This document shows positions 1-41,177 of a DNA stretch of 41,177 nucleotides, in pieces. The notes below the pieces were generated by a model. The model was not told the origin of the DNA and did no database searches. It saw only the letters and a program-made list of their open reading frames with translations. A program made the position numbers and the translations under genes. The DNA comes from Candidatus Blackburnbacteria bacterium (GTDB taxonomy: Bacteria; Patescibacteriota; Microgenomatia; UBA8517; UBA10165): contig JACPEJ010000004.1 in NCBI GenBank assembly GCA_016183565.1, forward strand, positions 1 through 41,177. Direction: 5' to 3'. The number at the start of each line of letters is the position of its first letter. Position 1 is the stretch's first letter.

Positions 1-540
1 CAGATTCTTCCTAGGTGCCCGCCTTCGCCGTCGGTGTTCCTGCCGATATCAACGGATTTCACTCCTACACCGGCAGTTCCGGCACCCCCGAAAGACCTCA
101 AGTCTACCAGTATCTTCTAGCATCCGCGGGGTTGGGCCCCGGGCTTTAACAGAAGACTTGGCAAACCGCCTACAGACCCTTTACGCCCAATAAATCCGGA
201 CAACGCTTGCACCCTCCGTCTTACCGAGGCTTCTGGCACGGAGTTAGCAGGTGCTTATTCTTCCCGCCTTGACGGCGGAACAAAAGGAGTTTACAACCCG
301 AAGGCCTTCATCCTCCACGCGGCGTCGCGCGATCAGACTTTCGTCCATTGTCGACGATTCCCAGTTGCTGCCACCCGTAGGTGTGTAGGCCGTGTCTCAG
401 TCCTACTCTGGGGGGCCGTGCTCTCACACCCCCTACCCGTCATAGCCTTGGTAGGCCATTACCCCACCAACAAGCTGATAGGCCGCCGGCCGTTCTCAAA
501 GCGGGCAGTTAAGCCCTTTGACCTCGCGCCCTGCACGAGG

Positions 541-604
541 ATGTCTACAGCTAACAGACTACTGACTACAGCAATTGCCGTAGACCGTAGACTGTAGTCC
601 GTAA
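541..604. repeat. Expansion segment in 16S V2 helix made of CTACAGTCTACGG-type repeats
   Basis: The tip of a 16S helix is extended by tandem variants of GTAGAC/GTAGTC units, bounded by complementary GCACAAGG and CCTCGTGC flanks. The same type of unit recurs inside the EndoQ-like gene at 17285-17318, so this is probably a dispersed micro-repeat that has entered a tolerant rRNA loop. No intron-like core or ORF is visible in it. Confidence 0.65.
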
Positions 605-733
605 GCGTCCTTGTGCAAAACACAAGGTATTATCCAGTATTAGCCCCGCTTTCGCGGAGTTATTCTTGACTTCGAGGTACGTTCCGACGTGTTACTCAGC
701 CGTCCGCCACTCTCGCCCGTAGGGCGAGATCGT

Positions 734-840
734 CCATTTAATCATTTGTCATTTTCCACTTATTTATTGATAAATTTTCACATTGAAAAATTATCCAATT
801 GTTAAATCAATGAAAAATGGAAATTTGGAAAATGGAAAAT
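734..840. repeat. AT-rich insert of about 107 nt in the 16S V1 helix
   Basis: Between the conserved CGAACG and GAGTGGCGGACGG blocks, E. coli has about 34 nt while this gene has about 140. The extra part is very AT-rich, with repeated GGAAAAT/ATTTTCC units. Its ends can pair (ATTTTCCA with TGGAAAAT), so it probably forms an elongated hairpin on helix 6. It is too short to hold a group I core or a homing nuclease. Confidence 0.7.
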
Positions 841-1067
841 CTTGTCCTACAGACAAGCGTTCGACTTGCATGCTTAAGGCGCGCCGCTAGCGTTCGTCCT
901 GGGCCAGGATCAAACCCTCAAAAAAATTTGACGTAGTCAAATTTTTGCAGTCCGCCTAAGATTGCTCCTCGAGCCGCAGTTCGAATGAACTAAGGCAAGA
1001 GGTAAGATCGGGCGGGCAAAAACTCAACTACTGCTTCCAGTCACATTTTGATTGTCAAGGTACCTGC

Positions 1068-1090
1068 AAAAAAATCCGCCAGATGGCGGA
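1068..1090 (-). terminator. Rho-independent terminator upstream of the 16S gene
   Basis: On the minus strand a 6-bp stem (TCCGCC/GGCGGA, loop ATCT) is followed by seven T residues. It lies about 140 bp upstream of the 16S 5' end. A TTGACA hexamer follows it at 1058-1053 (minus), so it may insulate the rRNA promoter from read-through. I see no convincing -10 box at the right spacing. Confidence 0.6.
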
Positions 1091-1143
1091 GTGCTTGTTT
1101 TGGTGATAACCCCATCAACTGACGGGACTATTTGTAAAAAAGC

Positions 1144-1229
1144 TTATGAAGCTGTTTCAAAACAGCTTCTCCAAGCTCGTTTCGAAAATTTTAGCAAAGT
1201 CAATCTCTGAGCTTTGAAACGAGTTGTAT
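1144..1229 (+). repeat. 86-bp double-hairpin repeat, copy 1
   Basis: Hairpin 1 (1148-1169) is a perfect 10-bp inverted repeat, GAAGCTGTTT/AAACAGCTTC. Hairpin 2 has arms CTCGTTTC (1176-1183) and GAAACGAG (1216-1223) around a 32-nt loop. The element ends in TTGTAT. The same architecture and length occur at 37105-37190 (inverted), and a 49-bp form occurs at 33940-33988. This copy is intergenic, between the 16S gene and the sigma-like gene. Confidence 0.8.
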
Positions 1230-1358
1230 CTCATCTGCAGTATACTAAAGATACCACAACTTACCCCAACCGTCAAGACCAAAGTTTTCTACATTCGACT
1301 TCGCTCAGTATTCTACAAATTTGACTGGCAAGAGTCCGTTTGTTATCATAGGCTTCAC

Positions 1359-2237
1359 ATGACGCCAGAGCGAACAGAAGCCGGCCAGACTCCAGAAGGA
1401 ATTTTGCCCATTGTTTGGAAAAAAGACATGTTTCCACCAACCTCGTTTGGTAGTGTAATTTTCCCTTCGGCTCTTGAGGGCTGTGAAAGACCCTCTCAAA
1501 CCCTGGCCGTATCTATAGAACGGTTTGCAGCAACCAGACGCCAACATGCTTTGCTTAGACAAAATGGTATTACTCAGATTGCAGAGCTAATGGCCACTGA
1601 CGCTGAAAAACTAGATGTGATACTTGGCAAACGCTCGGTAAAATTGGTAAAAGACCGTGTTTTGTGGTATTTGGAAGACCTTGCTCTCGGACCTGATGGA
1701 TCCTTAATTGCAACCGTTTTCTCAAGTCCTAAAATACCAATTCCCCAAAGATTTGAGGGCAAACAGCGCGCAGCAGTTCTTGCTGCGCTTAGCAAACTCC
1801 AACCTCGTGAAGCAGAAATACTTGCGCATAGGTTTGGACTAGATAGTGGATTAACAAAGACCAGCGATCAAGTCGGCGGTATATATCGGGTTACCGGAGA
1901 GCGCATCCGCCAAATCGAAGCAAAAGCAATACGTAAGCTGCGCTACCCCACAAGAATGGGAAAACTTTGGCCTTTTGTGGCACTCACGGAAGGTAGCATT
2001 GGAACCAATGTTTTCGGAGTTAACTTTCCGTGCGAATTTGACGAAAGATTTCCGAACTCCGTCGGTCGACCGCTAGAAGACTTACACCTAGTTCATGAAC
2101 TTCTACCCTACCGTTTAAAAGTAAGGGTGGAATCAGATCCGGATCTGCCTGTAAATGTTTTATTAGACTACGAAGCGGAAGATGTCCACCCTGAAACATT
2201 AGCCCATATCGGAGAGCAAGTTCGCACTCTAGGATAA
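1359..2237 (+). CDS. Sigma-70 region 4 protein with alpha-CTD-like helix-hairpin-helix domain
   Basis: This is a 292-aa protein if started at the ATG at 1359; the frame is open further upstream to a TTG but that part looks non-coding. Residues about 50-105 resemble the RNA polymerase alpha C-terminal domain (short helices with an NGITQIAELMATD segment). Residues about 138-195 look like a sigma-70 region 4 helix-turn-helix: SKLQPREAEILAHRFGL, then TGERIRQIEAKAIRKLR, the classic recognition-helix signature. Sigma regions 2 and 3 are absent, so it is not a complete sigma factor. The last 90 residues are unrecognised. A role as a DNA-binding transcription regulator is inferred. A protein with a related alpha-CTD-like domain lies at 5620-6048. 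Confidence 0.8.
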   Translation: MTPERTEAGQTPEGILPIVWKKDMFPPTSFGSVIFPSALEGCERPSQTLAVSIERFAATRRQHALLRQNGITQIAELMATDAEKLDVILGKRSVKLVKDRVLWYLEDLALGPDGSLIATVFSSPKIPIPQRFEGKQRAAVLAALSKLQPREAEILAHRFGLDSGLTKTSDQVGGIYRVTGERIRQIEAKAIRKLRYPTRMGKLWPFVALTEGSIGTNVFGVNFPCEFDERFPNSVGRPLEDLHLVHELLPYRLKVRVESDPDLPVNVLLDYEAEDVHPETLAHIGEQVRTLG

Positions 2238-2239
2238 TT

Positions 2240-2812
2240 CTACTCCCACTGTTCCAATATCTTGTACAAAACTATTGCTGCCGAGACAATAACGTTTAAG
2301 GATTTGTTCACTCCAAACATTGGGAGCTCAACAATCACGTCAGCTACATCAAGCACATCCTTACTTACTCCTTCGGTCTCATGGCCAACAACAACAGCGA
2401 TTGGTGATGAGTGATGGGTGATTGGTGATGGGTGATTGGTGATGGGTGATTCATCAATTTCTGTATACGAAATACTCTTCTTGCTTTGTTCCACCGCAAC
2501 AATTTTGCATTTTGAATTTTGAATTTTGAATTCTTGGAGATACTCCAACGCAGTTGGAGAATATCTCCAAGCTACCCATTCTTCGGTTCCAACTGCAGCT
2601 TTGTGAATCCGGGAGGAAGGAGGAGTTTCTGATTGCCCACACAGGATCACTTGTGATGCGGCAACGCTATCTGCAAGCCTGAAAAGGCCACCAATATTGT
2701 AGGTATCCAAGACATTGTCCAGTACTATGTATATAGGTCTTCTTTTAATCGAGGCTAGTTCTTCTTCTGTCGGCTTTCGGCCTCGTAATTCTTTAGCATT
2801 AAGTTTAAGCAT
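2240..2812 (-). CDS. SpoU/TrmH-family RNA 2'-O-methyltransferase
   Basis: This 190-aa protein is a probable S-adenosylmethionine-dependent tRNA or rRNA ribose methyltransferase of the SPOUT fold. Motif 1 is seen as NVLDTYNIGGLFRLADSV, motif 2 as VVVGHETEGVS and motif 3 as ELPMFGVNKSLNVIVSAAI, in the expected order. The region between motifs 1 and 2 carries two low-complexity insertions with no family equivalent: an IQNSKCKI-type segment and a segment of ITNHPSPITHH type. These are encoded by micro-repeats at 2508-2533 and 2404-2453. The gene converges with the sigma-like gene, with only two bases between stop codons. The exact RNA target cannot be read from the sequence. Confidence 0.9.
   Translation of the reverse strand: MLKLNAKELRGRKPTEEELASIKRRPIYIVLDNVLDTYNIGGLFRLADSVAASQVILCGQSETPPSSRIHKAAVGTEEWVAWRYSPTALEYLQEFKIQNSKCKIVAVEQSKKSISYTEIDESPITNHPSPITHHSSPIAVVVGHETEGVSKDVLDVADVIVELPMFGVNKSLNVIVSAAIVLYKILEQWE
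2404..2453. repeat. GGTGATGGGTGATT tandem micro-repeat inside the SpoU gene
   Basis: About three and a half near-identical units of GGTGATGGGTGATT lie in frame in the methyltransferase gene. They encode an SPIT-rich peptide between catalytic motifs 1 and 2. Their number keeps the reading frame open. Confidence 0.75.
2508..2533. repeat. GAATTTT heptad micro-repeat inside the SpoU gene
   Basis: This is a run of the unit TGAATTT in frame, encoding a KIQNSKCKI-type peptide. Related runs occur in the ligase (19927-19962), NnrD (22430-22484) and MutM (25361-25393) genes. Confidence 0.75.
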
Positions 2813-2908
2813 ATATTTAAGATAGATCAGCTTTTAAGAGTGACTCCTGACTCAAGATGCCATGATTTTCAAGTGGCCACCTGTCTCGCCTGGTGTGGAC
2901 CAAGGTGG

Positions 2909-2947
2909 ACTCCCGAGGTGCCAACGTATTCCACCTCCCAGGTGGAA
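2909..2947 (-). repeat. GGCACCTCGGGAGT repeat joined to a CCACCT palindrome
   Basis: On the minus strand a hairpin CCACCTGGGAGGTGG is followed by GGCACCTCGGGAGT. The same pair occurs in the same order at 11859-11899. The CACCTCGGGAGTGGCC part alone recurs at 6129, 10551 and 13326. This copy lies just past the 3' end of the DsbA-like gene. Confidence 0.6.
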
Positions 2948-2972
2948 GAACCCTAACTGAATTCTTCTGAAG

Positions 2973-3833
2973 TCATTTCAAGGCTGTGTCCACCGTGGGC
3001 TTCATCTCTGTCCAAGAATAGGCACCTGCAAATTTATTCTCATTTACAAAAAATCCAGGGGTACCGGTTATCCCAAGACTTGCTGACAATTGTTCGTCTT
3101 CTGCTAATCTCTCAAAGTACTTGCGCCCCATTAAACAATCTGCCATGTGTTTTTTGTCTATTTCTATACCCGTTAAGAAATTAACCATCTTGGTAAAATC
3201 TTGATTCTCAATTTTTTTATAACCATTCGAAATATCGACTTGTGTAGGATTAAATTTGACAGGGTTTTTATTCATAAAATCATACCCCTCTTTGCTCATC
3301 AACTTATCATGTACTTCCCAAAACTTACCTTTTTCGTTTGCACAATATAGAGCCAGGGCTCCAACCTCGCCTGCTCCGTGTCCCGGAGAATAGAGATAGA
3401 CAAAAGACGCTTTACCTTGGTCAACCAGTTTTTTAATTTCTGGCACAGGAGCTACATAAGTTCCTCCGTCGGAAACCAATTTAAATCTACCCCCACTCGC
3501 TTGGCGATTAAGTTCCGGGTTTTTGCCTGCTGCTATATGACAAAATGGACAGCTTGCATCAGCAACTTCAACAAACAAGACCTTACGAGTGGGGTCTCCA
3601 AATTTTATGACGTCTTTTGAGAAAAGGTCTTTGACTTGAGATAAGTTTATTTTTACAGGTGCGGTTGCGGGTTGAGCAGTAGCTTGAGGACTATTGCCGC
3701 TTGCTCCCTTTTCAAGGTAAGAAATCTTTGTCCATAAAACTCCGATAAGAAACGCAGAGGCAATGAGAAGAACCACAAGAATAGGGACAACGATTTTAGA
3801 AAGTGGGTTATCAACTTGAGATTTAACAGACAT
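2973..3833 (-). CDS. Membrane-anchored DsbA-like thiol-disulfide oxidoreductase
   Basis: This 286-aa protein has an N-terminal membrane anchor (residues about 15-32, VPILVVLLIASAFLIG) and an extracytoplasmic thioredoxin-fold domain of the DsbA/Thioredoxin_4 type. The active site is CPFC in the context ASCPFCHIAAGK. A cis-proline loop is visible as GITGTPGFFVN near the C-terminus, with a helical insertion between them. It probably forms or isomerises disulfides in exported proteins. It is the last gene of a minus-strand redox operon, trxA to a Pro/Ala-rich protein to trxB to this gene, 16 bp after trxB. The direction of catalysis, oxidase or reductase, cannot be told from the sequence. Confidence 0.9.
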   Translation of the reverse strand: MSVKSQVDNPLSKIVVPILVVLLIASAFLIGVLWTKISYLEKGASGNSPQATAQPATAPVKINLSQVKDLFSKDVIKFGDPTRKVLFVEVADASCPFCHIAAGKNPELNRQASGGRFKLVSDGGTYVAPVPEIKKLVDQGKASFVYLYSPGHGAGEVGALALYCANEKGKFWEVHDKLMSKEGYDFMNKNPVKFNPTQVDISNGYKKIENQDFTKMVNFLTGIEIDKKHMADCLMGRKYFERLAEDEQLSASLGITGTPGFFVNENKFAGAYSWTEMKPTVDTALK

Positions 3834-3849
3834 GTTATTTTAAGGTAAC

Positions 3850-4779
3850 CTAGCTTTTCCTTTCTTCCAACCATTTCTCTGCATCCATTGCAGCCATACA
3901 CCCAAATGCGGCGGCAGTGATTGCTTGCTTGTAGCGATAGTCGTGCACGTCTCCTGCGACAAACACCCCAACTTTACTTGTTCTAGTATGGTCGTACACT
4001 TTAATATACTCTTTTTCGTCTAGTTCTACTTGCCCGCTGTAAATTTCAGTTGCCGGCTTGTGCCCAATAGCGACAAACACCCCGTCTATCCTTACTTCCT
4101 TTGTTTCTCCAGTTCCCACATCCTTCAGTTTTACCCCTGTTACCTTCTCTTCACCTAAAATATCGACCACTTCACTATTCCAAATAACCGAAATCTTTGG
4201 ATTGTCAAATACTTTCTTTTGCATAATTTCGGAAGCCCGAAATGCGTTTCGTCTGTGCACTATCTTTACAGAAGTAGCAAAGCGAGACAAAACCAGCGCC
4301 TCCTCCATTGCAGAATCCCCTCCTCCAACAACAATGACTTCCTTTTCTTTGAAAAATGGGGCATCACAAGGAGCGCAGGAAGAAACCCCTCGCCCGATAA
4401 GGCGCTTTTCCGTAGGAAGATTGAGCCACTGTGTTTGAGCACCGGTTGCAATAATAATCGACCTTCCCTTGTATTGTTCACCATCTCCAACCACCCTAAA
4501 ATCCCCCACTACTTCAAAATCTACTGACTCTACGTCTTCCTCTTTAAATACCGCCCCGAAACGCTCCGCCTGTTTTCTTATTTTGCCTATAAGCTCTGGC
4601 CCCATTATGCCTTCCGGGAAGCCGGGGAAGTTTTCGACTTCTGTTGTGAGCATGAGTTGTCCACCCCAGGCGGTTCCACCAATAATTAGGGTAGAAAGGC
4701 TAGCACGAGTAGTATAGATTCCGGCGGTTAGGCCGGCTGGGCCTGAACCTATGATGATTACGTCAAAGATATCGTTCAT
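3850..4779 (-). CDS. trxB: Thioredoxin reductase
   Basis: This 309-aa cytosolic flavoprotein transfers electrons from NADPH via FAD to thioredoxin. Visible motifs are the FAD-binding IIGSGPAGLTAGIY at the N-terminus, the redox-active CAPC in GVSSCAPCDAPFF, the NADPH-binding VVGGGDSAMEEA directly after it, and the C-terminal FAD motif GVFVAGDVHDYRYKQA. The length is typical for low-molecular-weight bacterial TrxB. A Shine-Dalgarno-like AAAGGA precedes the ATG. It is co-directional with trxA 0.4 kb upstream, so the natural substrate is probably the product of that gene. Confidence 0.96.
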   Translation of the reverse strand: MNDIFDVIIIGSGPAGLTAGIYTTRASLSTLIIGGTAWGGQLMLTTEVENFPGFPEGIMGPELIGKIRKQAERFGAVFKEEDVESVDFEVVGDFRVVGDGEQYKGRSIIIATGAQTQWLNLPTEKRLIGRGVSSCAPCDAPFFKEKEVIVVGGGDSAMEEALVLSRFATSVKIVHRRNAFRASEIMQKKVFDNPKISVIWNSEVVDILGEEKVTGVKLKDVGTGETKEVRIDGVFVAIGHKPATEIYSGQVELDEKEYIKVYDHTRTSKVGVFVAGDVHDYRYKQAITAAAFGCMAAMDAEKWLEERKS

Positions 4780-4850
4780 GGTGGAACGTCCTTTGGTTAG
4801 GAAGCCGGGTGCCGTCTGGAACCCGGCCTCGTTACCGACTAGCGTTAACG

Positions 4851-5156
4851 CTAAACGCCGGCAGGTGGCGTTTGACCTGGGTTTCCCTGCTCTTCACCCG
4901 CCGCGGCAGGATCAGCTGGTGCTGGCACCTCGGGAGGAGTTTCTCCTGCCGGAGGTGTAGCCAACCCTTCCGAAGGCACTGCTGGAGTTTCAGCAGGCGC
5001 TGGAGCTACTGGCGCTTCTGCCTGTTCTTGCGGAACTTCCTGTAGAGGAGAACCACCGAGAGGTGACGCAGGAACTTGGCCTTGGGGCATATTGCCCTGA
5101 GGGGTCTGTACTGAATCTGCTGGATTTTGTGGTTTTGTTGGTTCTATGATAATCAC
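4851..5156 (-). CDS. Pro/Ala/Glu-rich disordered protein
   Basis: This 101-residue frame is dominated by P, A, E, G and Q and is likely unstructured. No domain or signal peptide is recognised. It sits in the trxA-trxB operon, six bases after trxA. The start is unclear: the only standard codon is a GTG at 5156 that is itself part of a near-perfect Shine-Dalgarno AAAGGAGGTGA. The triplets at normal spacing after that site are ATC and ATA, so a non-canonical start a few codons later is possible. The good ribosome-binding site and operon position favour a real gene. Its function is unknown. Confidence 0.6.
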   Translation of the reverse strand: MIIIEPTKPQNPADSVQTPQGNMPQGQVPASPLGGSPLQEVPQEQAEAPVAPAPAETPAVPSEGLATPPAGETPPEVPAPADPAAAGEEQGNPGQTPPAGV

Positions 5157-5162
5157 CTCCTT

Positions 5163-5483
5163 TCAAAGACCTTTGTTAATTAACTCTTCAAATGGCTTTT
5201 TTCCTCCAAATCCAACCTGTCTGCCTATTTCTTTTCCGTTCTTAAAAAGAATCGTTGTAGGAATAGACATAACGCCAAAGTTAGCAGGGGTTTTTGGGCT
5301 TTGGTCAACGTCGATTTTTACAATCTTGACCTTGCCTTCGTATTCTTTAGCTAGTTCGTCTAAAACCGGTCCTGCAAGTCTGCATGGACCACACCATTCG
5401 GCTGCATAGTCTACTAAAACAGGCACCTTAGATTCCAAAACTTCTTTATCGAAATTGTTATCGTCTATAGCGAGTACCGCCAT
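5163..5483 (-). CDS. trxA: Thioredoxin
   Basis: This 106-aa protein has the classic thioredoxin fold and length. The active site is AEWCGPCRLAGPVL, the cis-Pro loop is MSIPTTILFKNGKE, and the C-terminal helix is complete. It is a cytosolic disulfide reductase recycled by the TrxB encoded downstream. It is the first gene of the operon. A promoter at 5492-5521 places the predicted transcription start at or next to the ATG, so the message may be leaderless. Confidence 0.97.
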   Translation of the reverse strand: MAVLAIDDNNFDKEVLESKVPVLVDYAAEWCGPCRLAGPVLDELAKEYEGKVKIVKIDVDQSPKTPANFGVMSIPTTILFKNGKEIGRQVGFGGKKPFEELINKGL

Positions 5484-5491
5484 TGCACCCT

Positions 5492-5521
5492 AGAGTACCT
5501 AAAAACATATCCGTCGGTCAA
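5492..5521 (-). promoter_or_regulatory. Predicted promoter of the trxA operon
   Basis: On the minus strand TTGACC (5521-5516) and TACTCT (5497-5492) are 18 bp apart. The -10 hexamer ends 8 nt before the trxA ATG. That leaves almost no 5' leader and no room for a Shine-Dalgarno site. Confidence 0.55.
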
Positions 5522-5619
5522 GGAGCAAATTGTATCGTTGATTCTTAGCTGAGACTATGAGATAATTTCCTAGCTGTCGCAAGATAGCAGAACATTACAA
5601 AGGACAAAGGAGACAAGAC

Positions 5620-6048
5620 ATGCCCGTGGTGGACATTCGTCCTTTAGGGGCCCGATTCCCTTGGCCAAGGAACCAAGGGTCACGTAGCATTAGAGAGCTT
5701 GTATGGCCAAACAAGCCCGTCGCCACACAAGCGTTACACGCACTCCTGCGGAGCAATATCGACACCTTCGCAACCCTTGCCGAGGTGTCGGACGAGGAGT
5801 TGCTACGAGTGAGGATGTTTGGTAACAGATGTCTTAGTATGCTGCACCAAGCAATTCTCGACACATCTGCAGTGGCTTCAGAAACCACTGTTGGGCTGCC
5901 ACCAAATCCCCCAGAGGGAGTAGAAACACCAAGAACAATCACTCTTGCACTTGGTGACAGTCCGCTTACAATTATTGTGCGGAACACCAAAACCGGGGAG
6001 TGTACTTCAATCGAAGGAACTGAGATTGAACTCAAACTCCCCCAGTAA
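5620..6048 (+). CDS. Free-standing alpha-CTD-like protein
   Basis: This is a 142-aa protein. Residues about 22-80 resemble the RNA polymerase alpha subunit C-terminal domain: SIRELVWPNKPVATQALHAL, then TFATLAEVSDEELLRVRMFG, which parallels the family pattern of a short helix followed by L..I.NFG.KS. The second half is a possible beta-rich tail with no recognised family. A clear Shine-Dalgarno AAAGGAG lies 7 nt before the ATG, unlike many neighbours. The domain normally binds UP elements or regulators, so a role in transcription is inferred, but non-specific nucleic-acid binding through a helix-hairpin-helix is equally possible. Confidence 0.7.
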   Translation: MPVVDIRPLGARFPWPRNQGSRSIRELVWPNKPVATQALHALLRSNIDTFATLAEVSDEELLRVRMFGNRCLSMLHQAILDTSAVASETTVGLPPNPPEGVETPRTITLALGDSPLTIIVRNTKTGECTSIEGTEIELKLPQ

Positions 6049-6120
6049 CTAAAACCCGCGGGAATGCAGAAAACTTGAACATTAACCCACCAAGAGCTAC
6101 ATTACCCGCGGGCCCACTCT

Positions 6121-6243
6121 TCAGGCTACACCTCGGGGGTGGCCGCTCGACTTTATCTGTTTCTCTATCTCTATCTCTTGCCCTGCTAACCGGCCGCCGT
6201 CTATATAGAGGACAGATCCTGTTATGTAGTCTGCTTCTTTAGT
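6121..6243 (-). pseudogene. C-terminal relic of a short-chain dehydrogenase/reductase
   Basis: Directly after the stop of the upstream minus-strand gene, the same frame encodes KEADYITGSVLYIDGG and then GRLAGQE before a stop at 6121. ADYITG.VLYIDGG is the characteristic C-terminal end of SDR enzymes. No N-terminal Rossmann motif or catalytic YxxxK is present, because the neighbouring thioredoxin-like gene occupies that place. It is therefore a gene remnant. A CACCTCGGGGGTGGCC repeat lies at its distal end (6129-6148). Confidence 0.65.
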
Positions 6244-6618
6244 TTATTCTAACTTGCATCCACTATATTGTGCTAGTTTTTCTAAGTTTACTTCTCCTTC
6301 AATCCGATGGCCGTCTTCAAAGATCCAAGTGGGATATCCTTTAATTTGTTTTTCTTGGCATTTTTGGACGTCTTTCGTGCATTCAACGTAAGGGACGTAA
6401 CGGAAAGAAGAGCCAAAAAGTTTCTTTTGATTTTGGCAATGGGCGCACCAGTATGCTCCGTACATGGTTACTTTCTTTTCAGCCAAACATTGTGCAAAAG
6501 AGTCTAGTTGTTGGTTTCTTTGCCCACTGCTTTTCTGGGTCCAGAAGTAGAATCCTCCAAGAGAAACAGCGACTAACACAGAAATAGCGAGAATATATTT
6601 TTTTATTGGCTTTCCCAT
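6244..6618 (-). CDS. Membrane-anchored thioredoxin-like protein (WCAHC)
   Basis: This 124-aa protein has an N-terminal transmembrane segment (YILAISVLVAVSLGGFYFW) followed by a small thioredoxin-like domain. The redox motif is YWCAHC in the context TMYGAYWCAHCQNQKKLFG, and the cis-Pro region is IKGYPTWIFEDG. Three further cysteines (CTKDVQKC and the C-terminal SGCKLE) resemble the thioredoxin-like domain fused to VKOR proteins in other bacteria. Here the VKOR part is missing. It follows a CcdA-like transporter and a helical protein on the same strand and may be an external electron acceptor for CcdA. Confidence 0.85.
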   Translation of the reverse strand: MGKPIKKYILAISVLVAVSLGGFYFWTQKSSGQRNQQLDSFAQCLAEKKVTMYGAYWCAHCQNQKKLFGSSFRYVPYVECTKDVQKCQEKQIKGYPTWIFEDGHRIEGEVNLEKLAQYSGCKLE

Positions 6619-6652
6619 ACTACGACCTACTAACTACAACCTACAACCTATC

Positions 6653-7144
6653 TTACTCTTTGCAGCAATCAACAAGTTTTGAAACTAAGTCTTGGTAGCC
6701 CCATGGTTCGTCGCCGACTGTTGCTTTGACATCCTTAAGCTCTAATAATTTAAGCCTTAGTGCCCAAAATAAAGAATAAATCTTATACGCATTATCAAAC
6801 ATTTCTTGGGCTTCTTTCCCCTTTTTTGCTGTTTGCAATTTGGTTCCTACTTCTATAAGCCGCATTGTCGTTCCTAAAAGATGCTTTGAGATGCACCAAG
6901 TTTCCCCTTCGTGAGTTTTTATCATTTGAGAAAGAAGACTTTTTCTCATTTCGCGTACTTGGTCAAGCATTTTTATGTACTCTTCCTTCCCTGTTTTTTC
7001 TGCTGTAAAGAAAAAGTGCTCCTCAAGGGAAATTAGGTTCATCACGGCAATACTCAAGTCTTCATCGGTTGAGAGATCAAAGTTCCCACTCTTTTTTGCT
7101 TCTTCTACTTTTTTTAAGAGTTGTTGAAATTTATTTTTGTCCAT
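6653..7144 (-). CDS. Helical protein of unknown function in the CcdA cluster
   Basis: This is a 163-aa predicted all-helical protein with no signal peptide or membrane segment. Cysteines occur at ETWCISKH and in the C-terminal DCCKE. No family is recognised. It begins three bases after the CcdA-like stop and precedes the thioredoxin-like gene, so the three are probably one transcript. Functional linkage to thiol transfer is inferred only from position. Confidence 0.7.
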   Translation of the reverse strand: MDKNKFQQLLKKVEEAKKSGNFDLSTDEDLSIAVMNLISLEEHFFFTAEKTGKEEYIKMLDQVREMRKSLLSQMIKTHEGETWCISKHLLGTTMRLIEVGTKLQTAKKGKEAQEMFDNAYKIYSLFWALRLKLLELKDVKATVGDEPWGYQDLVSKLVDCCKE

Positions 7145-7147
7145 GCT

Positions 7148-7816
7148 CTAGCTTGTCAGCAAAATAACTATTCCTAGAATAATCATACCAAGACTTGAGC
7201 TGTATTTCAGCAGAGGAGAATTTCTCTTTCGCCACACTTTAACTTTTTCTAGCAAAATAGGATTGCTGGCGATCAAGAGAACTGCAACCAAAGGTAAAAC
7301 AAAAACAACATTATAAAAAATAAGATAAAGAAGCCCAGACCAGAAAGTTGCCTGGTCATGAAGAAGACCCAAAATCATCAAGTATGGTCCTCCTGTACAA
7401 GGAAATTCATACATACCAACTACAAAGCCTAAAGAAAGGGCAGCTGGAAAGGAGTTTTTTTGTATAAGCTGTGCAATTTTTGGGTGAGCAAACTGCGGAA
7501 TTTTAAATTTAATTGGGAAGTTGGGGAAAATAGAGTCCAATAGATTTAAAGTCCCTGCGCCAATTACAATTGAGGCCCCAATTTTTGCTAAGAAATGGGG
7601 GACCCCAAAAAAACTTAAGGCTCTCAGTAACCCAAGACCGATTAAAATATAAATTATAAAAATTCCTAAGATGTAGCCAAATCCAGCTTGTAAAATTTCT
7701 TTTCTTGTCTTTTGTAAACTAAAAAGAAATCCGATTGTTAAAAATAAAACAGATATTGCACAAGGATTGATGGAATCAACCAGAGAAGCGGTAAAGACGA
7801 CAAGAGGATTTAACAT
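7148..7816 (-). CDS. CcdA/DsbD-type thiol electron transporter
   Basis: This 222-aa polytopic membrane protein of the cytochrome c biogenesis/DsbD transmembrane family moves reducing equivalents from cytosolic thioredoxin to proteins outside the membrane. Two conserved proline-cysteine motifs, VDSINPCAISVLFL in the first helix and YEFPCTGGPYLMIL in the fourth, are the expected redox pair. About six hydrophobic helices are visible and the length is normal for CcdA. Downstream on the same strand are a helical protein and a thioredoxin-like protein. Its start codon lies only 17 bp from the divergent start of the Nramp-like gene. Confidence 0.92.
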   Translation of the reverse strand: MLNPLVVFTASLVDSINPCAISVLFLTIGFLFSLQKTRKEILQAGFGYILGIFIIYILIGLGLLRALSFFGVPHFLAKIGASIVIGAGTLNLLDSIFPNFPIKFKIPQFAHPKIAQLIQKNSFPAALSLGFVVGMYEFPCTGGPYLMILGLLHDQATFWSGLLYLIFYNVVFVLPLVAVLLIASNPILLEKVKVWRKRNSPLLKYSSSLGMIILGIVILLTS

Positions 7817-7833
7817 ATCGTATACTCTATATT
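7817..7833. promoter_or_regulatory. 17-bp divergent start region with overlapping -10 boxes
   Basis: On the plus strand TATACT (7821-7826) ends 7 nt before the ATG at 7834. On the minus strand TATAGA (7831-7826) ends 9 nt before the ATG at 7816. The two -10 elements overlap by one base and each -35 region must lie inside the other gene. Confidence 0.55.
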
Positions 7834-9216
7834 ATGCTGCAGCCACACAAGAGAGCAAATCTACCTCCTGCTCCCACATTTCGAAAAATTCTTGGTCCTA
7901 GTTTTATTATACTCGGACTTGGCTTAGGTTCAGGAGAGCTTATTCTTTGGCCTAATTTAACAGTGAACTTTGGATTAGGAATTCTGTGGGGAGCGGTTTT
8001 GGGAATAACTTTTCAGTTTTTTTTGAATATGGAGATTGAACGCTATGCTTTGGTAACTGGCGAGTCAGTTTTTGTTGGATTGTCAAGAAAACTCTCAATT
8101 CTTCCTGTTTGGTTTATTATTTCAACTATTTTGCCTTGGATGTGGCCCGGGATAATAGGTTCAAGCGCAGTTCTTTTAGGAAAAGTGATTGGAGTTGAAA
8201 GTGTTCGAGTTTTGCCAGTTGCTCTTCTTCTTATGGTGGGCGCGATATTAACCCTTGGCCCAGTACTTTACAAAACAGAAGAGTATGTGCAAAAGTCACT
8301 AATAATAGTTACTGTCCCTTTTCTCATTGGACTAGTTTTGTATATTGCAAGGTTTTCTGATTGGCAGGCTTTAGCAATAGGAATAGTTGGCATGGGTGAT
8401 GGCTATTGGTTTTTGCCAAAAGCATTACCAATTGCATCTTTTCTTGCTGCGTTTGCCTATGCTGGCGCAGGAGGAAATCTTAATCTTGCTCAATCTTTTT
8501 ATATTAAAGAAAAAGGTTATGGTATGGGGAAGTATTCAGGAAGATTGACAAGTATTTTGACTGGGAAACAGGAGAACATCGAGCTTGAAGGGGCGACTTT
8601 TGAGACAAATCAAGAGAACTTAAAAAACTTTCGAAAGTGGTGGAAACTTGTAAATATTGAGCATGCGATTGTTTTTTTGTTAACAGGAGCGGTGACTATA
8701 ATTTTGCTTTCTTTTCTTGCATATTTGACTGTTACCGAAACCCGCGAGGGAGCAACTCTTGGTTTTCTTTTTCAGGAGGCGGAGACAATTGGGGCGAGAA
8801 CTTTACCAATACTTTCTGTAATTTTTCTTATCTTTGGTAGTTTGATGCGTTTTACAACTCAGCTTGGCGTATTGGATACAACTTCCCGTATATTGACTGA
8901 AAACCTGTGTCTTACTTCTAAAAAATACTTCCCAACGTCTAAGATCCGACAAATTTTCTTCTTTTTTCTTTGGTTTCAAATTCTTTTGGGAGTAATTATT
9001 TTTCTTCTTGGTGTTGCCCAGCCATTTACCCTTGTTCTTATTGGCGCGGTTTTGAACGCATTTGCAATGTTTGTTTATACAGGACTTATATTGTGGCTTA
9101 ACTTGACCTCGCTTGAAAAATCACTTAGACCTTCTTTTGTTCGTGTTTTTATAATGGGAGGAATCTTTCTTTTCTTCGGAGGGTTTTCTTTTTTTACTCT
9201 TCTCGAGCAGTTTTGA
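7834..9216 (+). CDS. Nramp-like (APC-fold) membrane transporter
   Basis: This 460-aa protein has about 11 hydrophobic helices. The N-terminal block ILGPSFIILGLGLGSGELIL resembles the start of Nramp (SLC11) proteins and their relatives, and a central AAFAYAGAGGNLNLAQSFYIKEKG segment resembles TM6 of that family. The metal-binding DPGN of canonical Nramp TM1 is replaced by GSGE, so the substrate may not be Mn or Fe. A hydrophilic loop of about 50 residues follows TM6. The gene is transcribed divergently from ccdA from a shared 17-bp spacer and probably lacks a leader. The family assignment is moderate and the substrate unknown. Confidence 0.75.
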   Translation: MLQPHKRANLPPAPTFRKILGPSFIILGLGLGSGELILWPNLTVNFGLGILWGAVLGITFQFFLNMEIERYALVTGESVFVGLSRKLSILPVWFIISTILPWMWPGIIGSSAVLLGKVIGVESVRVLPVALLLMVGAILTLGPVLYKTEEYVQKSLIIVTVPFLIGLVLYIARFSDWQALAIGIVGMGDGYWFLPKALPIASFLAAFAYAGAGGNLNLAQSFYIKEKGYGMGKYSGRLTSILTGKQENIELEGATFETNQENLKNFRKWWKLVNIEHAIVFLLTGAVTIILLSFLAYLTVTETREGATLGFLFQEAETIGARTLPILSVIFLIFGSLMRFTTQLGVLDTTSRILTENLCLTSKKYFPTSKIRQIFFFFLWFQILLGVIIFLLGVAQPFTLVLIGAVLNAFAMFVYTGLILWLNLTSLEKSLRPSFVRVFIMGGIFLFFGGFSFFTLLEQF

Positions 9217-9221
9217 ACATA

Positions 9222-9842
9222 TTACTCTACAGTTTTTTCAGGTCCCCTATTTCGGAAGGTTTCTATAAACTTCTTTATTCGGCCTTCGTCAAAATTATCA
9301 AATTTATCAATTCTTGTCCAAGCAGTAAGCGCAATTCTTGTATCAAGAGAAGGTCTTGGCACAATAATAATCTTCTTTTTTCCTTCTTTCTCGTAAACGT
9401 CTGCCAGTTGGGAAATTAGTTTTTTACAATCTTCGCTTTCCCATTGACTACCACTTAACTCTGCACTTGGACTCGCCTGCGCCGAAGGTGAAGCATCCGG
9501 GTTCTCCTCGTGCGCAGAAGCAACGAAAAATGGCAAATGAAAACTGAAAACTTGTTTCGTACAGTTGTACGAGATTACCACGTATCCATGCTCCAAGCTG
9601 TGCACTAAATGGCCGTCAGAAAACTGCTTATCATAAACTCCTGCCTTTGTCCATTCTTCGTAATGTGGTCCTGAGGTTGGAGGATTGGAGTTGTATTGAA
9701 CTTGTGTGCCATCGCTAACATGGTTTCTACCTAAGTCAGGAACGGATTCTCCAGGTAGTGGTGTTGAGAGTTTTTGCCAAATCCACCATCCACTTCCAAC
9801 AACCAACAAGATGACGATAAGTGATAGAATGTTTTTCTTCAT
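9222..9842 (-). CDS. DUF3105 family membrane-anchored protein
   Basis: This 206-aa protein has an N-terminal signal anchor (ILSLIVILLVVGSGWWIW) and an extracytoplasmic domain. The signature NPPTSGPHYEEW and LVHSLEHGYVVISYNC match the DUF3105 pattern, whose conserved histidines suggest metal binding. A low-complexity SPSAQASPSAE spacer interrupts the domain. It converges with the transporter gene, with 5 bp between stop codons. Molecular function is not established for the family. Confidence 0.85.
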   Translation of the reverse strand: MKKNILSLIVILLVVGSGWWIWQKLSTPLPGESVPDLGRNHVSDGTQVQYNSNPPTSGPHYEEWTKAGVYDKQFSDGHLVHSLEHGYVVISYNCTKQVFSFHLPFFVASAHEENPDASPSAQASPSAELSGSQWESEDCKKLISQLADVYEKEGKKKIIIVPRPSLDTRIALTAWTRIDKFDNFDEGRIKKFIETFRNRGPEKTVE

Positions 9843-9899
9843 TTTGCCTCTTACTGTATCTCAATATTTCCTTTAGGTCAATTGTGAGATAATATACCA

Positions 9900-10541
9900 G
9901 TGGACCGCCAAACCAAAATCATCGCTTCAATAACCGCTATCTTACCCTTGTTGCTTATGTTGGCACTCGCTTTGTGGGTACCCAGTAATCTTGACACCAT
10001 AACTGAACTTGCCAAAAAACACCATATTATTGCTCCACTAATTATGATTATTTGGCGAATCCTAGCAATAGTTATTCCTCCTGTCCCTGGAGCAATAGTG
10101 ACCTACGCTCTAATTCCTGTTTTCGGTTGGTTTTACTCCTTCCTCTACTCAGCAATTGCAATTTTGGTTGGGGAATCGCTCGCTTTCATGCTCGCAAGAA
10201 AGTTTAGAGAGCCTCTGGCAAAACGCTTCACTCCACTTCAAGCTTTGCATAAGTGGGAATCCAGACTTTCTGGAACAACAGAATTTCTTGCCCTGGTGGG
10301 AATTAAGCTGGTAACAGCCTACATTTCAGACTTCATAAGCTACGCAGCAGGGCTTTCAAGGTTAAGTTTTAAGAAGTTCTTCGCCGCAACAGTAATACTC
10401 TTACCTCTTAACGGCATAGTTTTCTACGCCGGAGGAAAACTGTATGAATTAAATACCCACATTGCAATAGTTACTCTAGTTGGAGCAGTCATAGTTATTT
10501 ACACTTTTCAGAAGAGTAAAATTTTTGAAAAGATTAAATAG
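9900..10541 (+). CDS. DedA/VTT-domain membrane protein
   Basis: This 213-aa integral membrane protein is of the SNARE-associated/VTT (DedA/TVP38) type. The core region PPVPGAIVTYALIPVFGWFY, a later GESLAFMLARKFREP and a conserved IKLVTAYISDFISYAAGLS segment follow the family layout, and there are about five hydrophobic segments. Members are linked to lipid scrambling or membrane homeostasis. The start is GTG at 9900, with GATAAT ending 6 nt before it and no Shine-Dalgarno. A CACCTCGGGAGTGGCC repeat follows the stop codon. Confidence 0.85.
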   Translation: MDRQTKIIASITAILPLLLMLALALWVPSNLDTITELAKKHHIIAPLIMIIWRILAIVIPPVPGAIVTYALIPVFGWFYSFLYSAIAILVGESLAFMLARKFREPLAKRFTPLQALHKWESRLSGTTEFLALVGIKLVTAYISDFISYAAGLSRLSFKKFFAATVILLPLNGIVFYAGGKLYELNTHIAIVTLVGAVIVIYTFQKSKIFEKIK

Positions 10542-10550
10542 CCTTAGCCT

Positions 10551-10570
10551 GGCACCTCGGGAGTGGCCGC
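10551..10570 (+). repeat. CACCTCGGGAGTGGCC dispersed repeat
   Basis: This 20-bp sequence, GGCACCTCGGGAGTGGCCGC, matches 13326-13345 exactly and has close copies at 6129-6148 and 11884-11899. It follows the DedA-like gene by about 10 bp. Confidence 0.6.
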
Positions 10571-10626
10571 TTAGAAAAATCACGCTGGAACTTATATGTA
10601 TATCTGGTGTGCTAAAATACTGGTTA

Positions 10627-10899
10627 ATGGTAACTGAACGACGCGAATCGACTCTTCGCACAGCAGTTTCTTGGGTTGGAAAGGAAGTCCGTCTAGAGTT
10701 GGCAATAATACAAGGAAAGCCCAAAGAGGTAATTGAGGCGGCAACCAATCTTGGTCTTGACGAAGAGAGTATTATGCTGGCATGCGCCGCAGCACACAAG
10801 TGGGCTGGTGCACGCTTCTTGGTTCAAGGAAGAAACGAAGAAGCAAAACGCGAGTTAGATGCTGCAGAAAACATCATTGCAAACTTCACAATACGCTGA
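10627..10899 (+). CDS. Small helical protein of unknown function
   Basis: This is a 90-aa soluble, Ala/Glu-rich, predicted helical protein; residues about 20-85 could form a tetratricopeptide-like helical pair (helix GKPKEVIEAATNLG, helix AAAHKWAGARFLVQGRN). No family is recognised. The start is set by an extended TAAAAT box ending 8 nt before the ATG at 10627; the frame is open further upstream but without a plausible start. It precedes the lipoprotein-like gene by 7 bp. Confidence 0.6.
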   Translation: MVTERRESTLRTAVSWVGKEVRLELAIIQGKPKEVIEAATNLGLDEESIMLACAAAHKWAGARFLVQGRNEEAKRELDAAENIIANFTIR

Positions 10900-10906
10900 A
10901 ACTCCA

Positions 10907-11239
10907 ATGGAAGCAATAAAAAACGTACTAACCAGGAAAGAGTTTTTAAGAACAGGCGGCATTTTGACATCTACAACATTTGTTGCTTGTGGTGAGACTG
11001 GTCAAAATTTGCCCCTTGCAGTAAGACTGCAAAATCCTTATGCCACACCAAGAACTGAAGTTGTAGAAAGACTCGATAGCCTAGAAGTACAAATTCAAGG
11101 CGCTATAGAGAAGATAGCTCGGTTTAATTTGGGTAGAGAGCAAGGATTCCCTTATGATATTGCCCAGCTTTACTTGGGCCAAAGATCCTTATCAACCCTC
11201 TCTCCTAGTTTTGGAAAATTGTCTGTAGTGTGGAAATAG
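10907..11239 (+). CDS. Tat-type lipoprotein N-terminal part, possibly split from the next ORF
   Basis: The protein is 110 aa from the ATG at 10907. The N-terminus LTRKEFLRTGGIL resembles a twin-arginine (R-K variant) signal, followed by a lipobox-like TTFVACGE, so export and lipidation at the cysteine are likely. The rest contains a helical stretch (VVERLDSLEVQIQGAIEKIA) and no known domain. The frame ends at 11239, overlapping by 10 bp a second frame that continues with similar composition. A single secreted protein of about 310 residues broken by a frameshift is plausible. Confidence 0.6.
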   Translation: MEAIKNVLTRKEFLRTGGILTSTTFVACGETGQNLPLAVRLQNPYATPRTEVVERLDSLEVQIQGAIEKIARFNLGREQGFPYDIAQLYLGQRSLSTLSPSFGKLSVVWK

Positions 11240-11841
11240 ATGATACCAGATACTCCAGGATAGCTATGCTTAATGCCTATAGTTTGTCGCCTGACAAAAA
11301 ATTTCAGCTTGAGACTCATGATGGTAAACAAACAGTTTTCTATCAAATATATGAAGAAATAAGCCCACAGATAATGTTGTCTAGCGCTTGGTTAAACGAA
11401 TCCTCAGAAAACGTTCAATGGTTGGTGATGATGAAGGAGGCGTCGCATCTTCTAATGTGGCCAGAGGTTGTCAAATTCGGTCGGCAAGTAGCAGAACGGG
11501 TTGTCAGGGTTAAAAAGATTGATCCAAATATCGATGATAGGGTGGTAAATGATTCATTATGGATCGTTTTCTCGACAGGTAATCAGGGTTATAAAGTTGC
11601 TTTTGATTTTGCAGGCATACTGGCTGTTTGGCCCTATCTTACAAGAGTGATGGAAGGACCTGTTGGGCAACGTAGTGGAATACAAAAAACTGACCTTTAT
11701 AGGGTCTATTTAGAGGCTAAGAAGAGAGGGCTAAATTTTAGTGTTCCTTTCAATTCTAGCCAATTCCTCAGCTTAGCTTTTGGAGTGCACGAAAGTTGGT
11801 TTAGTTTGCTAAGGGAGCTTTACCCGGAGCAGTTAAAATAA
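11230..11841 (+). CDS. Unknown protein, possible C-terminal part of the upstream lipoprotein
   Basis: The protein is 203 aa if it starts at the GTG at 11230, which overlaps the preceding gene by 10 bp. It has no signal peptide of its own. Visible features are a helical QWLVMMKEASHLLMW stretch and a C-terminal SLAFGVHESWFSLL segment, and no family is recognised. The frame is open back to about 11203, which would allow joining to the upstream frame within the 11203-11239 overlap. Either translational coupling at the overlap or a frameshift would explain this. No Shine-Dalgarno is evident before the GTG. Confidence 0.6.
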   Translation: MEIDDTRYSRIAMLNAYSLSPDKKFQLETHDGKQTVFYQIYEEISPQIMLSSAWLNESSENVQWLVMMKEASHLLMWPEVVKFGRQVAERVVRVKKIDPNIDDRVVNDSLWIVFSTGNQGYKVAFDFAGILAVWPYLTRVMEGPVGQRSGIQKTDLYRVYLEAKKRGLNFSVPFNSSQFLSLAFGVHESWFSLLRELYPEQLK

Positions 11842-11858
11842 GTCTTCCACACTTTTCT

Positions 11859-11899
11859 TCCACCTGGGAGGTGGAATAGCTTTGCACCTCGGGAGTGGG
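11859..11899 (+). repeat. CCACCT palindrome plus CACCTCGGGAGTGG repeat
   Basis: A hairpin CCACCTGGGAGGTGG is followed by GCACCTCGGGAGTGGG. It is the same compound repeat as at 2909-2947 (inverted). It follows a gene end, as do most copies. Confidence 0.6.
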
Positions 11900-11932
11900 C
11901 CAGCTCAGCTGGTCAATCTCCAAGCTTAGCTC

Positions 11933-11982
11933 AGTGGCCGCTCGGAAATCTCTTTAAGTAATTGACACAGTTTTTAGTCATC
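11933..11982 (+). repeat. 50-bp direct repeat, left copy
   Basis: This is identical over 50 bp to 13337-13386. It starts at AGTGGCCGCTCGG and ends at TTTTTAGTCATC, which is the left half of the 38-bp palindrome that is complete in the right copy. The two copies bound 1,354 bp holding transposase relics and small membrane-protein genes. Confidence 0.85.
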
Positions 11983-12208
11983 TTTTAGTCATCGATGTCT
12001 TTTTCTGTTTCCCTGAGAGTTTTTGATAATTACTATATCTGTGATCTTTTAATCCATCCTTTCCTTTTTGGACAAATACCTTTCGATATCTCTCTATATT
12101 TCTTCTCGAACAGGATAAAGGCTTTGTTGCTTTAGTAAAAAATACTAAAATTGCTCCTGAAAGCAATGCTTTTATTACATTAAGACGCTTTTCTATCGGC
12201 TGTCTCAT
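11978..12208 (-). pseudogene. Transposase N-terminal helix-turn-helix fragment
   Basis: This is a 76-aa frame. Residues about 30-65 (RRNIERYRKVFVQKGKDGL, then KDHRYSNYQKLSGKQ) match the helix-turn-helix that opens IS481/IS630-type transposases, where a GLKDRR-like segment precedes the catalytic core. No DDE domain follows: the frame ends inside the 50-bp direct repeat. It is a relic with no visible inverted repeats of its own. Confidence 0.55.
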
Positions 12209-12321
12209 TTGCCCACCTCTTTTTTAGAAGATGAGCATACACCGTTTTTATCTACAACAGTTGAGATGTCAAAGTGCTACGACAATTGAGATGTTCCATT
12301 ACATATACACATAGAGTAGTA

Positions 12322-12450
12322 TCTAAGAAATATTTACAAGCCTACATTGATGAGTATGTTTGGAGATATAATCATAGAAAATATAACGGACAAATGTTTG
12401 ATTTATTATTAAGACAAATAGCTGAGATTGGGGTCTTAATTTCTGTGTAG
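12322..12450 (+). pseudogene. C-terminal relic of an IS1595 (ISXO2-like) transposase
   Basis: A 42-codon frame reads SKKYLQAYIDEYVWRYNHRK followed by YNGQMFDLLLRQIAEIG before a TAG stop. This is the typical end of ISXO2-like DDE transposases (SKKHLQRYLDEFVFRYNRR and a later FDxLL). The catalytic part is absent upstream and there is no start codon at the border. It comes from a different family than the fragment at 11978-12208, so at least two elements have decayed here. Confidence 0.65.
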
Positions 12451-12622
12451 ACTTCTTAACTAAATTAAAAAATCTTTCTTTGCACCTTCTCTACCGCCTT
12501 TTTTAAAAACTTCGATTAATTCTTTTGATTTTTGATTCATCAAAAATAATTGTATCAGGTTTTAGCTAGAATTAGAAAACGAGCATTTAACTTCAAAATT
12601 GGTTTGACTCTTATTCTTACCT

Positions 12623-12868
12623 TCAAATCCTTAGCAACTTCTTTCCTATAGTTCCGCTAAAATATTTATTCATTAATACAAAATAGAGAAATACTGCTAG
12701 AAACACGATAATAGTTGGAAGTCCTTCTATTTCAAAACTTGATCCTTGAGTACGGCCAAATCCCAATGCTGTTACGTACCCCAAGACATAAAAGGATAGA
12801 ACTAGGTCAATAATAAAAGCTGTAACTTTTTTCCAAGTAGGTGCATTCTTTTTAATAATATTAATCAC
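12623..12868 (-). CDS. Short RDD-family membrane protein
   Basis: This is an 81-aa protein with two hydrophobic helices. WKKVTAFIIDLVLSFYVLG matches the RDD motif region and SGTIGKKLLRI matches the GKxxL(G/R)I end of RDD domains. The family often has three helices and a longer tail, so this one may be truncated. The start is a GTG that overlaps an AGGTG Shine-Dalgarno-like sequence. The preceding gene relic ends across this start. Function is unknown. Confidence 0.6.
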   Translation of the reverse strand: MINIIKKNAPTWKKVTAFIIDLVLSFYVLGYVTALGFGRTQGSSFEIEGLPTIIVFLAVFLYFVLMNKYFSGTIGKKLLRI

Positions 12869-13214
12869 CTCGCAGTACTTTTTCGTTGAGTAATTTCTGA
12901 AGTTTTTCTAAATCATTCTTACTAAGCTTGTACCACTGAACATCATTTTGATAGCCTAAGATTCCTTTTTACCCTCGTTGTGCTTCTAAAACATAAATAA
13001 TGCCCTCTTTTGATTTGCACTTTAGTAGCCTTAAGTTTTGATCAGAAGATATCCCTAGCTGCTGATCCTGCAACTCACTAAAATTTCCATAGTCCTCTAA
13101 AACTTCTCCAATATTCATCTTGATCAATTTATTCTTTCCTTTGCGAGAAGCTAATAAAAATGCAAAGATAATTCCTGCTATGGGGATCAAAAACCATAAA
13201 AAGTCCCAGGTCAT
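12861..13214 (-). pseudogene. Membrane protein gene interrupted by an in-frame TAA
   Basis: The first 81 codons (ATG at 13214, AGGAG just upstream) encode one transmembrane helix (FLWFLIPIAGIIFAFLLA) and a soluble part ending in IIYVLEAQRG. A TAA follows at 12971-12969. The same frame then stays open for 35 more codons with sensible composition (GILGYQNDVQWYKLSKNDLE, then KLQKLLNEKVLRGD) and has no start codon of its own. This suggests one ancestral gene of about 117 codons with a point nonsense mutation, although the 81-aa product could still be made. No family is recognised. Confidence 0.5.
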
Positions 13215-13336
13215 ACTCCTACAATACCATATCTAGCATAACTCGCAAGTTCTACAAACGATCGTACCACCTAGCGGTTTGAGATAATCTCACTTCTTCG
13301 TGGCTGGGCCAAAAGATTAGACGTTGGCACCTCGGG

Positions 13337-13386
13337 AGTGGCCGCTCGGAAATCTCTTTAAGTAATTGACACAGTTTTTAGTCATC
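13337..13386 (+). repeat. 50-bp direct repeat, right copy
   Basis: This is a perfect match to 11933-11982. Here it runs on into the complete 38-bp palindrome (13366-13403), so this is likely the original junction and the left one the derived junction. It is preceded by a GGCACCTCGGGAGTGGCC repeat at 13326. Confidence 0.85.
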
Positions 13387-13403
13387 GCGTATTTCTGTGT
13401 CAA
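13366..13403 (+). repeat. 38-bp TTGACACAG palindrome, copy b
   Basis: Arms TTGACACAG and CTGTGTCAA surround a TCATCG centre. The repeat overlaps the 3' end of the alkyltransferase gene and supplies its TGA stop. Other copies are at 23044-23081, 38942-38979 and 39616-39653, with a half copy at 11962-11982. Confidence 0.75.
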
Positions 13404-13759
13404 GTGTTAAAACCAGACCAGAGATGTTCTTTTAAGTTTACAAACCTTTCGTTTTTGAACATCACTCCCTCTATTTCTAACCTTTTTTTCTGCTCCTTCC
13501 AACCACCAAAAGCGAAGTTATCGGCCACTCTCCCTTTGCTGTTTACAACTCTGTGACATGGCACACTTTCTGGATCAGGATTAAGGTGCAATGCCCTTCC
13601 AACCATTCTCGGTGTAATTCTTGGACTTAGACTTAGACTATTTACCGTAGCCGCTACGCGGCCATAAGTCCCCACCTTCCCTCTGGGAATCTTTTTAACC
13701 ACATCGTAAACCAGCAAAGCTGTTTTCAACTTCGTATAAACAAAGTCTTGGTACCTCAT
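13400..13759 (-). CDS. O6-alkylguanine-DNA alkyltransferase-type protein
   Basis: This 119-aa protein corresponds to the C-terminal catalytic domain of MGMT/Ogt. The methyl-accepting cysteine is in SVPCHRVVNSKGRVA; the PCHR motif distinguishes it from ATL proteins, which have tryptophan there. The helix-turn-helix region IPRGKVGTYGRVAA is present. It probably removes alkyl groups from O6-guanine in a suicide reaction. The ATG at 13759 is preferred over one eight codons upstream, because GTATACT ends 7 nt before it. The last codon and stop lie in the 38-bp palindrome, so the original C-terminus may have been replaced. Confidence 0.88.
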   Translation of the reverse strand: MRYQDFVYTKLKTALLVYDVVKKIPRGKVGTYGRVAATVNSLSLSPRITPRMVGRALHLNPDPESVPCHRVVNSKGRVADNFAFGGWKEQKKRLEIEGVMFKNERFVNLKEHLWSGFNT

Positions 13760-13852
13760 ATCTTCAAGTATACAAACTACCATTCTCCCCTTGAGCCATA
13801 TTTTGCTCTCAATTATTTGCTAAACTATATTTCCTCCTGCTAGAATCACGAC

Positions 13853-14317
13853 ATGGATGCAGAAAGGGCAGAAACTCGCCCACCTATTATTGAGGTATAT
13901 AGAGCAATTATATTTAACGAAAATGGAGAAATTCTTTTAGGACAAAGATCAGTAAATGACAGATGGAATCCTCTTTCCTGGGAAGTTCCTGGTGGTAAAA
14001 GAGAACCAGATCAAACACCCACAGCTGCTCTTGTCAGTGAGATTCTCCAAGAAACAGGGTTGATTATAGTACCCAGTAGATTAATTTACGAGGAAGAAAT
14101 ATTTTTAACACAAGGCCCGCGTGCGGGAAAAACTTACAAACTTCAGGTCTGCGCCGCAAGAGCCGCAGGCGGAACTTTTGTACGGAGCAAAGAACACGAC
14201 GATTTTTGCTGGATCACGCCACAGAAAGCTCTCACTCTCGAGTTAACATCTCAAACACGAGCCGCACTCCTTGCATTTCTTGAGCTAAAAAAACCAGCTA
14301 GTTTGAGAACGACTTAG
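13853..14317 (+). CDS. Nudix hydrolase
   Basis: This 154-aa protein hydrolyses a nucleoside diphosphate-linked substrate. The Nudix box is recognisable as GGKREPDQTPTAALVSEILQ followed by ETGL. The core EILQETGL is intact, but the first glutamate of the GX5E part is Q and the usual arginine before the EXXEE block is S, so it is a divergent box. The N-terminus VYRAIIFNENGEILLGQRS is typical of MutT-like members. The start follows TAGAAT by 6 nt with no Shine-Dalgarno, and the gene is divergent from the alkyltransferase. The substrate is not predictable. Confidence 0.88.
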   Translation: MDAERAETRPPIIEVYRAIIFNENGEILLGQRSVNDRWNPLSWEVPGGKREPDQTPTAALVSEILQETGLIIVPSRLIYEEEIFLTQGPRAGKTYKLQVCAARAAGGTFVRSKEHDDFCWITPQKALTLELTSQTRAALLAFLELKKPASLRTT

Positions 14318-14349
14318 ATAGCTTCTTGTTGTGCTCAGGCTAAGCATTT

Positions 14350-15321
14350 TTAATCCGCAAAGTTTTGAGTAAACATTTTACCGTAAATTCCTCCGTCGAC
14401 TATACCGATGCCAATTCTTCCAAAGCTCGGGTCGAGGATGTTTCTTCTGTGTCCCGTAGAATTCATTAGCCCACGATGTGCTAGCCCTACAGTAGGAGCA
14501 AGTGCGAGATTTTCTCCGGCAACCAAGAAAACAACTCTCCCCTCCTCCATCCTATCAAACGGATCTTTGCCGTCAGGGTTGACATGGGCAAAATAACCTC
14601 TCTCCCACATGTCGCGCGAGTATGCTCTTGCAATAGGAATGATGGTTTGATCGAGTTTTAATTGTTTTACTCCAACTTTTGCTCGCTCGGCGTTTACAAG
14701 TTCGAACATTTTGGCTTCTGAGGATTCGTCAATTGTTAAGTTATTTGGCTTGTAGGGAATATCAATTCTCTCTTGGCTGTTGGGCTTAATAGTCAAAAAT
14801 GTCAAAGTGTCTTGTAGGGCATCGCCAAAAATATTGGCCAGCTCTTTCTCGATGGTGCTTATTTGGTTAATATAAAAACCTCCAATTTTTGAATCAATAA
14901 CGTCATTTTTGACTCTTGGTGAGATAGGTATAGAGACAAGAAGAATTAAGAATGCTCCGACTAAAACACTGCCGTCAACTATTGCCGGGACAATAGATAG
15001 AGTTCGGCTTAACCAGTTTTTCCAAAACTTTTCCGGAATTTTGTCGATTGCCCGTCCAATTAGATTTCCCAGGATAATTTGAGAAATCATTGCAACAAGA
15101 ATAAAACCTAGGGCATTTGCGAAAGAATGGGGTAGATTAAAGTTTGTAACTAGAAAACTTGAGGCAATTGAATAACTGCGTAGAGCGATAGCAAAAGATC
15201 CTAAAAAAGAAACAAGGTCTCCGATCAAAACCCAGAATCCGCGTTCTATCCCCTCGGCAATATAGAGAGCTAGAACAATGATAATTAATAGATCGATGTA
15301 ATTACCGTTTAGGGTTGGCAT
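14350..15321 (-). CDS. CvpA-like membrane domain fused to a CAP/SCP domain
   Basis: This is a 323-aa protein. Residues about 8-140 hold four hydrophobic helices with the CvpA-like beginning YIDLLIIIVLALYIAEGIERG. A linker follows, then a CAP (SCP/PR-1) domain from about residue 205: MFELVNAERAKVGVKQL, YSRDMWERGYFAHVNPDG, then STGHRRNILDPSFGRIGIGI. The CAP domain carries the HVNP and GHRRNI signature blocks and should face outside. Domain fusions of this kind are common in Gram-positive and CPR bacteria, and the function is probably cell-surface related. It is followed by the end of the pth operon on the same strand. Confidence 0.9.
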   Translation of the reverse strand: MPTLNGNYIDLLIIIVLALYIAEGIERGFWVLIGDLVSFLGSFAIALRSYSIASSFLVTNFNLPHSFANALGFILVAMISQIILGNLIGRAIDKIPEKFWKNWLSRTLSIVPAIVDGSVLVGAFLILLVSIPISPRVKNDVIDSKIGGFYINQISTIEKELANIFGDALQDTLTFLTIKPNSQERIDIPYKPNNLTIDESSEAKMFELVNAERAKVGVKQLKLDQTIIPIARAYSRDMWERGYFAHVNPDGKDPFDRMEEGRVVFLVAGENLALAPTVGLAHRGLMNSTGHRRNILDPSFGRIGIGIVDGGIYGKMFTQNFAD

Positions 15322-15333
15322 GAGAAAATTAGC

Positions 15334-15624
15334 TTAGGTTTGGTTTTTAATTTTCTTATTGTGTTCATCTTTTAGTTGTTTCAGCTTCCACATAAACAGT
15401 TTGGGTGGGTGGTTTGCTTTTGAGTCTTTGACAAAATATCTTGCTTGCTCAAGAAGTTGTCTGGGAGTATTTTTTGCAAGTCGCATATAGAGACTTTTGT
15501 GTTCTATATCGCCTAATTCTTGAGCCAAATCATAAGCGTACTTTTGAAACTCGCGCGATATGTACCTATCTTGCGTTGGATCAAATCGTTTAAGTACGTT
15601 TTTTATGGGGTCAAAATCGCTCAT
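15334..15624 (-). CDS. Small conserved-type protein of unknown function
   Basis: This is a 96-aa basic, helical, soluble protein. It has a KSLYMRLAKNTPRQLLEQA stretch that looks like a helical nucleic-acid- or protein-binding segment, but no family is recognised. The start overlaps the end of pth by 14 bp, and the CvpA-CAP gene follows after 12 bp, so it is translationally coupled in that operon. Confidence 0.75.
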   Translation of the reverse strand: MSDFDPIKNVLKRFDPTQDRYISREFQKYAYDLAQELGDIEHKSLYMRLAKNTPRQLLEQARYFVKDSKANHPPKLFMWKLKQLKDEHNKKIKNQT

Positions 15625-16144
15625 GAGAATAATTTTCTACGATTTCGCTTACCACTCTATCTACAACCCCCTTCTCATACTCAGTTAAATCCTCCAACAC
15701 ATATCTCTCGCCAGCTATCCTGTCGTCAGAAGCTCTATTGTCTACTCCAACTCTCACCCTCCAAAAGTCTCCAGTACCTAATGTGTCTTCTATAGATTGC
15801 AGGCCATAATGAAGTTTTGGTCCCTTCCCTTTTTGAATTTTGTATTCTCCTAACTTGATATCTAGATCATCGTGAATTACATACAGGTCTTCGGGGTTGA
15901 CCTTAAACCAGTTTATAAGTTTTGAAACAGCTTCCCCTGAATTATTCATAAATGTTTGGGGCTTGGCGAGTACGAGGTCTGCGGTCTCGGTTCTATAGAC
16001 TACAGCTTTTAGTTTTTTGTTTTCCACCCATTCTGCGTCACAGCAGATCGTGGACCGCAGTTTGTCGACTACCATAAAACCCACATTGTGGCGATTGTTT
16101 TTAAATTTTTCGCCAAGATTTCCTAGCCCAACAAGAAGTTTCAT
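15611..16144 (-). CDS. pth: Peptidyl-tRNA hydrolase
   Basis: This 177-aa enzyme releases peptides from peptidyl-tRNA that has dropped off ribosomes. The start KLLVGLGNLGEKFKNNRHNV contains the catalytic histidine in RHNVGF, and KPQTFMNNSGEAV and VIHDDLDIKLG are the next conserved blocks. The family's GGHNGLRSI block appears here as PKLHYGLQSI, so the Asn after the second conserved His is Tyr. GTATACT ends 7 nt before the ATG (6-bp match on the minus strand at 16157-16152), implying a leaderless message. It heads an operon with the 96-aa and CvpA-CAP genes. Confidence 0.95.
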   Translation of the reverse strand: MKLLVGLGNLGEKFKNNRHNVGFMVVDKLRSTICCDAEWVENKKLKAVVYRTETADLVLAKPQTFMNNSGEAVSKLINWFKVNPEDLYVIHDDLDIKLGEYKIQKGKGPKLHYGLQSIEDTLGTGDFWRVRVGVDNRASDDRIAGERYVLEDLTEYEKGVVDRVVSEIVENYSHERF

Positions 16145-16163
16145 TAAAAGTAGTATACATCAT

Positions 16164-17504
16164 CTAAAACAACCCCATTTGTTCGTCTTTGGAGACAGCG
16201 AGCTTTTTGCCCTGGTCTTCCCAGATTTTTACTATTCCAAAGACGCCATCATAGCCGGGGTCTATAAATATTTTACCAGCGCGTACTTTCTCTAATGCTT
16301 CTCGTACTTTTGGTCCAGAAACTCTTTCGATCTCTTCGGTTTTTGTTCGGAGTAGAATGTCGAATTCAGTGCCCAAGTGCTTTGTTATGTTTTCATACTC
16401 ATTAACGACTTTTTTGCTTGATGTACCGTACTCTAAAGCTTCAGACAATATTTCCAAAAGTGGCACTAACATTACAAACGGTGGTCTCTTATTATCTGGA
16501 TCGCATACCCATCTTACCCCATACTCATCATTTTCTCGTTTGACGTTTTCCGTTTCACCAGCTAGCGCCTCAACCCTATTGGCTACGCCAACAGTAAGTT
16601 CTTTTCCGCAAACCGGACAAGCTGTACCTTTTTTACTTACATCCTCCGGGCTATAGCGGATGTTGTGATTTCTGTGACCTGTGTAATGGTATTTCCCTTC
16701 TTCGGGATAAAACTCTACTGTGTAAGCAATAAACGGGTGTCGGGAGCTCGTCTCGACAGGACCCGTCAAGGCCTCTCTTACCGATTTATAACTTACCTCC
16801 GGCAATTCAAATACCGTCGCTTCCCTCCCCATCTTCGCCGCAGAATGTGCATCTGAAAAAGAAACAACATTCCGTTGAGCAAGATCTTTGACTCTCCAAT
16901 TCATAGAAGGGTTACTTGATAAACCTGTTTCAACAGCATAAATATATTTTTCATATTCGCCAAAACACTCCTCGATAGAATCAAAACCTCCTATTGAACC
17001 GTAAACCGAGAAGTGTGGGGTCCAGCAATGAGCTGGGATAATTAAACAGTTTTCGTCAACACCCAAAATAATCTCTGTAAGACCTTTTGCAGAAATACCC
17101 ATTATTGGCCTTCCGTCACTTGTTAGGTTAAATCCTTTTTTAAGAAGTTCTTTGTTGATTTTTTCAACTACTTCAAAAGATGGAGCAAGAACAAGGAGGT
17201 GTACTTTTCTTAACTTGCCACTTTGTTTGTAGATACAGGAAAGTTCCGTAGACAGGATAAACCACACTCTGTTTCTCTCCTTCCCTAATCCGTAGTCCGT
17301 AGACCGTAGACAGTAGACACCCTGCCCTGCTTCTTCTAGGCTTGCTCGGAGTTCCCGGAGCCACAAAGGATGTGTCCAGTCTGAAGTTCCTACTAATCCT
17401 ATTCCTTTAATTTTTGCCCATTTGGCAATCTCCGAAGGTGTCATTGATTTTGAGACTGCGCGGGAATACTTGGAGTGGAGATGTAAGTCGGAAATAATTT
17501 TCAA
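16164..17504 (-). CDS. Endonuclease Q-like PHP-domain nuclease
   Basis: This is a 446-aa protein. The N-terminal PHP metal-binding motif is ISDLHLHSKYSRAVSKSM, with further ligands in IIPAHCWTPH and SFSDAHS. A zinc-finger-like CPVCGKELTVGVANRVEALA follows at about residue 295, then a helical domain and the terminal IDPGYDGVFGIVKIW. This order matches EndoQ, which nicks DNA 5' of deaminated bases. The last residues EQMGLF resemble a beta-clamp-binding pentapeptide, parallel to the PCNA-binding tail of archaeal EndoQ. Residues around YCLRSTDYGLG come from an in-frame micro-repeat. The start is TTG. It is co-directional with the exchanger and ligase genes upstream. Confidence 0.8.
   Translation of the reverse strand: MKIISDLHLHSKYSRAVSKSMTPSEIAKWAKIKGIGLVGTSDWTHPLWLRELRASLEEAGQGVYCLRSTDYGLGKERNRVWFILSTELSCIYKQSGKLRKVHLLVLAPSFEVVEKINKELLKKGFNLTSDGRPIMGISAKGLTEIILGVDENCLIIPAHCWTPHFSVYGSIGGFDSIEECFGEYEKYIYAVETGLSSNPSMNWRVKDLAQRNVVSFSDAHSAAKMGREATVFELPEVSYKSVREALTGPVETSSRHPFIAYTVEFYPEEGKYHYTGHRNHNIRYSPEDVSKKGTACPVCGKELTVGVANRVEALAGETENVKRENDEYGVRWVCDPDNKRPPFVMLVPLLEILSEALEYGTSSKKVVNEYENITKHLGTEFDILLRTKTEEIERVSGPKVREALEKVRAGKIFIDPGYDGVFGIVKIWEDQGKKLAVSKDEQMGLF
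17285..17318. repeat. GTCTACGGACTACGG micro-repeat inside the EndoQ-like gene
   Basis: These are tandem variants of CCGTAGACCGTAGAC-type units, in frame, encoding about eleven extra residues ahead of a conserved beta-strand. The same unit type extends a helix in the 16S gene at 541-604. Confidence 0.7.
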
Positions 17505-17577
17505 TTTTAAATTTTTAATTTTTATTCAATTTTTAATAACTTAATTTTAAATTTGAAAATTAAAACGAATTGGTTTT

Positions 17578-18528
17578 TCACAGGAGAGTGAATAATATAA
17601 AAATTATATACACTCCAAACAACACCGCGGCTTCCCAGCGTGACAAAGAATGTTTGGTTCGAAGGAAACTCCAAAAAAGGAAGAATAAGATAATAAAGGA
17701 GGCAACTGAAAATAGATATTCGCGTCGGGCTGCAATTTTAAATGGTCCTAATAGAGCTACGACCCCCAAGATCAAGGTCCCGTTTGCGATCACCGACCCT
17801 AATCTATTTCCAATAGCTAGCCTTGGGTCATGATCTTTGACAGACCTTATAGAAAGTGCAATCTCAGGCATTGTGGTACCTATTGCAATAAGCAAAAGTC
17901 CAATAATAAAAATATCGATTCCGAGAAGTATCGCAATTTGCTTTGCTAGGGTAACTATAAAATATGAACACACCAAAAGAAGTAAAGAAAAGAAAAGGAA
18001 CTTTACAATATCGCGCCGTGAATGCTTTCCATCAGCTTTCGCCCACTCTATTAAAACTTTCCAAAAATTGTCAACAGTTTTTCCGTGGAAGGCTCCGGCA
18101 GTATAAAGAATATAAAGAACAACTAGTATTAATCCGTCCATTCGAGATAAATTTCTGTCCCATAAAAGCAAGAAGGGCATGAGTCCTGCCAAAAGTGCAA
18201 CTAAAAATTCTCTGTTTGGGACTGCTTTTTCTCTTAGGTATACGGTGCCTCCAAAAATTCCGGCCAAACTAATAACTAAAGAGACATTAAGTATATTAGC
18301 TCCGATCACGTTACCTAGGGATAATGCTGATTCTCCGGAAAATGCAGATGTTACTCCAACAAAAAGTTCAGGCAGGGAGGTTGTTAGTGAAACTAAAACA
18401 GCGGCTAGTGTAAAATCCCCTACTCCTGTTGCAGCAGATAGTTTTTTAACTGATCCAACCATTCCTTCTGCGGATTTAAGAAGAATTACAAAAAGAAAGA
18501 TTACAAGGATGATTAGTATGATTAACAT
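17578..18528 (-). CDS. Ca2+/Na+ antiporter (CaCA family, YrbG-like)
   Basis: This 316-aa membrane protein has about ten helices arranged as two homologous halves. The alpha-1 repeat is LVSLTTSLPELFVGVTSAFS followed by GNVIGANILN, and the alpha-2 repeat is GTTMPEIALSIRSVKDHDP with GNRLGSVIANGTLILG. The acidic residues of both repeats are present, although alpha-1 has TSLPE. It exchanges Ca2+ or a similar cation for Na+ or H+ at the membrane. The ATG follows the ligase stop directly, so the two are co-transcribed. Confidence 0.93.
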   Translation of the reverse strand: MLIILIILVIFLFVILLKSAEGMVGSVKKLSAATGVGDFTLAAVLVSLTTSLPELFVGVTSAFSGESALSLGNVIGANILNVSLVISLAGIFGGTVYLREKAVPNREFLVALLAGLMPFLLLWDRNLSRMDGLILVVLYILYTAGAFHGKTVDNFWKVLIEWAKADGKHSRRDIVKFLFFSLLLLVCSYFIVTLAKQIAILLGIDIFIIGLLLIAIGTTMPEIALSIRSVKDHDPRLAIGNRLGSVIANGTLILGVVALLGPFKIAARREYLFSVASFIILFFLFWSFLRTKHSLSRWEAAVLFGVYIIFILFTLL

Positions 18529-20253
18529 TTACCTCTTCTGCATCTTGTACAAAGATTTTATTTCGCTAACAGAAGTTCCTTGGTCAGGATCTTTGTCATC
18601 CCTAACACGGATAAGCCTCGGGAATCTTAAGGAATACTTGGCTGTATGACGAGGAGAACGTGTGATCTCATCAGCTAAAATTTCCAAAACTACTTTTGGC
18701 TCTAACCAAATATCAGGTTCTATGGTTTTGTCGACGACATAATCGTCTGGTTTTTTCTCGATTTTTAAGTTCTGAACTATTTTGTATACTTCTCGGAATT
18801 GTTCATCAGTTAATCCTGTGCCTAAGTTTGAGATTGTGTAATACTTTTTCTCTCCACCTACTACGCCGAGTAAAAAAGCTCCGGCACCAAAAGTAGCGCG
18901 TTTGCCTCTGCCCACGTATGCGCCCATTAAAACACAGTCAATTGTGTCCGCAGGAGTGCCTTCTGTGTGTTTTTTATATTTGACCCAATGAAATCCTCTT
19001 CCTCCTGCCCGATATGGTTCATCAAGTTTTTTGGCCATAGCGCCCTCGAGTCCTTCACCGAGATAGTTGTTTGCAATTCTTCTAAAGTCAGAGGCGTTGT
19101 CCACAGTTTGCTGCTCGGTTAATACAATGGTGTTCATTTTTTTACCTAGAACTTTTTCTAAAACTTCACGCCTTTCTTCAAAGGGTTTTTCTATCAACGA
19201 TTGACCGTTTAAATGAAGTACATCAAAAACAAAGACTTTAAGCGGTATTGTTTTTAGAATCTCTGAGATGCCGTATTTTCTTTTCCTTTGTACTGTTTCC
19301 TGGAAGGGATAGAATTTACCAGTTTTGGGGTTGTAGCCTATTGCTTCGCCGTCGAAAATTACACTCTCTGCTGACAGTTTGACTACAGCCTCGCAGATCT
19401 CAGGGAACATTTCGGTCACATTTTCCTGGTTTCTGGAAAAAAGCCTAACTTCCCTTTTTCTACCTTTACCCCAAATATGCACTGCTATCCTAAGTCCGTC
19501 ATATTTTGGTTCGATTGCCACTTTCGGGCCAACTTTTTCGATAATTTTTTCTGCGTTTTCAAGACGTTCGGCTAATGCAGCGCGGATTGGTATACCGGGT
19601 ATTGCACGAGTTTTTTCTAACTCTTGTATACTTTCGACCTTTACATTGTGGGCAATTTTGCCTATGTCCGCAACTACGTTATATGCTGCCTCAATACTTT
19701 TTCTTGCTTTCTTGTCGCCAACTTTCATAACCGAAAGGGCATCCAAGATTGTCATTTCAGAAAAACCAAGCCTTAGTTTTCCAACAGGAATTCTTGTAAT
19801 ATAACGAGAAGATAAGGGATCGGAGTTTTCAAGAAGTTCACAAATTCCTTTGAGTTTTCTTTCCTGACTTCCTGCTCCATTTTCAGTTGCTACTTCGTAA
19901 AACTTTTTGTAAACTTCTTTTACACTTAATTTTGAATTTTGAATTTTGAATTTTGAATTTGCGATAGCATGCGTTACCTCTCCTAAGTCACCTTTATCCT
20001 TATACATCCGTAATACCCTCGCTTGATCAACACCATACGCAGATGCTATCGCCCTAAGCATCATCCTTTCCGCAAAATTAAACTCTATACCTTTGTAAGC
20101 CGGAGCAATTCGGCCTAAAAGAAGATAGCAGATTTTGTCTATCTCGGAAGGTTCTGCTTTCTTAAAAACTTGGGCTAGAGTTTCTGTAATTGTGTTTCTA
20201 GAGGTAGTTTGCTCAAGTTTCTCAAGATACAAGGCAAGTGTTGAAAATCTCAT
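18529..20253 (-). CDS. ATP-dependent DNA ligase (archaeal/LigB type)
   Basis: This is a 574-aa enzyme with an N-terminal DNA-binding domain, a nucleotidyltransferase domain and an OB-fold. The adenylated lysine is in IEPKYDGLRIAVH (motif I). Later motifs seen are VIFDGEAIGYNP (III), VFVFDVLHLNG (IIIa), EGLEGAMAKKLDEPY (IV) and FHWVKYKK (V). It seals nicks using ATP; bacterial replication usually uses the NAD-dependent LigA, so this is probably a repair ligase. A micro-repeat adds a NSKFKIQNSKL peptide in the N-terminal domain. TAAAAT ends 8 nt before the ATG, suggesting a leaderless transcript with the exchanger gene downstream. Confidence 0.95.
   Translation of the reverse strand: MRFSTLALYLEKLEQTTSRNTITETLAQVFKKAEPSEIDKICYLLLGRIAPAYKGIEFNFAERMMLRAIASAYGVDQARVLRMYKDKGDLGEVTHAIANSKFKIQNSKLSVKEVYKKFYEVATENGAGSQERKLKGICELLENSDPLSSRYITRIPVGKLRLGFSEMTILDALSVMKVGDKKARKSIEAAYNVVADIGKIAHNVKVESIQELEKTRAIPGIPIRAALAERLENAEKIIEKVGPKVAIEPKYDGLRIAVHIWGKGRKREVRLFSRNQENVTEMFPEICEAVVKLSAESVIFDGEAIGYNPKTGKFYPFQETVQRKRKYGISEILKTIPLKVFVFDVLHLNGQSLIEKPFEERREVLEKVLGKKMNTIVLTEQQTVDNASDFRRIANNYLGEGLEGAMAKKLDEPYRAGGRGFHWVKYKKHTEGTPADTIDCVLMGAYVGRGKRATFGAGAFLLGVVGGEKKYYTISNLGTGLTDEQFREVYKIVQNLKIEKKPDDYVVDKTIEPDIWLEPKVVLEILADEITRSPRHTAKYSLRFPRLIRVRDDKDPDQGTSVSEIKSLYKMQKR
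19927..19962. repeat. TTTTGAA heptad micro-repeat inside the ligase gene
   Basis: Five adjacent copies of a GAATTTT-type heptad lie in frame and encode NSKFKIQNSKL between two helices of the DNA-binding domain, where insertion is probably harmless. Confidence 0.8.
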
Positions 20254-20293
20254 TACAAAGCATTTTAACGTTTTCCGTTTTGCGTGTCACGTT

Positions 20294-20494
20294 TTACGCT
20301 GTTGACAGCAATGTTTTGAAAAACAAAAACGCAAAAGCAACTATGACAATAAAAAGAAAGCCGAAAACTAAACTTATCCATCCTCCTGTTTCTTCATGAA
20401 TTAACTTGCTTATACCTTCGCCAATTAAAGTTAACCCAAAAAGAGCGGGCAGAATCAAAACCATATATAAGAATTGTGGGTCAGTAGGACTCAT
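20294..20494 (-). CDS. Small two-helix membrane protein
   Basis: This is a 66-aa protein with hydrophobic segments at about residues 9-26 and 40-60, separated by a short IHEETGG loop. No family is recognised. Its ATG overlaps the stop of the Fic gene in an ATGA arrangement, so the two are translated together. A partner or anchor role for the Fic protein is possible but only positional. Confidence 0.65.
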   Translation of the reverse strand: MSPTDPQFLYMVLILPALFGLTLIGEGISKLIHEETGGWISLVFGFLFIVIVAFAFLFFKTLLSTA

Positions 20495-21615
20495 GTTGCA
20501 AGTTCATACATCACTCCCTTAGTATGCCCTGTTCTAATAAGTATACCCTTCTTGACCAGTGATTGGAGATCCCGCAAAACCGTGTCTTCCGAGTAATCTG
20601 GGAAAAGCTCTCTCAAAGAAGACATTGCTGCTTTTCCGTTTTCAGATAAATACTCGATAATGCGAATTTGTCTATCAGAAAGAGAAATTTGTTCACCATG
20701 CTTCTTTTTGATTCGGGCATCAACAGATAGTTTGCGTATTTTTTCTTTGGCACGACCTAGTTCTAAAGATAAACCGTGTGTAAAATACTCAAGCCAGCAT
20801 GTTAGATCGCGATCGTTGAGTTCTCTTGACTGATCTGAGGTGAGCATTAGTGCTTTGTAATAAGCTTCTGCCTCGCGGTCAAAATATTCTTCTAAAGAAA
20901 AGAGTTTCTTTATATCAAACCTTTCGACAAAGAGGATCAGGGTTGCAAATGCGCGTGCTGTTCTTCCGTTTCCTTCCACAAAAGGATGGATTGCGGCGAG
21001 CGCATAATGCGCAATACCGGCTCGCAACACTGGGTGGATGTCCCGGCCGGTTGCAGAGTTTAGCCATCTTAGTAGGTCTTCCATTAAGTACGGGACTTCA
21101 ACTGCCGGGGGTGGACGGAAAGTAATTTCCCCCGTACGGGAGTCGCGAAGTACGACTTGAGTTTTTCTGTAATTTCCTTCATTTTCCATGCTTACAATTT
21201 TGTGCACGGTCAATTTATGTACTTGTTTAATTTGTGTTTCTGTGTAAGAAAAAATACTGTCTTCCCCTTTTTTTTCGTGCCTACCAAATTGTCCATCAAG
21301 CCACTCCATTACTTGCCTGTAGTTGATAACTTCTTGGACATCGCGTTCTCGCGCAACAACACCGCTTCTTTTTATGTTTTCCCCTGCATCTGTTTCTCCT
21401 TGGAATTTACTTAATACCCGCTCTGCTTGTGTAAAAGTTAGGTCATTGCCTTCGATGTGTGTGCCATGGTGAACTGTGCGAATAATAGCGTCTTGTTTGA
21501 ACTTTCTTTCATATGTTGGGACTAAGGGAGCGTTTTCAATAACTTCTCGACACGCCTCTGTTGTGGCGATGTTTTTAAGAATCTGGTTGGTTATGGTATA
21601 TTTAGGAGAATACAT
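20491..21615 (-). CDS. Fic-domain protein with inhibitory helix and C-terminal winged helix
   Basis: This is a 374-aa protein. The Fic catalytic motif HPFVEGNGRTARAF is complete, including the catalytic His and the phosphate-binding GNGR, so it likely transfers AMP (or another nucleotide part) to a protein hydroxyl. An N-terminal THIEGN segment (about residue 55) matches the inhibitory motif of class II Fic proteins, which blocks the ATP site until relieved. The C-terminus (residues about 310-374, ISLSDRQIRIIEYL, EDTVLRDLQSLVKKGILIR) is a winged helix and suggests DNA binding. A small membrane protein is co-translated downstream. The target is unknown. Confidence 0.93.
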   Translation of the reverse strand: MYSPKYTITNQILKNIATTEACREVIENAPLVPTYERKFKQDAIIRTVHHGTHIEGNDLTFTQAERVLSKFQGETDAGENIKRSGVVARERDVQEVINYRQVMEWLDGQFGRHEKKGEDSIFSYTETQIKQVHKLTVHKIVSMENEGNYRKTQVVLRDSRTGEITFRPPPAVEVPYLMEDLLRWLNSATGRDIHPVLRAGIAHYALAAIHPFVEGNGRTARAFATLILFVERFDIKKLFSLEEYFDREAEAYYKALMLTSDQSRELNDRDLTCWLEYFTHGLSLELGRAKEKIRKLSVDARIKKKHGEQISLSDRQIRIIEYLSENGKAAMSSLRELFPDYSEDTVLRDLQSLVKKGILIRTGHTKGVMYELAT

Positions 21616-21728
21616 ACAGGGTGAAGGGTGAAGCGTAAAGGGAGAATATACTTTACCCTTATCCCTTCCAGCTTTACGCTAATTAATTTTACGTTAATTC
21701 TGCGGTAAAAACAATCTAGTTTGTTATT

Positions 21729-22019
21729 ATGGCTAATAGAAAAACTAAAAACCAAATGACGCAAAAAGAGAAGAAATTTCATTTGGAGCTCATAAGACAG
21801 ATGCTTCAGTTGGCGACATCTGGTTTTGGACTTGCTGCGGCTTTGGCTTGGAACGATACGATTAAAACTCTTATAGATGAATATATAAAACCTTACGCAA
21901 GTCAAGGTTCGGGTTTGCTTTCTCAAGTTATCTACACCCTTGCTGTTACAGCACTTGCAGTTACCATTACATATCAACTTACGAAGGTTAAGGAGAGATT
22001 TACGAATAGGAATAAGTAA
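21729..22019 (+). CDS. DUF5654-like small membrane protein
   Basis: This is a 96-aa protein. A basic N-terminal helix is followed by LATSGFGLAAALAWNDTIKT, an amphipathic IDEYIKPY region and a second hydrophobic segment (VIYTLAVTALAVTITYQL). The AWND motif and two-helix layout fit DUF5654, a family of small membrane proteins of unknown function in archaea and CPR bacteria. It is divergent from the Fic gene and followed by an inverted repeat. Confidence 0.75.
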   Translation: MANRKTKNQMTQKEKKFHLELIRQMLQLATSGFGLAAALAWNDTIKTLIDEYIKPYASQGSGLLSQVIYTLAVTALAVTITYQLTKVKERFTNRNK

Positions 22020-22098
22020 ATTGTTTCATTGTTAAATTGTTCAATTGTTAGATAAAATTCAAGATTAAAGCCTAACCATGAAACAATGAAACAATAGA
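22020..22098. repeat. Inverted repeat of ATTGTTTCATTGTT
   Basis: ATTGTTTCATTGTT at 22020 is matched by AACAATGAAACAAT near 22082-22096. Similar GTTTCATTGTT sequence precedes ftsH at 33199-33225, so this is probably another dispersed short repeat; it could also act as a weak bidirectional terminator. Confidence 0.5.
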
Positions 22099-22106
22099 AC
22101 CCTGAC

Positions 22107-23006
22107 TCATTTCAAATATTTCCCTAGTACTAGTCTTATTTCCTCCGTCAAATCGTCCGAATTATAAACAGTCCCAACTCTTTCGTATAGATAATCTGCT
22201 GCTTTCTTAACTATCCAAGCGGCACAGCACGCAGATAAAAACGGCTCGTTCTTTGCAGCCAAGCCAACTGTTAGACCAGCCAAAACATCGCCTGTTCCAC
22301 CTTTAGTAAGTCCGTTATTGCCACCATGTACCTCAACACATTCTTCTGGTGAGCATACATATGTCACAGGACCTTTAAGGACAATTACGCATTTGTGCTC
22401 TCTCGCCTTCTTACTAACTAATTCTCGTAATTTTGAATTTTGAACTGCAATTTTGAATTTTGCATTTTGAATTTTGATTTTGAATAGGATCTGAAACTCT
22501 TTATAGTTCGGGGTAAGTATTGCTCCCTCTGGTATCCACCTTGCATCCATAGTTTGCAAAGCACCACCGTCAACTACCCATTTTTTCTCCGGAAACTCCC
22601 GCAAGAATTTCTCAGTTATAAATTTCGTTTGAGTTCCATCTTTATCAAAAATTCCCTCTATATCTCTATCTGTGTCTTTTTCTGATCTGTAACGTTTCAT
22701 CCCGGGCCCGATTAGTACTGCATCTGATTTTTTAATATACTCTCCAACCTCTTCCCATGGTACCCAGATGAAGGAAGAGAGTCGGGACTTCAAGTTTTCT
22801 GCCACTTTCCCCACAGAAGGTTCGGGGGATGAGAAGTAGACCATATCAACAACTCGCGAACAGGCTTTTAAAGATAGGATTGGAGCGCCGTGGAAAAGGT
22901 CTGAACCTCCGATAATTGTTACTTGCCCATTGTCTGGTGTTTCTAATCTTTTTTGTAGTTTATCTAGTTCTGAAGGATCAAAAATTCTCATGAATACAGT
23001 AATCAT
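22107..23006 (-). CDS. nnrD: ADP/ATP-dependent NAD(P)H-hydrate dehydratase
   Basis: This is a 299-aa ribokinase-fold enzyme that repairs hydrated NADH/NADPH. Visible blocks are the N-terminal TIIGGSDLFHGAPILSLKA, VLIGPGMKR, the WVVDGGALQTMD segment, ILTPNYKEF, and the nucleotide/catalytic signature NGLTKGGTGDVLAG. It is the C-terminal (YjeF-C) half only; the NnrE epimerase domain is not present here. A micro-repeat inserts a KIQNAKFKIAVQNSKL peptide after the TPNYKEF block. A 38-bp palindrome lies 38 bp upstream of the start. Confidence 0.92.
   Translation of the reverse strand: MITVFMRIFDPSELDKLQKRLETPDNGQVTIIGGSDLFHGAPILSLKACSRVVDMVYFSSPEPSVGKVAENLKSRLSSFIWVPWEEVGEYIKKSDAVLIGPGMKRYRSEKDTDRDIEGIFDKDGTQTKFITEKFLREFPEKKWVVDGGALQTMDARWIPEGAILTPNYKEFQILFKIKIQNAKFKIAVQNSKLRELVSKKAREHKCVIVLKGPVTYVCSPEECVEVHGGNNGLTKGGTGDVLAGLTVGLAAKNEPFLSACCAAWIVKKAADYLYERVGTVYNSDDLTEEIRLVLGKYLK
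22430..22484. repeat. GAATTTT micro-repeat inside the nnrD gene
   Basis: Two runs of GAATTTT/GCATTTT-type heptads separated by a short spacer lie in frame in nnrD. They add about 16 lysine/asparagine-rich residues. Confidence 0.75.
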
Positions 23007-23043
23007 ATCTAAAACTTTTCTCTTTGCAAACTACCTAAAACAT

Positions 23044-23081
23044 TTGACACAAAGTTACGTCATCGCGTATTTCTGTGTCAG
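23044..23081 (+). repeat. 38-bp TTGACACA palindrome, copy c
   Basis: Arms TTGACACA and CTGTGTCAG surround a TCATCG centre, as in copies at 13366, 38942 and 39616. It is intergenic, upstream of nnrD. Confidence 0.75.
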
Positions 23082-23095
23082 GTAAATGTTCGCCT

Positions 23096-23162
23096 AGCCT
23101 CGCAAGGTTAGCCTCGCAAGGTTAGCCTCGCAAGGTGAGACCTTGCGAGCGCCTTGCGAGCG
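23096..23162. repeat. 14-bp tandem repeats with a perfect hairpin
   Basis: Three copies of AGCCTCGCAAGGTT at 23096-23136 are followed by two inverted CCTTGCGAG copies. The boundary forms a perfect 10-bp stem (CTCGCAAGGT/ACCTTGCGAG) with a 3-nt loop at 23127-23149. There is no T-run, so it is not a standard terminator. Confidence 0.7.
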
Positions 23163-23195
23163 TAAGCTTAGTAATTTAGTGGTATGTTTTCTTTG

Positions 23196-23265
23196 CAAAC
23201 AAAAAAGGCGCTAAGGCAAGTGAGGAAGAGTTTGAGACTCTTTGTTCTCACTTTACCTTAGCGCC
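23196..23265 (-). terminator. Strong terminator after the 122-aa orphan gene
   Basis: On the minus strand a long stem (GGCGCTAAGG plus AAGTGAG against CTCACTT plus CCTTAGCGCC) with an inner AAGAGT hairpin is followed by TTTTTTG. It lies about 32 bp after the stop of the gene at 23297-23665. Confidence 0.85.
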
Positions 23266-23296
23266 AGGGTCGTCAGGCGACCGGGGGCTCCCCCAT

Positions 23297-23665
23297 CTAG
23301 GACATTTGCTCTTGTAGTCTTGGATCAGCCTTTTGTGTAAAGGCTGAGAGAACAAGAAGCAGATCGTCGCGGTCTCCCTCGTCAACGAAGGCGTCAAATA
23401 CCTCTCGCCACCGACAAGGAATATCCCAACCTGGGGCAAGGACAACAAGGACAGTTGGGGGACGGCACGAGGCACCTAGCGCAGCTTCATACCTCCTGAT
23501 TGCAACACCAAGACCAAGGATAACCAAAGGCCTCCAAGACCAATCTCCTTCTTCTATTGCCAGCTCTATATCCTCCCTATTGGCAATGGTCCGTCGCCAG
23601 TAGCGGCGTGGGAGAGTGGTTCTTGCAAGATGCTCTGAACCGTCGAACCACACGTAGACTTCCAT
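23297..23665 (-). CDS. Orphan 122-aa protein, GC-rich gene
   Basis: This is a 122-aa soluble protein beginning VYVWFDGSEHLARTTLPRRY and rich in Arg, Trp and Leu; a central hydrophobic strand-like PPTVLVVLAPGW is seen. No family is recognised. It has a good Shine-Dalgarno (AAGGAGG, 4 nt before ATG) and one of the strongest terminators in the window. The base composition is clearly more GC-rich than the flanking genes and C-ending codons are common. This may reflect high expression or recent acquisition. The reading frame is intact. Confidence 0.7.
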   Translation of the reverse strand: MEVYVWFDGSEHLARTTLPRRYWRRTIANREDIELAIEEGDWSWRPLVILGLGVAIRRYEAALGASCRPPTVLVVLAPGWDIPCRWREVFDAFVDEGDRDDLLLVLSAFTQKADPRLQEQMS

Positions 23666-23752
23666 ATGCCTCCTTCTCCTTTCCTACGCTGTCAAAGAGC
23701 TTTTTTGGGCACTGAGGGGATTTTACTCTAGTTTTGTTTCAAGAGCAAAGCC

Positions 23753-24805
23753 TTAAAGTTCTACAATCTGTGCTTCGCCATGCCATCTTTCGGCAAAATT
23801 AGGGTCGGCTGTTGTTGTTATTGCTTGTTTGCCCATAACAACACCTAAAACTATCTCGTGGTGTTGGGGGTCAAGCTCTGAGAATATATCATCAAGTAGA
23901 AGCACTGGGCTTTGTTCTGTCTCCTTTTCTATGAAAGCAAGCTCAGCAAGTTTGAGCCACAAAACACTCATTCTTTGTTCTCCTCTTGACCCGTACGTAG
24001 TAAGACTGCGTATTGTCTCAGTCTCATGCTTTCTAAAAACAATATCGTCTCTATGTGGTCCAACAAGAGTTGCACCTGCTTGAACCTCTTCTCTTGCGTA
24101 GTGGGCAAGTCTTTCTTCTGAGATTCCACTTGAGTCATATTCAACACTAAATAATTCTTCTCCTAAGGGGCCTGTTTCATTTGCAAAATCGATAAAATTT
24201 CGGCGAGCGTTACTTAGATAATTTCCATTTTTAATAACTAATTTATCCCAAAATAAAAGTTGAGATCGTGTTGCTTCTCCTTCTCTTATTTGCTCTAAAA
24301 TTCTATTTCTTTGGCGCAAACCTTTTTCGTAAGAAAGAAGACTGCGTCTGTATTCTCGATCAACTTGCGAAATTACACTATCTAGAAACTTTCTTCTTCT
24401 GCCTGGGGTGTGGGTAACTAATTCCAAATCCGAAGGACCAAAAGCAACTGCTTTAAAACTCCCTGCAAAATTATGAAGTTGGCGAGAAACTCCATTTACT
24501 AAAAGTTTTTTTGAGATACCAATGTTCTCGTCTTTCTCTGCTGCCAAGAGCACTTCCAATTCTAACTTCTCTTTATATATATCTATCTTTCCCTTCACTC
24601 TTGCGAAATCACTTCTAACTCTTACCATTTCTCGCTCAAGATCGGCCCGAAAAGATTTACCACTTGAAAGAAGATAGATAGCTTCAAGAATATTTGTTTT
24701 GCCAGCGCCATTGGGGCCAACAATAATTGTTATGTTGGGATTAAAGATTAGGTTCTTTTCTTGGAGGTTTCTGAAATTCTGTAATTGTAGTGCGTTTAAT
24801 AACAT
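23753..24805 (-). CDS. recF: DNA replication and repair protein RecF
   Basis: This is an SMC-like ATPase of 350 aa from the ATG at 24805; a TTG ten codons upstream overlapping mutM is less likely. Walker A is IIVGPNGAGKTNILEAIYLL near the N-terminus, and a signature-like GSRGEQRMSVLWLKLAE and Walker B LLLDDIFSELDPQHHEIV are near the C-terminus. RecF helps load RecA at gaps. The N-terminal LQLQNFRNLQEKNL is typical. It lies directly after mutM, with which it is probably co-transcribed. Confidence 0.95.
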   Translation of the reverse strand: MLLNALQLQNFRNLQEKNLIFNPNITIIVGPNGAGKTNILEAIYLLSSGKSFRADLEREMVRVRSDFARVKGKIDIYKEKLELEVLLAAEKDENIGISKKLLVNGVSRQLHNFAGSFKAVAFGPSDLELVTHTPGRRRKFLDSVISQVDREYRRSLLSYEKGLRQRNRILEQIREGEATRSQLLFWDKLVIKNGNYLSNARRNFIDFANETGPLGEELFSVEYDSSGISEERLAHYAREEVQAGATLVGPHRDDIVFRKHETETIRSLTTYGSRGEQRMSVLWLKLAELAFIEKETEQSPVLLLDDIFSELDPQHHEIVLGVVMGKQAITTTADPNFAERWHGEAQIVEL

Positions 24806-24822
24806 ACTTCCATACCAACCTT

Positions 24823-25713
24823 TTACTTTTGGCAATGCGGGCAGAAGTAGGTTCCTCTGCCATTGATTCTGGTTTTAATAATCTTTCCGCCGCAGTTTGG
24901 GCAAGGTTGGTTTTCTTTTCCGTAAACTAAGAAGTGCTTTTGATAGCCTCCTGGTTCGCCGAGGATGTTAACATAATTTGCTTCCGTTGCTCCGCCATAT
25001 TTCAGACCCCTTTTTAAAACTTCTATTATTGCCCAATATAGCTTCATAGCTTCATGGCTTAATAGCTTTCCCGCAGGCCTTCTTGGGTCAATGCCAGCTA
25101 AAAAAAGTGCGTCGTTTGCGTAAATATTCCCTACTCCACCAATCTTTTTTTGGTCCATTAAAAGCACTTTGATCGCTGTCTTTTTACTCTCTAGAATCTG
25201 GCGAAAGTTATCTAAGGTTAAAGTAACTTGTGAACTGAGTCGGATGGGATCAGGTCCCAACTTATCTATGAAAGGCGACTTCTCCACTTCATCGGTTGGT
25301 ACAACTCTAATCCACCCAAATTGCCTTATATCGTTGTAGTACAGAAAGCTGGTCTGTCCACTTTTGACTTTTGAATTTTGACTTTTGAGTTTGATTATTA
25401 CATGGGTAAACCTGTTTGGCACATTGCCTACATACTTTTTAGAAATTTCGGATTCCTTTGGTCTATCGGGGCCTTGATAGATAAACTGTCCGGTTAGTTT
25501 AATGTGGACAACTAAAGATAGTTTATAGTCTAAGTCTAAGACTAAGACTTTACCAAATCTCCTTATTTTTATAATCTTTCCACCTACTAAATTTTTAATG
25601 TTGCCACTTTGAATAATTTTGGGCAATCGTACCTCGACATCTTCTATAGTCTTTCCAACCAAGTACTTCTCAAAACCCATTCGAATAGTCTCGACTTCAG
25701 GCAACTCTGGCAT
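24823..25713 (-). CDS. mutM: Formamidopyrimidine-DNA glycosylase
   Basis: This is a 296-aa base-excision repair enzyme that removes oxidised purines. It starts MPELPEVETIRMGFEKYL, where the proline after Met is the catalytic nucleophile; an in-frame ATG 13 codons upstream would bury that residue, so 25713 is the start. The helix-two-turn-helix block QKKIGGVGNIYANDALFLAG is intact, and the C-terminal zinc finger CPNCGGKIIKTRINGRGTYF ends in CPHC. A micro-repeat adds a short KLKSQNSKVKSGQ peptide in the N-terminal domain. recF follows. Confidence 0.96.
   Translation of the reverse strand: MPELPEVETIRMGFEKYLVGKTIEDVEVRLPKIIQSGNIKNLVGGKIIKIRRFGKVLVLDLDYKLSLVVHIKLTGQFIYQGPDRPKESEISKKYVGNVPNRFTHVIIKLKSQNSKVKSGQTSFLYYNDIRQFGWIRVVPTDEVEKSPFIDKLGPDPIRLSSQVTLTLDNFRQILESKKTAIKVLLMDQKKIGGVGNIYANDALFLAGIDPRRPAGKLLSHEAMKLYWAIIEVLKRGLKYGGATEANYVNILGEPGGYQKHFLVYGKENQPCPNCGGKIIKTRINGRGTYFCPHCQK
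25361..25393. repeat. TTTTGAC/TTTTGAA micro-repeat inside the mutM gene
   Basis: Four imperfect heptads lie in frame and encode a KSQNSKVKS-type peptide in a loop of the N-terminal domain. Confidence 0.7.
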
Positions 25714-25770
25714 TAGATTTTCAGATCTCCTCGTCGGTAAAGTTACCAACAAGAAGATGGGGTAAAATAG

Positions 25771-26883
25771 TCATTTTCTTTCTTTAAATGTTTTTTCAAC
25801 AAATTCTTTCATCCCTTTCTTAAATCTTTCTTTTGAAAATTTTCTCGCCTGCACTCTGCAGTCTTCTTCTCTAACCCTAATTTTCCCTACTTCTCTAATC
25901 CCTCTAATTAGACCTTCCACAGTATACTCATCAAAGAAAATCCCAGTTTTCCCTTCCACAACCGTTTCTAAATACCCACCACTTCTATATGCTATCACGG
26001 GTGTTCCATAGGACATCGCCTCAACGGGTGTGATGCCAAAATCCTCGTCCGGACTCAAAGCTAAAAATGCTTTTGCTCCCACATAAAGCCTTGCAAGCTC
26101 GGGGTCTTTAACATATCCCAACATCTCCACTGTGAGACCAGCATTCTTTTTAACCCACTCACAAGTGTCTGAATATCCCGAAGCCACTCCCACAATTTTA
26201 AGTGGCACTTTAAGTTTGTTTGCGGCCTTCACTGCCATCTCTATTCCCTTTCCCCCAGTAATCCTTGATACCACCAAATAGTAATCTCCTTTCTTTCCCC
26301 CACTTCCCTTATTTCCCCAACCCACCTCCACCGGCGGATATATCACCACAGCTTCTCTTTTGTAAAACTTCTGAATCCTCTTTTTTACATTTTCGGAATT
26401 TGCGACGAAGTAATTTACTTTTTGGGCAGCTTTCCAATCATACATTCTTACAAAATGTGCAACTACCAAAATATAACTTTTGACAAGCCAATTTTTCTTG
26501 ACTGGAGTTTCGTAACCATAAAGCCAGCGGGGTGGTGTATGACAATAGCATATTTCAACCGGCCCGTCTCGCCGTCCGCCAAACCCCTTAGTTATATACC
26601 AAGAACTGGAGCTTATTACAATGTCATATTTTGAGAGATTAAAACTATTCCAGATTAATGGAGCTAGGAAGCGGAATGGGCTGTGGAGTTTAGTTGCAAA
26701 AAAAGGGATGGAGTTTGCCCAAGAAACATGAACCTCTTTGTCCTTAAACCTATCCCAGGCGGGGCCTTTTTTGTAAAAAGCAGTGTAGATGGGAGCTCTG
26801 GGCCAAATCTCCAACAATGCTTCTAAAACTCTTTCCGCACCACCAAACTCTGAGATAGAATCGTGCACTAGGGCAATTTTCAC
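25771..26883 (-). CDS. GT4-family glycosyltransferase
   Basis: This is a 370-aa GT-B-fold enzyme. The N-terminal half begins KIALVHDSISEFGGAERVLE, with the glycine-rich acceptor-side loop, and contains CYCHTPPRWLYGY. The C-terminal half has YYLVVSRITGGKGIEMAVKA and the donor-binding EX7E region DEDFGITPVEAMSYGTPVIA. It probably adds a sugar to a cell-surface glycan or lipid. The GTG start at 26883 follows GTATACT by 7 nt and lacks a Shine-Dalgarno. No other glycan genes adjoin it. Confidence 0.93.
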   Translation of the reverse strand: MKIALVHDSISEFGGAERVLEALLEIWPRAPIYTAFYKKGPAWDRFKDKEVHVSWANSIPFFATKLHSPFRFLAPLIWNSFNLSKYDIVISSSSWYITKGFGGRRDGPVEICYCHTPPRWLYGYETPVKKNWLVKSYILVVAHFVRMYDWKAAQKVNYFVANSENVKKRIQKFYKREAVVIYPPVEVGWGNKGSGGKKGDYYLVVSRITGGKGIEMAVKAANKLKVPLKIVGVASGYSDTCEWVKKNAGLTVEMLGYVKDPELARLYVGAKAFLALSPDEDFGITPVEAMSYGTPVIAYRSGGYLETVVEGKTGIFFDEYTVEGLIRGIREVGKIRVREEDCRVQARKFSKERFKKGMKEFVEKTFKERK

Positions 26884-26926
26884 TAATCGTAGTATACAAC
26901 GAACCAGAACAAAAATGAGCGCTTAT

Positions 26927-27472
26927 CTAAGAAGATTCTTGAAGTGGTTTCAATCTGAGGTTGGGGCATCCTATCAACCAGCCCGAAAGCTCACTTGGCT
27001 GTCTAAAGATATTCTCTTCCATTAAGTAGTGAGTTTTCACAACTCCATTTTCATCACACACCAAAACAGGTAAATCGGGCAATAACTCTCTGAGAAAATG
27101 CTCGAATTCGTAAAAATCACCATGCCATACTTTTTCGGAAAGGACACACAAAGGATTTTCATAGTCGAAAACCTTCTTTGCTCCCCCTGCTGTCCTTATA
27201 ATCCTACTCAGCCTATCACTGACAAGCACCATAACGTTTTCAGCTTCTGCAACCTGCACATGGACACCGGTACCTTCAAACGCCTTGCGCATCCACTCTT
27301 CTAGATCCTCTACGTCACGCTTTGCAGTTTGGTGGGTAAGTATCAAAACAACATCTATTTCTTTTATCCCTAGGGACTCCTCTTCCAAAGGTCTGAGAGG
27401 TAACTTACTTCCATCAGAAGTTTGAGAAAGTGTGGGCCTTATTTCTGCGATTGCCTCTGCGGTTGCTGCCAT
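26927..27472 (-). CDS. Unknown 181-aa protein
   Basis: This is a soluble protein with alternating strand- and helix-like stretches (EIDVVLILTHQTAKRDVEDL, then VHVQVAEAENVMVLVSDRLS), so an alpha/beta fold is likely. No motif or family is recognised. TATACT ends 6 nt before the ATG, suggesting its own leaderless promoter rather than an operon with the exonuclease gene upstream. It is not part of an obvious pathway. Confidence 0.7.
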   Translation of the reverse strand: MAATAEAIAEIRPTLSQTSDGSKLPLRPLEEESLGIKEIDVVLILTHQTAKRDVEDLEEWMRKAFEGTGVHVQVAEAENVMVLVSDRLSRIIRTAGGAKKVFDYENPLCVLSEKVWHGDFYEFEHFLRELLPDLPVLVCDENGVVKTHYLMEENIFRQPSELSGWLIGCPNLRLKPLQESS

Positions 27473-27541
27473 TTATAAAGTATAGTTTGTAAGGCTCTAG
27501 GTTAAATATATCCTCTTCTCTACAGTGTGTCAAGATTCACC

Positions 27542-28513
27542 TTAAAGAAGCCCTATTTGACCATTACTTCTTTTCTTTTCTGGCCTTGTATTTTCTGTTT
27601 CTCGTTCCTCGCCTGTTAGTCTTTTGTGAAGGCTTTTGAAGCCGAATTCATGAAGTTTGTCTAGGAATTCTTTGCGGTGCGCTACATCTTCTATTTTTGC
27701 ATCTTCAAGATTAATTTCTATTGGTGCGTCGGTAATTATTGTTGCCAGTTTGTGGGACAACATAGCGCTTTCATATCCTTCTTTAAGTTTTTGTACCACT
27801 TTCTCACCAAGCTTTTTTGCTTCAGGAGTTCTTTGCTCAAGGCTTTTGTAAAGATTTTCTACTGTGCCAAAATTACGAATCAGGTCTATTGCTGTCTTTG
27901 GTCCTATTCCAAGAACACCCGGATAGTTGTCAGATGGGTCGCCTACGAGAGCTTTGTATTCTACCATTTCACTTGGCTTAACGCCGAGGTATTCTTCGAC
28001 CTCTTGTTCACCAAATACCTTTGCTTGTGACAGCCCACTTGTTAGCATATATACTTTCACACTTTTTTCCCTTCCGTCTCTTACTCTTACTTTGTCTCTT
28101 ACTAATTGGAGTATGTCTCTATCTCCTGTTACTATGATTACCTCATCTGTTTCAGCCTGTACAGCCAGGGTGCCTATTATGTCGTCTGCTTCAAAACCAG
28201 GACAGGAAAGGGTTTTTATTCCTGCTGCCTCTACCAGCTCTCTTACAAGGCTAATTTGGCTTTTTAGGCCGTCGTCTGTAGTTGGTCTGTGGGATTGGTA
28301 GCCTATATAGGCTTCGTGCCGAAAAGTTGCAATGGGAAGATCAAAGGCAACTACCATGTGAGTAGGATTGAGGGTATCTATTACCTTGAGAAGCATGTTT
28401 GCAAAGCCGTAGACTGCGTTTACAGGTTGACCTTCACGAGTAGTTAGTTCGGGAAGAGCGTGATAAGCTCTGTGGATAATTGCGTGACCATCTAGAAGAA
28501 CTAGTTTTTTCAT
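27542..28513 (-). CDS. 5'-3' exonuclease (Pol I N-terminal domain type)
   Basis: This is a 323-aa flap-endonuclease-family protein from the ATG at 28513. It starts KKLVLLDGHAIIHRAYHALP and has the acidic metal site in PGFEADDIIGTLA and VIIVTGDRDILQLV, plus the helix-hairpin-helix VGDPSDNYPGVLGIGPKTA. The polymerase domain of Pol I is absent and the C-terminus ends in a short basic tail, so it is a stand-alone exonuclease. It probably removes RNA primers or flaps. An upstream in-frame extension lacks homology and is excluded. Confidence 0.93.
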   Translation of the reverse strand: MKKLVLLDGHAIIHRAYHALPELTTREGQPVNAVYGFANMLLKVIDTLNPTHMVVAFDLPIATFRHEAYIGYQSHRPTTDDGLKSQISLVRELVEAAGIKTLSCPGFEADDIIGTLAVQAETDEVIIVTGDRDILQLVRDKVRVRDGREKSVKVYMLTSGLSQAKVFGEQEVEEYLGVKPSEMVEYKALVGDPSDNYPGVLGIGPKTAIDLIRNFGTVENLYKSLEQRTPEAKKLGEKVVQKLKEGYESAMLSHKLATIITDAPIEINLEDAKIEDVAHRKEFLDKLHEFGFKSLHKRLTGEERETENTRPEKKRSNGQIGLL

Positions 28514-28635
28514 GCGTATTTGGGAACTTTTGTGCCTTTTACTTCTTTTGGTAAGCCAATAATTTCGAGTCACAGCTCCAATTGCTCTTTCAATATTACC
28601 GAGGCCTTGTTCCCAGTTCTTTCGGCTCTCATATG

Positions 28636-31600
28636 TTAGATCCTTAGTGTGTTAAAGGCGGGTCGGGTAATTGTGGGTTTTTTCCCAACTATTTCCTCGA
28701 AATCCTCTCTATCCAGTGTTTCTTTTTTAGCCAGTGTATCGGCAATAGCATCAAGTGTTCTTTTACCTCTTTTGAGAATTTTCACAGCCTCCGTGTAGCA
28801 TGCCTCGATGATATTTTTGACTTCTTGATCTACTTGCTCTTGCATTTTTGGGCTGACCTGAAGTGGTTCAATAAATCTGGTTCTGCCTAATTCATCTGCG
28901 TCATATTGTGGTCCCCAATTAACAGGTCCAAGCTTACTCATCCCAAAATCCATTACCATTCTTCTTGCGACATTTGTTGCATTGCTAATATCGTTTGAAG
29001 CACCTGTTGTCATTTCTCCAAAAATAAGTTGTTCGGCAGCGCGCCCACCAAGCATTGCTGTTATTTGTTGGAGAAGCCTGGTTCTGGTTTCATGGCTTCT
29101 GTCCATTGCAGGAGGAATGAGGGTATGACCAAGGCTCATACCTCTTGCAACAATAGAGATCCTGTGTACAGGATCCATTTGAGGGAGGTTATGGGTAACT
29201 AAAGCATGGCCTGATTCGTGGTAAGCTGTAATTCTTTTATCTTCATCGGACTGGAGTCTTCTTTTTGCAGGACCTAGTTTGACCTTGGTTGCTGCCTCTT
29301 CGATGTTTTCGGTTAATATTCCTTTTTTGTTCTCTCGTGCAGCTAGTATTGCTGCTTCGTTAAGCATGTTTTCAAGATCTGCTCCTGAGAAACCAACAGT
29401 TCGTGAGGCAACCCGCTCCCAGTTCACGTCTTCTGTAAACTTCTTGCCCCTAGCGTGAATCTTAAGTATCGCCAATCTTCCTTCTTTGTCTGGCATGTCT
29501 AAAGTTACTCTTCTGTCAAATCTTCCGGGTCGGAGTAGTGCTGGATCAAGTAAATCGCCACGATTTGTGGCTGCCACAACCATTGTATTGTCGTTTGGTG
29601 TAAACCCATCCATTTCAACTAGTATCTGGTTTAATGTCTGTTCCCTTTCATCGTGTCCTCCGGCAAGACCAAAACCTCTTTGTCTACCGATCGCGTCAAT
29701 CTCATCGATAAAAATTATAGATGGAGCAGCCTTTTTTGCGGTGGCGAATAAATCTCGCACTCTGGAATTGTGAAGAAGGACAGGTTTCTCTCCGCCAAAA
29801 AAAGCCTCATTTTCTATCCCACACAAATCGTACACATATCCTTTATATGGTTTCTTAACTATTTTTTGGACTATTGCTCTTTTGAACTGGAATGGCTTTT
29901 CTTCTTTCTCGCTCAAGAAAGGGTTCGTGGTTTTACCAATTATTAGAGTCCAACATTCATAATCTGGAAGCGGTTTATTTTTAATAACTCTCCCGCCCTT
30001 AACGTTTTCGTGTTTAATTCCAACCTTCATACCATGCATACTACACAACCACGAAAGCTCCAAAATAAGCCGTTTAGAGACAGAAGAAGCGCAAAGTTTG
30101 CCGCTTTTGCTCTGATATCCATCACCTTCCCAATAACCTTCCAAGAAACTTAAGAAATACTCCTTAGGTAGATCCCAAATAAATTCAGGTACATGCTTAT
30201 TATGGCTGCCGTTTCCGCAATACTTGGCAAAAAATCTTCCTAAATGAGCTGAATAATATTTAATCCTTAAGGTATTGTCTTGTGTTTTCTCAAACTTCGG
30301 ATATACACCAAAGATTTCTAACATTAAAGTTGCAACATCCTTATGTAAATCTGTTTCGTGCACTCCAAAAGTAAACTCTAAACTGGTCGTTCCCCTACCC
30401 TCGGCTGTATAGTAGCCAAAAAGTTTCAAAAGAGAGGGTGTTACTTTTGTCTTTTCTGGAAGACTTAACTTCACACGTTTCTTGCTAAGAAGCCTCGGTA
30501 AATGAATTTGCCTTTGCCAATTCCCCACCGTTGCTTGAGAAACCCCAACTTGTGAAGCAATTGCGTATTGACTCATCATTCCAGAATTTGCCAAAGCAAA
30601 CTGATATTTTTCAACTAACTCTTGGTTATCATTCCAAACATCAAGCTCAATTTCCGAAGTATTATCCAAAAACTTGTGGGCCACAATCTTGTGCTTTTGC
30701 GGAGTGTCAGGCTGATAAGCAAGCCTGATATTAAGAGGCAACTCAACCAAAAGATCTCCTTTCTTTATATCTTTTGTGGCAACGGGTAATATTCTACCAT
30801 TACTTCTTATAAACACACTATGATCCGCTGTTGTCTTGACTATTCCCCCTAAATAATGAATCTCGTAAATCTCTTGAGCTTTATGGCGAAAAACAGCGGT
30901 TATATTTTTAAACGCTGAATTAACAATCCTTAGCATCTTGCCATTTTTATATCCCCAGAACCCACTAGTTTGACTATCAAAACCAAGTGTTTGAATGTTT
31001 TCTACTTTAACAAGACCTTCTTTGTCTTCTTTAAAGAAAGAATCAACAAATCGACTTATTGGCAGAAGTTCTGTTCCTTGCTCATTTTTAATAAGGATTG
31101 GTGTGTCTCCTGTTACAGATGCTCCAACACCCACCAACATTTCCATAAACTCTGATCCGGCCATGGAGAAAAATGGTACACCGGCTTCGCCAGCTACTGC
31201 CTTTGCAAGAAGAGTGTTGTGATTTACAAATCCATTACCCAAAAAACTGTGTGTCTCAGGGACTGTAAAATCATACACCCGAGCAAAACTTTCCTTTTTT
31301 TCTACCACCGGAGAAAAGAAGAAGTTTGCCTCAAAAAGGCTTCGCAGATACTCAATATGCGGTACTTCAACATCTAAAGACCTCACATAGGAAATATAGT
31401 CACCGAGAACCTGGCGAGAAATTCGCGTCCTTCTTCGAACTTTATCAATCATTTTAGATAATTTTTTATTGCTAAGCTTTCGTCTAGACAGTTCTCTCCA
31501 CGAAGACTCCACGACTGAACCTACTCCCGGTATAACATCTACATTAGTATTGAACATCTTCACTCTCCTAAGATGGTCCTCCAATCTCCCTTGTTTTCTA

Positions 31601-33195
31601 CTTAAACCAAAACCCACCTCTCTCGCAAAAACAGTCAATGCCGCACCCGTTATAGTAAGTCTATAAACATCTCGATAATATCCGTTCTCTGGTTTGCCTT
31701 TTACAGTCAAACTTACTACTACTCCAAGGTTAAGAAGCATCATTTGCACCTGACGAACCATCTGTGCACTAACCGTGGTATATTCAATTGTCCGTCTGGT
31801 CTTTTCCACCGAAGCATCAGTATCAAATAGCCCTCTTAAAAAAGCTACCTGAACTTCCTTGGTAGCTTGCAATATTGTTGGGGGTATCGTCTTATCAAAC
31901 GACAATAGATACGACATACCCATTTGATATAAGTAGCGCTTAAAGTCCCAGTTTGCTACGAGATATGATTGCTCTCTAGCGGTAATTGCACTTTTCGAGT
32001 AACGAGTTGTCACATAGTTGCGGAAAAAGTCGATTATTTCGGGATCAACACTGGTAAGTCCAACTCGACTTGCATGGCTCAGATTCCCGTCTCCAGTCAA
32101 AAGCCCCATTAAATAAGCAGTATCTCTATCGACAATTTGCAAATTGCCAAACATCTGCCTTCCATATTGAAGCGCTACCCAATCTCCAACCTGTAAATCA
32201 TCCAGCTTCCTAAATCGTAACTTTCCATCTTTGCCCATCATAACAACAGGGTGCTCTAGTGTTCCTTCCAAAGAAAATCCATTCCTTAAGTCAATATTGA
32301 TTGTTTCCTGTTCACCAAGATCAAACCAGTGGGAAGCAAACTTATCCTCTGACCAAATATTATCCACATCAACACTTGCTAAAGCAGCTCCGTGTACTTC
32401 GTGGGTCAAAGAATTAACATAGTAGTACCTGGGCACATCTTTAATCTCCATCAAACCTTTATTCGTCCAAATAACACTATCCCCAGAAATACATTTCCCT
32501 GTACCAGAAGGCCCTACCATCAAAACACCCTTTGGAGTACGTGCACCAATTGCTTTATATTTTCCAGGGTTTTTCAAAAAATCTACAACTTCTTCGAGTT
32601 CTTTTTTGGCTTCATCTACTCCTGCCACATCTTTAAATGTTACGTTCTGTTTGCCTTTTGCAAAAATACGGGCACCGGATTTACCGAAAGAAAAGAGACT
32701 GTCTTGGGCACCTCTTGCTTGACGAAAGATAAAAAGGAAGAAAAGACCCATTACTGCCAAAGGAAGCAGGATTCCTAATACATCTACCCAGATACGCGAA
32801 AGAAGCTGATCTTCGATAGAGAAAGAAACACTTGCTGGATCAATATTGGAATTTTTAAGGATATCTGTAAAGCTTTCAGAAGATTCTTTTATGGCAACTT
32901 TTTGTTCTCCGGCTTTGTATGTGAGAATTAATTTGTCCCCAGATATTTTAATCTTGTCTATTTTTCCTGCTTTGGTATCGGTGATAGCTGTTGAGAGAGG
33001 AATGGTATCGCCATATCTATTGTTAGTTAAGGAAAAAAGAAAGGGGCCTATAAAAAAGAAGAGGAGTAAGACCAATAAGATTGTCCGGAAGTTTATACGG
33101 AATTTAAATTGGAACCGGCGACCGTTCGGCTTTCGCTCCGCAGAATGATTGTTTGTTAATGGTCTATTATTTATTTTTTGTTTGCGTACTGCCAT
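28636..33195 (-). CDS. ftsH: ATP-dependent zinc metalloprotease FtsH containing two inteins
   Basis: The 1519-aa precursor should splice to 642 aa, a normal FtsH length. The N-extein has two membrane helices (residues about 38-56 and 136-157) and the AAA Walker A GPSGTGK. Intein 1 (residues 235-660) splits Walker A before Thr; a 32-residue extein follows; intein 2 (693-1143) ends before SRVRDLF. The C-extein has Walker B IIFIDEIDAIGRQRG, the second region of homology LRPGRFDRRV and the zinc-protease HESGHALVTH. The mature protein degrades misfolded membrane and cytosolic proteins as a hexamer. Activity depends on both splicing events, because Walker A is interrupted. TATAAT lies just upstream of the ATG. 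Confidence 0.97.
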   Translation of the reverse strand: MAVRKQKINNRPLTNNHSAERKPNGRRFQFKFRINFRTILLVLLLFFFIGPFLFSLTNNRYGDTIPLSTAITDTKAGKIDKIKISGDKLILTYKAGEQKVAIKESSESFTDILKNSNIDPASVSFSIEDQLLSRIWVDVLGILLPLAVMGLFFLFIFRQARGAQDSLFSFGKSGARIFAKGKQNVTFKDVAGVDEAKKELEEVVDFLKNPGKYKAIGARTPKGVLMVGPSGTGKCISGDSVIWTNKGLMEIKDVPRYYYVNSLTHEVHGAALASVDVDNIWSEDKFASHWFDLGEQETINIDLRNGFSLEGTLEHPVVMMGKDGKLRFRKLDDLQVGDWVALQYGRQMFGNLQIVDRDTAYLMGLLTGDGNLSHASRVGLTSVDPEIIDFFRNYVTTRYSKSAITAREQSYLVANWDFKRYLYQMGMSYLLSFDKTIPPTILQATKEVQVAFLRGLFDTDASVEKTRRTIEYTTVSAQMVRQVQMMLLNLGVVVSLTVKGKPENGYYRDVYRLTITGAALTVFAREVGFGLSRKQGRLEDHLRRVKMFNTNVDVIPGVGSVVESSWRELSRRKLSNKKLSKMIDKVRRRTRISRQVLGDYISYVRSLDVEVPHIEYLRSLFEANFFFSPVVEKKESFARVYDFTVPETHSFLGNGFVNHNTLLAKAVAGEAGVPFFSMAGSEFMEMLVGVGASVTGDTPILIKNEQGTELLPISRFVDSFFKEDKEGLVKVENIQTLGFDSQTSGFWGYKNGKMLRIVNSAFKNITAVFRHKAQEIYEIHYLGGIVKTTADHSVFIRSNGRILPVATKDIKKGDLLVELPLNIRLAYQPDTPQKHKIVAHKFLDNTSEIELDVWNDNQELVEKYQFALANSGMMSQYAIASQVGVSQATVGNWQRQIHLPRLLSKKRVKLSLPEKTKVTPSLLKLFGYYTAEGRGTTSLEFTFGVHETDLHKDVATLMLEIFGVYPKFEKTQDNTLRIKYYSAHLGRFFAKYCGNGSHNKHVPEFIWDLPKEYFLSFLEGYWEGDGYQSKSGKLCASSVSKRLILELSWLCSMHGMKVGIKHENVKGGRVIKNKPLPDYECWTLIIGKTTNPFLSEKEEKPFQFKRAIVQKIVKKPYKGYVYDLCGIENEAFFGGEKPVLLHNSRVRDLFATAKKAAPSIIFIDEIDAIGRQRGFGLAGGHDEREQTLNQILVEMDGFTPNDNTMVVAATNRGDLLDPALLRPGRFDRRVTLDMPDKEGRLAILKIHARGKKFTEDVNWERVASRTVGFSGADLENMLNEAAILAARENKKGILTENIEEAATKVKLGPAKRRLQSDEDKRITAYHESGHALVTHNLPQMDPVHRISIVARGMSLGHTLIPPAMDRSHETRTRLLQQITAMLGGRAAEQLIFGEMTTGASNDISNATNVARRMVMDFGMSKLGPVNWGPQYDADELGRTRFIEPLQVSPKMQEQVDQEVKNIIEACYTEAVKILKRGKRTLDAIADTLAKKETLDREDFEEIVGKKPTITRPAFNTLRI
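29767..31119 (-). other. Intein 2 of FtsH (451 aa, Ser1, LAGLIDADG endonuclease with HTH)
   Basis: This lies between GVGA and SRVRDLF of the extein. It starts SVTGDTPILIK (Ser at position 1 rather than Cys) and ends VLLHN with Ser as the +1 residue. The block B region is VKTTADHSVF. Two degenerate LAGLIDADG motifs are LLKLFGYYTAEG and LSFLEGYWEGDGY. A helix-turn-helix-like QYAIASQVGVSQATVGNWQR lies between the splicing and endonuclease parts. All splicing residues expected for a functional intein are visible. Confidence 0.93.
31216..32493 (-). other. Intein 1 of FtsH (426 aa, LAGLIDADG endonuclease)
   Basis: This is inserted inside Walker A, between GPSGTGK and TLLAKAVAGEA. It starts CISGDSVIWT and ends SFLGNGFVNHN with Thr as the +1 residue. 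Block B is GTLEHPVV. Two dodecapeptide motifs are AYLMGLLTGDGNL and AFLRGLFDTDASV, with acidic residues present, so the homing endonuclease may be active. Confidence 0.94.
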
Positions 33196-33337
33196 ATATT
33201 ATATTGTTTCATTGTTGTTAACAATTTAACAGTTTGGCAATGAAGCCATTATCTAATGGTTATATGAGCAAAGTGATTATACCATAAATTCGTGGCTAAA
33301 TACTTAGGAGTTCTTCTCTGGTGTATACTGAGGGTAT

Positions 33338-34729
33338 ATGGCGGAACAAATTGATGGGGGTGCTGGTTCGGGAGCCCTAAGGCCGACACCTGAAAACCCA
33401 AGCACGTATGCTTTTGCTGCGAAGGAGACGTGGAAACTAGTTGAAAGCGACAAATTTGCAAGGGGACTTGTAACAATCGTTAGGGGAAAAATGGAAAACT
33501 GGGAAGAAGATATTTACGAGTTACCGAGCACACGGAAGGTTGGTGAGCTTACACAAAAAGATGTGTCGGATGTTGTTGCCTGGGTTGCAAATTCAGACGA
33601 TTTTATCAATCTAAATGAGGTCAACAGTTGGCTGGAGCTAAAACTTTTGCGCGCCTTTGATACAGCATTTACCCAGGTTGGTAGGGTGGGTGAGCCACTT
33701 TATGGAAATTTATTCGGAGACTCGGCCAGATACAGGATTGCAAGAGACAAGTTGTTTGATGCAATTCGCCCTTATGTGACCTTAAACAAACGTCATCCTG
33801 TATGGCAAGAGATAAATTTTTGGGCAAATATTCCTGCGGCAGCCGGAGGACCACCACTTCAAGAAAAAGATGAGATGCTTGCCCGATACAGGTTTGAAAG
33901 AGTCGAGTATGGAAGTCTCGTTTTCTACTGTCCACAAGCTTATGAAGCTGTTTCAAAACAGCTTCTCCAATCTCGCAACGAGTTGTATGATCGCAAAATA
34001 CTTGAGGAGATCGTCAAGATTGACGGACAGATAAGACAATTAATGGGCAACAAGCTTGAGAGAAGAAAGCGGACTCACATACTTATTCCTCCTGAGGAAA
34101 AATATAGTCCGCGAGGGGCAGCAATTGATACGAGAGTAATCTTGCGTGCAGGGGAACATATATATCGAAATGCTGCTCACGAGCTTGTACACTCCCAGCT
34201 TGCTCAACTTTATGGTTACAGTAGTAGTGCTTCTGCAGCAGAGGGTGCCGCGATGTATTTTGCTAAAAAGGTACATCCTCGGGATCCCCTCAATGATTAT
34301 GCAACTTTCCCAATAGGGCAAGCGGAAATGGCACATGTTTTGCAGACTGATCCTTCCTTGGGTGTCTCACACACACAACTTCTTGAGAAGGCAGGCGCTC
34401 GGGGCAACTTGCCGGCTGGTATAACAGAGTACGAATATGCTTACAGATTCGGAGGTTTCTTGGCAGAGTATGTTGCCACTCACTTCGGAGTTGATGCTTA
34501 CCTTGCTTTCTACCAAAGGACTTGCTCACAAAATCTTTTCGATGGAAAGACCGGTAAACAGCTTATAAAAGACGGTGTAAAAGTTGCCGGTGTTGGCCAA
34601 AGAGAAATTAACTGGCAAGCGCTACGGGCTATGCTGGCAACTGTTGGCAAGGGTGGTACTACCCCAGAACAGATAGAGCAGGAATTTACGGTTTATATGA
34701 AAGGGAGATTGGGAGGCATGTTCCCTTGA
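33338..34729 (+). CDS. Putative HExxH zinc-peptidase-like protein
   Basis: This is a 463-aa protein without signal peptide. The motif AAHELVHSQLAQLYG (about residue 283) is followed about 18 residues later by AAEGAAMYFAKK, the HExxH plus E layout of gluzincin peptidases. A C-terminal YAYRFGGFLAEYVATHFGVD block is typical of peptidase-MA-like proteins. The N-terminal 200 residues are unrecognised. Residues about 201-217 are encoded by a compact copy of the double-hairpin repeat. TATACT ends 8 nt before the ATG. The substrate is unknown. Confidence 0.7.
   Translation: MAEQIDGGAGSGALRPTPENPSTYAFAAKETWKLVESDKFARGLVTIVRGKMENWEEDIYELPSTRKVGELTQKDVSDVVAWVANSDDFINLNEVNSWLELKLLRAFDTAFTQVGRVGEPLYGNLFGDSARYRIARDKLFDAIRPYVTLNKRHPVWQEINFWANIPAAAGGPPLQEKDEMLARYRFERVEYGSLVFYCPQAYEAVSKQLLQSRNELYDRKILEEIVKIDGQIRQLMGNKLERRKRTHILIPPEEKYSPRGAAIDTRVILRAGEHIYRNAAHELVHSQLAQLYGYSSSASAAEGAAMYFAKKVHPRDPLNDYATFPIGQAEMAHVLQTDPSLGVSHTQLLEKAGARGNLPAGITEYEYAYRFGGFLAEYVATHFGVDAYLAFYQRTCSQNLFDGKTGKQLIKDGVKVAGVGQREINWQALRAMLATVGKGGTTPEQIEQEFTVYMKGRLGGMFP
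33940..33988 (+). repeat. Double-hairpin repeat, 49-bp compact copy inside a gene
   Basis: Hairpin 1 (GAAGCTGTTTC and partner) is identical to the copies at 1144 and 37105, and the TTGTAT end is shared. Hairpin 2 is reduced to CTCG-CAA-CGAG, lacking the 32-nt loop. The reading frame is kept. Confidence 0.8.
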
Positions 34730-34813
34730 CAGCACAATATGTAAAAGGAAAAATTAATTACAGGGCGCTTGTAAATGCTGGAAGAAAATTTGACAAGAAA
34801 TTGAAAGAAGCTG

Positions 34814-35845
34814 TTAACTGAAACCCCATCCACTGCGCGGGCCGATAAACATTTCTTTCGGAATTGTCTCGGCAATCTCACGGACAAAAGGAACATAAGG
34901 AAAAGCATCATTCTCGCCTGATGTCGGAGAAGCCCATCCGTCAGCAGTCAATTTAAAAGTTACTCTATCTACCTTGGGTCCTGTTTCTCTGCTCATGTAC
35001 ACACTGTAAGTTTCTGGATCTTGGTAGGTGCTTATTTCCACTGTGCCCTGGACTAAATCAATATCAATGTCTTGTCTGTTTGGCGAGGGCAAACTGTGAA
35101 CAATGTCAGGCCTAACCTCACTCGTAGCATATATAATCCTAGTAGGAACCCCACCAGGCGCTCTCGGATCGCCGAAAGCGACTCTCCACCATTGTTCTCC
35201 TCTTCTCAATGTATTTGCAACAACATGACTGTACCTGTCTCCCTGTTGATACCTCTCAGTCGGCTTTTCAGGATCTATGTAATCGTTCCAAAGTATATCT
35301 ATGGACCACCAAGCACCGAACAAAACGTCTTTGTATTTCTCCAAAAACTCATGCCCACGAGGAACGTGCAGTACTGTAGCTTCATAAAGAGCAAGTTTGC
35401 GCTTATTGGGACGATTAGAAAGGCCTCGCATGATTGTATCGGGACAACTCGAAAGCAGCTCTACAAATACGCTTCCTTTGCTTTTAATAGGACTTCCCAC
35501 CAGCGACCTGATAATTTCCAAGGAACGCCCTGTGTCTCCCCACCTCGCCCTCTCTCTCCAATAGTTTTCGAAAGGATTTACCCAACTCCACGACGTTTTA
35601 GAGTCTTCGCCCTCTTTCCTGTAAGCTGCTGGAAGATCGCGTAAAAATCCGGCTCTCTTCAAAACAATTTCTTGGGCATCAGCAAGATGTTTCTTCTTTT
35701 GCTCTGGATCAACCAGAAGCACTTCTCGATCTTGTTCTTTCTTGCGCCCAAGACCAGTGCGGCTTTTTACAATCCTTACCAGCCGTTCTCTAATCCGCCC
35801 TTCCGAAGGAAGAACCCGTCCAAGTTCTGTCCCTTGTTCAGTCAT
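34814..35845 (-). CDS. Unknown 343-aa protein
   Basis: This is a soluble protein with a basic N-terminal third (RERLVRIVKSRTGLGRKKEQ) and a Trp/Tyr-rich middle (AWWSIDILWNDYIDPEKP). The C-terminal half is probably beta-rich (DIDIDLVQGTVEISTYQDPE). No motif or family is recognised. It ends 84 bp from the convergent peptidase-like gene, and trpS lies just upstream on the same strand. A TATGAT sequence lies close upstream of its ATG. Confidence 0.7.
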   Translation of the reverse strand: MTEQGTELGRVLPSEGRIRERLVRIVKSRTGLGRKKEQDREVLLVDPEQKKKHLADAQEIVLKRAGFLRDLPAAYRKEGEDSKTSWSWVNPFENYWRERARWGDTGRSLEIIRSLVGSPIKSKGSVFVELLSSCPDTIMRGLSNRPNKRKLALYEATVLHVPRGHEFLEKYKDVLFGAWWSIDILWNDYIDPEKPTERYQQGDRYSHVVANTLRRGEQWWRVAFGDPRAPGGVPTRIIYATSEVRPDIVHSLPSPNRQDIDIDLVQGTVEISTYQDPETYSVYMSRETGPKVDRVTFKLTADGWASPTSGENDAFPYVPFVREIAETIPKEMFIGPRSGWGFS

Positions 35846-35849
35846 GCTT

Positions 35850-36905
35850 TTAGTGTATCATAATCAACCCCATCGCCAGTTTTACTTCTTGAAGCGTTTG
35901 TGAAGCAACCTCACGAGCTTTTTTCGCACCTTCCTCTATTATCCTGTCCACTTTTCCCTTGTCTTTTTCTAGTTCGCTTCTTCTTTCTTGGATCGGTTCA
36001 AGCTCTTTGTAGATCGCTTCAGTCAACTCTTCTTTTAACACTCTATACTGTACACCTGATGCTACGTACTGTCTCTCGTACTCTTCCTTTTTGGCAAATC
36101 CTTGAAATAGCTCTACAAGTTGGAGAAGTGCTGCAACCCCACCTGTCTCCGGAACCTTTTCTCCTTGCCCCGAATCAGTCGGCACAGCAGCAAGTTTTTT
36201 CTTTATTGTTTTTATATCATCCGTGAGATTTATATAGCTTCCTTCAACCGACTTTGACATCTTTCCTTCACCAGTTAAGGACGGCACTCTGCTCCCCTTT
36301 GTCTTAAACTGCTCAGGCTCGGGAAAATCCAAACCATAAGTGTCATTCATCTTTCGCGCAATCTCACGCGCAACCTCCAAATGCGGCAATTGATCATCGC
36401 CAACCGGGACAAGGTTTGATTTGTAAGCTAGGATATCTGCTGCCATGAGGACAGGGTAATAAAGAAGGGCCATGTTAACGTTCTCCGGGTGTTGTTTAAC
36501 CTTTTCTTTGTAAGTTGGGAGATGAAGCATTCTGGCAACTGTTACAGTGGTTGAGAAAAGGTAGGAGAGCTCGACATGTTCCGGAACATGGGATTGGATA
36601 AACAAAGTGCATTTCTGCGGATCTAATCCGGCAGCTAGATAGTCTAAAACAACTTCGCGGACAGCTTGCTGAAAACCCTTGGGATTATATGGAACATTGA
36701 TGCTGTGGAGATCTGCGACCATATAAAACAAATCATACTGATTTGTCTTCAACTGACGTAACAGATCATTCCCTCTGGGGATGGAAAAAGTCTCATACTC
36801 GAGGTTATTTTGTAGCTCAAGCATGCCTTTCACAGCCCCAAGATAATTCCCGAGGTGCAACCTTCCATTAGCACGAATACCGGAAAGCACCCGTTTCTTG
36901 TTCAT
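35850..36905 (-). CDS. trpS: Tryptophanyl-tRNA synthetase
   Basis: This is a 351-aa class I enzyme that charges tRNA-Trp. The HIGH-equivalent is RANGRLHLGNYLGAVKG and the KMSKS loop is GEGKMSKSVEGSYINLTDD; the DQLPHLEVAREIARKMN region is also typical. Between the GNYLGAV helix and the conserved DLHSINVPYNP strand there are about 22 extra residues (around FSIPRGNDLLRQLKTNQ) compared with E. coli TrpS. The insertion is in frame and the enzyme is otherwise complete. The stop of this gene and the start of the 343-aa gene are four bases apart. Confidence 0.96.
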   Translation of the reverse strand: MNKKRVLSGIRANGRLHLGNYLGAVKGMLELQNNLEYETFSIPRGNDLLRQLKTNQYDLFYMVADLHSINVPYNPKGFQQAVREVVLDYLAAGLDPQKCTLFIQSHVPEHVELSYLFSTTVTVARMLHLPTYKEKVKQHPENVNMALLYYPVLMAADILAYKSNLVPVGDDQLPHLEVAREIARKMNDTYGLDFPEPEQFKTKGSRVPSLTGEGKMSKSVEGSYINLTDDIKTIKKKLAAVPTDSGQGEKVPETGGVAALLQLVELFQGFAKKEEYERQYVASGVQYRVLKEELTEAIYKELEPIQERRSELEKDKGKVDRIIEEGAKKAREVASQTLQEVKLAMGLIMIH

Positions 36906-36952
36906 ACAAGACGTAGTTTAACAGAAAACCATCCATAGGGCTAATGCTGAAG

Positions 36953-37394
36953 CTAAGCAAGCAGCATTGGAAGATGAAGGAGTCTGCGCCTTATTGGATC
37001 CAAAACAAAGCCTAAGGATTCAAGAGTTACTGCCCCAAGTAGCGTGCCATCTCCCTTTTTTCCAAAAACTACAGGAGATGCACCACGCTTTCCGTCAAGG
37101 ATAAATACAACTCGTTTCAAAACTTATAGATTAGTCTTGTTAAATTTTTTGAAACGAGGTTGGAGAAGCTGTTTTGAAACAGCTTCATAAAGCATCGCTT
37201 CTTTCTCTTATTATCTCTGAACCATCCGCCAAAATAAATTTCTCCTTAGAATGAGGACGCACACCCAGTCGTTTAAGAACTACTTCTGGAGCAACAGAAT
37301 ACACTGCACCAGAGTCAACTAAAAACTTGACCTTTTCTTTTTTCTTCGTGTTTGCAGGATTTATAACTTCTAGCTCCAACTCAGTTATACCCAT
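36953..37394 (-). pseudogene. Retropepsin-like aspartic protease gene disrupted by the 86-bp repeat
   Basis: The N-terminal part (37394-37191) encodes a clan AA aspartic protease start: KVKFLVDSGAVYSVAPEVVL with catalytic DSGA, then KFILADGSEIIRERSDA. The frame then enters the double-hairpin repeat (37105-37190) and stops. Beyond the repeat, in another phase, the remainder of the family follows: ILDGKRGASPVVFGKKGDG and TLLGAVTLESLGFVLDP, ending at a TAG at 36953. Removing 85 bp joins the halves as SDA-FILDG and restores one frame of about 119 codons, a normal length for this family. The gene is therefore most likely inactivated by insertion. Confidence 0.85.
37105..37190 (-). repeat. 86-bp double-hairpin repeat, copy 3 (disrupts the protease gene)
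   Basis: On the minus strand it has hairpin 1 GAAGCTGTTT/AAACAGCTTC, then TCCAA, arms CTCGTTTC/GAAACGAG with a 32-nt loop, and the TTGTAT end. The loop is about two-thirds identical to that of copy 1, and hairpin 1 is identical. Confidence 0.85.
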
Positions 37395-37465
37395 TAACTT
37401 ACATTATATCACCACATAAAAAGGCCACACTTTTGTGGTATATACTCCCACTTTTAGTTTTAGGC

Positions 37466-37513
37466 AAAAGAAAGCCCCCTTGAGTTGTCTTGTTAGACGA
37501 ACCCCTCGGGGGC
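37466..37513 (-). terminator. Terminator after the 136-aa orphan gene
   Basis: On the minus strand GCCCCC and GGGGGC form the base of a stem with an inner GTCT/AGAC helix, followed by TTTCTTTTG. It lies 17 bp after the stop of the gene at 37530-37940. Confidence 0.8.
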
Positions 37514-37529
37514 GTGTGCGCACTCGGTG

Positions 37530-37940
37530 CTAGCTGACAGCAAGTAGGATTTCGCCTTTATTGGGCTCGAACGGTTGCCAGTTGCCTGTGCGGCACTTTA
37601 TGACCTGCGGCCACTTGTTGACTACCATGTTATTGACGAGGGTCTCATCGACGCTCATCGCCTTGACCTGCTGGAGGTTGTAGACTTCGCCACCGATGTA
37701 CGTGCGTGGTGAGACATCGAAGCGCTCGCTGGTGACCTTGACGGTTTTGCCATTAGTTTCGAATGTGCCCTCGAGGACCTTGTAGGTCACGATGGCGAAG
37801 ACGTTGTTGTTGACAGTCCTTGCGAGTTCCTCGACAGACCTCCCGTGGAGTTCGACAACGTCGGATTCGCTGAACAAGGTACCCGGCATGAGGAGCTCTG
37901 CGAGCTCGACGACACGAAGCTGCGTGTTGACGGTAGACAT
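37530..37940 (-). CDS. Orphan 136-aa protein, GC-rich gene
   Basis: The start is ATG at 37940 with Shine-Dalgarno AGGAG; a longer upstream frame exists but lacks a ribosome-binding site. The soluble protein has an N-terminal helix (LRVVELAELLMPGTLFSESD) and beta-rich middle (FAIVTYKVLEGTFETNGKTV). No family is recognised. The gene is clearly GC-richer than its neighbours, with many C-ending codons, a good ribosome-binding site, a possible leader of about 50 nt and a strong terminator. These are features of a highly expressed or recently acquired single-gene unit. It shares this style with the orphan at 23297-23665. Confidence 0.7.
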   Translation of the reverse strand: MSTVNTQLRVVELAELLMPGTLFSESDVVELHGRSVEELARTVNNNVFAIVTYKVLEGTFETNGKTVKVTSERFDVSPRTYIGGEVYNLQQVKAMSVDETLVNNMVVNKWPQVIKCRTGNWQPFEPNKGEILLAVS

Positions 37941-38184
37941 TCTATTCTCCTGTAATCTTGTGGTTGACCTTGCCATCAATTGATGGCGCATTGTATACCT
38001 GAATTTAGATACACAAAGCGCCACCAATTATGGTCTCTCTTTTCTGCAAAAACTGTCAAAGTGCAAATTTGTCTTTTTGTCGTGGCATACTATACCACTT
38101 CCGAAGTTAAAAGTCAAGACTATGGGACTAAAATTTTCTGTTTGCCCTCAGAGAATTTTGTTGAAGTCATTAAGTGCGTTGTAC

Positions 38185-38454
38185 TCACTTCGACCTCGTT
38201 AATTTTAAATAGTTACCCAATTGTTTCTTGATTACTCGTTTCCCCATTGAGGTTTTCAAATACCTCTCTCGGGCTTCAGCATCAGACTTAAGGAGATAAA
38301 TTTCACAATAGATTAGCCTTAACGGAGCATGTGGTGCTGTAGAAAAGTTTCTTCCGGCGTTATGTTCTTTTAACCTTCTCTTTAGATCAGAAGTAGAGCC
38401 TTTGTAAAGCCATTTTTTGTTTTTGGAAGATTGTAAAATATAGACGTAATGCAC
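38185..38454 (-). CDS. GIY-YIG nuclease-domain protein
   Basis: This 89-aa single-domain protein has the GIY-YIG motif as HYVYILQSSKNKKWLYKGST, followed by the conserved arginine in SDLKRRLKEHNAG and the glutamate in LIYCEIYLLKSDAEARERY. It resembles the small URI/YhbQ-type domains. It may be a housekeeping or mobile-element nuclease. It lies about 145 bp downstream of the intron-containing tRNA gene on the same strand, which is notable because GIY-YIG nucleases often travel with group I introns. A terminator separates them. Confidence 0.88.
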   Translation of the reverse strand: MHYVYILQSSKNKKWLYKGSTSDLKRRLKEHNAGRNFSTAPHAPLRLIYCEIYLLKSDAEARERYLKTSMGKRVIKKQLGNYLKLTRSK

Positions 38455-38548
38455 AAACTAATAATATTCCTTTGAGGGTTGAATGGAAAACGGCCACGCT
38501 TGGGGTTATTATGTGAACTTCGTTCACACCAACCCCATGAGGTCGGAA

Positions 38549-38574
38549 GAAAAAAGGCTCTCTAATAGAGAGCC
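38549..38574 (-). terminator. Terminator of the intron-containing tRNA gene
   Basis: On the minus strand the perfect stem GGCTCTC/GAGAGCC with loop TATTA-type is followed by TTTTTTCTTCC. It starts about 23 nt after the tRNA 3' end. A second hairpin with a TGTGAAC/GTTCACA stem follows at 38512-38528. Confidence 0.8.
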
Positions 38575-38596
38575 GTATTTTCTTTAATGACCTCAG

Positions 38597-38885
38597 TTGC
38601 GGGGCCGGGAGTCGCGCCCGGCCTAGGAGATTATGTAATCTGTAATCTCCAATTACTTGGAGTGTCGCACCATCTCATGTACGTTCATTTAAGAACGCAC
38701 CTTGGCGTATGGTGTCTACGGAGTCCCAAGCGACCTCGCCCTGAGCGATAGTCAAAGGGTTCCCTCGGGATTGCCCTAACAGATGAAAGGGTTTCCCCGA
38801 TATAGCCAAGTGCGCACCCTAACGTTACCGCTAGGGGGGCCCATACTTCATTTGAGCCTCCTGTGCAACTCTACACTACCCCGCA
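38597..38885 (-). tRNA. Initiator-like tRNA-Met (CAU) interrupted by a group I intron
   Basis: On the minus strand the exons are 38885-38855 and about 38635-38597. The acceptor stem is TGCGGGG/CCCCGCA with discriminator A, matching bacterial initiator tRNA (xGCGGGG/CCCCGCA). Joining after U33 gives the anticodon loop CTCATAA with stem GGAGG/TCTCC, variable loop TAGG and T stem CCGGG/CCCGG. Oddities are a T-loop CGCGACT instead of TTCRANN, a 6-nt D-loop without G18-G19, and no run of three G-C pairs in the anticodon stem. CCA is not encoded. It could be a diverged functional tRNA or a degenerate copy. Confidence 0.7.
38636..38854 (-). ncRNA. Group I intron in the anticodon loop
   Basis: The paired elements occur in group I order on the minus strand. 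P2 is CCCTAGCG-GTAA-CGTTAGGG (38836-38817). P3 is CGCACTTGGC with GCCAAGGTGCG. The P4/P5 region contains GGGCAATCCCGAG. P7 is ACACCAT with ATGGTG, P8 is GTTC/GAAC inside P3-P7, and P9 is CTCCAA-GTAA-TTGGAG. Two GNRA tetraloops are present. P1 can form between exon GGCU and intron GGCC with a U-G pair at the 5' splice site. The 3' boundary is uncertain within a GATTACA duplication. The intron is about 219 nt and has no ORF. Confidence 0.75.
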
Positions 38886-38941
38886 TGTTTGAGTACACTT
38901 CTATTTTACCATTTATTCATCCCCAGAGCAAGCAACAACAC

Positions 38942-38979
38942 TTGACACAGAAATACGCGATGACGTATAACTGTGTCAG
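38942..38979 (+). repeat. 38-bp TTGACACAG palindrome, copy d
   Basis: Arms TTGACACAGAAATACG and CGTATAACTGTGTCAG surround a GATGA-type centre. It lies 25 bp upstream of the PaaX/Cas2-fold gene; copy e lies just after that gene. Confidence 0.8.
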
Positions 38980-39004
38980 ATATATATTTAGGATATTTGG
39001 TGTT

Positions 39005-39589
39005 ATGCGCAAGAAACTAATAAAACTATCCCCTACTACAAAAAAGGTATTGCTGCTTGTGGGAATTGGGGCTTTCATAGCAGGGACCCTTGTTTTGCCT
39101 GGTTTGCCGCGTATATTACAAGGAAAGAGGTTCAATTTTGACGGTTTTTTAGAAGAAGATGAGTGGGAGGAGTTTGACGAGCGCAGACTGAGGCAAAAGC
39201 TCAAGGCGCTGCACGATGCTAAACTTGTAAAAATATACCAGTCAGGAGAACAATACACAATTCAGCTAACCAAAAAAGGCAAAAGGCATCTACTTAGGTA
39301 TAAGATTACAGAGTTGTCTATACCACAACCAAAGGAGTGGGATAGAAAATGGAGGATTGTTGCTTACGATGTGCCTAAAGAAAATACTCGAGCCAGAGAT
39401 GCATTGAGACACATGCTTCGAAAATTGGGCTTTTACCAGCTTCAAAAGAGTGTGTATCTTTATCCATACCCGTGCGAAGATGCCATAGAGTTCCTGAGGG
39501 AAGTTTATGGTGTAGGAGAACATGTAACGCTTTTAACGGTCGGATACCTTGAGAACGAAGAGGCGTACAGAGATTACTTTAATATATAA
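39005..39589 (+). CDS. PaaX/Cas2-fold protein with N-terminal hydrophobic segment
   Basis: This is a 194-aa protein from the ATG at 39005 (GATATT ends 7 nt before it). The order is a hydrophobic helix (VLLLVGIGAFIAGTLVLPGL), a winged-helix-like part (RRLRQKLKALHDAKLVKIYQ, TIQLTKKGKRHLLRY) and a ferredoxin-like domain WRIVAYDVPKENTRARDALR followed by KLGFYQLQKSVYLYPY. The last domain resembles Cas2 and the C-terminal domain of PaaX regulators. No CRISPR array or other cas genes are visible, so a regulator or nuclease outside CRISPR is more likely. It is flanked on both sides by 38-bp palindromes. Confidence 0.75.
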   Translation: MRKKLIKLSPTTKKVLLLVGIGAFIAGTLVLPGLPRILQGKRFNFDGFLEEDEWEEFDERRLRQKLKALHDAKLVKIYQSGEQYTIQLTKKGKRHLLRYKITELSIPQPKEWDRKWRIVAYDVPKENTRARDALRHMLRKLGFYQLQKSVYLYPYPCEDAIEFLREVYGVGEHVTLLTVGYLENEEAYRDYFNI

Positions 39590-39615
39590 AAAATGATTAA
39601 TCCTTGGATTAGAAC

Positions 39616-39653
39616 TTGACACAGTTTTGCGTCATCGCGTAAAACTATGTCAG
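39616..39653 (+). repeat. 38-bp TTGACACAG palindrome, copy e
   Basis: Arms TTGACACAGTTTTGCG and CGTAAAACTATGTCAG surround TCATCG. It lies between the PaaX/Cas2-fold gene and tRNA-Met. Confidence 0.8.
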
Positions 39654-39721
39654 ATTCAGATAGTGAAGCTGGTTTTCTTCATGTAGAAAAATTGATATAA
39701 TTCTACCAATACCCGAGGCAT

Positions 39722-39793
39722 GGCTGGGTAGCTCAATGGCGGAGCAGGCGCTTCATACGCGCAAGGTTGAGAGTTCAAGTCTCTCCCCAGCCA
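39722..39793 (+). tRNA. tRNA-Met (CAU)
   Basis: This is a complete cloverleaf: acceptor GGCTGGG/CCCAGCC, D arm GCTC/GAGC with GG in the loop, anticodon arm GGCGC-TTCATAC-GCGCA (first pair G-A mismatched), variable AGGTT and T arm GAGAG-TTCAAGT-CTCTC. The anticodon is CAU with discriminator A. CCA is not encoded. It lacks initiator features, so it is elongator Met or a tRNA-Ile2 needing lysidine. Confidence 0.92.
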
Positions 39794-39827
39794 CACTTCG
39801 ACAAGCTCAGTGTAAACACTCTTAAAT

Positions 39828-40229
39828 TCAGGGCAAAGATTTTTCGAGTTCGGGCACGAAGAATGCCAGCCAGCGCCTCCAGATAGGCAAGATTTCCAAA
39901 AAGAGCTCCTCTGAATCTTCTCTCGGGGCAAGTTTTTTTAAAACATCTTCTGAGGGCAAAACCACAATGGTTTCGTCCGGTCGGGCTAATCCGAGCTTCT
40001 CTCGGGCTTCGCGCTCAACAAATCCCGGCGAATTTATGCTCTTTTTTGCCTCCAGAAGGACCTGTTGCTCGCGTTCGGCCTCAGCAAGTCTTTTCTTTGC
40101 TTCTTCTATGGCATTTCCCTTCCCCCAAAGTTGGGTTGTAGAATGCACGGCTGAAATAGTTGCCAGGACCACCAGAACTATAAGGATGCGTCCTTTAAAA
40201 AACTTGAGTAGTGATATGGGCAATTTCAT
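39828..40229 (-). CDS. DivIC/FtsB-like septum formation protein
   Basis: This is a 133-aa protein from the ATG at 40229; a TTG eight codons upstream is an alternative. A single transmembrane helix (GRILIVLVVLATISAVHS) is followed by a coiled coil (NAIEEAKKRLAEAEREQQVL) and the DivIC/FtsB-type INSPGFVEREAREKLGLARP with DETIVVLP. Such proteins link early and late divisome components. The gene is divergent from the recombinase gene across the 38-bp tandem repeats. Confidence 0.85.
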   Translation of the reverse strand: MKLPISLLKFFKGRILIVLVVLATISAVHSTTQLWGKGNAIEEAKKRLAEAEREQQVLLEAKKSINSPGFVEREAREKLGLARPDETIVVLPSEDVLKKLAPREDSEELFLEILPIWRRWLAFFVPELEKSLP

Positions 40230-40274
40230 GGGTTGGATATTATGGTGTTGCAAATGTGGATAGTTTATGATAAT

Positions 40275-40394
40275 ATAGGCTAAATCAGAATTTAGCCTGA
40301 GTCGATTACAACATAGGCTAAATCAGAATTTAGCCTGAGTCGATTACAACATAGGCTAAATCAGAATTTAGCCTGAGTCGATTACAACATAGGC
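40275..40394. repeat. Three 38-bp tandem repeats with internal hairpins
   Basis: Units start at 40275, 40313 and 40351, with a partial fourth at 40389, all with the exact 38-bp period. Each contains the inverted repeat GGCTAAA-TCAGAA-TTTAGCC and the spacer TGAGTCGATTACAACA. The units appear identical. The array sits just before the tyrosine recombinase start codon and upstream of the divergent divIC-like gene. Confidence 0.95.
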
Positions 40395-40399
40395 CATGT

Positions 40400-41177
40400 A
40401 TGGCTGTACAAGAAATACAAACTCTAAATAGCCTCCAACAGGCATTTATTCAGGATCTCAAGCTCAAAAGTAGGTCCTCTGCTACTATTCTAGCCTACAA
40501 CAAAGATATTGAGCAACTTGTCCAATTCTTGGGAGAAAAGGAAAAAACACAACCAGATCAGGTTTCACCTTCAGACATTGAAACTTTCCGAAACCATCTT
40601 CAAGAGAAAAGCTATACAGCAAAATCAATCTCAAGGAAGTTGAATGCAATTAAAGCATACTTTCGTTGGATTGTTTCTAATAAAATTTTAGAAAATGATC
40701 CTGCAGCGCCAGTTGCTCATCCTAAATATGACAATCCCCCACCTCGGCTATTAAACCGTATGGAGTACAGGGCTTTAAGAGATGCTGCAAAAGATGATAA
40801 AAGGATATCAGCAATTATCGAGCTTATGCTCCAAACTGGGCTTAGAATTGGTGAAGTAGCAAATCTAAAATTAGAAGACGTACAAAACGAAAAGATAAAA
40901 ATCTCTGCTTATGCATCACAGCCCGAGCGCGAGATTCCTTTAAACAAGCCTGCGAAGGATGCTCTTGAGGATTATCTAAAAGAACGTTCTAGTATCCAAA
41001 ACTCCCATGTTTTTGTAACTAAAAGCGGCAGACCTCTTCTTGTGAGAAACATAAGAAGCTCAATTGATCGCTATTTCCGTGAGGCTGGTATAGAAAATGC
41101 CAAAGTTAACGATCTTCGTTCAACATTTATTGCTCATCAGTTAAGAAGTGGCGTAGATGTTGTTACTATCTCAAAAA
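40400..41177 (+). CDS. XerC/D-like tyrosine recombinase (runs off the window end)
   Basis: At least 259 codons are visible. The N-terminal SAM-like DNA-binding domain (QQAFIQDLKLKSRSSATILA, KSISRKLNAIKAYFRWIV) is followed by the catalytic domain. The first arginine is in LQTGLRIGEVANLKLED, and box II reads NDLRSTFIAHQLRSGVD, so the second arginine is present but the usual first His of HxLR is Asn. The nucleophilic Tyr lies beyond the window. It is probably a site-specific recombinase, either Xer-like for chromosome dimers or for a mobile element. The start is ATG at 40400; another ATG lies 4 nt upstream in a different frame. Confidence 0.88.
   Translation, partial: MAVQEIQTLNSLQQAFIQDLKLKSRSSATILAYNKDIEQLVQFLGEKEKTQPDQVSPSDIETFRNHLQEKSYTAKSISRKLNAIKAYFRWIVSNKILENDPAAPVAHPKYDNPPPRLLNRMEYRALRDAAKDDKRISAIIELMLQTGLRIGEVANLKLEDVQNEKIKISAYASQPEREIPLNKPAKDALEDYLKERSSIQNSHVFVTKSGRPLLVRNIRSSIDRYFREAGIENAKVNDLRSTFIAHQLRSGVDVVTISK

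Follow-up and report, generated by a model that had tools for sequence, protein, structure and literature searches.

Miniature inverted-repeat elements (MITEs) of the IS5 family are short, multicopy sequences without a transposase open reading frame (ORF) that carry IS5-type terminal inverted repeats, are flanked by a 3-bp duplication, and lie mostly between genes, all of which are properties shared by the repeat described here. In the sections of PMC10969869 drawn on here, known MITEs form hairpins, are located in AT-rich intergenic DNA, and in some cases are joined in frame to ORFs. Two other systems resemble the repeat in part. The REP/REPIN sequences of the RAYT (Y1) system are likewise small, hairpin-forming, dispersed, and non-autonomous, and the Rickettsia palindromic elements, to the extent that the same sections describe them, are small and palindromic and can sit in coding sequence, as one copy of the present repeat, at 33941-33988, does in frame. 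The mechanisms of Y1 transposition referred to below follow the parts of PMC6006769 and PMC8266576 that were used. A full-text literature search returned nothing joining "candidate phyla radiation" with "miniature inverted-repeat," and nothing retrieved in a wider literature search mentions Patescibacteria. The window analyzed here is the whole stretch of 41,177 nucleotides from Candidatus Blackburnbacteria bacterium, whose genome (G000) comprises 884,979 bases in 5 contigs and is 94% complete. We conclude with high confidence that the repeat found in it is a non-autonomous IS5-family (DDE) MITE with a 3-bp TAT duplication.

The element within a retropepsin-like protease gene

The initial annotation of the window had pointed to two copies of one repeat, at 1144-1229 and 37105-37190. 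Both are present, and each consists of TAT, a 79-bp body, and TAT (1145-1229 on the plus strand and 37105-37189 on the minus strand). The plus-strand body lies at 1148-1226 between TAT triplets at 1145-1147 and 1227-1229; the minus-strand body, at 37108-37186 within a retropepsin-like gene, is identical to it at 68 of 79 positions and is bounded by the target duplication, TAT on the minus strand, at 37105-37107 on the downstream side and 37187-37189 on the upstream side. Hairpin 1 of the minus-strand copy is its palindromic left end, GAAGCTGTTTCAAAACAGCTTC (37165-37186, minus strand), recognized from folding and from paired changes across relatives, and hairpin 2 together with the right end occupies 37108-37157 (minus strand), the reverse complement of which begins CAACTCGTTTCAAAAC and resembles the left end of related IS5 elements. 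The finer description given earlier also holds: the 22-nt first hairpin is the same in both copies, the second-hairpin arms CTCGTTTC/GAAACGAG were found in place, and the 32-nt loops, said to be about two-thirds alike, agree at 22 of 32 positions. Folded as single-stranded DNA, the 37105 copy has a z score of -7.25 relative to shuffles. A third copy in the window, overlooked in the initial annotation, is internally deleted to a 42-bp body (33944-33985, or 33941-33988 with its flanks, plus strand) and sits in frame within the ORF at 33338-34729. A lone end-like 18-mer at 15917-15934, inside the ORF at 15611-16144, agrees with an IS left end at 15 of 18 positions; it has no TAT at its edge and is probably a chance match.

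The sequences on either side of the 37105 copy do encode, as had been proposed, the two halves of an aspartic protease of the retropepsin-like type. The upstream half (37190-37394, minus strand) contains DSGA and LADG motifs and resembles Pfam's Asp_protease_2 (E 9e-05) and gag-asp_proteas (E 1.2e-04) only weakly, under the curated cut-off in each case; the downstream half (36953-37104, minus strand) contains PVVFG and LLGAVTLESLG. A search with the downstream half found, in addition to the window's own genome, 13 places in 9 of 56 other genomes, and all 13 homologs are uninterrupted, with no such sequence at the junction. The spacing from A[DN]G to the conserved [FIL]G is 29 residues in each of the 13, five of which were missed by the script motif and counted by hand on the printed sequence; an ungapped alignment takes in eight. 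Removal of 82 bp from the window gene gives this spacing of 29 residues, whereas removal of 85 bp gives 28 and of 79 bp gives 30. The insertion that splits the gene is thus confirmed, but not its proposed length, because excision of 85 bp would leave the protein one residue short relative to all 13 homologs; since only 82 bp yields 29 residues, the insertion added the 79-bp body plus a 3-bp TAT duplication. Because 82 bp cannot be divided into whole codons, the two halves are now read in different frames, and the protease is presumably inactive.

Copies in the same genome and in relatives

A 131-nt query from the 37105 site identified 15 places in G000, which resolve into 12 copies or remnants. 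Nine of these retain both ends, with bodies of 79 or 88 bp; the others are the shortened copy at 33941-33988 and two that lack one end. The flanks of these copies are unrelated to each other, the element edges are exact, and ORF calling places most copies between genes or at gene edges. Multicopy spread and exact ends are direct observations, and together with the 13 uninterrupted protease homologs and the lack of a transposase ORF they bear out the earlier proposal of an inserted, mobile, non-autonomous element with no ORF. Elements of the same design were detected in G001, G004, G005, and G002, which belong to the same family, and in G016, G030, and G033 of the same order. The first scans, a BLAST search of 57 genomes that yielded 5 genomes and a covariance-model search of 281 that yielded 6, one of them a doubtful look-alike, missed G002, which contains four near-identical 79-bp copies. 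A 108-bp two-hairpin sequence in G239 (L049, 1501-1608) is flanked by TAA on both sides and reaches a model E-value of only 4.5e-4; its relation to the element family is uncertain.

Across the family, both ends and the TAT are constant and the middle is variable. Tabulated copies have bodies of 42-132 bp, 79 bp in most, and none contains a transposase ORF. The ends are shared exactly: all 29 two-ended copies in the table begin after YTAT and end in TAT. Because the model or pattern used to find some of them itself contains TAT, variants lacking it could be under-sampled. Two further G001 copies, in contigs C33 and C8, lie outside this table. The one in C33 (L126, near 6861) has an enlarged first hairpin and, like L051 (1501-1638), carries an extra stretch of about 50 nt with hairpins of its own in the first-hairpin loop, perhaps a nested element. 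The other (L178, near 29857) has a minimal 25-bp body, TAT-GAAGCTGTTTTGAAACGAGTTG-TAT, in which the ends look fused at the core. The G030 copy (L037, near 340-421; also L176, 4938-5022) lies directly against the start of a probable infA gene, and there the TAT of the duplication followed by G forms the ATG start codon.

Hairpin 1 was analyzed for covariation in 12 distinct rows picked for equal length. In this set 98.3% of cells are paired, 5 of 10 pairs have changed on both sides, and none of 500 shuffles reaches the observed score. The stem is kept by paired changes across relatives, a pattern that homogenization of the inverted repeat could also produce.

The shortened copy at 33941-33988 adds 45 bp net, including one TAT, and hence about 15 residues (EAVSKQLLQSRNELY), to a predicted protein of 463 residues with a HELVH motif. 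At the thresholds used, this protein matches nothing in Pfam or NCBIfam, and it has a single homolog, in G001, among 56 other genomes. BLASTP against that homolog places 14 residues of the inserted segment opposite gaps within a local alignment that is poor, in keeping with the insertion of a peptide about 15 residues long. The copy is of interest as mobile-element DNA turning into an in-frame piece of protein.

IS5-family ends and candidate mobilizers

Exact-pattern scans of viral contigs gave no match, nor did the left-end exact pattern across genome contigs. The right-end pattern across genome contigs matched 9 stretches, two of which (L038 and L045) lack the element and look like chance. 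In a later right-end scan, 57 of 373 genomes contained matches; most of the single one-mismatch matches look like chance, because a reversed control also matches many genomes, and 20 of these places were inspected. This later scan led to the G002 element described next and to G187 and G295, each with 10 listed matches, which lie at contig ends, as multicopy insertion sequences typically do in short-read assemblies.

Within the same family as the window genome, G002 contains a 448-bp element (G002:C15) that is bounded by GAACCCGTTTCAAAACT and AGTTTTGAAACCAGTAT and codes for a DDE transposase shortened by an internal deletion (PF01609, E 4.6e-13); no matching target duplication was detected around it. 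The G002 transposase protein matched 2 of 14 genomes, G002 itself and G042, and the G042 protein is a longer relative that scores 120.7 bits against an NCBIfam IS5 cut-off of 110. Searched against 361 genomes, the G042 protein matched 15. In two of these 15, elements of 938 bp (G011:C7) and 874 bp (G217:C21) have both ends, GAACCCGTTTCAAAACT and GAACCCATTTCAAAACT, and exact 3-bp duplications, ATT/ATT and TAT/TAT, respectively. Their transposase ORFs exceed the same cut-off at 158 and 111.5 bits, and both are open over 264 residues, with one TGA recorded in the search row for G011. G240 contains six mini-elements, five of 120 bp and one of 200, whose ends were paired by script; four of the six have exact 3-bp duplications (ATA twice, AGC, and CCT), and the pairs L171 and L172 have no matching duplication. 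The G312 element, which extends to the edge of its contig, likewise showed no matching duplication.

The element has two unequal terminal inverted repeats of about 16 bp, with a core, GTTTCAAAAC, that starts at base 7 from each end. The right end of the window copy agrees with the IS left end at 15 of 18 positions, equaled by 1 of 20,000 random 18-mers from the window, and for its left end and the IS right end the agreement is no better than 13 of 16. Correspondence is closer in the G002 copies, where the right end agrees with the IS left end at 16 of 18 positions and the left end with the G011 and G042 IS right ends at 16 of 16. Overall, 13-16 of 16 positions match in comparisons with IS right ends, and 14-16 of 18 in those with IS left ends. 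These end matches and the 3-bp duplications are directly observed in the relatives' IS5 elements, and the likely origin of the repeat's ends, newly proposed here from sequence comparison, is the IS5 family. An IS5-family DDE transposase acting in trans would recognize the GTTTCAAAAC cores of both ends and would insert the element at TAT targets with duplication of 3 bp, and one such event would have split the retropepsin-like protease gene. The partner transposase may since have been lost from G000 or may never have been resident. Two transposase queries found no IS5-type transposase in G000, G001, G004, or G005, genomes that are 94-96% complete, so the G000 copies were probably orphaned by an insertion sequence that has been lost or was only a visitor. 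Candidate parents reside in relatives and not in G000, and G002 holds a remnant. Two orphan ends in G000 and one in G004 were examined for an autonomous copy over about 20 kb of surrounding sequence, and no second end lies nearby.

TAT-flanked copies, taken alone, fit both a 3-bp TAT duplication and insertion without any target duplication. They would also suit a single-strand element of the Y1 HUH type (IS200/IS605 or REP-type) that is mobilized by a RAYT-like Y1 protein and inserts 3′ of YTAT. Hairpins at both ends, the one-sided, orientation-fixed YTAT target, the four Y1 genes of G000, and the presence of Y1 genes in all element-bearing genomes then known, compared with 28 of 57 relatives, speak for such a mobilizer, as did an early strand bias, with 21 of 29 copies on the C-rich strand (p = 0.012), that YTAT frequency does not explain. 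The bias faded, however, when only 1 of 5 further loci followed it, giving 22 of 34 (p = 0.06; L176 and L037, being one locus, were counted once). Replication-strand bias was dropped as support for single-strand transposition, and no bias is claimed. The Y1 mobilizer itself was rejected once G002, which has no Y1 match, showed four near-identical copies; G030, with one copy, has no Y1 match either. The flanks of the Y1 genes that were read, 27 of a set of 29 to which a 30th, the short fragment L092, did not belong, do not contain this element's ends, and the relatives' 3-bp duplications, which differ in sequence and accompany the same kind of ends, fit a DDE enzyme and not Y1. We regard a Y1 mobilizer as improbable. 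The four Y1 HUH (RAYT-like) genes of G000 are at G000:C3 447407, 565527, 607090, and 660526 (L033-L036), with flank palindromes unrelated to the element.

The identical TAT at both ends and the fixed orientation could also be produced by a site-specific tyrosine or serine recombinase that integrates circular copies at a TAT core common to element and target. This is very unlikely, because IS5-type ends and duplications account for the data with a named enzyme, and a 79-bp double-stranded circle is mechanically hard to form. Slimmer still is the prospect that the repeat is a conserved hairpin with a regulatory or terminator role that owes its spread to recombination and duplication and not to transposition. 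The location of most copies between genes or at gene edges and the paired changes in hairpin 1 would suit such a role, but one copy lies inside a protease that is uninterrupted in 13 of 13 homologs, flanks are unrelated and edges exact, and the same family includes, in G002, an element with like ends and a transposase fragment.

One feature is not expected of an ordinary transposon of the DDE type that duplicates 3 bp, and it counts against that reading. All 29 two-ended tabulated copies have a single orientation relative to YTAT, and none has ATA on the left, where orientation-indifferent insertion at TAT should place it in about half. The relatives' IS copies and mini-elements have varied duplicated triplets. 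A narrower form of the IS5-type MITE reading, to which we give a low but appreciable probability, is an orientation-locked MITE lineage with IS5-type ends, a left end that is now a palindrome kept by paired changes, and insertion in a single orientation at YTAT. Were it true, the transposase or another, unseen enzyme would distinguish between the two ends and recognize the target in an asymmetric manner, in contrast to an ordinary IS5-type enzyme.

Comparison with known systems

The window presents a clear instance of gene disruption, in a reduced (885-kb) genome, by a mobile element that carries no gene, and the copies described here document a family of short transposable elements in the candidate phyla radiation, bacteria in which such elements are little described. 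Rickettsia palindromic elements, as presented in the sections of PMC10969869 drawn on here, differ in that only 1 of 12 G000 copies of the present element is in frame, and that copy is internally deleted; the 79-bp form shifts the reading frame. From REP/REPIN sequences the element is set apart by having no GTAG-type foot kept across relatives, by not lying beside Y1 genes, by its occurrence in genomes with no Y1 match, and by likely parents of the DDE class. The IS5-family MITEs are closest, and bodies of 42-132 bp here compare with 874-938 bp for the insertion sequences of relatives. Even from these the element departs in three respects: it has no autonomous partner in the same genome, which is usual for such MITEs but not required; paired changes have preserved one of its ends as a palindrome; and its insertion at YTAT is fixed in orientation in all tabulated copies. 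Because hairpin-forming, ORF-fusing MITEs are well known, the element is new only as a further MITE, and the underlying process is an ordinary one, that of a common kind of genetic hitchhiker.

Follow-up and report, generated by a model that had tools for sequence, protein, structure and literature searches.

The initiator tRNA-Met gene at 38597-38885 on the minus strand of the window (the whole stretch of DNA that was analysed, 41,177 nucleotides) carries a group I intron of 219 nt directly after U33. In this intron, the guanosine-binding base pair of helix P7 is reversed, and the terminal guanosine (omega-G) is replaced by an adenosine. Judged from these sequence features, it is quite probably a natural adenosine- or ATP-dependent group I intron, the specificity of which was switched from guanosine. 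The identity of the split tRNA and of the intron is as good as certain. The intron would be active, with adenosine as its putative cofactor and ATP as the presumed cellular form; this reading is based on one assembly.

Architecture of the split initiator tRNA gene

With introns allowed, ARAGORN reports a tRNA-Met (cat) at c[38596,38885] that is interrupted at position 33 by an intron of 219 nt; run without the intron option, it did not list the split tRNA-Met of the window. The Rfam model RF00028 (Intron_gpI) matches positions 38646-38864 over all 253 model positions (1-253) with E=3.8e-10. The score of 44.9 bits falls under the curated cut-off, the gathering score of 50, so that the intron is not listed by Rfam at the default threshold. 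The initial annotation had proposed a group I intron in an initiator-like tRNA-Met gene, with tRNA exons on both sides of a 219-nt region at 38597-38885 of the minus strand. The covariance search that it called for yielded the RF00028 match, the intron-aware tRNA search found both exons at these coordinates, and the orthologues without intron join the exons exactly, which supports that proposal.

All parts of the gene lie on the minus strand. The 5' exon (38855-38885), as delimited by ARAGORN and by the shape common to intronless and intron-bearing orthologues, consists of U1, the acceptor strand GCGGGG, U8 and A9, the D arm GUGU-AGAGUU-GCAC, the anticodon 5' stem GGAGG, C32 and U33. The intron (38636-38854) starts with CAAAUG after U33 and ends with GAUUA; it is exactly missing from the intronless orthologues. 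The 3' exon (38597-38635), placed by ARAGORN, the sequence itself and the intronless orthologues, consists of CAUAA (anticodon C34-A35-U36, A37 and A38), UCUCC, the variable loop, the T arm CCGGG-CGCGACU-CCCGG, CCCCGC, A72 and A73. Once the exons are joined, the CAU anticodon stands in a CUCAUAA loop, as looked for in an initiator tRNA.

A search of 95 related genomes returned two types of relatives, those with intronless genes and those whose genes contain, at this site, an intron of about 180-255 nt. In the intronless orthologues (L023, L026, L029, L032 and others), which ARAGORN recognises as tRNA-Met(cat), the two exons follow each other without a gap, as GGAGGCU-CA-UAAUCUCC. Their exon junction, between CU and CAUAA, fixes the splice product of the window gene as the canonical initiator loop CUCAUAA. 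Splicing after C34 or A35 is permitted by the CA repeat of the window, but these registers are ruled out by introns of relatives that do not start with CA (for example L011). According to a pattern scan, the intron family is carried by 52 of the 374 class genomes sampled, including the window genome. The orthologous introns of the same class (for example L008, L009 and L012) share the insertion after U33, the P1-P10 architecture and the splice product, whereas they keep G264-C311 and omega-G where the window intron has C264-G311 and omega-A.

Position 1:72, which is unpaired in initiator tRNAs, is a possible U1-A72 pair in the window, against C1.A72 in many relatives; T is found at position 1 in 29 genes and C in 22. 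The three G-C pairs 29-31:39-41 that are usual in bacterial initiators are missing, with A29-U41, G30-C40 and G31.U39 instead (38861-38857 with 38630-38626, minus strand). According to pair counts this holds for 45 of 45 initiator genes, and it is therefore regarded as a trait of the lineage. The same AU/GC/GU combination replaces the three G-C pairs in Mycoplasma initiator tRNAs, which, unlike the window tRNA, have no intron. The D/T-loop contact 18:55 (38870-38869 with 38615-38614, minus strand) is G18-U55 in nearly all tRNAs. In the 51 initiator genes of the class (orthologues in L008-L099), it covaries perfectly, as A18-G55 in 26 (window included), G18-U55 in 20 and G18-C55 in 5, and no mixed state was found among them. 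The D loop of these initiator tRNAs is just 5-7 nt long. Downstream of the tRNA, a hairpin resembling an intrinsic terminator, GGCUCUCUAUUAGAGAGCC followed by a U run (38556-38574, minus strand), was recognised by consensus match only.

Fold of the intron

Helices P1 to P10 can all be drawn without mismatch in the window intron. Across the 45 intron-bearing orthologues, standard pairs make up 89.6% of the pair cells. None of 500 shuffles reaches the observed value of any of the five measures used, and every slid control is lower. P2, P3, P7, P8 and P9 had been noticed from the sequence in the order of a group I intron. All of them form, together with P4, P5, P6 and P10, and their covariation exceeds that of the 500 shuffles. 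The pseudoknotted P3/P7 core with P4-P6 and P8, by which group I introns are recognised, is thus present and supported by covariation.

P1 (38838-38858, minus strand like all the helices) pairs the exon bases GGCU and the adjoining C (38858-38854) with the internal guide GGGCC (38842-38838) and is 96.9% paired. The U-G pair suggested by the initial annotation at U33 proved general, a U33.G wobble being present at the 5' splice site in 45/45 genes. The guide strand of P10, UAUG (38842-38845), pairs with CAUA of the 3' exon (38635-38632), as deduced from pair counts; the two pairs adjoining the splice site (C-G and A-U) are kept in 45/45 genes. P2 (38817-38836) and P8 (38679-38700) are hairpins in which 8/8 pairs display changes on both sides, with 74.9 and 74.4% of cells paired, respectively. 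P3, the strands of which (38810-38805 and 38706-38701) enclose P4, P5 and P6, is 99.6% paired with five covarying pairs. P4 (38800-38795/38770-38765) is 100% paired, as is the P9 hairpin (38647-38662), with four covarying pairs. The two GNRA loops reported initially are the GUAA loops of P2 and P9.

Altered nucleoside-binding site

In group I introns, the G264-C311 pair of P7 (Tetrahymena numbering) recognises both the exogenous guanosine and omega-G; it is described as completely conserved, and its change to C264-G311 as abolishing guanosine recognition (PMC5192423). The base triple of G264-C311 with the terminal G has been established by structure (PMC10020454). The initial annotation was right that the initiator tRNA gene holds a group I intron but had missed that both this pair and omega-G are replaced.

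Among 44 orthologous split genes, 99 alignment columns are near-invariant. The window intron deviates at exactly five of them: G264C, C311G, omega-G to A, and the compensatory pair U267C/A308G. P7 is numbered in the standard way, with pair 262-312, the bulged A263, then pairs 264-311, 265-310 and so on. As placed by the alignment and pair counts, its strands on the minus strand of the window are GACACCA (262-268, 38710-38716) and UGGUGC (307-312, 38667-38672), versus GAGACUA and UAGUCC in the relatives. The nucleoside-binding pair is formed by a C at 38714 and a G at 38668, where 44/44 aligned relatives have G and C, respectively. Pair 267-308 changes from U-A to C-G (C267 at 38711, G308 at 38671), and both changes in P7 keep pairing. 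The last intron base, at 38636, is A instead of the G found in 44/44 aligned relatives; every intron of the relatives has a G before CAUAAUCU. Owing to the C264-G311 pair and omega-A, which stand in place of the guanosine-binding pair and terminal omega-G of group I introns, the intron is regarded as a derived variant of group I introns and not as an ordinary member. J8/7 of the window intron has a G at 305, which is also found in L013, where P7 is normal.

An alternative omega-G was considered at ACAG, four bases upstream, and rejected on two grounds: AUUA would then remain behind in the anticodon loop, and ACAG also occurs in many relatives whose omega-G comes further down.

If five of the 99 columns were changed at random, the chance of hitting 264, 311 and omega would be C(96,2)/C(99,5), about 6e-5, or about 2e-6 when the particular bases are also required. 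G264, C311 and omega-G were found in 42/42 other introns in which all three sites were read. In pattern scans, G264/C311 was found in 51/51 other introns of the class (374 genomes) and 13/13 other introns of the phylum (380 genomes, some shared with the class set). No carrier of the flipped P7 besides the window genome was found in either the 374 class genomes or the 380 phylum genomes. The scan of genome contigs for the flipped-P7 pattern gave two chance matches (L067 and L068) without intron. That of viral contigs gave 29 + 1 matches, and inspection of the sequences placed none of them within an intron; one (L178) was also checked against Rfam. To the extent covered by the genomes scanned and the readable literature, the coupled C264-G311/omega-A state thus appears to be unprecedented in nature.

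Probable splicing with adenosine and alternative explanations

The same combination has reportedly been engineered. Been and Perrotta (Science 1991, a study cited in PMC5192423 and PMC9971707) are said to have converted the Tetrahymena intron to adenosine with a double mutant of the 264-311 pair together with omega-A. The double mutant of the pair reportedly preferred adenosine or ATP in the first step and stalled at exon ligation, a defect that a G to A change at the 3' splice site reportedly rescued. With its flipped 264-311 pair and an A as its last base, the window intron resembles this construct. It differs in being natural instead of engineered, in residing in an initiator tRNA instead of rRNA, and in the additional compensatory change of a P7 pair. 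On the strength of the three altered sites, it is likely to be the first group I intron from nature to use adenosine (ATP) in place of guanosine, by the same three-site switch as that engineered in 1991. As it sits in the sole readable initiator tRNA gene, maturation of that tRNA may depend on the supply of ATP.

In the proposed mechanism, an adenosine nucleotide from solution would dock on C264-G311 of P7 and attack the 5' splice site after U33, marked by the U.G pair of P1; ATP, being the most abundant, is the most plausible candidate. The terminal omega-A would then occupy the same P7 pocket, aligned by P10. Attack of U33 on the bond between omega-A and C34 would join the exons and form the CUCAUAA initiator loop.

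It is unlikely that guanosine (or water) is still used for the first step in an altered binding mode, with omega-A merely accommodated in the second step after a structural change. Hydrolysis at the 3' site is a further reaction of which group I introns are capable, and the change of the second P7 pair (267-308) hints at wider remodelling. However, no alternative register of P7 was found that puts a G-C pair at the site. In addition, a single pocket serves both steps (PMC5192423), which, together with the coupled change of omega, argues for a changed specificity.

It is also improbable, and a little more so, that the intron is heading to inactivity, the omega-A and P7 changes amounting to a loss of function while the tRNA comes from another gene copy or is poorly matured. 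Omega-G and G264-C311 are otherwise invariant, alteration of the 264-311 pair alone destroys guanosine-dependent splicing (PMC5192423), and 8% of the assembly is unreadable. Under decay, however, 94 of 99 conserved columns would not have stayed intact while two base pairs changed in a compensatory manner along with a functionally coupled third site. An intact initiator tRNA gene elsewhere, which according to the initial annotation would have spoken against the proposal if the split gene were untranscribed, was looked for. None was found in the 92% of the genome that can be read (the other 8% of the assembly, 74.7 kb, being N), and BLAST detected a single initiator locus in the genome.

It is very unlikely that these positions reflect a chimera or an artefact of sequencing or assembly. 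One assembly is concerned, and the 16S fragment of the contig shares 85% identity with the 16S of contig C1, so that the bin may not be fully pure. Errors, however, would be needed at both partners in two base pairs, which lie about 40 nt apart, and at omega, with none at any other conserved site. The locus is also interior to a contig of 127 kb, and its gene order is conserved. Coordinated changes that preserve pairing disfavour both decay and sequencing error.

Since the 1980s, group I introns have been taken to share a universal guanosine site, and the switch to adenosine is described in the literature as "not observed in nature". A natural C264-G311/omega-A intron, if confirmed, would be evidence that a change to adenosine is within reach of evolution, and structural studies of how RNA recognises nucleotides would gain a second specificity. 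It would also be a natural ribozyme specific for ATP as a substrate, a capability noted as not exploited (PMC9971707). As the intron gates the sole readable initiator tRNA gene, splicing as a sensor of nucleotide supply becomes a testable idea.

What is novel is the altered P7 pair and omega-A inside the intron, the intron family being already known in kind. Small group I introns are found in the anticodon loops of cyanobacterial tRNA-fMet and tRNA-Leu, which resemble the window intron in this respect but have the canonical guanosine site and omega-G and another tRNA architecture. Group I introns in tRNA genes of Patescibacteria have already been reported, by a 2025 preprint as cited in PMC12641178. 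The presence of the intron is therefore not new in itself, contrary to the earlier suggestion of a new case or lineage. Annotation practice places intron ends at omega-G (e.g. PMC8208691), and such annotation, together with the Rfam thresholds, could hide introns like that of the window.

Genomic setting

The initiator gene is accompanied by an elongator tRNA-Met(CAU) gene (39722-39794, plus strand), detected by tRNA scan, and by a DivIC/FtsB-like gene (39828-40253, minus strand; Pfam PF04977, E=1.5e-10), which lies beside the tRNA in many relatives. This neighbourhood recurs in relatives, and the locus is therefore regarded as the standard initiator locus of the class. Because the gene is apparently the sole copy and its neighbourhood is conserved, splicing is probably essential and strong selection is expected. 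The product of an upstream divergent ORF (38783-39589, plus strand) is PaaX-like and has a Cas2-like domain (PF20803, E=1.1e-22).

The window genome amounts to 885 kb. Contigs C2 and C3 are complementary in their tRNAs, those for Thr, Tyr, Trp and Met being on C2 only, and are similar in composition (GC 0.419 and 0.410), so that the argument for a sole initiator gene rests on these two contigs. A 16S fragment at 1-925 of the window (minus strand) shares only 85% identity, over 547 nt, with the 16S of contig C1, which may be foreign (misbinned) or hold a divergent second copy or operon. C1 carries a second tRNA-His(gtg), and its 16S and 23S rRNA genes (C1:35651-47552) contain several group I introns with the canonical G264-C311 pair. 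Lineage-specific loss of the ribosomal proteins uL1 and bL9 has been noted (PMC12641178); bL9 was not found in the window genome and uL1 is present. Together with the genome size and the rRNA introns of C1, this suggests a member of the Microgenomatia within Patescibacteria/CPR. The same genome contains, at C3:55005-55319 (L001), a tRNA-Asn(GTT) gene split by a 242-nt group I intron with the canonical guanosine pair.
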